From contig QBYL01000001.1 in NCBI GenBank assembly GCA_003282835.1, positions 1 to 64,000 on the forward strand: a stretch of DNA of 64,000 nt. Reading direction: 5' to 3'. The notes under the pieces are model-generated. The model did no database searches. It was not told where the DNA came from and saw only the letters and a program-made list of their open reading frames with translations. Positions 1-64,000 of the stretch are shown in pieces; position 1 is the first letter of the stretch, and every line of letters begins with the position of its first letter. This DNA comes from Pelagibacteraceae bacterium AG-325-J13. GTDB taxonomy: Bacteria; Pseudomonadota; Alphaproteobacteria; Pelagibacterales; Pelagibacteraceae. A program made the position numbers and the translations under genes.

Positions 1-2
1 CA

Positions 3-2531
3 TTAACTATTAATTATGTAATTTATTATTTTATTTTTTACAAAGATAGTCTTAATGATTTTTTTATCCATAAGATATTTTTGTGCCTTTGATGATGTGT
101 TGACTAACTTGTTAACTTCTTCCTCGTCAGTGTCCTTGCTAATACTTAAAACATCTCTAGTTTTTCCATTAATCTGAATAACTAGATTGATTTTAACTTC
201 ATTCAAAACAGCAGTGTTTATTTTCGGCCATTTATTAGTATCTTTACAATCCAAGTTCTCAAGACATTCAAGAGCCAAGTGGGGTGTGAAAGGTATCATT
301 AATTTCATGACTTTTGCTAGAGAGTGTAAAAATATTTTATTTCCGATTTTTAAATCCAAACAAAATCTAAAGTATTTAAATATCTCATAAAATTGAGCAA
401 TAGCGACATTAAATTGAAAATTATTTATCGAACTGTCAATTTTATAAATATATAACTCTAATTTGCTCTCAAATTGTTTTTCTTCTGCTTGATTACTTTC
501 TTTGGTTTTTCTATTGATAATTTGGTGATTTAAATTCCATATTTTTTGTAAAAATTTATTAGCAGCAGAAACGCCAGTGTCTGACCACTGAACGTCCTTT
601 TCAGGAGGGCTATCGGACAAGATAAACCATCTAACAGCATCAGCGCCATATTCTTTAATCATTTTTTCTGGATCTACAGTATTTTTTTTTGACTTAGACA
701 TCGACTCAGATGGTCCAATACTCACTTTTGATTTATCTTTTAAATTTATTGCCTTTTTTTCTCCTATTTTTTCAACCTCATCTGGATATAGCCACTCATT
801 ATCTTTATTTTTATAAGTTTCATGACAAACCATTCCCTGAGTAAATAAATTTTCAAATGGCTCAGAGTATTCTATACTTTTGTTGCATTGTTTAATTCCT
901 TTCATAAAAAAACGTGAATAAAGTAAATGTAATATGGCATGTTCAATTCCACCAATATACTGGTCTACAGGCATCCAATGATTAATTTTCTTAATGTCAA
1001 AAGGAGTATCTTTATGTTTTGGGGAGCAAAATCTTAAAAAATACCAAGACGAGTCTACAAAAGTATCTAAAGTATCAGTTTCTCGAATAGCAGGTTTTCC
1101 TGTTTTTTTTTCTTTTGTTACTTTCCAGGTAGGATGATTCTCGAGTGGATTTCCTGAAGAATTTAAATCAATGTTTTCTGGTAATTTTATTGGCAGTTCT
1201 TCTTTTTCAACTGGAACAACGGATCCATCTTCAAGATAGATCATAGGTATTGGACAACCCCAATACCTTTGCCTTGAAACACCCCAATCTTTTAATCTAA
1301 ACAAAGTTTTTTTTATACCGATTTTTTTTTCTTCGATTATCTTAATTATCTTTTCTTTTGCTTCTATAATATCTAAATTATTTAAAAATTCTGAATTAAT
1401 CATTTTACCACTACCAATATACGCCTCTTTCATTTTTGACCCTTCTAAATGATTATTTGAATCCGAGACAACTTTGATAATAGGAAGCTTATATTTTTTA
1501 GCAAAATCAAAATCTCTTTGATCGTGAGCTGGACAACCAAAAATTGCTCCATTTCCATAATCCATTAATACAAAATTAGCAAAATAAACTGGTATCTCTT
1601 TATTTTCTAGAAAAGGGTGTTGTGCAGTGAACTGAGTTTTATATCCAAGCTTTTCTGCATTTGCTAGTGCCTCCTCGGTAGTTCCCATTTTGGTACATTC
1701 TTTTTTAAAGTTTTGGAATTCCTTATTTTTTTTAAAATGTTTCGAAATTTCATGATCAACAGATAACGCTATAAAACTAGCCCCAAATATTGTATCAGGT
1801 CTAGTAGTAAAAATATTAATTTCAGCACTGAGTTGTTTTATTTTGAAATTCATTTCACAACCATAGGATTTTCCTATCCAATTTTTTTGCATTAATTTAA
1901 CTTTGCTAGGCCAACCATTTAATTTTTCTAGATCTTTTAAAAGTTCATTTGAATATTTAGTAATGTTAAAAAACCATTGGGAAAGTTTTTTTCTTTCGAC
2001 TACTGCATTAGAACGCCATCCTTTACCATTAATTACTTGTTCGTTTGCTAGTACAGTTTTTTCAACTGGATCCCAATTTACATAAGTTTCTTTTCTTGAG
2101 ACTAAACCTTGATGATAAAAATCAATAAATAATGACTGTTGATGTTTATAGTATTCTTCGTCACAAGTTGAAAGTTCCAAATCCCAGTCAATAGATAAAC
2201 CTAGCATTTTCAATTGCTTTTTCATTGTCTTTATATTTTGATTTGTCCACTCTTTAGGATTTAATTTATTTTCTCTCGCTGCGTTTTCAGCTGGCAGTCC
2301 AAAAGCATCCCATCCCATAGGATGTAAAACGTCAAATCCTTTTAAGAACTTATATCGAGCAATTACATCTCCTATAGTATAGTTTCTCACGTGTCCCATA
2401 TGAATTTTTCCAGATGGATAAGGAAACATTTCAAGACAATAAAATTTTTTTGAATTTTTGTTATAAAGTTTGGCCGATATAAACTTTTCTTGCCATTTCT
2501 TTTCGATAAGTTGGAAATTAACTCTTTCCAT
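3..2531 (-). CDS. leuS: leucyl-tRNA synthetase
   Basis: Class I aminoacyl-tRNA synthetase that charges tRNA-Leu in the cytoplasm. The 842-residue protein has the HIGH-type motif HMGH at residues 44-47 inside [12 protein letters not shown]. The CP1 editing domain is recognisable by TTRPDTIFG and [13 protein letters not shown], and a KMSKS-type motif (SMSKSKKNT) lies near residue 610. Length is normal for bacterial LeuRS. The gene is complete: its stop codon is the third base of the window. It lies 6 bp downstream of the DUF3576 lipoprotein gene on the same strand, an arrangement common in alphaproteobacteria. The next gene of that array would lie beyond the left edge of the window. Confidence 0.98.
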
Positions 2532-2537
2532 TTTTAA

Positions 2538-3071
2538 TTAATTTTTTTTCTTTTCTTTAGATTCTTGTTCAAGAAGTGCTGCTTTTCTAATAATATTAGA
2601 TCTTAACTCTTCATCAATTTTAGAATTACTTAAAAGAGTTACAATACAAACTTGATTAGATTTACAGACTTTTTTGTGTAAAATAATTTTTAAACTATCT
2701 CCTCTCACTTCATTGGATAAAAACCTGATTGTTACTTTAATTGACTCATTGGATTTTGTGCTGTCAGAGTACCAATCTGAAATGATCATGCCCCCAGAAT
2801 AATCTACTGTGGCAAGAGGAATAAAATCTAAAACTTCTAAAGAAGCTCTCCACATAGGATTAGAGGTACTAAATTCAAATGTTGTATTACCTCCTCTATT
2901 TCCTACAATAGAACCTAATGAAACTCCTTTTCCTTCTCTAATATTTTTTTTTGCTCTTTCTTGCATGTTAACTGGATTTTCTCTCATATCTACTTTTTTG
3001 GGCTTTAAGTTGCCACAACTCAGCAGTGTAATGAGACTAAGAAATAATATTATTCTAATAAAATGATGCAT
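2538..3071 (-). CDS. DUF3576-family lipoprotein
   Basis: Small predicted outer-membrane or periplasmic lipoprotein of unknown function. Starting at the ATG at 3071 gives a compact signal peptide with a lipobox LLSC and the lipidated cysteine at residue 19. An upstream in-frame ATG at 3104 would put 11 extra residues before the signal and is less likely. The mature part contains the block RENPVNMQERAKKN, a glycine-rich SIVGNRGGN stretch and a beta-rich middle, followed by a charged tail. This fits the alphaproteobacterial DUF3576 family, which commonly sits directly upstream of leuS as here. The exact role is unknown; envelope assembly is only a guess from its location. Confidence 0.75.
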   Translation of the reverse strand: MHHFIRIILFLSLITLLSCGNLKPKKVDMRENPVNMQERAKKNIREGKGVSLGSIVGNRGGNTTFEFSTSNPMWRASLEVLDFIPLATVDYSGGMIISDWYSDSTKSNESIKVTIRFLSNEVRGDSLKIILHKKVCKSNQVCIVTLLSNSKIDEELRSNIIRKAALLEQESKEKKKN

Positions 3072-3257
3072 ACGATTAATCAGTAAATAACATTGATATG
3101 GCAATTAAACTATCGTTTTTAGACAACTTAATGCTTCAAAACTATAAACTCGGAAAATACTATAAAAATAGTGATATATATGCAACACTTAATCAAAAAA
3201 GATCAAATTTTAGTAAGATATTTACCATTAAATTAGCGAATATATTAATTTCCAGTC

Positions 3258-3273
3258 AGTTAAATATTTAACT
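3258..3273. promoter_or_regulatory. 16-bp perfect palindrome in the porin leader
   Basis: AGTTAAAT and ATTTAACT form an uninterrupted 16-bp palindrome ending 17 bp before the porin start codon, just upstream of a good ribosome binding site (AAAGGA). It could be an operator or, in the mRNA, a leader stem. A second small inverted repeat, ACTAT-AAAA-ATAGT, lies at 3159-3172. The rest of the 3072-3290 spacer is A+T-rich and shows no clear -35/-10 pair. Confidence 0.4.
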
Positions 3274-3290
3274 AATAACAAAGGAAAAAT

Positions 3291-4346
3291 ATGAAAAACA
3301 TAATCAAAACTTTATTCGTTATGTTAACATCTTCTTCTTTACTTTTTGCTTCAGCAAATGCTGGTGAATTAAGTGTAAGTGGTACTGCGAAAGCAACTTA
3401 CAACATTCAATCAGGTGATGTAGCGGGTAAAGGTTTAGGTATAACTAATGAATTAAACTTTACGGCATCAGGTGAAACTGACGCTGGTTACGCATGGACA
3501 TACTCTATGGAGTTAGACCCTGCTGACACAGCTGCTGGTGGATCTGCACTTAACGATGATACAGCAATAACAATGTCAACTCCTTACGGAACTGTTGGTG
3601 TATTTATTCTTGAAGGTGCTTTAGATGTTGAAGATGCAGCATCACAGTCTGTTTACTCAAGACCAACAGATTCAGGTGATCCATCTGCTACAACAGATAA
3701 CTTTACAATCGACTCTTATAACAACGTACAATATCATACGCCAGCAGACTTGTTGCCGTTTGGTATGACTGCTAAAATTGCATACGCTCCAGACTTAGAC
3801 ACAGCAAACGGTTCTGGAAACAATGCAGGCGCTGCTATAACTGAAGGCGGTGCAGCGTTCGCTGGTAGATCTGCTACAGAATATCAAGTAAAAGCAACTC
3901 CAATTGATGGTTTAAATGTTGGTGCTTCTTACATGGAATTCAAAAAAGCAGGTGCTACGAAAAAAGACCAAGCTCCAGAAAGTGGTGCATACTTTGCTAC
4001 TTACGCAATGGGGAACGCAACAATTGGTTACTCAAAAGGTTTGAGAGCTAACTTAGTTGCTGACAGTGCGAACACAGGTGCAGATTACTACGATCAGACT
4101 AACATGTCTGTTTCATTAGCTGTTAATGATGATTTATCACTTTCTTACGAAGAAGAAAGATCAGAAGCTAATCAAAACGTAGATAGCACTGCAGATGTAG
4201 AGCAAAAGTCTACAGGTATTCAAGCTGCTTACAATATGGGCGGAATGACATTAGCTTTGTCATTTAACTCACATAAAAACATAGGTTACTCATCAACAGC
4301 AGTAGATGTTGACCAAATGTTAATGGCAGTGACACTTGCGTTTTAA
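3291..4346 (+). CDS. major outer-membrane porin
   Basis: General porin of the outer membrane, probably the main diffusion channel. The 351-residue protein begins with a signal peptide (basic start, hydrophobic core, cleavage after ASANA at residue 24). It continues as alternating beta-strand sequence rich in Gly, Ala, Thr, Tyr and Asp. It ends in the C-terminal phenylalanine (LAF) typical of beta-barrel proteins recognised by the BAM complex. Unlike its neighbours it is alanine/glycine-rich and lysine-poor, as expected for an abundant exported protein. It is a single-gene unit: a 219-bp spacer with a palindrome precedes it and a strong intrinsic terminator follows. Its substrate selectivity cannot be read from the sequence. 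Confidence 0.9.
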   Translation: MKNIIKTLFVMLTSSSLLFASANAGELSVSGTAKATYNIQSGDVAGKGLGITNELNFTASGETDAGYAWTYSMELDPADTAAGGSALNDDTAITMSTPYGTVGVFILEGALDVEDAASQSVYSRPTDSGDPSATTDNFTIDSYNNVQYHTPADLLPFGMTAKIAYAPDLDTANGSGNNAGAAITEGGAAFAGRSATEYQVKATPIDGLNVGASYMEFKKAGATKKDQAPESGAYFATYAMGNATIGYSKGLRANLVADSANTGADYYDQTNMSVSLAVNDDLSLSYEEERSEANQNVDSTADVEQKSTGIQAAYNMGGMTLALSFNSHKNIGYSSTAVDVDQMLMAVTLAF

Positions 4347-4366
4347 TTAACGTTTAGTTAGTCAAT

Positions 4367-4942
4367 TTAAAAAAGCCGGCTGAATATTTCAGCCGGCTTT
4401 TTTTTTACTTCAGACATAAGAACAAAAGCACTTGAGTTTACAAGTTTCATTTTATTTAAATTCTCTAATTTAATTCCTCCAAGTGGTACCAAGTCCTCTT
4501 TTCTGGAAAGCTTTAGTAGATTAAATTTAACAACTCCTGTAAAACCAGGTTTATTTTTATAATTTGTTTTAAATAACCGCGAAAATATAAATTTAGAGCA
4601 ACCTTGTTGTTTTTTAATTAGTAATTCTTTAATATTATGAGCTGAGCCTATAATTTTAAATTTAGTATTTTTAAATTTGTTTATTCTAAGATCTTTATTA
4701 TAAGCTGATATATATAAACCATCGGCATTTAAATCTACCATCAATTTAAAATCGTTTGATATAAAAAATTGTATTCTTTTAATACGACAAATCTTTCTAA
4801 AATTCTTAAGAATGTTAATGTTTACTAATTTTCCATTTGATCTATAAATAATTATGAATTTATTGGGAGTTTTTATCTTGTTTAAATCAATATTTTTAAT
4901 ATCTTCTATTATTAAAAAGTAATTTTTATTATAAATAATCAT
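4367..4942 (-). CDS. divergent thiamine-phosphate-synthase/TenI-like protein
   Basis: A 191-residue protein with the outline of the ThiE/TenI TIM barrel. Visible blocks are ISNDFKLMVDLNADGLYIS (compare the ThiE NDR...ADGVHLG block), FSRLFKTNYKNKPGF (phosphate-loop region) and VPLGGIKLENL with SAFVLMSE near the C-terminus. Several residues expected for ThiE catalysis are changed, so it may be a TenI-like or other barrel protein rather than a working thiamine phosphate synthase. I chose the ATG at 4942, which directly abuts the yggS start; the longer ORF would run into yggS. Its last codons are built from the porin terminator hairpin, giving the C-terminus PAEIFSRLF. Confidence 0.6.
   Translation of the reverse strand: MIIYNKNYFLIIEDIKNIDLNKIKTPNKFIIIYRSNGKLVNINILKNFRKICRIKRIQFFISNDFKLMVDLNADGLYISAYNKDLRINKFKNTKFKIIGSAHNIKELLIKKQQGCSKFIFSRLFKTNYKNKPGFTGVVKFNLLKLSRKEDLVPLGGIKLENLNKMKLVNSSAFVLMSEVKKKPAEIFSRLF
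4370..4406 (+). terminator. strong intrinsic terminator of the porin gene
   Basis: GCCGGCTGAA and TTCAGCCGGC form a 10-bp perfect GC-rich stem with a 3-nt TAT loop. It is flanked by an A-run on the left and nine T residues on the right, so it could work in both directions. It lies 24 bp after the porin stop codon. It is also the coding sequence for the last residues of the opposite-strand TenI-like gene, whose stop codon is at 4367. Confidence 0.93.
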
Positions 4943-5593
4943 ATGAATAAAATAGTCGATAGATTTAATATAATACAATCCAATATTAAAAAAGATAAAA
5001 ATTTCAATAAAATTAAAATTGTTGCTGTAAGTAAAACTTTTGAATTAAATCATATAAAACCTTTAATTGACCATGGTCATGTACATTTTGGTGAAAACAA
5101 AGTTCAAGAAGCTGAAATTAAATGGAGAGACTTTAAAAGCAAAAACAAACAAATTAAATTACATATGGTAGGAAAGCTACAAAATAATAAAGCTAAAAAA
5201 GCTGTAGAGTTATTTGATTATATACATTCTTTAGATAGCCAGAAATTAGCTGACACTTTGTCAAAAAGTCAATTAGCTATAAATAAATCGTTAAAATATT
5301 TTATTCAGGTAAATATTGGAAACGAAAATCAAAAGTCAGGTATACCTTACAATGAGGTTGATGCCTTTTACACTTACTGTAGAAATGAAAAAAAAATGGA
5401 AATAATTGGATTGATGGCTATTCCACCAAACGATGAACATACTAATAAATATTTTAAAAGCTTGTCAGAGCTTAATACTTCTTTAGGTTTCAAGGAATTA
5501 AGTATGGGCATGTCAGCAGATTATATGAAAGCAGTAAATTATAAATCAACATTTTTGAGAATAGGAAGTTCAATTTTTGGGGAAAGAATTTAA
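4943..5593 (+). CDS. yggS: YggS-family PLP homeostasis protein
   Basis: Single-domain PLP-binding protein (PLPBP/COG0325) that helps control free pyridoxal phosphate and amino/keto-acid balance; it has no established catalytic reaction. The PLP lysine is K31 in IVAVSKTF. Other family blocks are HFGENKVQEAEIKW, HMVGKLQNNKAK, VNIGNENQKSG and GLMAIPP, and the C-terminal STFLRIGSSIFGER. Length (216 residues) is normal. The start codon touches the divergent TenI-like start, forming CATATG with no spacer. A TATAAA sequence lies 8-13 bases upstream, compatible with a leaderless transcript. The 3' end overlaps the convergent transpeptidase gene by 4 bp. Confidence 0.93.
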   Translation: MNKIVDRFNIIQSNIKKDKNFNKIKIVAVSKTFELNHIKPLIDHGHVHFGENKVQEAEIKWRDFKSKNKQIKLHMVGKLQNNKAKKAVELFDYIHSLDSQKLADTLSKSQLAINKSLKYFIQVNIGNENQKSGIPYNEVDAFYTYCRNEKKMEIIGLMAIPPNDEHTNKYFKSLSELNTSLGFKELSMGMSADYMKAVNYKSTFLRIGSSIFGERI

Positions 5594-6081
5594 CTAATTT
5601 TTACCAAAGTTTTTTTATTTATCATCGAAGCTATTTTTTTTATACTAATTTTTCTAATTGCTATACACCCTGCAGTTTTTTTAAAATTATTTTTTGCGAT
5701 ATGAATAAAAATTGCACTCCCTTTATTTTTTATTATTGGACTCATATTGTAGTTTAGTACTAATATAATATCGTAAGTATTTTCAGTTCTATGGAGTTTT
5801 TCTGCACTATACTTAAAAGGTAAATTAATAAGTTTATTATAGCAAACAGATCTAGGGTCATCACACCATCCCATGCTTTTATTTATAGCAATTTTTTTAA
5901 TTTTGGTTTTAAGGTTAGATATTCGATCTTTTCTGTAAAGAATGAATTTTATCTTAAAAAGGCCTCTTGGGGTTATTAAATCACCTTCTTTTTTTTTTAC
6001 ATTAATTCCTCTTTTGCCAATCGCACATTTTACTTTATAATTGTCTATAGACAGATATTTATTTTTAATGTGAATACGCAT
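5590..6081 (-). CDS. YkuD-type L,D-transpeptidase domain protein (no signal peptide)
   Basis: A 163-residue protein consisting almost only of a YkuD (L,D-transpeptidase) domain. Conserved parts are CAIGKRGINVKKKEGDLITP, a basic middle segment and the catalytic motif with His126 and Cys138 (FIHIA...AGCIAI). It matches the short alphaproteobacterial subfamily that likewise lacks a recognisable signal peptide. Whether it acts on peptidoglycan in the periplasm or on another acyl-transfer reaction is therefore unclear. Its start codon is immediately adjacent to that of the divergent response regulator (CATATG again), and its stop overlaps the yggS stop by 4 bp. Confidence 0.8.
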   Translation of the reverse strand: MRIHIKNKYLSIDNYKVKCAIGKRGINVKKKEGDLITPRGLFKIKFILYRKDRISNLKTKIKKIAINKSMGWCDDPRSVCYNKLINLPFKYSAEKLHRTENTYDIILVLNYNMSPIIKNKGSAIFIHIAKNNFKKTAGCIAIRKISIKKIASMINKKTLVKIS

Positions 6082-6705
6082 ATGATTAATGTTTTATCAT
6101 TTGGTCCAGAAAAGTTTAACACTTCATTAGAGGAACTTAAAGATTTTTTCAATTTTAACTTAAGGTTAAACTCAAAGAATCCAAAAAACGATTTATTACA
6201 AAATTTTGACATATTAATTATACATGAGGATATTTTTAAAGAAGTTGCTGATGCTCGAAATATGATCAAAAAAATAGATAAAATTAAAATTCTTGTTCTA
6301 AAGCCGAATTCAAAACCAGCTGAACAATTTAGTAGTAATTTATATCTACCTTTAAATATAAAAGATATTAATAAAATTATAGAAAATTTAATTGCAAAGA
6401 AAAATTTTTCAAAGAACTCATCGATTAAAATAAGGGAATACATTCTTAATAAAAATGAAAAGAAATTATTAAGATTTAATGATTTTATAACTTTAACAGA
6501 AAAAGAAATTCAATTATTAGAACTTCTTTTAACAAATAAAAAATCAGTTCATAAAGATGAAATTCTAAAAAAAGTTTGGAAATATGCAAAAGACGTTGAT
6601 ACACATACTATAGAAACTCACGTATATAGATTAAGAAAAAAGATTAAAGATAAATTTTTTGATGAAAAATTTATACGCAATAATAAAGATGGTTATTCTC
6701 TATGA
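6082..6705 (+). CDS. OmpR-type winged-helix regulator with degenerate receiver
   Basis: A 207-residue DNA-binding regulator. The C-terminal part (about residues 125-205) is a clear OmpR/PhoB winged helix: LTEKEIQLLELLL, a DEILKKVW helix, the recognition segment THTIETHVYRLRKKI and a terminal wing ending NNKDGYSL. The N-terminal part looks like a receiver-domain remnant: FDILIIHED stands where the phospho-acceptor strand would be, with His instead of Asp. Phosphorylation-independent action is therefore likely. I chose the ATG at 6082 adjacent to the divergent start; a GTG at 6070 is possible. It overlaps the ArfA-like gene by 4 bp (ATGA), suggesting translational coupling. No partner kinase is nearby. 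Confidence 0.8.
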   Translation: MINVLSFGPEKFNTSLEELKDFFNFNLRLNSKNPKNDLLQNFDILIIHEDIFKEVADARNMIKKIDKIKILVLKPNSKPAEQFSSNLYLPLNIKDINKIIENLIAKKNFSKNSSIKIREYILNKNEKKLLRFNDFITLTEKEIQLLELLLTNKKSVHKDEILKKVWKYAKDVDTHTIETHVYRLRKKIKDKFFDEKFIRNNKDGYSL

Positions 6706-6809
6706 GAAAAAGAAATAAGATAGCGTTTGATTTATTTTCAAAAAAATATCGAAAACGCATTGTTAAACCAAAAAAGGGTAAAGGAAGTTTTAGACGAAAA
6801 AAAAAATAA
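6702..6809 (+). CDS. arfA: ArfA-like alternative ribosome-rescue factor (35 aa)
   Basis: A 35-residue, very basic protein. It contains YRKRIVKPKKGKGSFRRK, which lines up without gaps with the core of E. coli ArfA (FRQRV...KKGKGSYMRK), and further upstream shares an Asn, Ala and Leu at matching spacing. ArfA enters the empty mRNA channel of stalled ribosomes and recruits RF2 to release the peptide. This gene stops right after the KKGKGS(F/Y)xRK core, so it lacks the hydrophobic tail of full-length E. coli ArfA. The start overlaps the upstream regulator stop (ATGA). The last three lysine codons form a run of ten A (6797-6806) just before the stop. The convergent adenosine kinase ends 3 bp away. 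Confidence 0.72.
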   Translation: MRKRNKIAFDLFSKKYRKRIVKPKKGKGSFRRKKK

Positions 6810-6811
6810 TT

Positions 6812-7744
6812 CTATTTATCTAGTCTTGCTCCAATTATTTGAATTACTTTTGAAGACATTTCGGTCCCAGTTTCTAAACTTTCCTTTGTTGTCTTGTTAT
6901 TTATAAATCCATGTAAAAAACCGCCCGCAAATAAATCACCTGCTCCTGTTAAGTCCTGAATGTTAAGGTTTGTTTTTGCAGGACACTCTAAAACATTTCC
7001 TTTATTAATTGCAACAGCTCCTTTATCTCCTCGAGTTATTACTATTAATTTATTAATTTCTTTTGCAAAATTAATTACATCTTCAAAGTTTTTTACATCT
7101 ATTAGTGACATAATTTCTTGTTCATTAGCAAAGGTAATGTCTAATTTATTTTTCACTAATTCAAGAAAATGAGGTTTATGTCTTTCTACGCAAAATAAGT
7201 CTGACAATGACATTGCAACTTTTTTGGAACTACTTATTGCTTTTTCAAAAGCTTTTTTTGGCTCACCTTCATCCCAAAGATATCCCTCTAAAAATAAGAT
7301 TTCACTGCTCTTAACTGCGTTTGTATTAATATCATTTTCATTAATTTTACCCGCAGTTCCAAGAAAAGTAATCATAGTTCTTTCAGAGTCTGGTGTAATT
7401 AATATTAGACAAGTCCCCGTTGAAATTGCCTCTTTTTTTTTTGAGTAGAAGAATTCAACATTTTCTTTTCTTAAACCATCTTCATATTTGTTGCCTAAAT
7501 CGTCATCACTTACCTTACCAATAAAGCCAACTTTATTCCCGAGTTGTGAAAGACCTACTATTGAATTTGCGACTGACCCACCAGAAACAGTTTCTTCTAT
7601 TTTAAGAGTTAATAATAATTTTTTAAATTCAGCTTCGTCCACAAGCTTCATAGTACTTTTTGTTAAATTATTCTGAGTGATAAACTCTTCATCAACTTTA
7701 CAAATAACGTCTACAATAGCGTTGCCAATTCCTAAGATTTTCAT
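6812..7744 (-). CDS. adenosine kinase (PfkB-family sugar kinase)
   Basis: PfkB/ribokinase-family kinase of 310 residues, most similar in layout to alphaproteobacterial adenosine kinases, which convert adenosine to AMP for purine salvage. It has the N-terminal GIGNAIVDVIC block, the substrate-binding SGGSVANSIVGLSQLG segment, GKVSDDDLG and TGTCLILITPDSERTM. The C-terminal anion-hole/catalytic motif is GAGD at residues 267-270 within DLTGAGDLFAGG. Substrate cannot be proven from sequence alone; another nucleoside or sugar is possible. It is the last gene of the minus-strand run downstream of nth, separated by 4 bp. Confidence 0.82.
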   Translation of the reverse strand: MKILGIGNAIVDVICKVDEEFITQNNLTKSTMKLVDEAEFKKLLLTLKIEETVSGGSVANSIVGLSQLGNKVGFIGKVSDDDLGNKYEDGLRKENVEFFYSKKKEAISTGTCLILITPDSERTMITFLGTAGKINENDINTNAVKSSEILFLEGYLWDEGEPKKAFEKAISSSKKVAMSLSDLFCVERHKPHFLELVKNKLDITFANEQEIMSLIDVKNFEDVINFAKEINKLIVITRGDKGAVAINKGNVLECPAKTNLNIQDLTGAGDLFAGGFLHGFINNKTTKESLETGTEMSSKVIQIIGARLDK

Positions 7745-7748
7745 TTAT

Positions 7749-8402
7749 TTATGCTTTTTTTACATCAACTGGTTTTTTTCTATTGGGATAACAGCTTTTA
7801 CAAATTTTACAAGTTAATCCAAAACAGTCTCGGGCTTTACAATATTCCCTTCCATACCAAATTATTTGTAGATGCAGTTTGTTCCAATACTTTTTGGGAA
7901 AAACTTCCTTTAGATCTTTTTCAGTTTGTACAACATTTTTACCATTCGTCAAACCCCATCTCTGAGCCAATCTATGAATGTGTGTGTCTACTGGGAAAGC
8001 AGGAAAACCAAAACCTTGAGACATTACAACACTCGCAGTCTTGTGACCAACGCCAGGCAACTGTTCTAGCTCTTCATAAGTTTTTGGCACTTTGCCATTG
8101 TATTTTTTAACTAAAGTTTTCGACAAATAAAAGATGCTTTTAGCTTTAACTCTGAATATTCCTATTCTTTTTATTAATTGTTGAATTTTTCTTCTACCAA
8201 GTTTTAAAAAATGAATTGGTTTATTATATTTTGGGTAGATATTTTTTGTAACATTATTAACATTTACATCAGTACATTGTGCTGAAAGTAATACAGAAAC
8301 CAAAAGAGTAAAAGTATTTTTGTAATTAAGCGGTTTAGGAACTTTAGGATAAGTTTTATTTAATATCCTTAAAATAATTTTAGCTTTTTCTTTATTGCTC
8401 AC
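7749..8402 (-). CDS. nth: endonuclease III (DNA glycosylase/AP lyase)
   Basis: Base-excision repair glycosylase/AP lyase that removes oxidised pyrimidines. The helix-hairpin-helix is LPGVGHKTA with catalytic Lys121, and the catalytic Asp is D139 in FPVDTHIHRL. LLSAQCTDVNVN is the conserved N-terminal block. The C-terminal cysteine loop (C188, C193, C198, C201, C204, after YGREYC) does not follow the classic C-x6-C-x2-C-x5-C spacing of the 4Fe-4S cluster, so cluster binding may be altered. The start overlaps the dapB stop by 4 bp, consistent with co-transcription. Confidence 0.92.
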   Translation of the reverse strand: MSNKEKAKIILRILNKTYPKVPKPLNYKNTFTLLVSVLLSAQCTDVNVNNVTKNIYPKYNKPIHFLKLGRRKIQQLIKRIGIFRVKAKSIFYLSKTLVKKYNGKVPKTYEELEQLPGVGHKTASVVMSQGFGFPAFPVDTHIHRLAQRWGLTNGKNVVQTEKDLKEVFPKKYWNKLHLQIIWYGREYCKARDCFGLTCKICKSCYPNRKKPVDVKKA

Positions 8403-9175
8403 TTAAAATGTAGAAGGTCTCTCATAGAATAAAGGCCTACTTTTTTTGACATTAACCAAGAAGCAGCAACTAAAGCACCTTCAGAATATAAAGCTCTATC
8501 AAACGACTCGTGGTTAAGTTTTATAATTTCTTTTCCACTAGAAAACCTTACTTCGTGTTCACCAATCACTTCACCTTTACGAATGGAATTAAAGTTTATT
8601 TTTTTTGTATAAGGAAAAGATTTTTTATTTAGATATTTTTTACCAATTAAATTGTGAAAATTTTTATTTTTTCCATCAGCTATTCCTTTACCTAACATTA
8701 AAGCAGTACCAGATGGATAGTCAATTTTATGTTTATGATGAACTTCATATACTTTACTTAAAAAATTATTACCAAGAGATTTTGAAGCAATTTCAGTTAA
8801 ATACATAAGCAAATTTACACCCAAACTCATGTTACCTGCTTTAAGAATAGGGATCTTCCTAGAAAAATTTTTTATTAAATTTTCCTCTTTTTTTGAAAAA
8901 CCAGTTGTTCCTATAACAACTCTTTTTTTTAATTTAGATGCAATTTTAAGTATTTCTAACGTACATTTAGGAACAGTAAAGTCTATAATTACATGAGACT
9001 TTTTAAATGTATTTATAGTATTGAAAACAGGTTTAATACCAGAAATTTTTTTTTTAATCGCTCTATTTTCAGTTAAAGCAACTAATTTGAAATTATTGTT
9101 TTTTTTGGAGGATATAATTAATTGCTGACCCATTCTCCCCATACATCCAGTTATAGCTAAGTTAATTTTTTTCAT
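8399..9175 (-). CDS. dapB: 4-hydroxy-tetrahydrodipicolinate reductase
   Basis: NAD(P)H-dependent reductase of lysine and meso-diaminopimelate synthesis, feeding both protein and peptidoglycan. The 258-residue protein has the Rossmann motif GCMGRMGQQL at the N-terminus, GTTGFSKKE, and GNMSLGVNLL. The catalytic block is EVHHKHKIDYPSGTAL, with the His and Lys used in catalysis and substrate binding. Its ATG shares one base with the stop of the small upstream membrane-protein gene (TAATG), which suggests translational coupling. It overlaps nth downstream by 4 bp. Confidence 0.97.
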   Translation of the reverse strand: MKKINLAITGCMGRMGQQLIISSKKNNNFKLVALTENRAIKKKISGIKPVFNTINTFKKSHVIIDFTVPKCTLEILKIASKLKKRVVIGTTGFSKKEENLIKNFSRKIPILKAGNMSLGVNLLMYLTEIASKSLGNNFLSKVYEVHHKHKIDYPSGTALMLGKGIADGKNKNFHNLIGKKYLNKKSFPYTKKINFNSIRKGEVIGEHEVRFSSGKEIIKLNHESFDRALYSEGALVAASWLMSKKVGLYSMRDLLHFK

Positions 9176-9342
9176 TATTTAATAAAATAAATAGTAATGA
9201 TGATAATAATAACAATTATAACCCAAATAGAAAGATTTTTCATAAATTGTTTTATTTTATTATTAGTAGATAAAAATCCAGGAAGGATTAGAGCTAATAC
9301 TGCAATCAAAAAAATCGCAGACATTATTTGATCAGTTTCCAT
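9175..9342 (-). CDS. small two-helix membrane protein (55 aa)
   Basis: An unrecognised 55-residue ORF between dnaJ and dapB. It starts 5 bp after the dnaJ stop and its stop codon overlaps the dapB start by one base (TAATG). Two hydrophobic segments, about residues 8-24 and 38-53 (the latter nearly all Ile/Val), are joined by a short NNKIKQF linker, so a two-pass inner-membrane miniprotein is likely. The tight spacing on both sides and the coupled stop/start argue that it is translated. No function can be assigned. Confidence 0.6.
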   Translation of the reverse strand: METDQIMSAIFLIAVLALILPGFLSTNNKIKQFMKNLSIWVIIVIIIIITIYFIK

Positions 9343-9347
9343 TTAAA

Positions 9348-10463
9348 TTAAGAGCTTTTCCAAAATTTTTTAGCTTTTTCAAAAAAACTCTTTATTACTG
9401 GGTCTGGTTTATTGTTTTCAATTTCGTTAAACTCTTCAAGTATTTCCTTTTGTCTTTTTGACAGTGAGGTTGGAACCTGTGTTACTACTCTAATATACAA
9501 ATCTCCAAATAAATTTCTCCTCAGTACAGGCATTCCTTTGCCTTTAAGTCTGAATTGTTTACCGTGTTGAGTGCCAGATGGAATTTTTATTTTTGACTTA
9601 CCACCATCAATTGAAGGTACTTCAACTGTCGTGCCCAATGATGCGTTTGAAAATGTAATTGGGAGTTCGTAATATAAATTTTCTTCAGATCTCTTAAAAA
9701 TATTATGATTATCAATAGATATAAATAAATATAAATCACCATTTGATCCTCCTTTGATACCCGCCTCTCCTTTGCCAGACAATCTAATTCGTGTACCATC
9801 ATCAACACCTTTTGGTATTTTAACTGTCACATTTTCATTTCCTTGCATTTTCCCATTTCCACCACAATCCTTGCAAGGACTTCCGATTGTCTCTCCATAT
9901 CCACTACATTGCGGACAAGTTTGTTGGATCGTAAAAAAACCTTGATTAGTTCTTACTTTACCTCTCCCTGAACAATAACTACATTTAATTGGTTTTGAAT
10001 CTTTTGCAGCTCCGCTGCCCGAACAAGAAGAACATCTTTTATACGTGGTGTATTTAACATTTTTCTCTAATCCTTTATAAGCTTCTTCTAAATTAATACT
10101 AATGTCGTATCTTAAATCGTTTCCTCTATTGCTAGTTCTTCTTGAAGATGTGCTCCCTCCAAAATCACCAAAAAAATCTTCAAAAATATCTGAAAATGAT
10201 GATGTATCAAATCCACCAAAACCTTGTCCGCCACCGCCTTGAAATGCGGCGTGACCAAATTGATCATAGTTCGCTTTTCTTTTTTCGTCAGAAAGTATGT
10301 GATAAGCTTCGCTTGCTTCTTTGAACTTTTCCTCAGAAGATTTATCACCTTTAGTTTTGTCTGGATGGAATTTAAGTGCTAGTTTTCTGTAAGCTTTCTT
10401 AATTTCATCTTTAGATGCTGACTTAGTTACACCTAAGACATCATAGTAATCTCTTTTTGCCAC
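9348..10463 (-). CDS. dnaJ: chaperone DnaJ (Hsp40)
   Basis: Co-chaperone that delivers clients to DnaK and stimulates its ATPase. The 371-residue protein has a J domain with the HPD motif at residues 33-35. It is followed by a Gly/Phe-rich linker ([10 protein letters not shown]) and a zinc-binding region with four CxxCxGxG-type repeats ([32 protein letters not shown]). The C-terminal substrate-binding beta domains complete the protein. It is 23 bp downstream of dnaK and 5 bp upstream of a small membrane-protein gene. Confidence 0.98.
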
Positions 10464-10486
10464 AGGACGTCTCCTTCACAATTATC

Positions 10487-12415
10487 TTAGGCGCTTTTTT
10501 CTTTGTCTTCTTCTTTCTTTTCTTTTACGTCTTCAAAATCTGCATCTACAACGTTATCTTTGTCATTTTCTTTAGCATCATCTTTACTTTTGGCTTTCGC
10601 GTCAGGTTTTTGTTGACTTTTGTATACTGCCTCTCCTAGTTTCATTGAAGCTTGTATTAAACTTTGCGTTTTTTTCTTGATATCTTCAATATCTGTTCCC
10701 TCTAGAGATTTTTTTAGATCTGTAATGCCACTTTCAATTGCTTTCTTCTCATCAACAGAAACTTTATCGCCGTGTTCTTTTAAACTTTTTTCGGTTGAAA
10801 ATACTAAACTATCCGCTTGATTTCTTGCATCTACAGATTCTCTTTTCTTTTTGTCGGCTTCTTTATTAGCTTCAGCATCTTTAACCATTTTTTGAATTTC
10901 TTCCTCTGATAATCCTCCTGAAGCTTGTATTTGAATTTTTTGTTCTTTGCCTGTACCCTTATCTTTAGCTGAAACGTTGACTATTCCGTTCGCATCAATA
11001 TCAAAAGTTACCTCAATTTGAGGTGTACCCCTAGGAGCAGGAGCAATTCCCACCAATTCAAAATTACCTAAAATCTTATTATCTGCAGCCATTTCTCTTT
11101 CACCTTGTAGAACTCTTATTGATACGGCTGGCTGATTGTCTTCAGCTGTTGAAAAAACCTGACTTTTTTTAGTTGGAATAGTCGTATTTTTTTCAATTAA
11201 TTTTGTTGATACTCCTCCTAAAGTCTCTATTCCAAGAGATAGAGGTGTAACATCTAATAATAAAACGTCTTTGACATCACCTTGCAAAACTCCACCTTGT
11301 ATAGCAGCGCCCATAGCAACAACTTCATCCGGGTTCACGCTCTTATTTGGTTCTTTTCCAAAGAAGTTTTTAACTGTTTCCATAATTTTAGGCATTCTAG
11401 TCATTCCACCAACTAAAACTACTTCGTTAATCTCAGCTGCGGAAAAACCAGAGTCTTTAAGAGCTGTTTTGCATGGTTCTAAAGTTCTATCAACTAAGGT
11501 TTGAACTAAAGCTTCCAATTTAGCTCTCGTAAACTTTAAATTTAAATGTTTTGGGCCTGATTTATCTGCAGTAATAAATGGCAAATTAATTTCAGTCTGA
11601 GCCGCAGAAGAAAGTTCAATTTTTGCTTTTTCTGCTGCTTCTTTAAGTCTTTGTAGAGCAAGTTTATCTGATTTTAAATCTATACCGTTATCTTTCTTAA
11701 ATTCAGACGCTAAATATTCTACAATGGCATCATCAAAATCTTCTCCACCTAAAAAAGTGTCTCCATTAGTTGATTTAACTTCAAAAACTCCATCACCTAT
11801 TTCTAAAATAGAAATATCAAAAGTACCCCCACCTAAATCATAAACTGCAATTTTTTGCCCACCTTTTTTATCTAAACCATAAGCAAGCGAAGCTGCAGTT
11901 GGTTCATTTATAATTCTTAAAACTTCTAATCCTGCAATCTTTCCTGCATCCTTTGTAGCCTGTCTCTGCGAGTCATTAAAATAAGCTGGAACAGTAATTA
12001 CAGCTTTTGTTACTGCTTGACCTAAATATTTTTCAGCAGTTTCTTTCATTTTTTGTAAAACAAAAGCAGAAATTTGAGATGGAGAATACTTTTTACTTTT
12101 GCCTTCAACCCAAGCATCTCCATTTTCTGATTTTATAATTTTATAAGGAACTTTTGAAATATCTTTTTGCACAGAAGGTCCGTCAAATTTTCTACCAACC
12201 AATCTTTTAACAGCAAAAATTGTATCACCAGCGTTTGTAACCGCTTGCCTTTTAGCAGGTTGACCGACAAGTTTTTCTTCCTTTTCTAAAAATGCAACTA
12301 CTGAAGGTGTGGTTCTAGCCCCTTCAGTATTTTCTAATACTTTTGCTTGTGTACCATCCATTATTGCTACACAAGAGTTTGTTGTTCCAAGATCTATTCC
12401 TATAACTTTGCTCAT
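10487..12415 (-). CDS. dnaK: chaperone DnaK (Hsp70)
   Basis: ATP-dependent Hsp70 chaperone for folding and stress protection. The 642-residue protein starts with the nucleotide-binding signature [12 protein letters not shown]. It contains [14 protein letters not shown] and [13 protein letters not shown] in the ATPase domain, the interdomain linker ([13 protein letters not shown]), the substrate-binding beta domain and a charged helical lid ending in an acidic/lysine-rich tail. Spacing places it in one operon with grpE upstream and dnaJ downstream. A sigma-32-type promoter is visible in the grpE-dnaK spacer, so dnaK can be induced independently of grpE. Confidence 0.99.
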
Positions 12416-12441
12416 AATTTTTATCCTTTTAATTTACGGTA

Positions 12442-12472
12442 CTTATATGGGTGTTTTTTTTCACTCTACAAG
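12442..12472 (-). promoter_or_regulatory. candidate sigma-32 (heat-shock) promoter of dnaK
   Basis: On the minus strand, CTTG (12472-12469) is followed after exactly 17 bases by CCCATATAAG (12451-12442). The described alphaproteobacterial RpoH consensus is CTTG, 17-18 bases, then CYTATNTNNG; only one defined position differs. The site lies between the grpE stop and the dnaK start, 26 bases upstream of the dnaK ATG. Confidence 0.62.
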
Positions 12473-12473
12473 G

Positions 12474-13064
12474 TTATTTATCCTTTTTTTTTTCGTCTGT
12501 TTCCGCCTGTTTATCTACTTTTTTTTTCGCAACACTCACTAAAGCAGGCCTTAAAAGTCTTTCTCCATACATATATCCAGCTTGAATTTCTTGAAGAATA
12601 ATCCCAGATTCGACACTAACATTTTCTATTTCTGACATAGCTTGATGTAAGTTCGGGTCAAATTTTTTATTTTCAGTATTAATTTTTTTGATCCTATTTC
12701 TCTCAAATATTGACAATAAGTCTTTTTCAACTATTACAATATTTTCTATAAATTTGTTTAAATCTTTGTTTGTTTTGAGCGCTTCATCATTTTTTATAGC
12801 TTCTTTAGCTCTATGCAGATTGTCTAGTATAGCCAAACTTTCTTTTGCAAAATTAAAAGACCCAAACTCAAAAGCATCTTTAATTTCTTTTTCAAATCTT
12901 CTCCTTTGATTTTCAATTTCAGCAAGAGATCTCAGCAATTTATCCTCTGACTGTTTAAGTCTATCTTCTAAAGAAAGCTCTTTTTTTGTCTCAGATTTTA
13001 TTTCTTGAGTTTTTTCAAGACTTTTATCAGCTTCCTCAGTATTTTTTTGGTTATCCGCACTCAT
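12474..13064 (-). CDS. grpE: nucleotide exchange factor GrpE
   Basis: Nucleotide-exchange factor for DnaK. The 196-residue protein has an acidic/lysine-rich disordered N-terminus, a long coiled-coil (SLEDRLKQSEDKLLRSLAEIENQRRR) and the beta-domain signature near FDPNLHQAMSEIE. It ends in GYMYGERLLRPALVSVAKK, typical of GrpE, followed by a charged tail. It is first in the minus-strand grpE-dnaK-dnaJ group and is divergent from rdgB with 44 bp between the starts. Confidence 0.96.
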   Translation of the reverse strand: MSADNQKNTEEADKSLEKTQEIKSETKKELSLEDRLKQSEDKLLRSLAEIENQRRRFEKEIKDAFEFGSFNFAKESLAILDNLHRAKEAIKNDEALKTNKDLNKFIENIVIVEKDLLSIFERNRIKKINTENKKFDPNLHQAMSEIENVSVESGIILQEIQAGYMYGERLLRPALVSVAKKKVDKQAETDEKKKDK

Positions 13065-13108
13065 ATTAATTGCTATATAATGTTTAAAATTTAAATTACT
13101 AGTGATGA

Positions 13109-13687
13109 ATGAAAAAAATCTTAATTGGCACCCACAATAAAGGAAAGTTTAAAGAAATAAGCTTTCTTATATCAAAAAAGTTAAAGAAATTATCACCAAT
13201 AAAACTTCAAATTCCAAGTCCAAAAGAAACAGGAAAAACATTTCACAGCAATGCAAGATTAAAAGCTAATTACTTTTACAAATTGAGTGGTATGCCTGTG
13301 ATTTCTGATGACTCTGGACTTTGCATTAAAGCTCTCAAGGAAAGACCAGGAATTTATTCTGCAAGATGGGCAAAAAAATATGGGAATTTTCATAAAGCAA
13401 TGAAATTTATTTTAAGATTAATGAAAAATAAAAAAAATAGAACTGCCACATTTGTTTGTAGTCTATCCTATAAATCGCATTTAGGAATAAAAGCTACTGT
13501 GGTTGGTAAAATTAAGGGAACAATATCAAATCATATTATAGGAAAAAAAGGATTTGGTTATGATCCAATTTTTATTCCTTACGGAGAAAAACATACTTTT
13601 GGGCAAATGAGCAAGTCAAAAAAAATAAGAATGGACCACAGATATATTGCTTTTAAAAAATTAAAAAAAAAAATTAAAATTTTGTAA
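13109..13687 (+). CDS. rdgB: XTP/dITP diphosphatase (Ham1/RdgB)
   Basis: House-cleaning pyrophosphatase that hydrolyses non-canonical purine triphosphates (dITP, XTP) to monophosphates. The family start GTHNKGKFKEI, VISDDSGLCI followed by PGIYSARWA, and KGFGYDPIFIP are all present, as is the C-terminal QMSKSKKIRMDHR block, where the usual SHR reads DHR. Length (192) is normal. In other alphaproteobacteria this gene is also found near the heat-shock genes. Its 3' end overlaps the convergent LpoA-like gene by 14 bp. Confidence 0.95.
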   Translation: MKKILIGTHNKGKFKEISFLISKKLKKLSPIKLQIPSPKETGKTFHSNARLKANYFYKLSGMPVISDDSGLCIKALKERPGIYSARWAKKYGNFHKAMKFILRLMKNKKNRTATFVCSLSYKSHLGIKATVVGKIKGTISNHIIGKKGFGYDPIFIPYGEKHTFGQMSKSKKIRMDHRYIAFKKLKKKIKIL

Positions 13688-14828
13688 ATTTTTTATTTTC
13701 AGCTTTGTAAATACTTAAATCTTGTATTATCTTTTTATTATCAAAACTAAAAGTACCGATTTTACCTTTGATTTTACCCTTAAAATAAAAATCACTTACA
13801 TTATTAATCTTTTCCTTTTTCTTCCAAGTATAATAAATTAACCCAACAGCATCGTAAGCTAAGATAGCTATCTCACTCGGGTATCTTTTAAATGTTTTAA
13901 AATATTTTTTTTGATAATTCTTAAACTCCTGATAATTAATTGAAGGGTAGAATAATTTATTAACTGTATTTTCATAAAAGATGCTTTCATCAAACCACTG
14001 GTTTAAAGTTGTAAACAAAACTTTTTTTTGGCTAACATCAGTGAAAACTAAAGATGTTAATACACTTTTTAAACTGTTACCAAAATCGATAATTATTACT
14101 GAGTCAAAATTTACCTCTCCTAAAGTATATTTTTGTTCTAATTTCTCCAACATTTTTTTTGATTCTTCATCATCTTTATCCTCGTACATTTTTTTTCTTA
14201 ATTTCAAATTTCTTTTTCTTTGTGAATAATTAGTCAAAATTTCAATCTCACCAGTTAAAACTTTTGGATCCGGATTGTATTTGAAAATTTTAAAATTATT
14301 TATTTTAAAATTATTCAATTTTTCATCAATTAAATCGGCGTAATTATTTTTGGGAATTAAAATTACTGTTTTTTTTCTATTTTTTTTTTTTAAAAATTTA
14401 GAGAGGGCCAAAATTTGAGACTCAAAGCTTATACCTACACTTATTATATTATTTTGAAATTCTGGGTTTATGTTTGACGGAGAAATAAAAACTAAATCAT
14501 TATATTTTCTCACTTCTTCAAATTCATCATTATTTATTGGACCAATGATAACTTTAGCACCCTGCGAACGAATTTCTTTTATAGCATGATTTAATTTTTC
14601 TTTATTGTTTGATCCGGAGTCTCTAGGTATTATCATCACATTTTTATCGTCAATTTCGTCTAATGCTAATTGCAATGAGTACAAAAGTGAATATCCAAGA
14701 TCTTGGTACTCCCCAGTTAAAGGTGCTAGCAGTCCAATTTTTAGAGTATTGTTATTTTCACTACTTAATAAATGAGAATTAAAGGATAATATTATATAAG
14801 TAATTATTATTGTAAATTTTTTATTCAT
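13674..14828 (-). CDS. LpoA/YraM-like periplasmic binding-fold protein
   Basis: A 384-residue exported protein with a type-1 periplasmic-binding fold (Leu/Ile/Val-receptor-like). After an N-terminal signal (hydrophobic IIITYIILSFNSHLL) come KIGLLAPLTGEYQDLGYSLLYSLQLALDEI, DSGSNNKEKLNHAIKEI and VIIGPINNDE. The neighbouring rsmI and BON lipoprotein mirror the E. coli order rsmI-lpoA-yraN-diaA-dolP. It is therefore probably the alphaproteobacterial counterpart of LpoA, an activator of penicillin-binding proteins, though no lipobox cysteine is visible. I chose the ATG at 14828; its start lies two bases from the divergent rsmI start. A transporter solute-receptor role is the alternative, but no transporter genes adjoin it. 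Confidence 0.65.
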   Translation of the reverse strand: MNKKFTIIITYIILSFNSHLLSSENNNTLKIGLLAPLTGEYQDLGYSLLYSLQLALDEIDDKNVMIIPRDSGSNNKEKLNHAIKEIRSQGAKVIIGPINNDEFEEVRKYNDLVFISPSNINPEFQNNIISVGISFESQILALSKFLKKKNRKKTVILIPKNNYADLIDEKLNNFKINNFKIFKYNPDPKVLTGEIEILTNYSQRKRNLKLRKKMYEDKDDEESKKMLEKLEQKYTLGEVNFDSVIIIDFGNSLKSVLTSLVFTDVSQKKVLFTTLNQWFDESIFYENTVNKLFYPSINYQEFKNYQKKYFKTFKRYPSEIAILAYDAVGLIYYTWKKKEKINNVSDFYFKGKIKGKIGTFSFDNKKIIQDLSIYKAENKKFTKF

Positions 14829-14830
14829 AA

Positions 14831-15673
14831 ATGAAAATATCAACTAAAAACTTATATATTGTTTCTACTCCTATTGGAAACCTAGATGACATAACTTTAA
14901 GAGCATTGGATGTGCTGAAAAAAACAGATATAATACTATGTGAAGACACTCGACGTTCATTGAAATTATTGAATCATTTTAAAATTAAAAAAAAGTTAAT
15001 CTCCTATCATAAGTTTAACGAAAATAAAAAATTATTAAAAATCATAGAATATATAAATGAAGGCAAAATTTTGTCTTTAGTTTCAGATGCAGGAACTCCA
15101 TTACTTTCTGATCCTGGCAAAGTCCTAATCAACAAATGTATAGAGGAAAATATTAACATTGTTCCTATACCGGGTGTCTCCTCAATAACAGCATCTATGA
15201 GCACTTCTGGATTTAGCGATAAGTTTTTATTTTATGGATTTTTACCTAAAACTGATAATGAATTAGAAAAAATTTTATCTTCTCTAGCGAACTTAAATTT
15301 TTCACAAATTTTTTTTCTACCTGCTATCAAAATTAATTTCTATTTGGAAAAATTTAAGAAGTATTTTATAGATAGAAATATTATGATTGCTAGAGAAATT
15401 ACAAAACTTCACGAAACTTTTTATAGGGATAATGTAAACGACATCAAATTGTTAAAAACTAAAATAAAAGGTGAGTTAACTGTTGTAATATCAGAAAAAA
15501 ATATTAAAGATAAAATTATTGATGATGATAAAATAAAAAAAAAGGCGAAAATATTATTAAAAAAGAATACATTGAAAGACACGGTAAAACTCTTATTTGA
15601 TACTGAAAAAGTTAGTAAAAAGAAAATTTATGATATTTGTTTGAAATTGAAGGAAAATGAAAAAATTAATTAG
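14831..15673 (+). CDS. rsmI: 16S rRNA (cytidine1402-2'-O)-methyltransferase
   Basis: SAM-dependent methyltransferase that 2'-O-methylates C1402 in the decoding centre of 16S rRNA. It shows the family order YIVSTPIGNLDDITLRAL, ILCEDTRRSLKLLNHF, SYHKFNE, LVSDAGTPLLSDPG, VPIPGVSSI and FYGFLP, followed by REITKLHETFYR. Length (280 residues) is normal. The last 17 bases overlap the start of the downstream BON lipoprotein in another frame, indicating coupled translation. Confidence 0.96.
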   Translation: MKISTKNLYIVSTPIGNLDDITLRALDVLKKTDIILCEDTRRSLKLLNHFKIKKKLISYHKFNENKKLLKIIEYINEGKILSLVSDAGTPLLSDPGKVLINKCIEENINIVPIPGVSSITASMSTSGFSDKFLFYGFLPKTDNELEKILSSLANLNFSQIFFLPAIKINFYLEKFKKYFIDRNIMIAREITKLHETFYRDNVNDIKLLKTKIKGELTVVISEKNIKDKIIDDDKIKKKAKILLKKNTLKDTVKLLFDTEKVSKKKIYDICLKLKENEKIN

Positions 15674-16235
15674 CTTATTATTATTATTATTTTTAATTTC
15701 ATGCTCATCAGTAGGACGTTTTGGCACTGGTGTAGATATTACCTTTGATCCAAGAACTATCGGAATGCAAATTGATGATACTATTATGCAAAAAAATTTA
15801 TCTGCAAGACTTGCGTTGAAGGATAAAAGATATTTCTTATCAGTGCAAACAGAGGTAATCGACGGACGGATTTTTCTTTCAGGCAAAGTAAACGAGCCAG
15901 AAGAAAAAATTAAGATAACCAAAATGGCATGGGAAACCAAAGGGGTAAGATCAGTAAAGAACGCTATAACTATAAAAGGACAAAGTAATTTTAAAAGTAC
16001 TGCTAAAGATATCTTGATAACAAGTCAACTAAGATCAGCTCTTATATTGAATAAAAAAACTAAAGCTAGAAACTATACTTTAGAGACAATAAATAAAAAT
16101 ATATATATTTTTGGAATAGCAATGGATAAAGAAGAAAAAAAAGAAGTAATTAATGAAGCTAATAAAATTTATGATGTAGAAAAAGTTATACCATCAATTT
16201 ATTTAGTCACCGAACTCAGTCGTAATAAAATTTAA
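15657..16235 (+). CDS. BON-domain lipoprotein (DolP/YraP/OsmY-like)
   Basis: Predicted outer-membrane lipoprotein of 192 residues. The signal peptide ends in a lipobox LISC with the lipid-bearing Cys16. Two BON domains follow (about residues 50-115 and 120-190), seen in the repeated pattern of a short helix, GRIFLSGKVNEPEEKIKI and KNIYIFGIAMDKEEKKEV. DolP of E. coli, which supports outer-membrane integrity and BAM function, has the same architecture and also lies near rsmI. The gene overlaps rsmI by 17 bp and the convergent maeB by 4 bp. Confidence 0.85.
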   Translation: MKKLISLLLLLFLISCSSVGRFGTGVDITFDPRTIGMQIDDTIMQKNLSARLALKDKRYFLSVQTEVIDGRIFLSGKVNEPEEKIKITKMAWETKGVRSVKNAITIKGQSNFKSTAKDILITSQLRSALILNKKTKARNYTLETINKNIYIFGIAMDKEEKKEVINEANKIYDVEKVIPSIYLVTELSRNKI

Positions 16236-18514
16236 CTTTTATAATCGATAACATGTGAAGAATAAGCTGCTATTGACGCTAGATTGAGAATGTCCGAAGT
16301 GCTCGACCTAAGTGGTGCAACTTCGATAGGTAAACCCAGACCAATTAAAAGTGGACCAATTAGTTTTGCATCTCCATAAACTTTCATAAGTTTTGTAGAA
16401 ATTGCTGCACTGTGTAAAGCCGGCATAATTAATATATTTGCTTCTCCTACAATTTTAGAGAAAGGATAAACTTCTTTATAAATAGGATTCAGAGCTACAT
16501 CAGGTTGCATCTCTCCGTCAAAATCAAAATCTACTTTTTCATTTTTTAATATTTCAATTGCATCTCTAACATGTTTAGTATTTTTAGAAACTGGTTTTCC
16601 GAATGTTGAGTGGGAGAGAAAAGCAACTTTTGGATCAAAACCAAATAATTTTGCTACACGTACACAAGACTTAGAAACATTTACTAATCTTTTAGCTGAT
16701 GGAAAATCTTGGACATTTGTATCTGCTACTAAAATAGTTTTACCTTTCGAATTTATCATTGTCATACCAAAGATTTCCTCTCCAGGTCTAGGGTCAACAA
16801 CTTTTTTTAATTTCTCAATAGATGCTGCATAATGTCTAATATTTCCCGTAACCATTGCGTCTGCATCTTTACAAGCTATCATTGATGCTCCCCATGCAAT
16901 TCGGTCGTTCCTAACTAGTCGGTCAACATCTCTTTCTAGCTGTCCTTCTCTTTGTAATCTTTTATATAAATATTGCACATATTTTTTTCTTTTATCCTGA
17001 TCAGTTGAATTTACTATTTCAATTTTATGATTTTCATCTAATCCTATTCTTTTTAATTGTTCTTTAATTCTTTTTTCAGTTCCAATTAATATCGGTGTTC
17101 CAAGTTTATTTTTTCCAAATTCGATTGCGGCTTTAAGCATATTTTCATCCTCTCCTTCAGCAAAAACAACTCTTTTAGGATTTTTTCTTACTTTAGCATT
17201 GATACCTTGCATTAAGGACATCGAAGGGTCTAACCTATTTCTTAATTGATCTTTATAAACTTCTAAATCCATAATAGGTTTTCTAGCAACACCACTGTCC
17301 ATAGCTGCTTTTGCCACTGCGGATGGGATTATACTTATCAACCTTGGGTCAAAAGTCGAAGGTATAATGTAATCTTTTCCATATTTCGGCCGATCTCCTC
17401 CATAAGCAGAGACAACTTCATCAGGCACACCCTCACGAGCTAATAATGCTATTGCTTTAGCAGCTGCAATTTTCATATCTTCATTTATTTCTTTTGCTCT
17501 TACATCTAAAGCACCTCTAAAAATGTAAGGAAAACCAATTAAATTATTAACTTGATTTGGATAATCAGATCTTCCAGTTGCAACTATTGCATCTGATCTA
17601 GTCTCACTAATAAGTTCAGGTTTGATTTCAGGGTCTGGGTTAGCACATGCAAATATAATAGGATTCTTAGCCATAGATTTTACCATGTCTTTTGTAACAA
17701 CATCTTTAGCCGATAAACCTAGAAATACATCAGCATTTTTCATGGCATCCTCTAAAGATCTTAATTTTGTATCAATCGCAAAAGCTGACTTAAATTGATC
17801 TACATTTTCTCTTCCTTTGAAAATAACACCTTTACTATCGCACATGATAATATTTTTTGTATTTACACCACAACTTTTAAATAAATTAGTACATGCTTGT
17901 GCAGATGCACCAGCGCCATTTACAACAATTTTTATATCTTGAATTTTTTTTTTTGAAATATCTAACGCATTAATGAGCGCAGCTGTTGTAATAATAGCCG
18001 TGCCATGTTGGTCATCGTGAAAAATGGGAATATCGAGTTTCTCTTTAAGTTTCTGCTCAATTAGAAAACAATCGGGAGCAGCTATATCTTCAAGATTAAT
18101 ACCTCCAAATGTACCACCAATATTTGTGATTGTGTCTACAATTGAATTGACATCATTGTTATCGATTTCTATATCAATAGAGTCAATGTCAGCAAATCTT
18201 TTAAATAATACAGATTTACCTTCCATCACTGGCTTCGAAGCTAATGCTCCAAGATTTCCCAAACCTAATATTGCGGATCCATTACTAATTACTGCAACAA
18301 GATTTCCCTTGCTAGTATAATCATAAGCTAAAGCGGGATTTTTGGCTATTTCTCTCACAGGAGCAGCCACTCCTGGAGAATATGCTAAAGATAAATCTCT
18401 TTTAGTCGTCAATGGTTTAGAAGACTTTATCTCAATTTTGCCTGACTTACCTTTTATATGAAAATCAAGAGCTTCTTTATCTGAATAATGGTCAATTTTT
18501 GATTTTTTTGTCAT
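16232..18514 (-). CDS. maeB: NADP-dependent malic enzyme (malic enzyme-phosphotransacetylase hybrid)
   Basis: Oxidative decarboxylation of malate to pyruvate and CO2, linking the TCA cycle to NADPH and pyruvate supply. The 760-residue hybrid has an N-terminal malic-enzyme part: LAYSPGVAAPVREIA, the metal-binding IFHDDQHGTAI, and the Rossmann VVNGAGASAQAC. The C-terminal phosphotransacetylase-like part (from about residue 430) includes RVVFAEGEDENML and VTGNIRHYAASI. In characterised hybrids the C-terminal domain has no transacetylase activity and serves regulation by acetyl-CoA. It is monocistronic and divergent from murJ over 75 bp with no clear signal. Confidence 0.95.
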   Translation of the reverse strand: MTKKSKIDHYSDKEALDFHIKGKSGKIEIKSSKPLTTKRDLSLAYSPGVAAPVREIAKNPALAYDYTSKGNLVAVISNGSAILGLGNLGALASKPVMEGKSVLFKRFADIDSIDIEIDNNDVNSIVDTITNIGGTFGGINLEDIAAPDCFLIEQKLKEKLDIPIFHDDQHGTAIITTAALINALDISKKKIQDIKIVVNGAGASAQACTNLFKSCGVNTKNIIMCDSKGVIFKGRENVDQFKSAFAIDTKLRSLEDAMKNADVFLGLSAKDVVTKDMVKSMAKNPIIFACANPDPEIKPELISETRSDAIVATGRSDYPNQVNNLIGFPYIFRGALDVRAKEINEDMKIAAAKAIALLAREGVPDEVVSAYGGDRPKYGKDYIIPSTFDPRLISIIPSAVAKAAMDSGVARKPIMDLEVYKDQLRNRLDPSMSLMQGINAKVRKNPKRVVFAEGEDENMLKAAIEFGKNKLGTPILIGTEKRIKEQLKRIGLDENHKIEIVNSTDQDKRKKYVQYLYKRLQREGQLERDVDRLVRNDRIAWGASMIACKDADAMVTGNIRHYAASIEKLKKVVDPRPGEEIFGMTMINSKGKTILVADTNVQDFPSAKRLVNVSKSCVRVAKLFGFDPKVAFLSHSTFGKPVSKNTKHVRDAIEILKNEKVDFDFDGEMQPDVALNPIYKEVYPFSKIVGEANILIMPALHSAAISTKLMKVYGDAKLIGPLLIGLGLPIEVAPLRSSTSDILNLASIAAYSSHVIDYKS

Positions 18515-18589
18515 TTAAATTATGGGTATTTAATATAAATATTTATACAACATTATTTATTTATTATTTGTGGCTTAATTTAGAAATTT

Positions 18590-20116
18590 ATGAACTTATT
18601 ATCATCTACCTATATTTTTAGTTTTTTTACGTTATTGAGTAGGGTTTTAGGCTATCTTAGAGATGTATTAATTGCAATATTTTTAGGAGCTTCAATTTAC
18701 GCAGATGCGTTTTTTGTCGCGTTCAGACTCCCAAATACCTTCCGCCGTTTATTTGCTGAAGGAACGTTCAATGCTGCATTTGTGCCAAACTATATATCAG
18801 CCAAAAATGCTGGTAAAAGAACTGCAAACAAATTTGCCGATGAAGTTTTAAGATTTTTAATTTTAATATTGTTTTTAATTGTATTGATTGTGGAAATATT
18901 TACACCTATTTTAGTAAATATTATCGCCCCAGGTTTCGTTGACGACAATATAAAATTTAACCTTGCAATTGAATTTACTAGAATCACCTTTCCTTTTTTA
19001 TTGTTTGTTAGTATATCTTCTTTTTTTTCAGGAATTTTAAATTCTAATAATAAATTTGCAGCAGCAGCAGCAACTCCAATTATCTTAAATTTAATTTTAA
19101 TTGTAAGTTTACTTATTTCATATTTTTATAAGCTGGAGTTTGCTAGACAATTATCATATGGTGTAACTCTTGCCGGAATTTTACAACTACTTTTTTTAAT
19201 ATATTTTACAAAAAAATATTACAAACCATCTTTTGAATTTAAGTTGAAAGTTAGTAGCAAAGTAAAATATTTTTTTAAAAAATTATTACCAAGCATCCTT
19301 TCATCAGGAGTGACACAAATAAATATTTTGATTGGAACAATTATAGCTTCTTTCGAAGCAAGCGCAGTCTCTTATTTGTACTATGCTGACCGTATTTATC
19401 AAATTAATTTGGCGTTAGCAGGCATAGCTGTGGGAACTGTATCTTTGCCTGTTATGTCAAAAGTTTTTAAACAAAAAAAATTTTCTAAACTATTAAATAT
19501 TCAAAACAGATCTTTGGAACTATCTTTATTGCTAGCTATCCCAGCAAGTATTGGTTTAATTTTGGCTTCAGAAGAAATAGTCAGCGCTTTGCTAGGCTAT
19601 GGATCATTTGATGCTCAAAATGTTAAAATGACTGCTAAAGCTCTAAAGTATTTTGGTTATGGAATACCTGCTTTTGCTTTAATTAAAATTTTATCTAATT
19701 TCTTTTTTGCTAGAAATAATACTAAAATACCTTTTTATATTTCTATAATAATTGTTTTTTTAAATATAGTTATTAGTGTTGTTTTTTTTAAAAAGATTGG
19801 TTTTATTATTATTCCTATAGCTACCTCTATCTCAACATGGATTGGAATAGTAATTTACTTTTACCTTTTGAATAGAAAGAAATTTTTTAGTTTCGATCAA
19901 AAACTATATTATAATGTTTTAAAAATGATTATTAGTACAGTTTTGATGTCTATTACATTAATATTTTTATTAAACTATTATACAGAATTTTTAGTTTATA
20001 ATTATACATTTAAATCAATTTACCTTCTATTAATTGTTATTTTTGTTGCAGTTATTTACTTGATATCATGTTATTTTGGTGGAGTTTTAAAAATTAGAAA
20101 CTATAAGACAAATTAA
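18590..20116 (+). CDS. murJ: lipid II flippase MurJ
   Basis: Polytopic inner-membrane flippase (MOP superfamily) that moves the peptidoglycan precursor lipid II to the periplasm. The 508-residue protein has about 14 hydrophobic segments. Its characteristic N-terminal sequence includes LSRVLGYLRDVLIA and DAFFVAFRLPNTFRRLFAEGTFNAAFVP. Further blocks are GILNSNNKFAAAAATPII and SYLYYADRIYQINLALAGIAVGT. The stop is immediately followed by the trpS ATG (no spacer). murJ-trpS is a conserved alphaproteobacterial neighbourhood. Confidence 0.97.
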   Translation: MNLLSSTYIFSFFTLLSRVLGYLRDVLIAIFLGASIYADAFFVAFRLPNTFRRLFAEGTFNAAFVPNYISAKNAGKRTANKFADEVLRFLILILFLIVLIVEIFTPILVNIIAPGFVDDNIKFNLAIEFTRITFPFLLFVSISSFFSGILNSNNKFAAAAATPIILNLILIVSLLISYFYKLEFARQLSYGVTLAGILQLLFLIYFTKKYYKPSFEFKLKVSSKVKYFFKKLLPSILSSGVTQINILIGTIIASFEASAVSYLYYADRIYQINLALAGIAVGTVSLPVMSKVFKQKKFSKLLNIQNRSLELSLLLAIPASIGLILASEEIVSALLGYGSFDAQNVKMTAKALKYFGYGIPAFALIKILSNFFFARNNTKIPFYISIIIVFLNIVISVVFFKKIGFIIIPIATSISTWIGIVIYFYLLNRKKFFSFDQKLYYNVLKMIISTVLMSITLIFLLNYYTEFLVYNYTFKSIYLLLIVIFVAVIYLISCYFGGVLKIRNYKTN

Positions 20117-21121
20117 ATGATTATAAAAAAACTAGTATTTTCAGGTGTTCAACCTTCGGGTAATCTGCATTTAGGAAATTATCTAGGTGCACTAAAAAAT
20201 TTTGTTGAACTTCAAAAAAGTGCAGATTGCATCTATTGTGTAGTTGATCTTCATGCAATTACAACATTTCAAGAACCAAAGAAATTAAGAAATAACATTT
20301 TAGAAACTACAGCAAGTTTTATAGCAGCGGGACTAGACCCAAAAAAAAGTATAATCTTTAATCAATCTGCTGTTTCAGGACACGCAGAGCTAGCTTGGAT
20401 TTTAAATTGTGTGTCAAGAATTGGCTGGTTAAATAGGATGACACAATTTAAAGATAAGGTAGGTTCTGATAAAGAAAAAGCAAGTGTTGGATTATATATT
20501 TATCCAAATTTAATGGCAGCAGATATTTTATTATACAAAGCAACTCATGTACCAGTGGGAGCTGATCAAAAACAACATTTAGAGCTATCAAGGGACATTG
20601 CACTTAAGTTCAATAAAGATTTTAATTGTCCAGATTTTTTCCCACTTCCAGAACCTTTGATACCTAAAAATATTTCTAGAGTAATGAGCTTAAGAGACGG
20701 CACAAAGAAAATGAGTAAATCAGAAGAGTCAGATTATTCCAGAATTAACTTGAAAGACTCTGCAGACGAAATCAAAAAAAAAATCAAAAAAGCTAAATCA
20801 GACTCTGCGCCTATACCAGACAACCTAAGCTCTCTAGAAAAAAAACCTGAAGCTTTTAATTTATTAAATATATTTTCTGAACTATCTAGTATAAACTTGG
20901 ATAAGCTGATAAATGAAATGAGCGGTAAAGAATATTCTGCTGTTAAAAATGATTTAGCTGACCTACTTATTAGTCAAATTTGCCCAGTGGGAAAAGAAAT
21001 AGAAAAATTAATGGGAGATGAGACATATTTACTTAAAATTCTTAAGAATGGTGCAGAAAAAGCACAATTAAAAGCTGAGGAGAACTTAAAGAAAATACGT
21101 GAAAAAGTTGGGCTGATATAA
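20117..21121 (+). CDS. trpS: tryptophanyl-tRNA synthetase
   Basis: Class Ic aminoacyl-tRNA synthetase charging tRNA-Trp. The 334-residue protein has the HIGH-type motif PSGNLHLGNY near residues 13-22, DLHAITTFQ, and the KMSKS motif (GTKKMSKSEESD) at about residue 197. VGADQKQHLELSRDIA, the tryptophan/tRNA-binding segment, is intact. It directly follows murJ and is followed after 13 bp by the Nfu gene. Confidence 0.97.
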   Translation: MIIKKLVFSGVQPSGNLHLGNYLGALKNFVELQKSADCIYCVVDLHAITTFQEPKKLRNNILETTASFIAAGLDPKKSIIFNQSAVSGHAELAWILNCVSRIGWLNRMTQFKDKVGSDKEKASVGLYIYPNLMAADILLYKATHVPVGADQKQHLELSRDIALKFNKDFNCPDFFPLPEPLIPKNISRVMSLRDGTKKMSKSEESDYSRINLKDSADEIKKKIKKAKSDSAPIPDNLSSLEKKPEAFNLLNIFSELSSINLDKLINEMSGKEYSAVKNDLADLLISQICPVGKEIEKLMGDETYLLKILKNGAEKAQLKAEENLKKIREKVGLI

Positions 21122-21134
21122 TATAAAATTCCAT

Positions 21135-21683
21135 ATGATACATGTTGAATCAACACCTAATCCAGAATCATTGAAATTTTTATCTGAAAAAATTATCTCG
21201 GAAACTGGCACTGAAGAATTTCAAAAAAATGATATTACGCAAGTAAATAATTCTTTTATAAAAGAGTTATTAAGTTTTAAAGGTGTAGAATTAGTTTTGC
21301 TTTCTAAAAATTTTTTGTCAGTTAATAAAACAAAAGATGTTTCATGGAATGAGTTAAAGCCAATGATTATATCCCATTTAAATCATTATTTTGATAATAA
21401 TAATAGCCCAATTTTAAAAGATACATCTAAAAACTTAAATACCAATTTAAATAATGATGATACTACAAAAAAGATAATTGAAGTGTTAGATACGAAAATT
21501 AGACCAGCTGTAGCAAGAGATGGAGGGGATATAAAATTTAAATCTTTTAAAAATGGAGTTGTAAAAGTAGAATTACAGGGCAGCTGTTCCGGTTGTCCAA
21601 GTTCATTAATAACTTTAAAACAAGGTGTTCAAAATTTACTAAAACATTATGTTAAAGAAGTAAATTCTGTAGAGGCAAACTAA
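21135..21683 (+). CDS. nfuA: NfuA/NifU-type Fe-S cluster carrier
   Basis: Iron-sulphur cluster scaffold/carrier. The 182-residue protein combines an Nfu N-terminal domain (IHVESTPNPESLKFL) with a C-terminal NifU-like domain (KIIEVLDTKIRPAVARDGGDIKF). The cluster-binding pair is Cys151 and Cys154 (GSCSGCPSS). This two-domain type is common in alphaproteobacteria and mitochondria. Likely clients in this window include MiaB, which needs two Fe-S clusters. The stop overlaps the next start by one base. Confidence 0.95.
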   Translation: MIHVESTPNPESLKFLSEKIISETGTEEFQKNDITQVNNSFIKELLSFKGVELVLLSKNFLSVNKTKDVSWNELKPMIISHLNHYFDNNNSPILKDTSKNLNTNLNNDDTTKKIIEVLDTKIRPAVARDGGDIKFKSFKNGVVKVELQGSCSGCPSSLITLKQGVQNLLKHYVKEVNSVEAN

Positions 21684-23197
21684 TGAAAAAGAAATTAACT
21701 TATAGAGAGAAACTTTTAGAATTAGCTAAAATTTATAACGTTAAAGAAGTTCAAGATTATATAGGCAGAAGAAAAAATCTTACATCAGGACAAATAGAAC
21801 TTATATTAAGAAAAAATAAAATTATTATTCCAAAAGACTTTAATACGAATTTTTTTAAAGAAAATTTTACAAAACCTTTCACAAAAGTATCAAGACAAAT
21901 AGATGATTTAAAAGAAAACACTTCCAAATCAGCAAATAAATTTTCAAGAAAGATCAGTTATTTCAAAGAAGATAGTTCAAGATCAGTTTATCGTTTTTTT
22001 ATTAATTTATGGAGACTTTTAGGTAGAGCTGGAATCAACTTTTTAGAAGTAATACCTAAGCTTGGTAATACAATATATGGTTTTATTTCGAAAGTGTTAA
22101 CTGACTTATTTCATGGTATCTACGATCAACAAATAAATAAGAATAAGGTTAATCGAACAATTATTAGCTTTTTTATTATTGTTGGTATTTCAGCAGCTAT
22201 AATTTCTGGTGTATCTCAATTTAATGAATTAAAAAAAACTGATAAAATTGTAATAGTTAAAGAGAGTACCCCAAAAAAGAATTTGGACAAGAGAAAAGAG
22301 GAACCTAAGACAAAAAAAGCTGAGACGAAAAAATTAGATCAAAAAGTTAAAAAAGAAGCAAAAAAACCTAATAACAAATTAAAGAAAAAAGATAAAGTTT
22401 CAGAAATTATTTTGCCTGATCTAAACCTAAAAACAGAAACAGTTCTTAATTTATTTGAAGATGTAAATTATGATCTTAAAAAAGTGAGATATGAAAAAAC
22501 TGTAAAACCAATCTATTTTACTCAATTTCCCAAAGATTTAGATGAAATTCAGAACGTTCAATTAAAAAAAGAAACTTTCATAAAAATTGTATTACCATTG
22601 GTGGTTGCCGAAAATGCAAAAATATTAGACGACAGGCTTAAGCTAACAAATATATTATCTAGAAAAAGTACAACTGATAGCGAAAAACAATGGTTAAGAC
22701 AAAAATTTTTAGAATATAAGGTTAAGGGAGGAAATATTGAAGAATTAAAAACTAGAATGGATATTATTCCTGTTTCAATAGCATTAGCTCAAGCAGCCAA
22801 AGAAAGTGGTTGGGGAACATCACGTTTTGCCCTTGAAGGTAATGCAATATTTGGGCAATGGACCTGGAATGGAAAAGGTATTGAACCTTTAATGAGAGAT
22901 AAAAAGAAAAGCCATAAAATTTTAAAATTTCCAATTTTGAGAGCTTCTGTAAAAGCGTATAAAAATAATTTAAACACGCATAAAAGCTACAAAGAATTTC
23001 GAGATAAAAGGAAAGAGTTCAGAAATAAAAATAAAAAAATTACCGGTTTATCTTTAACTAAAACATTAGAAAATTATGCTCAAACTGGCAGCGAATATAC
23101 AAAAATATTAGCACAGATAATAAAACAAAACAGACTCATGGACTTTGAACCAGTTAGATTAGCAAATTCAATTCAAAAACAACAATTAGACTTATAA
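21683..23197 (+). CDS. membrane-anchored Bax-like glucosaminidase
   Basis: A 504-residue protein with an unusual layout. A long basic N-terminal part (residues 1-155) precedes one transmembrane helix (about 158-180), a lysine/proline/glutamate-rich linker (about 190-240) and a C-terminal Bax/FlgJ-like glucosaminidase domain. In that last domain SIALAQAAKESGWGTSRFA carries the catalytic Glu near residue 374, followed by GNAIFGQWTW. This predicts a type II membrane protein whose enzyme domain cleaves peptidoglycan glycan strands in the periplasm. The large cytoplasmic N-terminus is not recognised; LTYREKLLELAKIYNVKEVQDYIGR suggests helices. It lies next to a polysaccharide deacetylase gene on the other strand. 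Confidence 0.78.
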   Translation: MKKKLTYREKLLELAKIYNVKEVQDYIGRRKNLTSGQIELILRKNKIIIPKDFNTNFFKENFTKPFTKVSRQIDDLKENTSKSANKFSRKISYFKEDSSRSVYRFFINLWRLLGRAGINFLEVIPKLGNTIYGFISKVLTDLFHGIYDQQINKNKVNRTIISFFIIVGISAAIISGVSQFNELKKTDKIVIVKESTPKKNLDKRKEEPKTKKAETKKLDQKVKKEAKKPNNKLKKKDKVSEIILPDLNLKTETVLNLFEDVNYDLKKVRYEKTVKPIYFTQFPKDLDEIQNVQLKKETFIKIVLPLVVAENAKILDDRLKLTNILSRKSTTDSEKQWLRQKFLEYKVKGGNIEELKTRMDIIPVSIALAQAAKESGWGTSRFALEGNAIFGQWTWNGKGIEPLMRDKKKSHKILKFPILRASVKAYKNNLNTHKSYKEFRDKRKEFRNKNKKITGLSLTKTLENYAQTGSEYTKILAQIIKQNRLMDFEPVRLANSIQKQQLDL

Positions 23198-23204
23198 AAA
23201 AACA

Positions 23205-24308
23205 CTAATCAGCAACAACAAATTGAATCCCAAGCCATCGCCAAAAATTATTTGTTTCTCTTAACGAACAATTAATACGTCCACGTTCACCAATAAATTT
23301 TCCACTTAGTATTATATTTAATGTGCTGTCATTTATGAACTGAATATTTGATTTCCGCCAAGTATTTTCTTCATTTGAAAAACAATTTATTTGATTTAAG
23401 TTTTTAATATTGTCATAAAATTTAATACTTACTTTTGGAGGATTGTTTTCATCAATTAAGTATTTTTCTTCTGGAATAATCTTTTTATATTTGAATGGAA
23501 GTGTTTTGACTAATGTTTTAAATCTATCTATAGCACCATATTTTTCATTTATAGGAAATCGCGGAAGTTCAAACAAATCTTTAGTATCATCAATAACACC
23601 TGAATGCTGACCAAATGCATAATCAAAATTGAGATCTTTAATTATTTTTTTAAAAGCGAGACTATACTCTCCAAATGGATATGAAAAAAATTTTGAATTA
23701 GTTCCTAAATTCTTCCTAAAAATTTCTTTAGCTTTTATTATATCTTTTTTAATTACTTCTGGAGTTTCATTCACTAAATACTCGTGAGAGTGACTGTGAT
23801 TTCCTATTTCTACAAAATCTTCCTTAGATAATTCTTTAATTTGAGCCCAGTTCATGTAATTGTAAGTTCCAACCTCTCTTGTATTAACAAATAAAATAAA
23901 GGGTATTTTCTTCGCTTTTAATATTGGCCAAGCATTTTCATAAAAGGAGAGGAGCCCATCATCAATAGTTAAAAGAATTTTTCTCTGTTTCTTATTTTGA
24001 GTGATTTGTTCCTTTAATTTCGAAGGATGTACAAACGTCAAATTTTCACTATTAATAATCTCAAGTTGCTTTTTAAATATCTCTAATTGAATGTTAGTTG
24101 ATGGATATTTGTTCTCATTAAATCTATGGTACATTATAGATATCAAACCATAATCATCTATATTTTCATTATTAGTACTTGAAAAAGATTTAATCTCACT
24201 AAATAATGTGAATATTGAAATTATAAATATGAATGGAAATTTTTTGATAATTAATTGCACAGGCAAAAATGACAAGATTGGTTTAAAAGTTGGTAATAAT
24301 TTTTTCAT
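23205..24308 (-). CDS. exported polysaccharide deacetylase (NodB-like)
   Basis: Carbohydrate esterase 4-type deacetylase. The NodB-homology core has LLTIDDGLLSFYENAWPIL (catalytic Asp pair), the metal-binding GNHSHSHEYL and SYPFGEYS. A hydrophobic segment (FPFIFIISIFTLF) near the N-terminus is a signal peptide or anchor, and about 85 C-terminal residues form a separate beta-rich domain ending in WRWLGIQFVVAD. The substrate could be peptidoglycan or a surface glycan. The start is uncertain: the ATG at 24308 gives a long pre-signal extension, while an in-frame GTG at 24260 gives a classical signal. Either way the 5' end overlaps tsaB on the opposite strand. Confidence 0.85.
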   Translation of the reverse strand: MKKLLPTFKPILSFLPVQLIIKKFPFIFIISIFTLFSEIKSFSSTNNENIDDYGLISIMYHRFNENKYPSTNIQLEIFKKQLEIINSENLTFVHPSKLKEQITQNKKQRKILLTIDDGLLSFYENAWPILKAKKIPFILFVNTREVGTYNYMNWAQIKELSKEDFVEIGNHSHSHEYLVNETPEVIKKDIIKAKEIFRKNLGTNSKFFSYPFGEYSLAFKKIIKDLNFDYAFGQHSGVIDDTKDLFELPRFPINEKYGAIDRFKTLVKTLPFKYKKIIPEEKYLIDENNPPKVSIKFYDNIKNLNQINCFSNEENTWRKSNIQFINDSTLNIILSGKFIGERGRINCSLRETNNFWRWLGIQFVVAD

Positions 24309-24612
24309 TCACAGTTTTAAAAATAGCATTGTTAAAAATGAAAATTTAGTCTTAAGCATATTAGATTTAGTAAATAAGCACAAAGTAAAAATCAATGAAA
24401 ATTTCACAGTTTTAGTTAATAGTGGACCTGGGAGCTTTTCCTCTCTAAGAATAGCTTTGGCTGTTGCAAAAGGAATTAAAATTTCTAAAAATGTAAAATT
24501 GTATAGCTATAAGGATGACAATTTGACTGATTTTAAGCTTGAAAATATTGAGGTTTTAATCAATAAAAATTTATTGGAAAAAAATTTGATAAAACCATTA
24601 TATATAAGTTAA
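24232..24612 (+). CDS. tsaB: TsaB-like protein, short form
   Basis: TsaB is the partner of TsaD in making the t6A37 modification of ANN-decoding tRNAs. This 126-residue version keeps the N-terminal ASKHA fold: FLIINCTGKNDKIGLKVG and the diagnostic VNSGPGSFSSLRIALAVAKGI. It lacks almost all of the C-terminal half present in the roughly 230-residue E. coli protein. I prefer the ATG at 24232, which puts FLIIN at the proper family start; the ATG at 24208 adds 8 residues. The 5' end overlaps the divergent deacetylase gene by 29-101 bp depending on the starts chosen. It is 13 bp upstream of fur; rimI, often found between them, is absent. Confidence 0.72.
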   Translation, partial: NGNFLIINCTGKNDKIGLKVGNNFFIHSFKNSIVKNENLVLSILDLVNKHKVKINENFTVLVNSGPGSFSSLRIALAVAKGIKISKNVKLYSYKDDNLTDFKLENIEVLINKNLLEKNLIKPLYIS

Positions 24613-24625
24613 GTTAATTTATTTT

Positions 24626-25051
24626 ATGAATTCTATTGAACAAAAGTGTAAAGCAAAAGGTGTAAGACTTACTGATCAAAGAAGAATTATTGCTCAGGTC
24701 ATGTCAGATTCTAAGGAAAAATATGGTGCCAAAGACCATCCTGATGTTGATGAATTGCACAAACGTGTAAGTGAGATTGATAGCAAGATTAGTATCGCCA
24801 CAGTTTACAGAACAGTAAAATTATTTGAGGAGTCAGGCATTGTAGAAAAACACGATTTCAAAGGTGGTAAAGCAAGATACGAGCAATCACCTGACGAACA
24901 TCACGATCATTTAATAGATATTAATAGTGGAGAAATCGTAGAGTTTGTTGATAAAGATATTGAGAAGCTACAATATGAAGTTGCTAAAAAACTTGGATAT
25001 AAACTTGTTGACCATAAATTAGAGTTATATGGAACAAAAATAAAAAAATAA
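24626..25051 (+). CDS. fur: Fur/Mur-family metalloregulator
   Basis: Metal-responsive repressor of 141 residues. The winged helix contains RLTDQRRIIAQVM and ISIATVYRTVKLFEESGIVEKHDF. The metal-binding part reads HHDHLIDINSGEIVEF and is followed by KLGYKLVDHKLELYG, typical of the alphaproteobacterial Fur group, which includes the manganese-responsive Mur proteins. There is no C-terminal CxxC pair. Iron or manganese specificity cannot be decided here. A second family member, Irr, lies at 40264. Confidence 0.92.
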   Translation: MNSIEQKCKAKGVRLTDQRRIIAQVMSDSKEKYGAKDHPDVDELHKRVSEIDSKISIATVYRTVKLFEESGIVEKHDFKGGKARYEQSPDEHHDHLIDINSGEIVEFVDKDIEKLQYEVAKKLGYKLVDHKLELYGTKIKK

Positions 25052-25052
25052 A

Positions 25053-26390
25053 TTGTCAAAAAAAATTTTTATTAAAACAATGGGCTGTCAGATGAACGAG
25101 TACGATAGTAATCGTATCCTAGATTTGGCTAAAAAAATTAATTATTTTCCTACGAAAAAAATTGAAGAAGCAAATTGCTACGTTTTGAACACGTGTCATA
25201 TTAGAGAAAAGGCCACAGAAAAAGTTTATCATGAGGTTGGACGAGTTAAAAAACAATTTAGAGATAAAAAAAAACCAATAGTTTTAATTGTAGGATGTGT
25301 GGCCCAAGCTGAGGGTGATATACTTCTAAAAAGTGAAAAATATATCGATGCAGTAATCGGACCTCAAAATTATCATAGTATTAACAACATCATAAAAAGA
25401 ATCGATGAAAAAGATAGAGAGAATAATTTGACCGAATTTGATGTAATAAAAAAATTTGATGAATTAAATTTAGTTAAGAATTCGAATACAAAAGCTTCGT
25501 CTTATTTAACAATTCAAGAGGGTTGTGATAAATTTTGTAAATTTTGTGTAGTCCCATACACTCGAGGTCCAGAATATTCTAGGTCTATTAAAGAAATTAT
25601 TTTAGAAGCACGACAACTAGTAAAAAATGGTTCGAAAGAAATTATACTTTTAGGCCAAAACGTGAATGCTTATAAATATAAAAATAATCATCTTTCTGAC
25701 CTTCTTTATAAACTAAATGATATAGAGGGACTGGAAAGAATTAGGTTTACCACTTCTCATCCAAAAGATTACACAAAGGATTTAATTGAGGCACATAAGA
25801 AGTGCAAAAAGCTAATGCCTTTATTACACCTACCGGTTCAAAGCGGTTCTAGTGAAATTTTAAAAAAGATGAATAGAGGACACTGTATAAATGAATATAC
25901 AGATTTGATTGAAGCATTGAAAGAAAGCAATTCATCAATTAAATTTTCAAGTGATTTTATAATCGCCTATCCTGGGGAAACAGATAAAGATTTTGAAAAA
26001 ACAATAGAATTAGTAAAAAAGATCAAGTTTATTAACACCTATTCTTTTATATTTAGTGCTAGACCTGGTACTCCAGCAGCCAGTTTAGATATTGTTGATG
26101 TTAAAATTGCAAAGAAGAGACTTTCTTTGTTTCAACATATTACAAATGAAATTAAAAAAAATTATAGAAAAAAACTGGTTAACACATTTTGTAATGTGTT
26201 ATTTGAAAATAAAACAAAAAATAATGATAATAGTTTTTTTGGCAGAGATGAATATTTCAATTCAGTGATTGTTAAGAGCAAGATTAATTTAACTGGTCAA
26301 ATTAAGAAAGTTAAAATTTCCAGAAATAATCAAAATACTCTATTTGGAGAATTAATCGATTATAAAAAAAGAGAAGAATTTGCAGCATAA
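25053..26390 (+). CDS. miaB: tRNA-2-methylthio-N6-dimethylallyladenosine synthase
   Basis: Radical-SAM methylthiotransferase that modifies i6A37 of tRNA. The 445-residue protein has the N-terminal MTTase domain with Cys12 (TMGCQMNEYDS), Cys48 (LNTCHIREKA) and a third Cys near residue 82 (VGCVAQAEG). The radical SAM motif is GCDKFCKFCVVPYTRGPE, and a C-terminal TRAM-like domain follows. The start is a TTG codon one base after the fur stop, the only start position giving the correct N-terminus. It lies in the fur-miaB-phoH-ybeY array. Confidence 0.97.
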   Translation: MSKKIFIKTMGCQMNEYDSNRILDLAKKINYFPTKKIEEANCYVLNTCHIREKATEKVYHEVGRVKKQFRDKKKPIVLIVGCVAQAEGDILLKSEKYIDAVIGPQNYHSINNIIKRIDEKDRENNLTEFDVIKKFDELNLVKNSNTKASSYLTIQEGCDKFCKFCVVPYTRGPEYSRSIKEIILEARQLVKNGSKEIILLGQNVNAYKYKNNHLSDLLYKLNDIEGLERIRFTTSHPKDYTKDLIEAHKKCKKLMPLLHLPVQSGSSEILKKMNRGHCINEYTDLIEALKESNSSIKFSSDFIIAYPGETDKDFEKTIELVKKIKFINTYSFIFSARPGTPAASLDIVDVKIAKKRLSLFQHITNEIKKNYRKKLVNTFCNVLFENKTKNNDNSFFGRDEYFNSVIVKSKINLTGQIKKVKISRNNQNTLFGELIDYKKREEFAA

Positions 26391-26395
26391 GATAT

Positions 26396-27400
26396 ATGTC
26401 CAAAATAAGTAAATTAGACCAAAATTTGATAATTAAAAAAGTTGATAAAGAAACAATAAATATTCAAATAACTGATAACATAATATTGATGAGTATCGTT
26501 GGTGAGTTCGATAAAAATCTGAAAGAGCTGGAAAAATTAACTAAAACAAATATTTTTTTTAGAGGTAATTCTATAACTTGCAAAGGGAAAGAGGAAAATT
26601 TAAATGATTTTTCTAATGCAATTAAATTTTTAGTTGATAAATATATTTTGACGAATTTAATAGAAAAAAGTGATATAACATTGTCTGTAAAAAAAAATAT
26701 GAAACTTACCGAGTCAAACGTAAAATCATTTAAACAATTAATTCAAACACCTAGAAAATCAGTTATCGCAAGGTCTGAAAAACAATCTGAGTATATTAAA
26801 GCACTAAAAGAAAATGATGTAGTTATTTCCCTTGGCCCTGCAGGAACAGGAAAGAGTTTTTTAGCTGTATCAGTTGCAGTTACTCTTTTAATGGAAAAAA
26901 AAATTGATAGAGTTATTTTGTCTAGACCCGCCGTAGAAGCAGGCGAAAAATTAGGATTTTTACCTGGAGATATGAAAGAAAAAGTCGACCCTTATTTAAG
27001 ACCACTATATGACGCTTTATATGAATTATTTGGGTCAGATAAAATTGATAAAAAAATTGAAGCTGGTGAAATTGAAATTGCACCTTTAGCTTTTATGCGA
27101 GGAAGAACATTAAAAAATTGTTTTGCAATACTAGATGAAGCGCAAAACGCAACTGAAACTCAAATAAAAATGTTTTTAACAAGGATAGGTGAAAACTCTA
27201 AACTCGTAGTAAACGGGGATCCTTCACAAATAGATTTAATTAATAAATCTCAATCAGGTCTTGTTAATACAAAAAACATACTCAAAGATCTAAAAGAGAT
27301 TAAGATTATCGAATTTGATCACAACGATGTTGTGAGACACCCTCTTGTGTCAAAAATAATAAGTGCTTATCAAAAAAAAAACATTAATGATAAAAGTTAA
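26396..27400 (+). CDS. phoH: PhoH-like ATPase
   Basis: PhoH/YbeZ-family ATPase, linked functionally to the rRNA-maturation endonuclease YbeY. The Walker A motif is LGPAGTGKSFLA, Walker B is FAILDEAQNAT, and TRIGENSKLVVNGDPSQIDL follows. An N-terminal region (residues 1-110) resembles the KH-like domain of the YbeZ type. The 334-residue length is typical. The 3' end overlaps the ybeY start by 14 bp, matching their known functional pairing. Confidence 0.95.
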   Translation: MSKISKLDQNLIIKKVDKETINIQITDNIILMSIVGEFDKNLKELEKLTKTNIFFRGNSITCKGKEENLNDFSNAIKFLVDKYILTNLIEKSDITLSVKKNMKLTESNVKSFKQLIQTPRKSVIARSEKQSEYIKALKENDVVISLGPAGTGKSFLAVSVAVTLLMEKKIDRVILSRPAVEAGEKLGFLPGDMKEKVDPYLRPLYDALYELFGSDKIDKKIEAGEIEIAPLAFMRGRTLKNCFAILDEAQNATETQIKMFLTRIGENSKLVVNGDPSQIDLINKSQSGLVNTKNILKDLKEIKIIEFDHNDVVRHPLVSKIISAYQKKNINDKS

Positions 27401-27851
27401 TGTAATTCCAAATAACATAAGATGGAAAAAATATCTTAAAAACCCACAAAATTATTTAAATAGAAAAATTAAGTCAATAAATAAAAAAGATAGTTTATAT
27501 AGAAAAAAATTATTAATTTTTTCAATAATGTTGAGTGACTCTAAAGAAATCAAAAAGCTTAACAAAAAATTTAGAAACAAGAATAAATCTACAGACGTTC
27601 TTTCTTTTCCTTTCTATAAAAAGAAACAATTAAAAGAAAATTTATTAAAAAAAAAAGAAATATATCTTGGTGACGTTGTAATAAGTATCAACAATATAAA
27701 GAGAAGAAATAATAAAAAAGAATTTTTTAAAGAATTAAATAAACTTTGGATACATGGTTTGCTTCACTTATTTGGTCATGATCATAAATTTGAAAAGGAC
27801 TATAAAAAAATGAAAAATCTTGAAAATAAGTTTTATAAACTAGTGAAGTAA
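27387..27851 (+). CDS. ybeY: endoribonuclease YbeY (rRNA maturation)
   Basis: Metal-dependent RNase for 16S rRNA 3'-end maturation and ribosome quality control. The zinc site is HGLLHLFGHDH (H-x3-H-x5-H). Upstream blocks are KKLNKKFRNKNKSTDVLSFPF and LGDVVIS. I chose the ATG at 27387 (154 residues, beginning MIKVNVIPNN), which overlaps the phoH stop; a GTG at 27363 in the same frame is less likely. lnt follows one base after the stop; the corC gene usually found between them in alphaproteobacteria is absent. Confidence 0.95.
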   Translation: MIKVNVIPNNIRWKKYLKNPQNYLNRKIKSINKKDSLYRKKLLIFSIMLSDSKEIKKLNKKFRNKNKSTDVLSFPFYKKKQLKENLLKKKEIYLGDVVISINNIKRRNNKKEFFKELNKLWIHGLLHLFGHDHKFEKDYKKMKNLENKFYKLVK

Positions 27852-27852
27852 A

Positions 27853-29397
27853 ATGTTTAATCATATCCAAAATAACAGAATAATTTTAGTTTTTATTTTA
27901 CCTTTTTTACTTGGAGCTTTATCAACTATATCATTTCAACCATTCAATTTCAGTTTCATTAATTTTTTTATATTGCCATCATTATATTTACTTTTAAGTT
28001 TTGTTAGTAAGCGTTCAAAAAATAAATATAGAAAAAAACCTTTTTTTAAAAATATTTTTTTTGTAGGGTATCTTTTTGGTGTAGGATTTTTTCTATCCGG
28101 AACATATTGGATATCTAACTCTCTAACTTTTGATAAAGAATTAAGCTTTTTAATTCCATTTTCAGTTATACTTATACCTACAATACTTGGTATTTATTAT
28201 GGATTAGCATCTTTAATCTTAGGATGGTTAATGAAAAATAATTATTCGTCTTTCTTTTTATTTTGTTTAGTTTTTTCTTTATTGGATTTTTTAAGGGGAT
28301 CTATGTTTTCAGGTTTTCCGTGGAATTTATGGTCTTATAGTTGGTCTTGGTTCAATGAAATCTTACAAATTCTAAATCCAATTGGTCTTTACGCTTTTAA
28401 CTCATTATCTATAGTTTTTTTTTGTTCTCCAGTATTATTATTTTTTAAGGAAAGATATAAGTATGGCGTTTTTTCATTCATAATACTTTTATTTTTTTCA
28501 TTTTATATTTTTGGATCCTATAAGATCAATATTGAAAATAGTGATTATGAATCTAACAAAGAAACAGTTTATGTGAAGATAATTTCTCCTAGCTTTGAAA
28601 TGCGTTATTTGAGTAACGAGAAAGAGATTATAAGCACAATTAACAAGGTAATTAGATTTAGTGATCCAGATCCTAATAAGGAAACAATTTTCATTTGGCC
28701 AGAAGGGGTTTTTGCAGGTGTTTACTTAGAACAACTTAAAAAATACTCACATTTTTTTAAAAAAAACTTTTCTGATAAACACCTACTTGTTTTTGGTGTC
28801 AATATTCAAGATCCAGATTCAGATAAATTTTATAATTCAATGTTAGTTGCTAATAATAATTTAAAACAAATATATAGATATGATAAAAAAAAACTTGTAC
28901 CATTTGGAGAATTTATTCCATTTAATAGCTTTTTTGAAAAATTAGGATTAAAAAAAATAACACAAGGTTATGGTTCTTTTTCAAAAGGAGAGCAACAATC
29001 AAATTTTCTATACAACAAAATTAATATTCTTCCTTTAATATGTTATGAGATAATTTTTCCACAACTTTTAAATGTTTCTAAAAGTAATTTGATTATCAAT
29101 ATATCTGAAGATGCATGGTTTGGAGATTCAATTGGTCCACATCAACATTTTTCAAAAGCAATTTTTAGAGCAGTCGAAAATAATACCTACTTGATAAGAT
29201 CAGCAAATAAGGGAATAAGTGCATTTATAGATAATAATGGAAGAATAATTAAAAGGTTAGAGCCGCAGGAAATTGGCAATATTGAATTAAATGTACCACT
29301 AATTAACAATGAATATAAAAATAAAAATGATTTGATATTTTTTATCCTTTTATTTACATATACGATTATCTTCGTAGTATTAAGAGATAAAAAATAA
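27853..29397 (+). CDS. lnt: apolipoprotein N-acyltransferase
   Basis: Inner-membrane enzyme that N-acylates the lipid-modified cysteine of lipoproteins. The 514-residue protein has about six to seven N-terminal transmembrane helices, a periplasmic carbon-nitrogen hydrolase domain and a final C-terminal helix. The catalytic triad is visible as Glu in [10 protein letters not shown] (about residue 284), Lys in [15 protein letters not shown] (about 345) and Cys in [10 protein letters not shown] (about 397). Lipoproteins in this window (DUF3576, BON protein) are likely clients. The stop overlaps the metK start by one base. Confidence 0.97.
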
Positions 29398-30560
29398 TGG
29401 GAAATAATAACTATTTATTTACTAGTGAGTCTGTATCAGAGGGTCATCCTGATAAAGTTTGTGATAGAATTTCTGATATGGTTGTTGACTCTTACTTAAG
29501 CTTAGATCCTTTTTCAAGGGTAGCATGTGAGACATTAACAACAACTAATAAGGTAGTCCTAGCAGGTGAAACAAGAGGCCCTAAAATTGAAAAGGAAGAA
29601 ATAGTATCAAAAGTTAGGGGTTGTATAAAAGAAATCGGATACGATCAGAAAGGCTTCAGTTGGAAAACTGCAGATATAGAAACCTATTTACATGAGCAGT
29701 CAGCAGATATTGCAATTGGAGTTGATGCTAAAGACAACAAAGACGAAGGAGCAGGAGATCAAGGAATTATGTTTGGATATGCTTGTAAAGAAACAGAAGA
29801 TTTAATGCCAGCTCCTATATACTATTCTCATAAAATATTGAGATTAATGGCTGAAGATAGGAAGAAAAAGATCTTAGAGGGCATAGAGCCAGACTCAAAA
29901 AGTCAAGTTACAATGTTATACGAACATAACAAACCAGTAAAAGTTAAATCTGTAGTTATATCTACCCAGCACTCAAAAGATCTCAATCAGCAAAAAGTAA
30001 AAGATTTAATTTTACCCTATATAAAAAAATCTATTCCAAACAAATACCTACAGGATTTAGACTCAAAGGAGATTTATATAAATCCTACTGGTCAATTTAT
30101 TATTGGAGGACCTGACGGAGATACAGGTTTAACAGGAAGAAAAATAATTGTAGATACTTATGGTGGCGCAGCTCCACATGGAGGAGGTGCTTTTTCAGGC
30201 AAAGATCCAACCAAAGTAGATAGATCAGCTGCTTATGCTGCTAGATATTTAGCAAAAAATATTGTTGCTGCAGGTGTATCTGAAAAATGTTTAATTCAAT
30301 TGGCTTACGCTATCGGCGTTTCAAAACCACTATCAATTTTTATTAAACTAAATGACCAAGATAAAAATAAAATTGATGCTGTTAGAAAGGTTATTGATGA
30401 AAATTTTGATCTTTCACCAAGAGGTATAAGAGAGATGCTTAAATTAAACAATTCAATTTATGAAATCACCTCATCATATGGCCATTTTGGTAGGAAACCT
30501 TCAAATAAAGGTGAATTTACTTGGGAAAAAACAGATAAAGTAAATTTATTTAAATTGTAA
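29397..30560 (+). CDS. metK: S-adenosylmethionine synthetase
   Basis: Makes SAM from methionine and ATP. The 387-residue protein has the N-terminal [20 protein letters not shown], the signature [12 protein letters not shown] and the phosphate-binding [22 protein letters not shown]. Its start overlaps the lnt stop, leaving no room for a SAM riboswitch directly upstream. A hairpin region separates it from nusA. SAM consumers in the window include rsmI, ubiE and miaB. Confidence 0.98.
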
Positions 30561-30572
30561 TCTTGAAAAAGC

Positions 30573-30639
30573 CTTAATTTTGAATTAAGAAGTTATAAAA
30601 CTGGAGATTATCAAAATGGGCTTTAGCCCATTTTTTTTT
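30573..30639 (+). terminator. terminator/attenuator between metK and nusA
   Basis: Two hairpins lie in the 92-bp spacer. The first, CTTAATT-TTG-AATTAAG (30573-30589), has no T-tract. The second, AAAATGGGCT paired with AGCCCATTTT (30613-30634), is followed by further T residues to 30639, forming a clear intrinsic terminator. The nusA ATG is only 13 bases beyond it, so nusA mRNA must come from read-through or from a promoter hidden in the spacer. Confidence 0.82.
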
Positions 30640-30652
30640 AGGGGCATATAAA

Positions 30653-32200
30653 ATGTTAAATAGAGGATTAGACAAACAGGAGTTACTTAGGATAGTAGAC
30701 GCAGTTGCTGCAGAAAAGTCTATTGATAAAGAACTTGTAATTAGTTCTATGGAAAGCGCAATACAAAAAGCTGCTTTAACTAAGTTTGGAAATGACAATA
30801 ACATTGAAGTAATAATCGATAGAGAAAGTGGTGAAATAAAGATTAAAAAGGTTTTAGATATAGTAGAAAATGTAGAAGATTCAGCTAGAGAGATATCTTT
30901 GAATGAAGCAAAAAAAATCAATTCAAAAGATGAATTAAAAGTAGGTGACAAGGTATTCGAAGAACTACCTCAAATTGATTTTGGACGAATAGCAGCGCAG
31001 AGTGCAAAACAAGTAATTAGCTCTAGAGTTAGGGAGGCAGAGAAAAATAGACAATATGAAGATTTTATAGATAAGCAAGGCCAAATACTTAGTGGAATTA
31101 TTAAAAGATTGGAATATGGTAATGTTATTGTTGATCTTGGAAAAGCAGAAGGTGTTATTAAAAAAGACGAGTTAATCCCAAGAGAAATATTAAAAACAGG
31201 AGATAGAGTTAAAGCATACTGCTATGAAGTAAAAAAAGAAATTAAAGGTCACCAGATATTTTTATCAAGAGCTCATCCACAATTCTTAGCTAAATTATTT
31301 TTTCAAGAAGTTCCCGAAATTTATGAAGGTACCATAGAGATAAAATCTGTAGCGAGAGATCCAGGAAGTAGAGCGAAAATCTGTGTGCATTCCCAAGATA
31401 CATCTATCGACCCAGTTGGAGCTTGCGTTGGTATGCGTGGAAGCAGGGTCCAAACGATTGTGAATGAACTCCATGGTGAAAAAATAGATATTATTAAATG
31501 GACTGAGGATTTACCTACATTAATTTCTGAGTCACTTTCTCCAGCTGAGATTCAAAAAGTTTTAATTGATCAAGACAATAAAAGAATAGATATAATTCTG
31601 ACTGAAGAAAATTTAAGTAAAGCTATAGGACGCAGAGGTCAAAATGTTAGATTAGCTTCGAAATTGACAAATTTTGAAATCGATATTCTTACAGATAAGG
31701 AAGACTCAGAAAGAAGGCAAGCAGAATTTAAGGAAAGAACAGAAACTTTAATTAAGAACTTAGAAGTTGATGAAACATTAGGACAACTTTTAGTTTCAGA
31801 AGGGTTTATCAGTATTGAGGAAATTGCACAATCTAGTGCAGAAAATATATCAAAAATTGATGCGATCGATGAGGATACTGCTAGAGAATTAATATCGAGA
31901 TCAAAAGAAACTTTAATTAAAGAAAAAGAGGCAGTAGCACAAAAATTAAAAGAATTAGGAGTTGAAGAATCTTTGATAAGTTTAAAAGGTATGACTCAAG
32001 GTATGCTTGTAATATTAGGACAAAAAAATATTAAAAAGCTAAGTGATTTTGCAGATTTATCTTCAGATGAACTTATCGGCGGTTTTGATGAAATTAAAGG
32101 AAAAAAAATAAGAATCGATGGATATTTAGAAGAATTTTCACTTTCAAGAAAAGAAGCTGACGAATTAATTATGGCGGCTAGAGAGATAGCGTACAGGTAA
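30653..32200 (+). CDS. nusA: transcription termination/antitermination factor NusA
   Basis: RNA-polymerase-binding factor for pausing, termination and antitermination. The 515-residue protein has the N-terminal RNAP-binding domain, an S1 domain (SGIIKRLEYGNVIVDLGKAEGVI), two KH domains (with SRVQTIVNELHGEKIDII and IGRRGQNVRLASKL) and C-terminal acidic HhH repeats. The rimP gene that usually precedes nusA is not at this locus. A terminator hairpin lies just upstream and infB follows after 4 bp. Confidence 0.97.
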   Translation: MLNRGLDKQELLRIVDAVAAEKSIDKELVISSMESAIQKAALTKFGNDNNIEVIIDRESGEIKIKKVLDIVENVEDSAREISLNEAKKINSKDELKVGDKVFEELPQIDFGRIAAQSAKQVISSRVREAEKNRQYEDFIDKQGQILSGIIKRLEYGNVIVDLGKAEGVIKKDELIPREILKTGDRVKAYCYEVKKEIKGHQIFLSRAHPQFLAKLFFQEVPEIYEGTIEIKSVARDPGSRAKICVHSQDTSIDPVGACVGMRGSRVQTIVNELHGEKIDIIKWTEDLPTLISESLSPAEIQKVLIDQDNKRIDIILTEENLSKAIGRRGQNVRLASKLTNFEIDILTDKEDSERRQAEFKERTETLIKNLEVDETLGQLLVSEGFISIEEIAQSSAENISKIDAIDEDTARELISRSKETLIKEKEAVAQKLKELGVEESLISLKGMTQGMLVILGQKNIKKLSDFADLSSDELIGGFDEIKGKKIRIDGYLEEFSLSRKEADELIMAAREIAYR

Positions 32201-32204
32201 TGTT

Positions 32205-34388
32205 ATGGAAAAAGATAAAAAAAAAACACTTACTATATCTTCTAATTTAAAAAGAAAAATTGATACTACTTCAATCGATACAGGTGGAAAAAAATCATTT
32301 TCGGTAGAAAAGAAAAAATTTTTTAAAAGTAATAAAAACTTTAGTAAAACTGGGCAATCTTTAAATCAAAAACCAAGCACTGATTTTAAAAAAAAGAATT
32401 TCACGAGAAAATTTATTGAACAACAAGCTACTAAAGATTTTATAAAAAAAGATAATAAACCTACTGGTAAAAGTAAACTTAAGTTGAAAAGTCCAGTGGA
32501 TAAAAGAGATTTCAAATTAACTGTTTCTAGAGCATTAAATGTAGAAGAAATTGAGATTAAACAAAGAAGCTTGGCATCAGTAAAAAGGGCTAGACTTAAA
32601 GAAAAAAAGAACAAACCTGAAAATGAAGAAAAAAAGGAATTTAAAAAGGTTATAAGAGACGTAAAAATTCCAGAGGAGATCACCATACAGGAACTCTCAA
32701 ACAGAATGGCTGAAAAATCTAGCGATATCATCAAGTTTTTGTTTAATATGAAAGTGATAGCAACTATCAATCATAATATTGATAAGGATACAGCTGAATA
32801 TATAGTTAAAGAATTTGGTCATAAGCCAATATTAGAAGATCAACCTTCTCTAGAGACTGGAAAGATTAAAGAACAATTAGTTGGTGAAGTAAAATCTCGA
32901 CCTCCTGTTGTAACAATAATGGGACATGTAGACCATGGAAAAACTTCATTACTAGATTCATTGAGAGACACTAATGTTGTTTCAGGAGAGCATGGAGGAA
33001 TCACTCAGCATATCGGTGCATATCAAATTAAAACTGAAGAAAATAAGATTATTACCTTTATAGACACACCGGGTCATGCTGCTTTCACTGAAATGAGAGC
33101 TAGGGGATCCAAAATTACAGATATTGTTGTTTTAGTTGTAGCGGCAGACGATGGTATTAAACCTCAAACAGTCGAAGCAATAAAACACGCTAAAGCTGCA
33201 AAAGTTCCGATTATTGTGGCGATTAATAAATGTGATTTACCAGAAAAAAATACTAGTAAAATTAAGAATGAGATGATGCAATATGAATTAGTAGCCGAAG
33301 ATTTGAGTGGAGATACTTTATTTGTTGAGGTTTCAGCTCTAAAGAAAATGAATTTAAACAAACTAAAAGAATGTATACTGCTCCAATCAGAGATATTGGA
33401 TTTAAAAGCATCTTATTCTGGGCAAGCAAAAGGAGTCGTAATAGAATCTAAAATTGATAAAGGCAAAGGACCTGTTTCTACAATTTTAATTAGCAATGGA
33501 AAGTTAAAAAGAGGAGACTTTTTTGTTTGTGGCGATACTTGGGGAAAAGTTAGAGCTATGATAAATCATGAAGGCAAAAATATAGATGAAGCTATTCCGT
33601 CTATGCCTGTCGAGATATTAGGATTGAATAATTCTGCTTTTGCTGGAGCAGAATTTTTAGTAACTAAGAATGAGGATGAAGCAAAAGAATTAGTCGAATA
33701 TAAAAAAAATAATTCAGCTAAAAAGAAATCTATTGTCAAAGATAAAACAACTTTATTTGAAAATGTAAAAGATAAAAGAGAACTCAATATTATAATTAAG
33801 TCTGACGTACACGGTTCAAGTGAAGCTTTAAAGACAGCAATAAATAAAATAAAACATGAAGAAGTCAAAGCTGAAATAATATTATCTGATATAGGAATGA
33901 TAAATGAAACCGATGTTTCATTAGCAAAAGCTTCGAATGCAATATTAATTGGCTTTAATGTTAAACCAAATAGAGAAGCAAAAAAATTGGCTGAAGATCA
34001 AAATATTAATATTAAATTTTTTAATATTATTTACGAAGCGTTAGACCATGTAGAAAAATCTTTATCTGGACTACTGGAACCCGACGTAAAAGAAACTGTT
34101 TTAGGTTCAGCCGAGATACAAAAAATATTTAAAGTTTCTAATGCTGGAAAAATAGCTGGGTCAAAAGTTATTAATGGAGAAATAAAAAGTAAGTCTAAAG
34201 CTAGAATTATTAGAGATGGTGTAGTTGTCTATAACGGAGAAATAAAAAGTATTTTTAGAGAAAAAAATCAGGTTAAAGAGGTTGGTATGGGTTTAGAGTG
34301 CGGTATTAGCATTAAAGATTTTATCGATTTTAAAGAAAAGGATGTGATTGAATCTTATTTAGCAGAAGAAATACAGAGATCAATATAA
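32205..34388 (+). CDS. infB: translation initiation factor IF-2
   Basis: GTPase that brings initiator tRNA to the 30S subunit. The 727-residue protein has a short lysine-rich disordered N-terminus (about residues 1-150). The G domain follows with G1 GHVDHGKTSLLD, G3 DTPGHAAF and G4 NKCD, then the C-terminal domains. The N-terminal region is shorter than in many proteobacteria, consistent with genome streamlining. The ylxR gene common between nusA and infB is missing. The stop overlaps rbfA by one base. Confidence 0.98.
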   Translation: MEKDKKKTLTISSNLKRKIDTTSIDTGGKKSFSVEKKKFFKSNKNFSKTGQSLNQKPSTDFKKKNFTRKFIEQQATKDFIKKDNKPTGKSKLKLKSPVDKRDFKLTVSRALNVEEIEIKQRSLASVKRARLKEKKNKPENEEKKEFKKVIRDVKIPEEITIQELSNRMAEKSSDIIKFLFNMKVIATINHNIDKDTAEYIVKEFGHKPILEDQPSLETGKIKEQLVGEVKSRPPVVTIMGHVDHGKTSLLDSLRDTNVVSGEHGGITQHIGAYQIKTEENKIITFIDTPGHAAFTEMRARGSKITDIVVLVVAADDGIKPQTVEAIKHAKAAKVPIIVAINKCDLPEKNTSKIKNEMMQYELVAEDLSGDTLFVEVSALKKMNLNKLKECILLQSEILDLKASYSGQAKGVVIESKIDKGKGPVSTILISNGKLKRGDFFVCGDTWGKVRAMINHEGKNIDEAIPSMPVEILGLNNSAFAGAEFLVTKNEDEAKELVEYKKNNSAKKKSIVKDKTTLFENVKDKRELNIIIKSDVHGSSEALKTAINKIKHEEVKAEIILSDIGMINETDVSLAKASNAILIGFNVKPNREAKKLAEDQNINIKFFNIIYEALDHVEKSLSGLLEPDVKETVLGSAEIQKIFKVSNAGKIAGSKVINGEIKSKSKARIIRDGVVVYNGEIKSIFREKNQVKEVGMGLECGISIKDFIDFKEKDVIESYLAEEIQRSI

Positions 34389-34786
34389 TGGGAAATCAAT
34401 CGTCACAGAGAGCTTACAGCCAAAGACAATTAAGAGTAGGTGAACTTGTTAAGCAAAATTTAGGTGAACTATTCATAAGAAATGAAGCTAAGATTCCTTC
34501 TATTAATTCAAAGATGATAACCGTTACTGAAGTAAGAATGACACCAGATTTAAAAACAGCAAGAGTCTATGTTATACCATTAGGCGGTATAGATATGAAA
34601 GAAACTGTAAGAGTCTTGACTGATTACTCTCATCTTGTTAGAAAAGCGCTGTCTAAAAGATTAGATATTAAGTTTCTTCCAAAACTTACATTTGTAGAAG
34701 ATAACTCATTTGAATACGCAGAAAAAATTGAAAAAATTATAAAAGAAATAAAGATTAATGATACAGAAAAAAAAAGATATAATTAA
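34388..34786 (+). CDS. rbfA: ribosome-binding factor A
   Basis: Small KH-like protein for 30S maturation and cold adaptation. The 132-residue sequence has RQLRVGELVKQNLGELF and VTEVRMTPDLKTARVYVIPL, then a beta-rich end with KRLDIKFLPKLTFVEDNSFE, all typical of RbfA. It shares one base with infB and overlaps the start of rpsO by 29 bp. Confidence 0.95.
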   Translation: MGNQSSQRAYSQRQLRVGELVKQNLGELFIRNEAKIPSINSKMITVTEVRMTPDLKTARVYVIPLGGIDMKETVRVLTDYSHLVRKALSKRLDIKFLPKLTFVEDNSFEYAEKIEKIIKEIKINDTEKKRYN

Positions 34787-35018
34787 ATCTCTGGCAACAC
34801 ATAATAAAGACGTAGGATCCACAGAAATTCAGATTGGCTTATTAAGCGCTAAAATAGCAAAACTGTCTGACCACTTTAAAAAATTTAAAAAAGACAAACA
34901 TTCAACTTTAGGATTAACTAAATCAGTAAATAAAAGAAAAAAATTGTTAGGATACTTAAAAAAGAAGAATCCAGACTCATATCAAAAAGTAATTAAACAA
35001 CTAAATTTAAGGAAATAA
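34758..35018 (+). CDS. rpsO: ribosomal protein S15
   Basis: Primary 16S rRNA-binding protein of the 30S platform. The 86-residue protein has the S15 pattern [31 protein letters not shown] and [13 protein letters not shown]. It is slightly short. The ATG at 34758 lies 29 bp inside rbfA; a later start would remove the first helix. truB, often between rbfA and rpsO, is absent. The stop overlaps pnp by one base. Confidence 0.96.
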
Positions 35019-37090
35019 TGTTCAAAATTCACAAAGAAGAAATCGAAATAAATGGTAAAAAGATAATTTTAGAAACTGGCAAAATAGCTCGTCAAGCAGA
35101 TGGAGCAATTATAGCTACATGCGGAGAAACAGTTGTCATTGCTACTGCAGTAGGCGCAAAAAAAGTTAAAGAAGATCAAGATTATTTTCCTCTATCTGTT
35201 AATTATCAAGAAAAATTTTATTCAGCTGGAAAAATACCTGGTGGATATTTTAAACGGGAGGCAAGACCTACTGAAGCGGAAACTTTAATCTCTAGATTAA
35301 TCGACAGACCGATAAGACCTTTATTTCCATCGAATTTTATTAACGAAGTTCAACTTCTTCCAACAGTTTTATCTTATGATGGAAAAAATCAACCTGATAT
35401 CTTGTCTATAATTGCCTCATCTGCAGCATTAGCAATATCTGGACTTCCTTTTAAAGGTCCAATTGCAGCAAGCAGAGTGGGTTATAAAGATGAAAAATTT
35501 TTATTAAACCCATCTATCGAAGAACTCAAAGACTCAGAATTAGATTTAGTTGTAGCAGGAACTAAAGACGCAGTTTTAATGGTGGAGTCTGAGACCTCAG
35601 GTCTACCAGAAAAGATAATGTTAGATGCTGTTAAATTTGGTCATGAAAATTTTGTACCTATAATAGAAGCAATAGAAAAATTAGCAAAAAAAGCTAGTAA
35701 ACCAAAATGGGAGATAGAAGAAGTAGATCATTCAGATGTTAAAAAGAAAATTACTGATAAATTTGAAAAAGACCTTAGAACCGCTTTTAAAGAAACGGAC
35801 AAGAAGAAAAGATCAACAGCTATTTCTGAAATAGAAACTCTAGTAAAAGAGATGTTTGCTGAAGACGAAGCAGTTACAGAAAATCAAGCGATGGCTCAAT
35901 TAAAATCACTAGAAAAGGATATAGTTAGAACTGCAATTTTAAAAGATAAAAAAAGAATAGATGGAAGAGGTCTAGCTGACGTTAGAAATATCCAATGCGA
36001 AGTTGGAGTGCTTCCAAGAACTCATGGCTCAGCTTTATTTACTAGAGGAGAAACTCAAGCATTAGTAGTTACAACTCTTGGAATGACTGATGATGAGCAA
36101 AGGTTAGAAAGCCTAGAGGGGATGCAAAGATCAAGTTTTATGCTACACTATAACTTTCCTCCTTTCTCTGTAGGGGAATGTGGAAGAATAGGAACTGGTC
36201 GAAGAGAGATTGGACATGGTAAACTGGCCTGGAGAGCGATCAATTCATCATTACCATTAAAAGAAAATTTTCCTTACACTTTAAGAGTTGTTTCAGAAAT
36301 TACTGAGTCAAATGGCTCTTCTTCGATGGCAACAGTTTGCGGAACTTCTTTATCTTTAATGGATGCTGGAGTTCCTATAAAAGAACCTGTTGCTGGTATA
36401 GCGATGGGATTAATAAAAGAGGGAGACAAATTCTCAGTACTTTCAGATATTCTAGGAGATGAAGACCACTTAGGAGACATGGATTTTAAAGTAGCAGGAA
36501 CTAAAGAAGGTATTACTTCTCTTCAAATGGATATTAAAATTACAGGTATTACATTTGAGATTATGGAAAAAGCCCTAGACCAAGCTAAAGCTGGAAGAGA
36601 ACATATTCTAGGTGAGATGAATAAGGCTCTTAAGTCATCTAGAAAAGAATTTTCAAAACATACTCCAAAAATGGAAACTATAAAAGTTGATAAGAAAGAT
36701 ATTGCAACAGTAATAGGTAAAGGAGGAGCAACAATTAGAGAAATTGTTGAGACGTCAGGCGCTAAAGTAGATGTAAAAGACACCGGAGAAGTAACAGTTG
36801 CTGCACCAGACGAGGCTTCCAGAAATAAAGCTTTAGAATTTATCAAAAGTTTAGTCGCTAAACCTGAAATGGGAAAAATTTATAAAGGTAAAGTTGTAAA
36901 AATTATGGAATTTGGGGCCTTTGTGAACTTTTTAGGAAAACAAGATGGCCTAGTTCATATTTCAGAACTTGCTACTAAAAGAGTTGCCAAAGTCGGAGAT
37001 GTAGTTAAAGAAGGAGACGAAGTTTCGGTAAAAGTTGTAGGTTTTGACAGAGGTAAAGTTAAATTATCTATCAAACAAGCAGTAGCTTAA
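35018..37090 (+). CDS. pnp: polyribonucleotide nucleotidyltransferase (PNPase)
   Basis: Phosphorolytic 3'-5' exoribonuclease and degradosome component. The 690-residue protein has two RNase PH-like domains, the first with [33 protein letters not shown] and the second with [20 protein letters not shown] domain ([18 protein letters not shown]) and an S1 domain ([19 protein letters not shown]) follow. It is the last gene of the long plus-strand array and is followed by a T-rich palindromic terminator. Confidence 0.98.
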
Positions 37091-37094
37091 AATA

Positions 37095-37610
37095 TTAAAT
37101 TTTATACTCAAAATTTTGAGTTTTTTCGTTTACTTGAAGCTCAAATGCTCCATTATGCAAATGAAAATTTCTAGCCATTTCTGTCAAAGGAGACAAAGTT
37201 ACTAATCTGTTAAGGTGATTTGTTTTTTTAATCTTTTTAAATACTTCTTTTACAATTAATTTTCCTCCACCTTTTTTTTTAGACCAAACTGTATAAGCTA
37301 TGGCTATTTTTCCGACATTTTGGTCTCTCAAGGTACTTTGTAAGTGAGCATCTCTAGTCATCATATCTAATTCTTCAACTGTTTTTGGAATTTCATTGGT
37401 AAATCCAAAGCACATTATTGCACAAATTTCTTTTTTATACTTAACTCCAAAAATTTTGCGTCCATATTCAGTTCTAAACTTAATATCTAATTCAGGTCTT
37501 ACAGGGTCTTCATTAACATTACATGTTTTAAGTTCAATTAATTCAGCTCCTTTGACCCAGTCAAAAAAATTATCAAGTTTTTCTCGCATTTTTTCATTTA
37601 AGTTTTTCAT
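37095..37610 (-). CDS. unknown protein, possibly GNAT-like
   Basis: A 171-residue protein I cannot name. The second half has an acetyltransferase-like flavour: GKIAIAYTVWSKKKGGGKLIVKEVF resembles a GNAT beta4/motif-A strand followed by a glycine-rich pyrophosphate loop and helix. LVTLSPLTEMARNFHLHNGAFEL then resembles motif B, where a second substrate-dependent helix ends in a His/Asn-Gly block. The N-terminal half has the tract ELKTCNVNEDPVRPELDIKF and no signal peptide. It stands alone between the convergent pnp and the downstream fabI. An N-acetyltransferase role is inferred from pattern only. Confidence 0.5.
   Translation of the reverse strand: MKNLNEKMREKLDNFFDWVKGAELIELKTCNVNEDPVRPELDIKFRTEYGRKIFGVKYKKEICAIMCFGFTNEIPKTVEELDMMTRDAHLQSTLRDQNVGKIAIAYTVWSKKKGGGKLIVKEVFKKIKKTNHLNRLVTLSPLTEMARNFHLHNGAFELQVNEKTQNFEYKI
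37106..37126 (+). terminator. intrinsic terminator of pnp
   Basis: ACTCAAAA and TTTTGAGT form a perfect 16-bp palindrome (37106-37121) followed by further T residues to 37126. The hairpin is 15 bp after the pnp stop and lies inside the 3' coding end of the convergent GNAT-like gene, as with the porin terminator at 4370. Confidence 0.7.
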
Positions 37611-37682
37611 TTGAAATATGTATAATTTTTTTTTAAGTTTAGACTTACTATTTATGCATTTTAGCGATGTTTATTTTGCAAG

Positions 37683-38468
37683 TTAAGAAATATTCTTGGG
37701 ATCAGGCATGCCTACTTTATTATATCCAGCGTCGACGTAATGAATTTCACCAGTGACACCTGCAGCAAGATCACTTAGTAAATATAAAGCAGAATTACCT
37801 ACATCATGAATATCTACATTTCTTTTTAAAAAAGAATGGCTTTCATTCCATTTATAAAGAAATTTTGCATCGCCAATAGCTGAAGCTGCTAAAGTTTTTA
37901 TTGGGCCAGCACTTATTGCATTTACTCTAATTCCTTTAGCCCCAAGGTCTCTAGCTAAATATTTTACACTAGCCTCTAGTGCTGATTTACAGACTCCCAT
38001 TACATTATAATTAGGAATAGCCTTTGTTGATTCATAAGTAAGAGTTATCAAACTTCCATCTTTTTTCATGATCTTTGAAGCTTCTTTGGAAACTTCTGTA
38101 AAAGAAAAACATGAAATTAGCATACTTTTTAAAAAGTTTTCTCTGGTTGTATTTAGATATTCACCTGATAATTCTGATTTGTCAGAAAAAGCTACAGCGT
38201 GTACAACAAAGTCTATTTCACCCCATTGAGATTTGATTTCTTCAAATAATTTAATAACATCGTTCTTTTTTTCGACATCACAACTGAAAGTTTTTTTTGA
38301 ATTTAATTTTTCTGCTAATGGGATTACTCTTTTTTTTAAAGCATCGCCTAAGTAAGTAAATGCTAGTTCTGCGCCTGCCTCAGCAAGCTTTTGGGAAATT
38401 CCCCATGCAATGGAGCGTTCATTTGCTACGCCCATAATTAAACCTTTTTTTCCTTTCATCAAGTTCAT
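37683..38468 (-). CDS. fabI: enoyl-[acyl-carrier-protein] reductase (FabI)
   Basis: Last reductive step of each fatty-acid elongation round. The 261-residue SDR-type enzyme has the FabI N-terminus KGLIMGVANERSIAWGI, the catalytic Tyr/Lys pair in YNVMGVCKSALEASVKYLARDLG (Y-x6-K) and RVNAISAGPIKTLAA. It is third in the operon fabA-fabB-fabI on the minus strand, 3 bp after fabB. FabI is the known target of triclosan-type inhibitors. Confidence 0.97.
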   Translation of the reverse strand: MNLMKGKKGLIMGVANERSIAWGISQKLAEAGAELAFTYLGDALKKRVIPLAEKLNSKKTFSCDVEKKNDVIKLFEEIKSQWGEIDFVVHAVAFSDKSELSGEYLNTTRENFLKSMLISCFSFTEVSKEASKIMKKDGSLITLTYESTKAIPNYNVMGVCKSALEASVKYLARDLGAKGIRVNAISAGPIKTLAASAIGDAKFLYKWNESHSFLKRNVDIHDVGNSALYLLSDLAAGVTGEIHYVDAGYNKVGMPDPKNIS

Positions 38469-38471
38469 CGA

Positions 38472-39683
38472 TTATACCTTCTCAAAAACTAAAGTTGCAT
38501 TAGTTCCTCCGAAACCAAAACTATTAGACATTACTGAATTTAAAGTCACGTCTTTTTCAATTTTTGTTACAATAGGATATTTTTTAGCCTCTTCATCCAT
38601 TTCAGTTATATTTGCTGATGAAGCTATAAAATTTTTCTTCATCATTATTAAACTGTATATAGCCTCATGGACTGAAGTTGCACCAAGTGAATGACCTGCT
38701 AATGATTTAGTAGAACTAATTTTTGGCTTATAATCTTTAAACACTTCTCCAACTGCTTTCAACTCAGTTATATCTCCCACAGGAGTTGAGGTTCCATGAG
38801 TATTTATATAGTCAATTTTGTTTTTTGCGGTCTTCAGGGCCATTTTCATACATCTGACTGCACCTTCTCCAGACGGTGCTACCATATCATAACCGTCAGA
38901 TGTAGCCCCATATCCAGTAAGTTCTGCATAAATTTTAGCGCCCCTTGCTTTAGCATGTTCAAGTTCTTCCAAAACCAAAACACCCCCGCCTCCAGAAATT
39001 ACGAATCCATCTCTTGTTTTGTCATAAGGTCTAGAAGCTTTTTCCGGAGTATCGTTATATTTAGAAGACAATGCCGTCATAGCATCAAACATTGCAGTCA
39101 TAGCAAAATGCACCTCATCACTTCCTCCCGCAAAAATAATTTTTTGTTTTCCTAATTGTATAAGTTCCATTGCATTACCAATACAATGACCACTAGTTGC
39201 ACATGCTGAACTTATTGTATAATTAACTCCTTTTATTTTAAAAGGCACTGCTAATGTTGCTGAAGCAGTACTAGACATCGTTCTAGGGACAACAAATGGA
39301 CCCATTCTCTTCGGACTCTTTGCTCTAGTCTTATCAGCAGCTAAAATTACATTTTCAATCGACGGACCTCCAGAGCCCATAATCATTCCTGTTGTAATAT
39401 TGCTTATATCTTTGTCTTCTAATCCAGAGTCTTTGACTGCTTCATTCATAGAAACATAATTGTATGCTGATCCTGGTCCCATAAACCTAATAAATTTTCT
39501 ATCTACGTGGTCTTCTAGTTTTATTTTTGGTTTACCATGAACGTTACTTTTAAGATTATATTCTTTATATTCCTCCGAAAATGTTATTCCAGATTTAGAA
39601 TTAATTAATGATTGGTAAACTTCTTCTTGATTATTGCCGAGACAAGACACAACTCCAACACCTGTAACAACAACTCTTTTCAT
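38472..39683 (-). CDS. fabB: 3-oxoacyl-ACP synthase I (FabB)
   Basis: Beta-ketoacyl-ACP synthase that elongates both saturated and unsaturated chains. The 403-residue protein has catalytic Cys in [12 protein letters not shown], His in [11 protein letters not shown] and the second His in [16 protein letters not shown]. Its position in a fabA-fabB operon points to FabB rather than FabF. The start overlaps the fabA stop by 4 bp. Confidence 0.94.
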
Positions 39684-40183
39684 GATTTAAATAAACCCAC
39701 TTTCAAATTTTCAGCAGTATAAATTACCTTGCCATCAGCCCTCAATACACCATCAGCTAAACCAACTGCAGCACCTTCTTTTTTTAAAATTCTTTTAATA
39801 TTTATTTCATATGTTGCCATTTTGACTTTTTTAAGAACTTCACCCGTAAATTTTACTGAATTAACTCCAAGTGCTCTACCTTTGCCAGGTTCACCACTCC
39901 ATCCTAAATAAAAACCAACAAGTTGCCACATTGCATCTAATCCTAAACAACCTGGCATAACCGGATCATTTTGAAAATGACAATCAAAAAACCACAAATT
40001 ATCTTTGATATCTAATTCTGCTTTAATAAATCCTTTTTTATACAAACCTATATCCTTTTTAATTTCTGTTATTCTGTCAAACATCAACATTGGTGGCAAA
40101 GGTAATTTTGCGTTCCCTTCACCAAATAAATCACCCTTTCCACACGAAATCAGATCTTCATAATTGTAACTGTTTTTTTGCAT
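39680..40183 (-). CDS. fabA: 3-hydroxydecanoyl-ACP dehydratase/isomerase (FabA)
   Basis: Hot-dog-fold enzyme that introduces the cis double bond for unsaturated fatty acids. Catalytic His and Asp are in [28 protein letters not shown] start at the ATG at 40183 (167 residues, [12 protein letters not shown]), which gives the family N-terminus; the longer ORF adds 22 residues that overlap the irr leader. It is divergent from irr over 80 bp. The irr-fabA-fabB-fabI arrangement is also known in rhizobia. Confidence 0.96.
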
Positions 40184-40263
40184 AAACTTGATAATTGTTT
40201 TTACTTGATTTATTAATAATTTTATATAAATAATTGATAGATTTAACAAAAAAACTCAAATAT

Positions 40264-40674
40264 ATGGTACAAAAAAAAGAAATTATAAAAAAATTAAGAT
40301 CAACTGGATTAAGACCTACAAAACAAAGAATTTTAATAGCTCAAAATTTATTTGATAGAGAAAAGACATTTCATTTTACAGTGGAGTCATTAAATAAACA
40401 AATTAACAAAAAAGGGAAAGAAAAAATTTCTTTAGCTACGGTATATAATACAGTCGAAGCATTTACAAAGGCAGGACATATAAAAGAAATTTTAACTAGT
40501 AAGAGCAAAAGTTATTTCGATACGAACATTAGGTCGCACCACCATTTTTATGACGAGGACTCAAAAGAACTCACTGATATTAATTATAATCAAGTTAAAT
40601 TAAGTAAAGTTCCCCACCCTCCTAAAGGAAAAAAAATTAAGAACCTTGAAGTTGTAATTAGATTACAAAAATAA
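40264..40674 (+). CDS. irr: iron response regulator Irr
   Basis: Fur-superfamily regulator of the alphaproteobacterial Irr type, which senses iron through haem status rather than Fe2+ directly. The 136-residue protein has LRPTKQRILIAQNLF and the winged helix ISLATVYNTVEAFTKAGHI. The Irr signature is FDTNIRSHHHFYDEDSKELTDI with its HHH haem/metal region. I use the ATG at 40264; the longer frame starts only 30 bp earlier. It is divergent from the fabA operon and 61 bp upstream of katG, whose promoter carries an Irr-type palindrome. Confidence 0.93.
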   Translation: MVQKKEIIKKLRSTGLRPTKQRILIAQNLFDREKTFHFTVESLNKQINKKGKEKISLATVYNTVEAFTKAGHIKEILTSKSKSYFDTNIRSHHHFYDEDSKELTDINYNQVKLSKVPHPPKGKKIKNLEVVIRLQK

Positions 40675-40684
40675 TAATCAAATA

Positions 40685-40716
40685 TTGACTTTGTAGTTTA
40701 GAATTATTATAAACTA
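40685..40716 (+). promoter_or_regulatory. katG promoter overlapped by an Irr-type operator
   Basis: TTGACT (40685-40690) and TATAAA (40708-40713), 17 bases apart, make a near-consensus housekeeping promoter. The half-sites TAGTTTAGAAT (40694-40704) and ATTATAAACTA (40706-40716) form a 23-bp palindrome around T40705, with 10 of 11 pairs matching. Its core TTTAGAA-TTA-TTATAAA differs by one base from the Irr box form TTTAGAA-N3-TTCTAAA described in rhizobia. The operator covers the spacer and the -10, as expected for repression. It ends 19 bp before the katG ATG. Confidence 0.8.
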
Positions 40717-40729
40717 GATATTAGGTTAA

Positions 40730-42907
<2,178 letters not shown>

Positions 42908-42908
42908 T

Positions 42909-43157
42909 ATGACTGAATTCACTTCAGGAATTTTTAACTCAGCAAAAACGGTATATAGTAATAACAAAGGTTCAATTTTAAGAACAATAGTTTATACGAT
43001 TGGCCACTTTATAATAGCTATTACAGTTTTAATGTTAATAGCGGATGTATCTTTTATGATAGCGTTAACAGACGCAATAGTTGAACCACTAGCAAACGCA
43101 GTATGGTATTTTTTGTTAGATAAATTTTGGGCTTCAAAATATACTAATTCAAAATAG
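42909..43157 (+). CDS. DUF2061-family small membrane protein
   Basis: An 82-residue protein with two transmembrane helices (about residues 25-45 and 50-68). The family features SILRTIVYTIGHFIIAI and the second-helix segment EPLANAVWYFLLDKFWA match DUF2061, a membrane family of unknown function. It starts one base after katG and probably shares its promoter. Its end overlaps the convergent SH3 gene by 9 bp. Confidence 0.85.
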   Translation: MTEFTSGIFNSAKTVYSNNKGSILRTIVYTIGHFIIAITVLMLIADVSFMIALTDAIVEPLANAVWYFLLDKFWASKYTNSK

Positions 43158-43592
43158 TCCCCAAAGACCGTCTGTTTTAAGCCACCCTTTGTACTTGTTA
43201 GACTGGGCTTTACACCAATTTTCTTTACACTTTATAATTCTTGCTAGGCGTCCTTTCTTAAAAATTGCTATTGGCTTTGAATAAATAGTAGGTTTATGAA
43301 ATAAAATTTGCTCGTCTTCAATTATTATTGCCGCTTTCCTTTTTGATAGTTGGGAGATATGTATCCATCCTGTATTATTTTCGTGGTCTCTAACTTTTCT
43401 GAAATTATCGGATATATCTTGCACTAAAACTGGTAAAAACTTTTTCTTGTAGAAGATTTTGACAGGGTATTCTTTAGATGGACCTTGTCGCAAATTAACT
43501 TTATCATATCGTAACGTTAAAAAATATTCATCCTTTGTAAAACTATTTATTTCTATAAAAAAAAATATAATTATGAAAAAGATTTTCAACAC
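43149..43592 (-). CDS. exported SH3-domain protein
   Basis: A 147-residue protein with an N-terminal hydrophobic segment (LKIFFIIIFFFIEI), probably a signal peptide, and two bacterial SH3-like repeats. The first contains VNLRQGPSKEYPVKIFYKK through FRKVRDHENNTGWIHISQLS, the second ILFHKPTIYSKPIAIFKKGRLARI through WCKAQSNKYKGWLKTDGLWG. This matches the alphaproteobacterial SH3_4 proteins, which probably bind cell-wall components. It overlaps the upstream MoeB/ThiF gene by 7 bp. Confidence 0.85.
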   Translation of the reverse strand: MLKIFFIIIFFFIEINSFTKDEYFLTLRYDKVNLRQGPSKEYPVKIFYKKKFLPVLVQDISDNFRKVRDHENNTGWIHISQLSKRKAAIIIEDEQILFHKPTIYSKPIAIFKKGRLARIIKCKENWCKAQSNKYKGWLKTDGLWGLF

Positions 43593-44329
43593 TTATTAAT
43601 ACACTTTGGATTTGTTAGTATTTTTATTTTTCTAAAATTAGTTTTAAGTGAGTCAAATATAATTATATTTCTATCTAGGTCCTTTTCTGCATTTAATAGA
43701 GTCTTTAGGACTTCATTCGCTTGTAATGTACCCATTATACCTGCTACAGGAGAAAATATCCCGTCGGTTTGACAGTTATTCTCTGAAATAGGTTCTAATG
43801 GCATAAAACATCTGTAACACGGCCCCCTTTTTTTAAAATTAAATTTCATTAAATGTCCGTCAAATTTATTAATTGCAGAAGATATAAGTATTTTTCGTTT
43901 TTTTTTACAATAATCATTAATTAGATAACGGGTTTTATAGTTATCAGATCCATCACAAATTATATCAAATTTATCGAATATTTTATGAATATTTTTAGGA
44001 TCTAACTTTGTGTTAAATACTGATACCTTTATCTTATTATTGATTTTTTTAATTACTTTTTTCGCCTGTATAACTTTAAATTTTCCAATATCATTGTGAT
44101 TAAATAGAGTTTGTCTACTAAGATTCGAAACCTCTACTTTATCAAAATCTATAATTCCAATTTTTCCAATTCCTGATGCAGTCAAGTATGTGAGTAATGG
44201 ACAACCTAAGCCACCAATACCAACGACCATAACATTTCCTGAAAATATTTTTTTTTGACCTGCAATACCAATCTTTTTTAAGATTATTTGTTTTTCAAAT
44301 TTCTTTAATTCATCTTGACTAATTCTCAT
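43586..44329 (-). CDS. MoeB/ThiF-family adenylyltransferase
   Basis: E1-like enzyme that adenylates the C-terminus of a ubiquitin-like sulphur carrier (MoaD or ThiS). The 247-residue protein has the ATP-binding VVGIGGLGCPLLTYL, the DFDKVEVSNLSRQTLF block and CDGSDNYKTRYLIND. Two zinc-binding CxxC-type pairs are CYRC and, at the C-terminus, CINKC (Cys separated by three residues instead of two). No carrier gene is adjacent, so molybdopterin versus thiamine function is open. It starts 5 bp after the dut stop. Confidence 0.88.
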   Translation of the reverse strand: MRISQDELKKFEKQIILKKIGIAGQKKIFSGNVMVVGIGGLGCPLLTYLTASGIGKIGIIDFDKVEVSNLSRQTLFNHNDIGKFKVIQAKKVIKKINNKIKVSVFNTKLDPKNIHKIFDKFDIICDGSDNYKTRYLINDYCKKKRKILISSAINKFDGHLMKFNFKKRGPCYRCFMPLEPISENNCQTDGIFSPVAGIMGTLQANEVLKTLLNAEKDLDRNIIIFDSLKTNFRKIKILTNPKCINKC

Positions 44330-44334
44330 TTTAA

Positions 44335-44775
44335 TTATTTTTTCCCAGTTGAACCAAATCCACCCTCTCCCCTTGTAGTGGTGCTTAAATCCTCAACCTC
44401 TTTTAATTTAACTTTTATTACTGGACAAAGTACCATTTGAGCAATGCGATCACCTTTTTCAATTTTAAAAGATAATTTGCCTAGATTAATTAGTATGACT
44501 TTTATTTCACCTCGATAATCTGAATCTATAGTGCCGGGTGTATTTAAAACTGTAACACTTTTTTTGGCAGCGATCCCGGATCTAGGCCTGATCTGTATTT
44601 CATAACCTTGCGGTATCGACACAGATAATCCCGTTGGAATGATCGCAGTTTGGCCAGGTAGAATATCAGTGCTAGAATTAATATTTGCAGACAAATCCAT
44701 ACCAGATGACCCAACGGTTTCATATTTTGGTAAAACGATTTCTTTAGATAATCTTTTAATTAAAATTTCTGTCAT
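44335..44775 (-). CDS. dut: dUTP diphosphatase
   Basis: Trimeric dUTPase that keeps uracil out of DNA and supplies dUMP. The 146-residue protein has the five family motifs, including [36 protein letters not shown] and the C-terminal [11 protein letters not shown]. It overlaps the upstream coaBC gene by 20 bp in another frame, a pairing common in bacteria. Confidence 0.98.
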
Positions 44776-45982
44776 TAATTAAAAGTTTTTCCAAAATAAT
44801 TTTTACAACTTTATTAGCAATTATACTTTTTTTATTTTTAGAAATATTTTGTACATTTCCATAAGCATCAATTATAGATACTTTATTATAATCTGAGTTG
44901 AATACAGGATTTTTTGTTGATATTTCATTAGCAACAATTAAATCACAATACTTTTCTTTAATTTTAATCTTTGAATTTTTGATAAGATTTTTTGTTTCAG
45001 CTGAAAACCCCACAACTATTTTTGGTCTTTTATTGCTTTTGCTAATGAACTCTAAAATGTCCTGATTCTTCTCAAGTTTTAAATTACTAAAGTTGGACTT
45101 ATTTTTTTTTAATTTTTCTTTATTTCTAAATTTTGGTTTAAAATCTGAAACAGCAGCTGCACATACAGCAATATCTACAGGTAATGATTTTTTCACTTCC
45201 TTCATCATGTCTTTAGCTGTAAGAACATTCTTAATGGTGATATCTTTTGAAGGAGGGAGATTTGCAGGTCCTGAAATTAATTTTGTTTTGATCCCAACTT
45301 TTTTAAGCGCCAATGCGATTTCATACCCTTGTTTGCCACTAGACTCATTAGATATAAATCTTACTGGATCCAAATATTCTCTTGTAGGGCCAGTTGTTAT
45401 AATTGCTTTAAAATCCTTATTTTTGTAATAATCTTTTTTTTCAAAATATTTTTTTAAATATAAAAATATTTGTCTTGGACTCGACATCTTACCTTCGCCA
45501 TATTCACCACATGCCATTTCCCCTTTCTCAGGTCCAATAAAATAATAGCCATAATCTAGGAGAGTTTTTAAATTTTTTTGTGTTGCTTTATGCAACCACA
45601 TTCTTACATTCATAGCTGGAACTAGCAAAATATCTTTATTTGAAGCTAGTATAACTGTAGTCGCTAAATCTTCAGCTCTGCCAATTGATAATTTAGTCAT
45701 AAAATTAGCTGTTGTGGGCATTACAACAATAATATCAGCCCATCTCGATAAAGCTATGTGATCAATCTCAGCTTCGTTTTCTTTGTTAAAAATATCTTCA
45801 AATACCTTTTCTTTTGTTAATGTTGAAATTGAAAGTGGAGTAACAAATTCTTTTCCGCTTTTTGTTATTATCACTTTTAAGCTAAAATTATTTTTTTTTA
45901 ATAATCTAATTAAATCTAAAGATTTGTAAGCTGATATACCTCCACCTACAATAATCAAAATTTTTTTATTTTTAATCGACAT
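44756..45982 (-). CDS. coaBC: bifunctional phosphopantothenoylcysteine synthetase/decarboxylase
   Basis: Two steps of coenzyme A synthesis in one 408-residue protein. The N-terminal CoaC flavoprotein part has [16 protein letters not shown], the active His in [20 protein letters not shown] and [10 protein letters not shown]. The C-terminal CoaB part has [29 protein letters not shown] and [13 protein letters not shown]. It lies between ubiB and dut, separated from ubiB by 7 bp. Confidence 0.97.
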
Positions 45983-45989
45983 GATACTA

Positions 45990-47555
45990 TTAAAATACTA
46001 ATAAGATTATAATTACAATACCAAAAAAACCAATAATTATATTATTTCGAAAATTTTTTAGTTGCATTTGTTCTAATTCCAAATTTTTATTAGTTCCTTG
46101 GCTTAAATTTAGTTTACCTTCAGCTAATAATTGTAAAGCATAACTTGCTTTATCCATTAGATCGGGAAATTCAGGTATTCTTTTAAAAATTTCTGCTGAA
46201 GTGTTTATTGCGGAATCAATTGTTGACTTAGGACTTTTAATACTTTTCAGCCAGTCCTCTAGCACTGGTCTCGATACTTCCCAAATGTTGGTCTCAGGGT
46301 ATAGTTTTCTAGCTACTCCCTCTACCACGACCATTGTTTTTTGTAAAAGAAGTAAAGGTGTTTGGGTCTGCATGTTAAATTTCTCTGTAATTTCAAAAAG
46401 TTGAGCTAATAGATTACCGCCTGAAATATCTTTAATAGATTGCCCAAAAATGGGCTCCCCAACTGATCTTAAAGCTTGCGCAAACTCATCTCTAGAAGCA
46501 TTTTGTGGAACCAATCCAGCTTGAAAATGAACATCTGCCACTTTTACATAATCTCTTTGAATAAAGCCATAAAGAATTTCAGCAAGATATTTTCTATTAT
46601 TTTTATCTAATCTTCCCATAATACCAAAATCAACTGGGACTATATTTCCACTCTTGTCCACGAATAAATTTCCTTGGTGCATATCACCATGAAAAAAACC
46701 ATCTCTAACTGCCTGCTTAAGAAAATGTTGAATTAAATTTTCTGCTAAAATTTTTAAATCTATCCCACTAGCTTTAAGTTTATCTTGTTCCCTAATTGAA
46801 ACACCGTTAACTCTATCTAAAGTTAATACTTTTTTTGAAGTATAATTCCAATAAATTTTTGGTACATTAAATCCTTTGTCACTTTTAGTGTTTTCATATA
46901 ATTCATTCGCTGCAGCAGCCTCAAATCTTAAATCCATTTCTATATTTGTTATTTCTCTTAACAAGTGGACAACTTCAACTAATTTTAGTCTTTTAGCTTT
47001 TGAAATTGTATTTTCTACAATGTAGGCAAAAAGCATTAAAGCATCTAATTCTTCATTAAATAATTTTTCAATATCTGGTCTTAATATTTTTATTGCAACT
47101 TCTTTTTCAGAAGAATCATATTTTATTTTAGCTATATGAACTTGAGCGATTGATGCAGCAGCGATAGGTTCACTTAATTCAACAATATTTTTAAATTGAT
47201 TGTCACCAACCTCTTTTTGAATGATTTTTTTTGCTTCATAAGTATCAAAAGCAGGTAATTTATCTTGGAGTTTTTCTAAATCTTTAGCTAAGTTTTCACC
47301 TATGATATCTGGTCTGGTCGCAAGAAACTGACCTAACTTTATGAAGGTAGTGCCCATGCCTTCCAAAGCTAAACACAATTTTTCACCAGGTTGTTTATCT
47401 TCGTTACTTGCTTTTGTTTCTGATCCTATAGAAATGATTTTGAAAAAAATATTTACAACCAAAGGCAAATTATATAGTTGATTAATAGTATTCACTGCTC
47501 CTGAAGTAGATAATTTTCTTGCGATTTTAACTAACTGAAAAACTCTGCTTAACAT
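45990..47555 (-). CDS. ubiB: UbiB-family atypical kinase/ATPase
   Basis: Membrane-associated atypical protein-kinase-like ATPase needed for ubiquinone synthesis. The 521-residue protein has the family KxGQ motif (FIKLGQFLATRPDI), the alanine-rich loop PIAAASIAQVHIA, the ATP Lys in VAIKILRPDI, and HGDMHQGNLFVDKSGNIVPVDFG. A hydrophobic helix ends the protein (GFFGIVIIILLVF). It follows ubiE without a spacer, a typical ubiE-ubiB pair. Confidence 0.97.
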   Translation of the reverse strand: MLSRVFQLVKIARKLSTSGAVNTINQLYNLPLVVNIFFKIISIGSETKASNEDKQPGEKLCLALEGMGTTFIKLGQFLATRPDIIGENLAKDLEKLQDKLPAFDTYEAKKIIQKEVGDNQFKNIVELSEPIAAASIAQVHIAKIKYDSSEKEVAIKILRPDIEKLFNEELDALMLFAYIVENTISKAKRLKLVEVVHLLREITNIEMDLRFEAAAANELYENTKSDKGFNVPKIYWNYTSKKVLTLDRVNGVSIREQDKLKASGIDLKILAENLIQHFLKQAVRDGFFHGDMHQGNLFVDKSGNIVPVDFGIMGRLDKNNRKYLAEILYGFIQRDYVKVADVHFQAGLVPQNASRDEFAQALRSVGEPIFGQSIKDISGGNLLAQLFEITEKFNMQTQTPLLLLQKTMVVVEGVARKLYPETNIWEVSRPVLEDWLKSIKSPKSTIDSAINTSAEIFKRIPEFPDLMDKASYALQLLAEGKLNLSQGTNKNLELEQMQLKNFRNNIIIGFFGIVIIILLVF

Positions 47556-48260
47556 TTAAATTTTCCATCCTGTATGTATGGCAGAAATACCACCAGATAG
47601 ATTTCTATATTCTACGTTTGTAAAACCAGCTTTCTCAATAAGATTCTTTAATTCTTCTTGTGAGTAGAAATCATCAATACTTTTGATTAAGTATTCGTAG
47701 GGTTTTGACGATCCTACAATATGTTTACCTATATGGGGTAAAATATTAGAATATTTTTTATAAATTAAATTTAAAAATTCGTTGTTAATTTTTGAAAATT
47801 CTAAACAAAAAAATCTTCCACCAGGTCTTAAAATTCTAAAAGCTTCATCTAAAGATAAATTTATATTTGAGACATTTCTTATGCCAAAACTTATCGTATA
47901 AAAATCAAAAGCATTGTCGTTTAATGGTATTTTTTCAGCTTCTGCTTTGTACCATTTTATATTTTTAAATTTTTTTAAATTAAATTTACCAATAGATAAC
48001 ATTTCTTTGTTAGGTTCTACACAACTAATAGAGGAAGAATTTTTTGTTTTGAGAGAAAAAATTTTTGCAATATCACCTGTGCCTGATGCAACATCAACAA
48101 GGGAATTTTCTAATTGAGGATTTATCCAATCAATTAATTTTTTTTTCCACAATCGATGAATTCCAAGTGACATTATGTCATTCATTAAGTCGTATTTTTT
48201 ATAAACTTTTGAAAATACGGAATTTACTAATTTACTTTTGTCTTGAAAAGTGTTTTTCAT
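47556..48260 (-). CDS. ubiE: demethylmenaquinol/ubiquinone methyltransferase UbiE
   Basis: SAM-dependent C-methyltransferase of ubiquinone synthesis. The protein has VFSKVYKKYDLMNDIMSLGIHRLWK, the SAM motif LVDVASGTGDIAKIF and YTISFGIRNVSNINLSLDEAFRILRPGGRFFCLEFS, and ends in LSGGISAIHTGWKI. I choose the ATG at 48260 (234 residues). It is divergent from mutM with only 11 bp between start codons. Confidence 0.97.
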   Translation of the reverse strand: MKNTFQDKSKLVNSVFSKVYKKYDLMNDIMSLGIHRLWKKKLIDWINPQLENSLVDVASGTGDIAKIFSLKTKNSSSISCVEPNKEMLSIGKFNLKKFKNIKWYKAEAEKIPLNDNAFDFYTISFGIRNVSNINLSLDEAFRILRPGGRFFCLEFSKINNEFLNLIYKKYSNILPHIGKHIVGSSKPYEYLIKSIDDFYSQEELKNLIEKAGFTNVEYRNLSGGISAIHTGWKI

Positions 48261-48271
48261 TATCAAATTAT

Positions 48272-49141
48272 ATGCCAGAATTACCAGAAGTTGAAGTTGT
48301 TAAAAAGTCTCTAGAAAATGAAATTTGCAATTTTAAGCTACAAGACATTGAGATAATTGATGGCAATTTGAGATATAAAGTTAAACCCAGGGAATTAAGT
48401 AAAATCATTGGATTTAAAGTTGCAAGAATAGAAAGAAGGTCAAAATACTTAATTTTTTTTTTTAATCAAAATGACTTTATAATGATTTGCCATCTTGGAA
48501 TGACAGGAAAGTTTTTAATTAAAAATAATCAAATAAAAAAAAAAACAAGCTTTTACTATGATTTATCCGATCATAATAAGAAACATGATAGATTGATATT
48601 CACTTTTAATAAAAGAAAAAAAGTAATTTACAATGATATTAGAAAATTTGGATTTATTAAAATTGATCTTAAAAAAAATATAAATACAAATTATCATTTA
48701 AAAACTTTAGGACCAGAACCTCTTACAAGATTTTTTAATTTAAAGTATTTTTCAAGCTACATACATAATAGAGATCGCTCAGTAAAAAATATAATGATGG
48801 ATCAAAGCTTTGTTTCAGGATTAGGCAACATTTATGTAAATGAAATCCTTTTTTTAAGCAAAGTAAAGCCAAATAGAGATGTAAAATCTCTAAAGAAAAA
48901 GGAAATTAAAAATATAATCAAAAATACTAAAAGAGTCTTAAAAATTGCTATTAATCTTGGAGGTTCCTCCATTAAAAATTTTTCTAGCAGCGAAGGTAGA
49001 AAAGGTACATATCAACAAAAATTCAAAGTTTATGGAAGACTAGGATCACAATGTTCTAATTCAGATTGTAGAGGAGTTATTAAAAAGATTGAGATATCAA
49101 ATCGAGCTAGTTTCTATTGTTCAAAATGCCAAAAATATTAA
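48272..49141 (+). CDS. mutM: formamidopyrimidine-DNA glycosylase
   Basis: Base-excision repair enzyme for 8-oxoguanine and formamidopyrimidines. The mature start PELPEVE (catalytic Pro2 and Glu3) fixes the ATG at 48272, giving 289 residues; the open frame extends upstream without meaning. GLGNIYVNEILF is the HhH region and a C-terminal zinc finger (CSNSDC...CSKC) completes it. It lies 43 bp upstream of rpsT. Confidence 0.97.
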   Translation: MPELPEVEVVKKSLENEICNFKLQDIEIIDGNLRYKVKPRELSKIIGFKVARIERRSKYLIFFFNQNDFIMICHLGMTGKFLIKNNQIKKKTSFYYDLSDHNKKHDRLIFTFNKRKKVIYNDIRKFGFIKIDLKKNINTNYHLKTLGPEPLTRFFNLKYFSSYIHNRDRSVKNIMMDQSFVSGLGNIYVNEILFLSKVKPNRDVKSLKKKEIKNIIKNTKRVLKIAINLGGSSIKNFSSSEGRKGTYQQKFKVYGRLGSQCSNSDCRGVIKKIEISNRASFYCSKCQKY

Positions 49142-49184
49142 AGTTGACCACATCAATACATGGATATATATAGTTTAAAAAAAT

Positions 49185-49436
49185 ATGCCTAATACAAAAT
49201 CAGCAATAAGAAGAGTGAGACGAGTTAAAAAACAGACTCGAGTTAATAGAATTAGAAAAAGTAAATATAAAAATGCTATAAAAAGCATGGAAAATCTAAT
49301 TAATTCTAAAGATAAAGCTAAAGCCAAAAAATTTTTTCCAGAATTTCAATCAATTCTAATGCAGGTTGCTAAGTCTGGCATAGTTAATAAACGAACCGCT
49401 GCTAGAAAAATTTCAAGAATTTCAAAAAAAATTTAA
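49185..49436 (+). CDS. rpsT: ribosomal protein S20
   Basis: Primary binding protein of 16S rRNA. The 83-residue, Arg/Lys-rich sequence begins MPNTKSAIRRVRRVKKQT and ends IVNKRTAARKISRISKKI, typical of S20. Its location just before dnaA is common in alphaproteobacteria. No hairpin terminator is visible after it. Confidence 0.96.
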   Translation: MPNTKSAIRRVRRVKKQTRVNRIRKSKYKNAIKSMENLINSKDKAKAKKFFPEFQSILMQVAKSGIVNKRTAARKISRISKKI

Positions 49437-49651
49437 TATTATTTTAATCAATTACAAGTTGATAATTTGAATTAAATATATCTACATTTAGTTTTTAAAA
49501 ACCAAATATAGTTTCTTTTTGAAGTTGTAATTTTTTTCTATCGTCACGCTAATGTTACAACCTGAATAAATTTTTTTTTCATTACAACCTGTAGCTAGTT
49601 GCAAATGATTTATAAAAAGCGTTTAAAGGAATCTCTTTAAGAAATAATTAC
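49437..49651. other. 215-bp dnaA upstream region with repeated motif
   Basis: TTACAACCTG occurs twice in direct orientation (49555-49564 and 49582-49591, 27 bp apart). An inverted partial copy, GTTGTAA, lies at 49524-49530. No TTATCCACA-type DnaA box was found, so I do not call an origin. The region presumably carries the dnaA promoter, but no clear -35/-10 pair is evident. Confidence 0.45.
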
Positions 49652-51043
49652 ATGGATAAAAATAATATAAAAAAACAAAGCGTTTATATATCAGAAGAAG
49701 AAAACACTTTGAATTGGATGGAAATACAAAACTCATTTAAAAAAACATTTGGGAGTGAAATTTATAATAGTTGGTTGCAGAAAATAACTCTAGTCAAAGA
49801 ATATAATGATTACTTAATTTTAGGCATTCCAACGAGATTTTTTAGAGATTGGATAGTTTCAAGATATTTAGATAAAATTTTAGAACAAGTTAAAGGTTTC
49901 AAACTTAGTCTTAATAGAATTGAATTCAAAATAATTGAAGAGCAGAAAAATGATACTGAATTATCAAAGATCGAAGAATTAAACAAAGTAACAGAAATAA
50001 AAGACTCAATATTAAATTATAACAGACTTAACCCTAATCTTAATTTTGAAAATTTTGTAGAAGGTAGAAGTAACGATATTGCTTTGTCATACTCAAAAAA
50101 GGTATGTGAGCATTTATCGAGATATAATCCACTATATATTTGTGGAGGGGTTGGTTTAGGAAAAACACACCTTTTAAACGCTATTGGACTAGAGCTCCAA
50201 CCTGACAATAATGTTATGTTTATTTCAGCTGAAAGATTTATGTATCACTTCATTAAATCAATTAAAAAAAATGACATGGTGAATTTCAAAGATTTTTTTC
50301 GAAAATCTTCTGTTTTTATCATTGATGATATACAGTTTTTAAGAGGTAAAGAAAGTTTGCAGGAGGAGTTCTTTCATACTTTTAATAGTTTAATGGAGAA
50401 AGGATCTCAAATAATAATATCTGCTGATAGATCTCCAATGAAACTAGATAGAGTGCAAGAGAGAATAAAATCCAGACTTGCAGGGGGGCTAGTTGTTGAT
50501 ATAGACACTCCAGATTTAGAGTTAAAAGTTAAAATTATAAAAAAAAAAATTTTCGAATTACAAAGTCAATTTAAAGAAAATATTGATTTAAGCGAAGAAG
50601 TAATTAGCTACATAGCTAATGAGAGTAAAACCAACATCAGAGAGTTAATAGGTATTCTTAATCGAGTAATTGCTTTTAGCAGAGTGCATAACAAAATTTT
50701 AAATGTAAGCGATTGTAAAAATATTTTAAAAGATGTTTTTAGCCAAACGCGGATTATTACAGTTGATAAAATTCAAAATATAGTATCAAGTTACTTTAAT
50801 ATTCCATTAAGTGAAATGTTATCACAAAGGCGATCAAGACCTTTAGCTAGGCCAAGACAAATAGCGATGTATTTAGCAAAAAAAATGACCTCACGATCTT
50901 TGCCAGAAATTGGTAGAAGGTTTGCCAATAGAGATCATACTACTGTTATACACGCTGTGAAGACTATAACTAGATTATCTGAACAGGATGATGAAATGAA
51001 AAAAAATATTAATCAAATAAAAAATCTATTATTAGATCAATAA
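49652..51043 (+). CDS. dnaA: chromosomal replication initiator DnaA
   Basis: AAA+ ATPase that opens the replication origin. The 463-residue protein has a DnaB-interacting domain I (WLQKITLVKEYNDYLILGIPT). The ATPase domain follows with Walker A GGVGLGKTHLL and Walker B-type VFIIDDIQFLRGK. Domain IV has the DNA-binding RPRQIAMYLAKKMT and NRDHTTVIHAVKTI. It heads dnaA-dnaN-gyrB, 6 bp upstream of dnaN. Confidence 0.98.
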   Translation: MDKNNIKKQSVYISEEENTLNWMEIQNSFKKTFGSEIYNSWLQKITLVKEYNDYLILGIPTRFFRDWIVSRYLDKILEQVKGFKLSLNRIEFKIIEEQKNDTELSKIEELNKVTEIKDSILNYNRLNPNLNFENFVEGRSNDIALSYSKKVCEHLSRYNPLYICGGVGLGKTHLLNAIGLELQPDNNVMFISAERFMYHFIKSIKKNDMVNFKDFFRKSSVFIIDDIQFLRGKESLQEEFFHTFNSLMEKGSQIIISADRSPMKLDRVQERIKSRLAGGLVVDIDTPDLELKVKIIKKKIFELQSQFKENIDLSEEVISYIANESKTNIRELIGILNRVIAFSRVHNKILNVSDCKNILKDVFSQTRIITVDKIQNIVSSYFNIPLSEMLSQRRSRPLARPRQIAMYLAKKMTSRSLPEIGRRFANRDHTTVIHAVKTITRLSEQDDEMKKNINQIKNLLLDQ

Positions 51044-51049
51044 TAAAAA

Positions 51050-52165
51050 ATGGAATTTAGTGTCAACAGAGACATTTTGTTAAAGTCGTTAAATTTTGTA
51101 CAAGGTATTGTTGAAAAAAAAAATACACTCCCTATTCTCTCTAACGTATTATTGCAACTTGCAGAAAATAAATTATCTATTGTAGCCACAGATTTAGATA
51201 TTGTTTTTTACGACGAAATCAGTGAAGTGAAAGTATCTAAAGAAGGGAGCACCACAACGTCTGCTGCAATTCTTTATGATATCCTTAGAAAAATTTCACC
51301 TAATTCAGAATTAAATTTTGATTTAAAATCTGAAAATAAATTAAGTTTAAAGACTGACAACTCAGATTTTAATTTACTTTGTCTTCCTACAGATAATTTT
51401 CCAACGTTCACAGATGAGTTTGAAGGACAGGAAATTTTACTAGATAATAAAAGATTTTTAAAATTATTAAATAAAACAAAAATATCAATTTCAAACGACG
51501 ACACTAGGCATTATCTAAATGGAATTTATCTACATTTGACTGAAGCCCACGGCAGAAATTTTTTAACAGGCGTGGCAACTGATAGCCATAGATTGTCCTC
51601 AAGTAGTTTAGAGATTGAAAATATTAATAATTTTTCATCATTAATACTACCTAGAAAAACTGTATACCAATTATGCTCATTATTAGCCGAATCTTCAGAA
51701 AAACTAGAAATGCAAACAAGTGAAAATAAAATTAAATTTAGGTTGGGTAAAGTAAAATTGATATCAAAAGTAATTGATGGTAAATTTCCAGATTATAAAA
51801 AAGTAGTACCAACTAATAATGAAAAATCATTAATAGTGTCTTCAAAAGACTTCGTAAATTCTATTGAAAGAGTGGCAAGTGTATCATTAGACAGGAAAGA
51901 AGGAGTTAAGTTGGTAATTAACAAGGAAAATATTCAACTTTCTGTTAATAGCGCAAACTCTGGCGAAGGAAATGAAATAATTAAAGCAAATTTTAATTCA
52001 AATAATCTGAATATAAGTTTCAATTCAAAATATTTGATCGATATCGCTTCTGAGATAGAAGCAAATGATTTAAAAATGAATTTAAAAGACTCTGTATCAC
52101 CAGTTTTAATTGAAGACGCTTCTGATAAAAATAGTTATTATGTAATAATGCCTATGAAAATCTAA
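51050..52165 (+). CDS. dnaN: DNA polymerase III beta clamp
   Basis: Sliding clamp that tethers replicative polymerase. The 371-residue protein begins MEFSVNRDILLKSLNFVQGIVEKKNTLPILSN and has the clamp repeats, with GVATDSHRLSSSS in the middle and the C-terminal YYVIMPMKI. The usual next gene recF is absent; 133 bp separate it from gyrB, including an A+T-rich inverted repeat CAAAATTT-TTT-AAATTTTG at 52181-52199. Confidence 0.97.
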   Translation: MEFSVNRDILLKSLNFVQGIVEKKNTLPILSNVLLQLAENKLSIVATDLDIVFYDEISEVKVSKEGSTTTSAAILYDILRKISPNSELNFDLKSENKLSLKTDNSDFNLLCLPTDNFPTFTDEFEGQEILLDNKRFLKLLNKTKISISNDDTRHYLNGIYLHLTEAHGRNFLTGVATDSHRLSSSSLEIENINNFSSLILPRKTVYQLCSLLAESSEKLEMQTSENKIKFRLGKVKLISKVIDGKFPDYKKVVPTNNEKSLIVSSKDFVNSIERVASVSLDRKEGVKLVINKENIQLSVNSANSGEGNEIIKANFNSNNLNISFNSKYLIDIASEIEANDLKMNLKDSVSPVLIEDASDKNSYYVIMPMKI

Positions 52166-52210
52166 TTTTTCTCAAATTTACAAAATTTTTTAAATTTTGG
52201 TCTAAAACCC

Positions 52211-52240
52211 TTGATATAGAATAATTTTAAGCAATATGAT
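52211..52240 (+). promoter_or_regulatory. candidate gyrB promoter
   Basis: TTGATA (52211-52216) and TATGAT (52235-52240), 18 bases apart, resemble a housekeeping promoter in the dnaN-gyrB spacer. Such matches arise easily in A+T-rich DNA, so this is tentative. Confidence 0.38.
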
Positions 52241-52283
52241 TTCTCCTTCGTTTTCTATTAACTTAAAAAAATGCTATAAATAA

Positions 52284-54359
<2,076 letters not shown>

Positions 54360-54366
54360 TAGTCAT

Positions 54367-55656
54367 ATGAATTTTTCTACTCTTTTTAGAATAGGAGAAA
54401 ATCTTAATTTAGATAGAAAAACTCTAATTTACTTAAGATGGATTGCGATTTTAGGTCAGTTAACAGCCCTAAATTTCGTTTATTTTTTTTTAAAACTGGA
54501 TTTTCCAATTATATTAACACATTTTGTTATATTAATAGGGCTAATAACAAATTTATTTCTCCAGTTTCGCATCAAATCAATTCTACTTAAAGACTTATAC
54601 GCGAGTTTTTTCCTAATTTATGATTTGTTTCAATTAAGTTTTTTGCTTTATCTCACAGGAGGAATTTACAATCCATTTTCCATCTTAATAATTGTTCCAG
54701 CTATAGTTTCGTCAACTTTTTTAAGTATGGGTACAACAATCATTTTAGTTATTTTGACTGTATCTTTTTTATTTGTCCTAACAAAATTCCATTACCCTTT
54801 TCCAGGCCTACATGATAATTCATTTATTTTCCCTGATTTGTATGTAATAGGGTTCATACTTTCAATAATGATTGGTTTACTTTTTTTATGTTATTTTGGG
54901 ATTAGGTTTTCTGGAGAAAGTAAAAGGAGATCAGATGCAGTAAATAAACTGCAACAGGCAATTGCCAAAGAATATGAACTTGAGTCATTAGGCGGTCAAG
55001 CAGCAGCAGCAGCACATTCATTAGGCACTCCTTTAGCTACTATAAGTGTAGTGGCATCAGAATTAAAAAAAGAGATTGGGAATAATAACAATTATTCAAA
55101 AGATATAGATTTGTTGATTAGCCAGACTAAGAGATGTGGTGAGATACTAAAGCAGATATCAAAAAAAAAAATAAAAGAGGACAAATTCTTTAGCAAAACT
55201 AATTTAGAAGATCTTTTAGAGGAAATAATAGAAAACTTTAAGGAAAATTCCTCTAAAAAAATTATATTAAAAACTGATAAAGACGAAAACAAAGTCTTAT
55301 TAATGAGAACTCCGGAGTTAACGTATGGACTGAGAAATTTTATTGGAAATGCAATTAAGTTCTCCAAAAGCGTTGTAGAAATTATAATAGAAAGTGATAA
55401 CTCAATTATCAGAGTTGAAATTAACGATGATGGACCAGGTTTTCCTGAAGATGTTAAAGAAATTTTAGGTGAGCCGTATATAAAATCTAAGTCAAAAAAA
55501 GTTATAGACAACACTGGGACAGGGTTAGGAACATTTTTAGGAAAAACTCTTCTGGAGCGGCAATTAGCTAAATTAAGTTTCTCAAAAGATAAAAAATTAG
55601 GTGGAGCTTCCGTAATAATTTTGTGGCAAGCAAGGGATTTAAAATCTATTTCTTAA
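54367..55656 (+). CDS. regB: redox sensor histidine kinase RegB/PrrB
   Basis: Membrane kinase controlling energy metabolism in response to redox state. The 429-residue protein has about six transmembrane helices with the quinone-site motif GGIYNPF, and the H-box AAAAAHSLGTPLATI with phospho-acceptor His217. The redox-sensing Cys257 (KRCGEIL) is present, and the C-terminal ATPase has EINDDGPGFP and GTGLGTFL. All match RegB. Its regulator gene regA lies about 3.3 kb away, separated by a polyamine cassette. The 3' end overlaps the convergent ureohydrolase by 11 bp. Confidence 0.93.
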   Translation: MNFSTLFRIGENLNLDRKTLIYLRWIAILGQLTALNFVYFFLKLDFPIILTHFVILIGLITNLFLQFRIKSILLKDLYASFFLIYDLFQLSFLLYLTGGIYNPFSILIIVPAIVSSTFLSMGTTIILVILTVSFLFVLTKFHYPFPGLHDNSFIFPDLYVIGFILSIMIGLLFLCYFGIRFSGESKRRSDAVNKLQQAIAKEYELESLGGQAAAAAHSLGTPLATISVVASELKKEIGNNNNYSKDIDLLISQTKRCGEILKQISKKKIKEDKFFSKTNLEDLLEEIIENFKENSSKKIILKTDKDENKVLLMRTPELTYGLRNFIGNAIKFSKSVVEIIIESDNSIIRVEINDDGPGFPEDVKEILGEPYIKSKSKKVIDNTGTGLGTFLGKTLLERQLAKLSFSKDKKLGGASVIILWQARDLKSIS

Positions 55657-56527
55657 ATTCGAATATGTAAGTAATTATTTTATAAACTAGTTTTGCAACT
55701 AGAAAATTGTAAGAATCAAATTTTTTAATAGGAGCCAATTCATTAATATCAGCACCTAAAATATTTGAAATTTGACAAACTTTTTTTATTATCGGCAAAA
55801 CTTCTTCCCAGAGTAAACCACCTGGTTCTGGAGTTCCAGTAGCTGGCATTATACTTGAGTCTAAGCAATCAACATCAAAAGTAATATATACATTTTTATT
55901 TTTAAATAATTTACTTAACATCTTTAAATTCCATTTTTTTTTATCTTTTGCCCAAAAAATCTTTATTCTCTTTTTATTTTTTTTGTAAAAATTCATTTCA
56001 AATTCAGAGAGATTTCTTATTCCAAATGAAACTACTTTTACGTTGTTAAAATCTAAACATCTTTTAATAGCTGAAGCATGTGAATATTTTTCATTATTGT
56101 AACTTTCCCTTAAATCTGCATGTGCATCAAAATGAAGTAAAACTATTTCTTTATATTTTCTTACAAAAGGTCTAATCGATCCAATTGTTAAAGAATGCTC
56201 ACCCCCTAATACGATTGGTAATTTTTTTTTTAATAAGATATCGTAATTTATCCTAGACAATTGATCTAATGCTGAGATAATTTTCTTTTTTATTTTAAAA
56301 GGTTTAAGAGTTTTAATTCCAATTTCTTTATATGGTTCTTTATCTAATTCTTCATCAAAAAGCTCGACTTGATGTGAAGCTTTTATAATTTCTTTTGGAC
56401 CATATTTAGTGCCACCACCATAACTTACAGTTTTCTCTAATCCAAATGGAACTATCACAACTTTATTATTAATAACTTGGTTGGCTTCATAACCAAGAAA
56501 TCCTTTTTTCTGGTTTAGATAATTCAT
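55646..56527 (-). CDS. speB: agmatinase/ureohydrolase-family enzyme (SpeB-like)
   Basis: Manganese ureohydrolase of 293 residues that cleaves a guanidino group to urea and amine. Metal ligands are in GGEHSLTIG, LLHFDAHADL, YSHASAIKR and ITFDVDCLDSS, followed by ATGTPEPGG. Substrate could be agmatine or a guanidino-polyamine. It is the third gene of a minus-strand cassette: its start directly abuts the stop of the deoxyhypusine-synthase-like gene. Confidence 0.87.
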   Translation of the reverse strand: MNYLNQKKGFLGYEANQVINNKVVIVPFGLEKTVSYGGGTKYGPKEIIKASHQVELFDEELDKEPYKEIGIKTLKPFKIKKKIISALDQLSRINYDILLKKKLPIVLGGEHSLTIGSIRPFVRKYKEIVLLHFDAHADLRESYNNEKYSHASAIKRCLDFNNVKVVSFGIRNLSEFEMNFYKKNKKRIKIFWAKDKKKWNLKMLSKLFKNKNVYITFDVDCLDSSIMPATGTPEPGGLLWEEVLPIIKKVCQISNILGADINELAPIKKFDSYNFLVAKLVYKIITYIFEFKK

Positions 56528-57577
56528 TTATGATTTAAATAATTTTGAAAAATTTCTTCTTTCTCTTTTTTTCCAATGTTCTCTATGAAATGCATCGCTT
56601 GCGATTAAAGGTAGCACACTAGTTGCCTCAGCAAATACCATTTGTTCTCTAGATATATCAACCTTACCCCAAGAACTTGCTTCTTTTAAAGTTGAACTAC
56701 TACAAGCTCCATCTCTCGTGTCAGCTACGGTAATTTGAATTGCATATTTATGCATATCAACTTTTTTGTTAATCAAATCAGCACATACAACTGTATCTTG
56801 AATAAAATTTTTTGGCACGCCACCACCTATCATTAACAATCCTGATTGTTTTGAATTGATTTTAATTTCTGTCAATTCTCTTAACTCTCTAATAGAATCA
56901 ATTGTTATATGTTTCTTTGGGTTTTGCTCTTGATGCATTACTAAACCAAATCCAGCTGAGCTATCTGTAAATGCAGGGCAAAATATTGGAACATTATTTT
57001 CATATGCAATTTCAATTAAAGATCCCTTCTTTTTTGAATTATCTTTTAAATATTTTCCTAAATGGTTTATAAATTCTCTTGATGTATATGCTTTAGGTTC
57101 CATATTATTAGCAACATCACAAATTGCTTGATCACAAGCTTGAAGCTGTTCCTCGTCGATGTAAGTATCATATATTCTGTCAATAAAATTGTTTCTTAAT
57201 TCTGTGTCGTCCTGAAATTGAGATCCTTGATAATGTTTGAAACCTAATGCTTCAAAAAAATCCATATCAATAATTGATGCTCCAGTCGCAACGATCGCAT
57301 CAACCATATTATATCTTATTAAATCTGAATATAATTTCATACAACCACCAGCTGAAGTCGAACCTGCAATTGTTAAAAAAATTGAACAATCTTTATCTAG
57401 CAACATTTCATTGTAAATTTTAGCTGCGCTAGCCGTATCCCTCGATGTAAATGACATCTTTCCCATTCCCTCGATGATTTTTCTAGCATCAAATGAAGTT
57501 ATATCAATATGTTCTACTGGGGTGGTTAAAAAAGATTTCTTATTATGTCCTAGTTCAGGACCATTCTTTTTTATCAT
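56528..57577 (-). CDS. deoxyhypusine-synthase-like enzyme (probable homospermidine synthase type)
   Basis: A 349-residue member of the deoxyhypusine synthase family. Bacteria lack the eIF5A substrate, and characterised bacterial members make homospermidine or related polyamines by NAD-dependent aminobutyl transfer. The catalytic Lys is K305 in EASSWGKV. Other blocks are LTIAGSTSAGGCM (nucleotide-binding), PIFCPAFTDSSAGFGLV and GGVPKNFIQDTV. It overlaps the decarboxylase stop by one base and abuts the ureohydrolase start, so the three are almost certainly co-translated. The exact product is inferred. Confidence 0.8.
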   Translation of the reverse strand: MIKKNGPELGHNKKSFLTTPVEHIDITSFDARKIIEGMGKMSFTSRDTASAAKIYNEMLLDKDCSIFLTIAGSTSAGGCMKLYSDLIRYNMVDAIVATGASIIDMDFFEALGFKHYQGSQFQDDTELRNNFIDRIYDTYIDEEQLQACDQAICDVANNMEPKAYTSREFINHLGKYLKDNSKKKGSLIEIAYENNVPIFCPAFTDSSAGFGLVMHQEQNPKKHITIDSIRELRELTEIKINSKQSGLLMIGGGVPKNFIQDTVVCADLINKKVDMHKYAIQITVADTRDGACSSSTLKEASSWGKVDISREQMVFAEATSVLPLIASDAFHREHWKKRERRNFSKLFKS

Positions 57578-58755
57578 TAAGCGACTAAGTAATTAACTTT
57601 GTTTGAATTTTCATATAAAGATAAAATAGGTTTGTCTTGTAACTCAAATATCTTATCAGAATAAAATCCATTAAAACTTGTTCTAAATGTTAATCCATAA
57701 GCACCAAGTTGACCTAATTCAATGTAGTCTCCCTCTTTAATATTGTTTGGTAGTAAAAAAGGTCCTTTCATAAAATCTAAGCTATCACAAGTTGGACCAA
57801 AAAAACTAAATGAGGTTAATTTTTTCGATAAAAATCTTCCATTTGTTATCATTCGTGATGGGAATACAAAATTAGGGACACCAGCATCAAACAACGAACC
57901 ATACGTTCCATCATTTATGTAAAGATTCTGTTTCTTTCTTAAAATAACTTTGACTATTGTAGATCCACTTTCTGCAACTATTGCTCGACCAGGTTCACAA
58001 ATTATTTTTGGTAATTTTTCTATTTTTAAATTTTCTAAAGATTTTTTAATTTCATTAATGTAATTGATTAATGGCTCTGGATTAAGATCAGGATAAATTG
58101 ATGGAAAGCCGCCTCCAATATTTATTACATCAGGTACAATTTTCGTTTTTCTTATAATATTATTTATTTCTTTAATACCTTTCGAGTAAGAAATTTTGTG
58201 CATACATTGTGAACCGACATGAAAACTAATTCCAAGTTTTTTTGAATGTTGTTTACATAATCTTACAAGCCCTAAAGCTTCAGAAGGTAAAGCACCAAAC
58301 TTTCTTGAAAGATCAATTTCAGCATGTTCATTAGAAATAGCTATTCGAACATATAAATTTAAATCTTTAGCTTGGTTTGTCGCTTCGAGTATTTTTTGTA
58401 ATTCATCTTTATTATCTAGTGCAAAATTTTTTACTCCAAAGTCAAAATAAGCTGAAGTAATGCTTTCTTTACTTTTAACAGTATGCATAAAATATAAATT
58501 AGCATCATCTTTAATTTTTCTAATAAGTTTTATTTCATTTAGGGAAGCAACATCAAAATTTTTAATACCGTTAGATATAATTTGTTTAATAATAAATTCG
58601 CTTGGATTAGTTTTCACCGCATACAAAACACTTCCAGGGAAGTTATCCTTAAAGAACTTTATTGATTTTTTTATCGACTCTGGCCGTACGCAATATACGG
58701 GGTAATCGGGTTTTAGTTCATTAACTAAGTCGTTAACGTCTTTAAATTTTCGCAT
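57577..58755 (-). CDS. PLP-dependent ornithine/lysine decarboxylase
   Basis: Fold-III (alanine-racemase-like) basic amino-acid decarboxylase of 392 residues, similar to eukaryotic-type ODC. The PLP lysine is K48 in LYAVKTNP, and phosphate binding is by GGGFPS and the EPGRAIVAESG segment. The partner-subunit active-site Cys323 is in FFGPTCDSLDFM. Ornithine is the most likely substrate (putrescine product), with lysine as an alternative. It heads the cassette, and a hairpin-rich leader of 157 bp separates it from divergent regA. Confidence 0.88.
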   Translation of the reverse strand: MRKFKDVNDLVNELKPDYPVYCVRPESIKKSIKFFKDNFPGSVLYAVKTNPSEFIIKQIISNGIKNFDVASLNEIKLIRKIKDDANLYFMHTVKSKESITSAYFDFGVKNFALDNKDELQKILEATNQAKDLNLYVRIAISNEHAEIDLSRKFGALPSEALGLVRLCKQHSKKLGISFHVGSQCMHKISYSKGIKEINNIIRKTKIVPDVINIGGGFPSIYPDLNPEPLINYINEIKKSLENLKIEKLPKIICEPGRAIVAESGSTIVKVILRKKQNLYINDGTYGSLFDAGVPNFVFPSRMITNGRFLSKKLTSFSFFGPTCDSLDFMKGPFLLPNNIKEGDYIELGQLGAYGLTFRTSFNGFYSDKIFELQDKPILSLYENSNKVNYLVA

Positions 58756-58783
58756 TTCATGTGTCCCTCGTTTTTTTACACAG

Positions 58784-58840
58784 AAGGTTTTTAAAAAATT
58801 TTAATAAAAAAAACCTTATAAAGTCGCTTTAAGGTTTTTT
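58784..58840 (-). promoter_or_regulatory. possible attenuator leader of the decarboxylase gene
   Basis: Read on the minus strand: segment 1 AAAAAACCTT (58840-58831), segment 2 AAGGTTTTTTTT (58817-58806) and segment 3 AAAAACCTT (58792-58784). Segments 1 and 2 form a stem continued by AAAG/CTTT around a CGA loop and end in eight T residues, an intrinsic-terminator form. Segment 2 can instead pair with segment 3, which would dissolve the terminator. The same hairpin also has a T-tract on the plus strand. A family of speF leader RNAs is known upstream of ODC genes in alphaproteobacteria. A promoter-like TTGTCA...TTATAA overlaps the same DNA and is a competing reading. Confidence 0.5.
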
Positions 58841-58901
58841 GACAATTATGTAAAGAAAAAAATGTCTTCTGAGAGGTTGAAATCAAGATATTAATCACCA
58901 T
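58791..58901 (-). CDS. possible 36-aa leader peptide of the decarboxylase operon
   Basis: An ATG at 58901 opens a 36-codon frame that runs through hairpin segments 1 and 2 and stops at 58791, just at the start of segment 3. It begins MVINILIST and is rich in Lys, Phe and Ile, with QKTLKRLYK in the middle. A weak AGG lies upstream. Its position relative to the hairpins is what ribosome-controlled attenuation would need, but translation is unproven. Confidence 0.25.
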   Translation of the reverse strand: MVINILISTSQKTFFSLHNCQKTLKRLYKVFFIKIF

Positions 58902-58912
58902 ATCAAACCTGT

Positions 58913-59485
58913 ATGAGATCGCAAAAAAACTACCCTGAACAACTGAACCTTTCTGAATTTTCAGATAAGTCCCTATTGATACTGGATGATGACGATCCTT
59001 TACGTGGAAGACTATCTAGAGCCATGGAAAAGAAGGGTTTTTCAGTAAAAGAAGCTAAAAATGTGAGTGAAGGACTGGAGATAGTCAAAAATAGTCCACC
59101 AGCTTTCGCTTTAATAGATCTTAGATTAGAAGATGGAAATGGACTAGATGTCGTTAAGGAGCTTTCAAAAGAGAAAAAAGATTGTAGAATTGTAATGTTA
59201 ACGGGATACGGGAATTTGCCAACCGCCGTGGCTGCAGTAAAAGCAGGCGCTATAGATTATATAGCAAAACCAGTGGATGCTGATGATGTAGAAGCAGCAT
59301 TATTAGCTTCACCAGAATCAAAAGCTAAACCACCAGAAAACCCAATGTCTGCAGATAGAGTTAAATGGGAACATATTCACAGGGTGTTTGAACTTTGTAA
59401 TAGAAATGTATCTGAAACAGCAAGAAGACTAAAAATGCATAGAAGGACTTTGCAAAGAATTCTTTCTAAAAGATCCCCAAAATAG
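58913..59485 (+). CDS. regA: redox response regulator RegA/PrrA
   Basis: Response regulator partner of RegB. The 190-residue protein has the receiver acid pocket LLILDDDDPL, phospho-acceptor Asp69 (FALIDLRLEDGNG) and Lys in YIAKPVDADD. A proline-rich linker and the very conserved Fis-type HTH (NVSETARRLKMHRRTLQRIL) follow. RegA controls respiration and redox-linked genes. It is separated from regB by the polyamine cassette. A short 10-codon frame at 58862-58894 lies upstream without clear support. Confidence 0.95.
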   Translation: MRSQKNYPEQLNLSEFSDKSLLILDDDDPLRGRLSRAMEKKGFSVKEAKNVSEGLEIVKNSPPAFALIDLRLEDGNGLDVVKELSKEKKDCRIVMLTGYGNLPTAVAAVKAGAIDYIAKPVDADDVEAALLASPESKAKPPENPMSADRVKWEHIHRVFELCNRNVSETARRLKMHRRTLQRILSKRSPK

Positions 59486-60037
59486 TTAAATTATTTTTTT
59501 AATTTTTTTAATATAGTTTATAGCGAAAGTTACTAATAAGATTTTGAATAATTCAGCTAATAAAAATGGTTGAGCCCCAAGTTTAAAAACTGGCTTATCC
59601 CAGCCAATTAAGCTACCGAGCCATAACATTCCACAAATATATATAATGCTAATAGAAAATGATAATTTACAAAAATTAATTAATAAATTTTTATTGTAAT
59701 TAAATTTTCCAGCAAAAAAAACTGCAATTAAAAAACCAATTAAGTATCCCATTGTAGGCCCTGTGAAATAAACTAAACCAATACCTTTTTCAGGAGTTCC
59801 TGAAAAAACTGGTAATCCTATAATTCCTTCAAACAAATACAACGCTATTGTTGCAACTCCAAGCTTCCAACCAAAGCCAATTCCAATTATCAATACTACC
59901 ATTGTTTGCATTGTCATTGGGACAGGATAAAATGGAATTTTAATTTTTGAGGAAACTGCTAGTAACAAGGTACCTATTAAGATTACAAAAACACTCTTAA
60001 GGGGTCTTGAAGTTGATAAGTTTTTTACAATTTCCAT
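59486..60037 (-). CDS. bioY: biotin transporter BioY
   Basis: Substrate-binding membrane protein of biotin uptake (ECF S-component type). The 183-residue protein has about six transmembrane helices and family segments KIPFYPVPMTMQTMVVL, GFGWKLGVATIALYLFEG, GLPVFSG and TGPTMGYLIGF. BioMN partners are not adjacent; solitary BioY proteins can work alone or with a shared ECF module. The neighbouring ATPase is not of the ECF type. It converges on regA with no spacer. Confidence 0.93.
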   Translation of the reverse strand: MEIVKNLSTSRPLKSVFVILIGTLLLAVSSKIKIPFYPVPMTMQTMVVLIIGIGFGWKLGVATIALYLFEGIIGLPVFSGTPEKGIGLVYFTGPTMGYLIGFLIAVFFAGKFNYNKNLLINFCKLSFSISIIYICGMLWLGSLIGWDKPVFKLGAQPFLLAELFKILLVTFAINYIKKIKKII

Positions 60038-60068
60038 TTCTATAATTTATATTTTTTTTTAGTAAAAT

Positions 60069-60998
60069 CTACCTATTTGTTAATTGAATAAATACATCTT
60101 CTAAATCACCATCTTCCGTAAAAATATCAAGTATTTTTATATCATTTTTATGTAGAAAACTAATAATTTCACCAAAATTATGAGAATTTTTTTCGTAAAT
60201 TACAGTGAGCGAATCAGGAGAATTAATTTTAAATTGTATATTTTTCATACTTAATGTTTTGGCACCATCAATCTTTTTAATTTTAAAATTAATCTTTTTT
60301 GTTTTTATTCTATCCAAAAGTTTTTGAGTGGTATCTAAGGCTACAAGATTTCCTTTATCGATTATTGCAATACGATCACACATCTCTTGGGCTTCAAATA
60401 GATAATGAGTAGTCAAAATTATTGTTACACCTTCATCATTCAACTGCTTAACATTTTTCCAAAGATTATTTCTTAGTTCAACATCAACTCCAGCGGTTGG
60501 TTCATCTAATATTAAGATAGGAGGTTGATGTACCATAGCTTTAGCTATTAATAGTCTTCGCTTCATACCACCTGATAAACTTCTTGAGTAAGCTTTTGCT
60601 TTATTTTCCAAAGCTACCATCTTTAAAATTAAGTGAGTAATTCTATCTTTTTTTGTTATGCCGTATAGACCAGCTTGTAATTCAAGTAATTTTTCTGGAG
60701 TAAAAAAAGCATCTAAATTTACTTCTTGAGGAACTATTCCAATTGAAGCTTTTACTTGTCTCGGATTTTTGTCAATATCGAAGCCCCAAACATTAATATT
60801 ACCTCTAGTTTTAACAACTAAACCTCCTAAGATATTAAGAAATGTTGTTTTACCAGCTCCATTAGGGCCTAGTAATCCAAAAATTTCTCCTTGATCTACT
60901 TTAAAACTTAAATTGTTGAGAGCTATATTTTCTTTTTGATTTTTTGAATTTTTGAAAATTTTGGACAGATTTTCAACAGTTAAAGCTAATTTGTTCAT
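60069..60998 (-). CDS. orphan ABC-2-type ABC transporter ATPase
   Basis: ATP-binding subunit of an ABC exporter, similar to YadG-type proteins. The 309-residue sequence has Walker A GLLGPNGAGKTT, signature SLSGGMKRRLL, Walker B ILILDEPTAGVD and the H-loop TTHYLFEAQEM, and a C-terminal regulatory part after about residue 220. No permease gene lies beside it: bioY is downstream and polA is divergent 41 bp away. Its transported substrate is unknown. Confidence 0.92.
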   Translation of the reverse strand: MNKLALTVENLSKIFKNSKNQKENIALNNLSFKVDQGEIFGLLGPNGAGKTTFLNILGGLVVKTRGNINVWGFDIDKNPRQVKASIGIVPQEVNLDAFFTPEKLLELQAGLYGITKKDRITHLILKMVALENKAKAYSRSLSGGMKRRLLIAKAMVHQPPILILDEPTAGVDVELRNNLWKNVKQLNDEGVTIILTTHYLFEAQEMCDRIAIIDKGNLVALDTTQKLLDRIKTKKINFKIKKIDGAKTLSMKNIQFKINSPDSLTVIYEKNSHNFGEIISFLHKNDIKILDIFTEDGDLEDVFIQLTNR

Positions 60999-61039
60999 AG
61001 TTTGATTAAATTAAGAAAAAATTAATGTAATATATATAT

Positions 61040-63814
61040 ATGAGTTCAATAAAAAAAACAGATCATTATTACCTCATAGATGGATCAGGTTATATTTTTA
61101 GGGCATATTATGCATTACCTCCACTTTCTAGAAAAAGTGACGGCTTACCTACTGGAGCAGTGAGTGGTTTTTGCTCAATGTTATTTAAACTTTTAGAGGA
61201 TGCACGATCAGATGATTCAATTCACAAGCCGACACACTTTGCAGTAATTTTTGACTCAGCCAGAAAAAATTTTAGAAATGAAATTTTCAGTGAATATAAA
61301 GCTAACAGAACAGAAGCACCTGAAGATCTTGCTCCACAGTTTGAATATATAAGAAAATCAGTTAAAGCTTTTAATTTACCTTCAGTCGAACTAATAAATT
61401 ACGAAGCTGATGATCTTATAGCCACCTATGCAAAAAAGGTAACTGATGCAGGAGCTAAGGTAACAGTTATTTCCTCTGATAAAGATCTTATGCAATTAGT
61501 ATCAGATAAAATAAGATTGTATGATCCAATGAAAAATAAAGTTATCGGGGAAAAAGAAGTAATTGATAAATTTGGTGTTAAACCTAATCAAGTTATAGAT
61601 GTTCAGTCATTAGCGGGTGATTCATCTGATAATATACCAGGTGTACCAGGTATAGGAATTAAAACAGCAGCAGAGTTAATAAATAAGTATAAAAACTTAG
61701 ATACTTTGTTAAAGAAAGCATCAGAGATAACTCAAAATAAAAGGAGAGAAAATTTACTTGCAAATAAAGACAAGGCGTTACTCAGTAGAAAATTAGTAAC
61801 ATTGAAAAATGACGTTCCAATAAATGATGATCCAAATAGCTTTATAATAAAAGAGGTAGATAAAGCAAACCTCTATAATTTTTTGCGTGAAATGGAATTT
61901 AATAGACTATTAAGCCAAGTAATTGGGTTTTATGGAGAGGAAAAAGATACTTTATCAGGTGTAATAAATATAAAAGAAAAAAATAATTCAGAAAAAATAA
62001 ATGTTCAAATCTATAAAAGTATTTTGAATGAAAAAGATTTGAATAATTTAATAAATAAATTGAATGAAAAAAAATTTATATCCATCGACACTGAAACATC
62101 CTCACTTAATCCCCTAGAAGCTAAATTAATTGGAATTTCTTTTTGCTGTAGCTCAAATGATTCGTACTACATACCAATAGCACATAAAAACTTTAAATGT
62201 TTAAATAAAGAATTGGTTATAAAAAAAATTAAGCCTTTACTTGAAGATAATAGTGTTAAAAAGATTGGTCAAAATATTAAGTACGATTTTATTGTTTTAA
62301 AAAATAATGGAATTGAAATGTCTCCTCTCGAAGATACGATGTTACTATCATATGTTTTGGATGCTGGAAATAATAGACATAATATGGATATATTATCAGA
62401 ACTGCATCTTAATCACAAAACTATATCTTATAAGGATGTGGTTGGATCTGGAAAAAAACAACTTGAATTTTCCGATGTCAATTTAAAAGCCGCAACTGAA
62501 TATGCTGCAGAAGACGCTGATGTCACCCTAAGACTTTATGAACTTTTATCCCAAAGAGTTAGTGATGAAAAATTAGACAAAATTTATGAAGTTTTTGAAA
62601 AACCAATGATAAGATTGCTTTCTAAGTTAGAGCTAGAGGGAGTTAAAATAGACAAAGAACATTTAAAAAAATTATCTTTAAAATTTCAAGAAAAATTAAA
62701 AAAAATTGAAAAAGAAATATTCAAAATTTCAGGAAAAAAATTTAATATTGGTTCACCAAAACAATTAGGAGAAATAATTTATAATGAATTAAAAATTGCT
62801 AAACTTAAAAAAACTAAGAAAGGAAGTTTAGCAACCAACGCAAAAATTTTGGAAGATCTGGCATTAAAAGGTCATGAATTTCCTAATTTAATTTTGGAAT
62901 GGAGACAAGTATCTAAATTAAAGAGCACCTATAGTGACGCTTTACAAGACCATATAAACAAAAATACAAAAAGAGTTCACACTTCCTTTCTATTAGCCGC
63001 AACAAATACTGGAAGATTAGCGTCTAGTGATCCTAACTTACAAAATATTCCAATTAAAACAGCCGATGGTAAAGAAATAAGAAAAGCATTCATTGCAGAA
63101 AAAGAAAATATTCTAATTTCTGCTGATTATAACCAGATAGAAATGAGAATACTTGCAGATATTGCTGATGTCAAAGCTCTAAAAAAAGCTTTTAAGAATA
63201 ATCAGGATATTCACTCGTTAACTGCTAGCGAGGTTTTTGGACTACCAATTAATAAAGTAACTGAGGATTTTAGGAGAAAAGCCAAAGCTATTAATTTTGG
63301 TATAATATACGGAATTACACAATACGGCTTAGCTAAACAAATTGCAGTAACAAATCAGGAAGCTTTAGATTTCATAAATTCATATTTCAAAAAATTTCCT
63401 GAAATTAAAGACTATATGAATTCTACTATTAAAACTTGTAGACGCCAAGGTTATGTAACCAATATATTTGGAAGAAGAATACATCTTCGTGGTATTAATG
63501 ATAAAAATTTTAGCGTAAGAAGTTTTCAAGAACGGGCTGCTATAAATGCCCCTATACAAGGTTCTGCAGCTGATATCATTCGTTTAGCAATGATCAAAAT
63601 TGATAATTTACTTGAGGAAAGAAAATATCAAGCTAAAATGCTTCTACAAATCCATGACGAACTAATTTTTGAATGTTTGAAAAAAGATGAAAATAACATT
63701 AAAAAAATTATTAAAGATGCCATGACTTCTATTTCAAGTTCAGAGCATCATATGTTTTCAATACCATTAGAAGTAAGTATCAATTCTGGACATAATTGGG
63801 GAGAAGCCCATTAA
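61040..63814 (+). CDS. polA: DNA polymerase I
   Basis: Replication and repair polymerase of 924 residues with all three domains. The N-terminal 5'-3' exonuclease includes DGSGYIFRAYYALPP and SLAGDSSDNIPGVPGIG. The 3'-5' exonuclease has the acid motif SIDTETSSLNP, then GQNIKYDFIVL and YAAEDADVTL, so proofreading residues look intact. The polymerase motifs are SADYNQIEMRILA, RRKAKAINFGIIYG (with the Phe that excludes dideoxynucleotides in E. coli) and LQIHDELIFE. Start ATG at 61040 follows an AT repeat. Confidence 0.98.
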   Translation: MSSIKKTDHYYLIDGSGYIFRAYYALPPLSRKSDGLPTGAVSGFCSMLFKLLEDARSDDSIHKPTHFAVIFDSARKNFRNEIFSEYKANRTEAPEDLAPQFEYIRKSVKAFNLPSVELINYEADDLIATYAKKVTDAGAKVTVISSDKDLMQLVSDKIRLYDPMKNKVIGEKEVIDKFGVKPNQVIDVQSLAGDSSDNIPGVPGIGIKTAAELINKYKNLDTLLKKASEITQNKRRENLLANKDKALLSRKLVTLKNDVPINDDPNSFIIKEVDKANLYNFLREMEFNRLLSQVIGFYGEEKDTLSGVINIKEKNNSEKINVQIYKSILNEKDLNNLINKLNEKKFISIDTETSSLNPLEAKLIGISFCCSSNDSYYIPIAHKNFKCLNKELVIKKIKPLLEDNSVKKIGQNIKYDFIVLKNNGIEMSPLEDTMLLSYVLDAGNNRHNMDILSELHLNHKTISYKDVVGSGKKQLEFSDVNLKAATEYAAEDADVTLRLYELLSQRVSDEKLDKIYEVFEKPMIRLLSKLELEGVKIDKEHLKKLSLKFQEKLKKIEKEIFKISGKKFNIGSPKQLGEIIYNELKIAKLKKTKKGSLATNAKILEDLALKGHEFPNLILEWRQVSKLKSTYSDALQDHINKNTKRVHTSFLLAATNTGRLASSDPNLQNIPIKTADGKEIRKAFIAEKENILISADYNQIEMRILADIADVKALKKAFKNNQDIHSLTASEVFGLPINKVTEDFRRKAKAINFGIIYGITQYGLAKQIAVTNQEALDFINSYFKKFPEIKDYMNSTIKTCRRQGYVTNIFGRRIHLRGINDKNFSVRSFQERAAINAPIQGSAADIIRLAMIKIDNLLEERKYQAKMLLQIHDELIFECLKKDENNIKKIIKDAMTSISSSEHHMFSIPLEVSINSGHNWGEAH

Positions 63815-63853
63815 ACGCCTAAATTTTGACATTAATATCTTGAAAATGAAATT

Positions 63854-64000
63854 ATGAAACAAACCATAGCATTAGTAGATGATGATCGAAATATTTTAAC
63901 AGGAATTAGTATTGCTCTTGAAAGAGAGGGATTTAATGTACAAACATATATCGACGGTGAATCAGCATTGATTGGATTTACAAGAAATCAACCAGATTTA
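63854..64000 (+). CDS. chvI: response regulator ChvI, 5' part only
   Basis: The first 49 codons of a response regulator, cut by the right edge of the window. The sequence [32 protein letters not shown] closely matches the ChvI receiver N-terminus of rhizobia. ChvI with kinase ChvG controls envelope and acid-stress genes in alphaproteobacteria. The rest, including the phospho-acceptor Asp and DNA-binding domain, lies outside. It starts 39 bp after polA. Confidence 0.85.

Follow-up and report, generated by a model that had tools for sequence, protein, structure and literature searches.

The arfA-like locus of a SAR11 genome

Whether SAR11 bacteria possess the alternative ribosome-rescue factor ArfA, and in what form, is the question raised by a very short open reading frame at positions 6702-6809 of the window analysed here, the 64-kb stretch at the start of contig QBYL01000001.1 from Pelagibacteraceae bacterium AG-325-J13. 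The first-pass annotation had read this frame as a minimal ArfA gene, while recalling that ArfA is described mostly from beta- and gammaproteobacteria. The literature bears out the latter point, as a review confines ArfA to certain members of the beta- and gammaproteobacteria (PMC8012679), and in a survey of 15,259 genomes with nucleotide profiles arfA was scored in none of 2,376 alphaproteobacteria (PMC11633108). The literature searched yielded no report of arfA in SAR11 itself; gp30 of the pelagiphage HTVC027P has been reported as ArfA, and the part of that account available to us mentions no host arfA (PMC12753301). The features of the locus are as follows.

6702-6809, plus strand: arfA-like gene, 35 aa (MRKRNKIAFDLFSKKYRKRIVKPKKGKGSFRRKKK), TAA stop; identified from the translation, the Pfam match and conservation in the genus
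6744-6797, plus strand: ArfA core, residues 15-32, KYRKRIVKPKKGKGSFRR; identified from Pfam, the PDB match and the E. coli alignment
6702-6705, plus strand: ATGA overlap of the arfA-like start codon with the TGA stop codon of the regulator gene
6082-6705, plus strand: upstream regulator, 207 aa, with an OmpR-type C-terminal winged helix (PF00486)
6812-7744, minus strand: pfkB-family sugar kinase, convergent; fixed right-hand neighbour in most loci
5590-6081, minus strand: L,D-transpeptidase-like gene (YkuD, PF03734), divergent from the regulator; in the conserved block
4943-5593, plus strand: yggS-like PLP-binding protein (PF01168); in the conserved block

Only 2 bases separate the arfA-like gene from the convergent pfkB-family gene, and the motif KKGKGS[FY] occurs a single time in the six frames of the window. 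The N-terminal half of the regulator gave no Pfam match, and no receiver domain was recognised in it or in the relatives scanned. The regulator and its YkuD-like neighbour are retained across the order.

Homology to ArfA

The 35-aa protein matches the Pfam family PF03889 (ArfA) with an E-value of 1.2e-6 and 28.3 bits against a cut-off of 25.5. In a six-frame search of its whole genome the window gene is the sole match, at 25.3 bits (E 1.2e-5), just under the cut-off, and the same type of search recovered a match above the cut-off in 24 of 61 relatives' genomes. When 19 SAR11 proteins were combined into a profile, a PDB search with it recovered the ArfA chains of E. coli ribosome structures (E-value 4e-5), pairing SAR11 residues 16-34 with residues 25-43 of E. 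coli ArfA without a gap. Extended without gaps, the SAR11 peptide corresponds to residues 10-44, with 16 of 35 positions identical, the E. coli numbering being anchored by the PDB profile alignment. The annotated claim of an ArfA core in gap-free register, with the protein ending right after it, is therefore upheld by both the profile score and the alignment. NCBIfam holds no matching model for the SAR11 peptide, and PHROGs returned only weak matches to unnamed families. We considered ArfB as an identity for the frame and rejected it, the mark of ArfB being a GGQ-bearing RF-1 domain of some 140 aa that the frame does not contain.

The basic C-terminal region with its KKGKGS motif is present in the SAR11 peptide as judged from sequence, KKGKGSF and R32 being invariant across 78 loci. 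In the patch that binds RF2, E. coli F25 is matched by an aromatic residue, Y16, kept in all 78 loci; provided the gap-free alignment is right, D10 and K15 stand where E. coli has L19 and L24, and the position of E. coli A18, where an A18T substitution inactivates the E. coli protein, is variable (K/I/L/F/V/Y). At the level of homology, the reading of the gene as an arfA is supported.

A conserved gene overlapping its regulator

The comparison set comprises 81 loci, namely the window and 80 loci from named genomes. The ATGA overlap with the regulator gene, proposed in the first-pass annotation as translational coupling, is seen in the window and recurs as an NTGA start/stop overlap in 79 of the 81 loci, its TGA closing, in 76 of 78, an upstream frame that runs for 150 codons or more. 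The reading frame stands beside the same regulator across the genus and the family, and the block order yggS, YkuD-like gene, regulator, arfA, pfkB is kept in most loci examined; in genera g5 and g11 arfA lies 1.5-2.4 kb away from the regulator.

The encoded protein is 34-43 aa long, with 35 aa in 55 of the 81 loci. Twenty residues are invariant among the 19 sequences of the profile, and over 78 loci R4, N5, D10, L11, K15, Y16, R19, P23, KKGKGSF and R32 never vary and A8 nearly never does. The frame has a pN/pS of 0.133 over 78 loci and a median dN/dS of 0.096, by comparison with a higher pN/pS of 0.294 for the last 60 codons of the regulator, and the other two frames are interrupted by stops in 65 of 78 and 78 of 78 loci. 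The conservation of the frame is therefore beyond chance, and the ORF is a real gene. Of the two outcomes that the first-pass annotation named as grounds for rejection, loss of the frame in related genomes and an insignificant ArfA profile score, neither occurred.

Distribution

The named matches belong to Pelagibacteraceae, including HIMB058 and PRT-SC02. Across the order a match was found in 283 of 397 genomes; among those at least 95% complete, our tally of the listing gives 49 of 59 Pelagibacteraceae, the family of the window, and 0 of 3 genomes of a sister family, while in the remainder of the class sample (also genomes at least 95% complete) there were 8 matches, weak and scattered. Gene loss was considered for six genomes of the window's own genus and rejected: in five of them (G021, G024, G004, G009 and G022) the adjoining pfkB orthologue is missing too, and in the sixth (G250) the pfkB match ends at residue 222 of 310, so that the own-genus absences checked look like assembly gaps in which the locus was left unassembled. 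Some complete genomes of genus g6, where the regulator and pfkB are almost adjacent, are truly without arfA. Several complete Pelagibacter genomes have no arfA, and the gene is therefore not universally required; G066 and G067 are two complete genomes without it.

A short form, probably outside nonstop-mRNA control

In E. coli and Bacillus, arfA and brfA depend on nonstop mRNA for their expression, and tmRNA keeps them silent (PMC3989581, PMC6881298). The SAR11 gene itself encodes the short form, as had been annotated: the hydrophobic C-terminal tail that makes E. coli ArfA unstable is absent, a search of 79 loci for a 3' hairpin found none above the shuffled background (mean folding z +0.38, and -0.24 within the ORF), no terminator was found and Rfam gave no match. 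Because hairpin, terminator and tail are all lacking, the SAR11 gene lies outside the E. coli-type, nonstop-regulated class and is a member of PF03889 only; its level would therefore depend on the regulator transcript and on translational coupling, and its production should be independent of nonstop mRNA. The long run of A at the ORF's 3' end (10 A in the window) was considered as a slippage signal and set aside, as runs of 5-10 occur across the loci and give no ground for favouring slippage over AT bias.

Residues 1-9 of E. coli ArfA, which belong to its N-terminal minidomain, likewise have no counterpart in the SAR11 peptide. At the other end the peptide stops at the position of E. coli K44; according to the passage of PMC5378476 that cites Chadani 2011, E. 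coli ArfA truncated after N47 is active and shorter forms are inactive, which puts the SAR11 peptide below the minimum active length given there for the E. coli protein. Its extra terminal lysines may compensate.

Partner genes and other rescue factors

The first-pass annotation described alphaproteobacteria as better known for ArfB and tmRNA; this clade keeps tmRNA and lacks ArfB. Of 61 genomes searched for alpha_tmRNA, 50 contain it, and none of the 16 near-complete ones lacks it; the window's own genome has it with the tag ANESYALAA. SmpB is encoded in 20 of 20 near-complete genomes and was not found in the window's own assembly, which is 81% complete. No ArfB was seen in the genomes searched, whether with or without arfA, and ArfB as a substitute in arfA-less Pelagibacter was rejected on the same ground. 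The clade has RF1 and RF2: across 78 genome searches the frames with an RF-1 domain are of RF1 or RF2 size, apart from two short pieces of 265 and 223 aa that come from a single draft genome in the sister family. SAR11 RF2 retains V198, F217 and W319, the residues of E. coli RF2 that ArfA contacts (PMC5378476).

In addition, a stretch of the window's own genome (L321, C1:243500-250300) contains three repeats of about 74 nt (at 321-393, 3431-3504 and 4949-5022) that lie on the ssrA strand, keep cargo genes apart and share the last ~23 nt of ssrA (GGCACCTGGCAACAGAACGCCCC). The repeats have the appearance of stacked attachment sites belonging to an island that integrated at ssrA, and extra partial tmRNA matches of a similar kind occur near ssrA in many SAR11 genomes.

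Comparison with known rescue systems

With E. coli ArfA (YhdL; gamma- and betaproteobacteria, PF03889) the SAR11 protein shares the gap-free core, the KKGKGS channel motif, an aromatic residue at F25, the equivalents of R26 and R28, the basic C-terminus and an RF2 with the contact residues. It differs in being 35 rather than 72 aa long, in the absence of the hydrophobic tail, the RNase III hairpin or terminator and the first 9 residues, in the apparent replacement of L19 and L24, in the overlap of its gene with a regulator gene and in its alphaproteobacterial host. Francisella tularensis ArfT, compared here by its description, is likewise about 40 aa long, with its stop codon in place, no hairpin and a KKGG-type basic tail, but on sequence grounds ArfT has been judged to be no relative of ArfA, has no equivalent of F25 and works with RF1 or RF2 (PMC6299226), whereas the SAR11 protein matches the ArfA profile. 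Bacillus subtilis BrfA has a similar RF2-dependent logic and inserts its basic tail into the mRNA channel (PMC6881298), but is unrelated in sequence and is made from a nonstop mRNA through an internal terminator. Factors of this sort are species-specific (PMC6881298). Closer at hand, gp30 of pelagiphage HTVC027P is a PF03889 protein with the core NPVAKEVRTPKYKSQIIKPKKGRGSFKR, although it differs from the SAR11 protein in being phage-encoded, by a gene that adjoins the small terminase gene, and in its length of 58 aa, which includes an N-terminal extension.

Proposed function and alternatives

We consider it probable that the gene encodes a genuine alphaproteobacterial ArfA that is always short, recruits RF2 to nonstop ribosomes and backs up tmRNA-SmpB in a clade devoid of ArfB. 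The observed basis of this proposal is the homology, the purifying selection, the synteny and overlap, the absence of a hairpin and the presence of the partner genes. Ribosome binding, RF2 recruitment and rescue are predictions drawn from what E. coli ArfA does: the empty mRNA channel would be filled by the basic half, and contact with RF2 would be made by the short N-terminal half, after which RF2 would hydrolyse the peptidyl-tRNA. Synthesis would be tied to translation of the regulator gene, through termination-reinitiation at NTGA, rather than to failure of trans-translation, and production would accordingly be constitutive. What counts against the ArfA reading is the end at the K44 position, the apparent replacement of L19 and L24, the variability at A18, the missing residues 1-9 and the existence of complete genomes lacking the gene.

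Since the hydrophobic patch specific for RF2 in E. coli appears altered, with D10 and K15 in place of L19 and L24, the peptide could sense the empty channel as ArfA does and yet recruit RF1 as well as RF2. The 40-aa, hairpin-free ArfT of Francisella, acting with either factor, offers a model for such action, but ArfT lacks a hydrophobic residue at F25 (PMC6299226) where the SAR11 loci invariably carry the aromatic Y16, and the SAR11 protein passes the ArfA profile; we regard this as unlikely. The same changes at RF2-contact positions, taken with the shortened N-terminus and the strongest conservation falling in the channel-binding half, could instead suit a peptide that binds the ribosomal channel in another role, such as slowing or parking ribosomes or blocking their rescue, and no longer activates RF2. 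Against this stand the conservation of the N-terminal half as well (R4, N5, D10 and L11 invariant, A8 nearly so) and the contact residues retained by SAR11 RF2. We know of no precedent for a channel-binding peptide of that kind, and hold such a role to be improbable.

That the frame is not translated at all, and that the regulator gene simply ends in a fortuitous ORF or in a conserved RNA element, might be argued from its extreme shortness and the want of an NCBIfam model, but is already contradicted by the in-frame pN/pS, by the stops in the other frames, by the lack of unusual RNA structure or an Rfam match and by the occurrence of related ORFs in unrelated contexts in phages, and we give it almost no weight.

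Relatives in marine phages

Marine contigs of IMG/VR yielded 128 relatives, the majority of which end in a stop codon of their own and contain the core NPxAK(E/D)(V/L)RTPKYxxRVVKPKKGKGSFKR; 4 of 5 tested passed the Pfam cut-off. Such genes are common in marine phage contigs (L188-L263; for example L202:4001-4126 and L246:3929-4120). In some T4-type phages the arfA-like gene separates clamp-loader genes 44 and 62 and stands beside the sliding clamp and RegA, and in others it adjoins the late sigma factor gp55 and gp47; isolated phages of Pelagibacter, Roseobacter, Caulobacter and Citromicrobium also carry arfA-like genes. HTVC115P gp18, which has no KGKGS, was left out of the count. In Roseobacter phage CRP-212 an unannotated ArfA-like ORF (L313:3001-3090) lies out of frame within the end of the large annotated gp38.

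The forms of genera g5 and g8 (MKKRNPIAEDLRSPKYKKR... and MKKRNPIAKDLRTPKYKKR...) resemble phage forms, which suggests an exchange of arfA between hosts and phages, the direction being beyond the resolution of 30 residues. In a contig classed as viral that carries an HNH-type gene, an ArfA (L184:2592-2696) that hardly differs from the form of the SAR11 hosts stands with no regulator alongside, possibly a recent host-phage transfer. We put forward, tentatively and with more doubt than conviction, the broader idea that Pelagibacteraceae have no release-factor-type rescue backup other than the always-short ArfA, which replaced ArfB, and that an ArfA of their own, keeping host ribosomes free during takeover, recurs among the phages of SAR11 and of other marine alphaproteobacteria, including phages grown on seemingly arfA-less hosts (HTVC027P and HTVC034P on HTCC1062).

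Significance

Few bacterial groups are as abundant as SAR11, whose rescue toolkit had not been described as containing ArfA. If the ArfA reading is true, a short ArfA encoded directly and free of nonstop control would mean that the feedback circuit of E. coli and Bacillus is unnecessary for such a backup, and the relatives in marine phages raise the question of whether phages manage ribosome rescue during infection.
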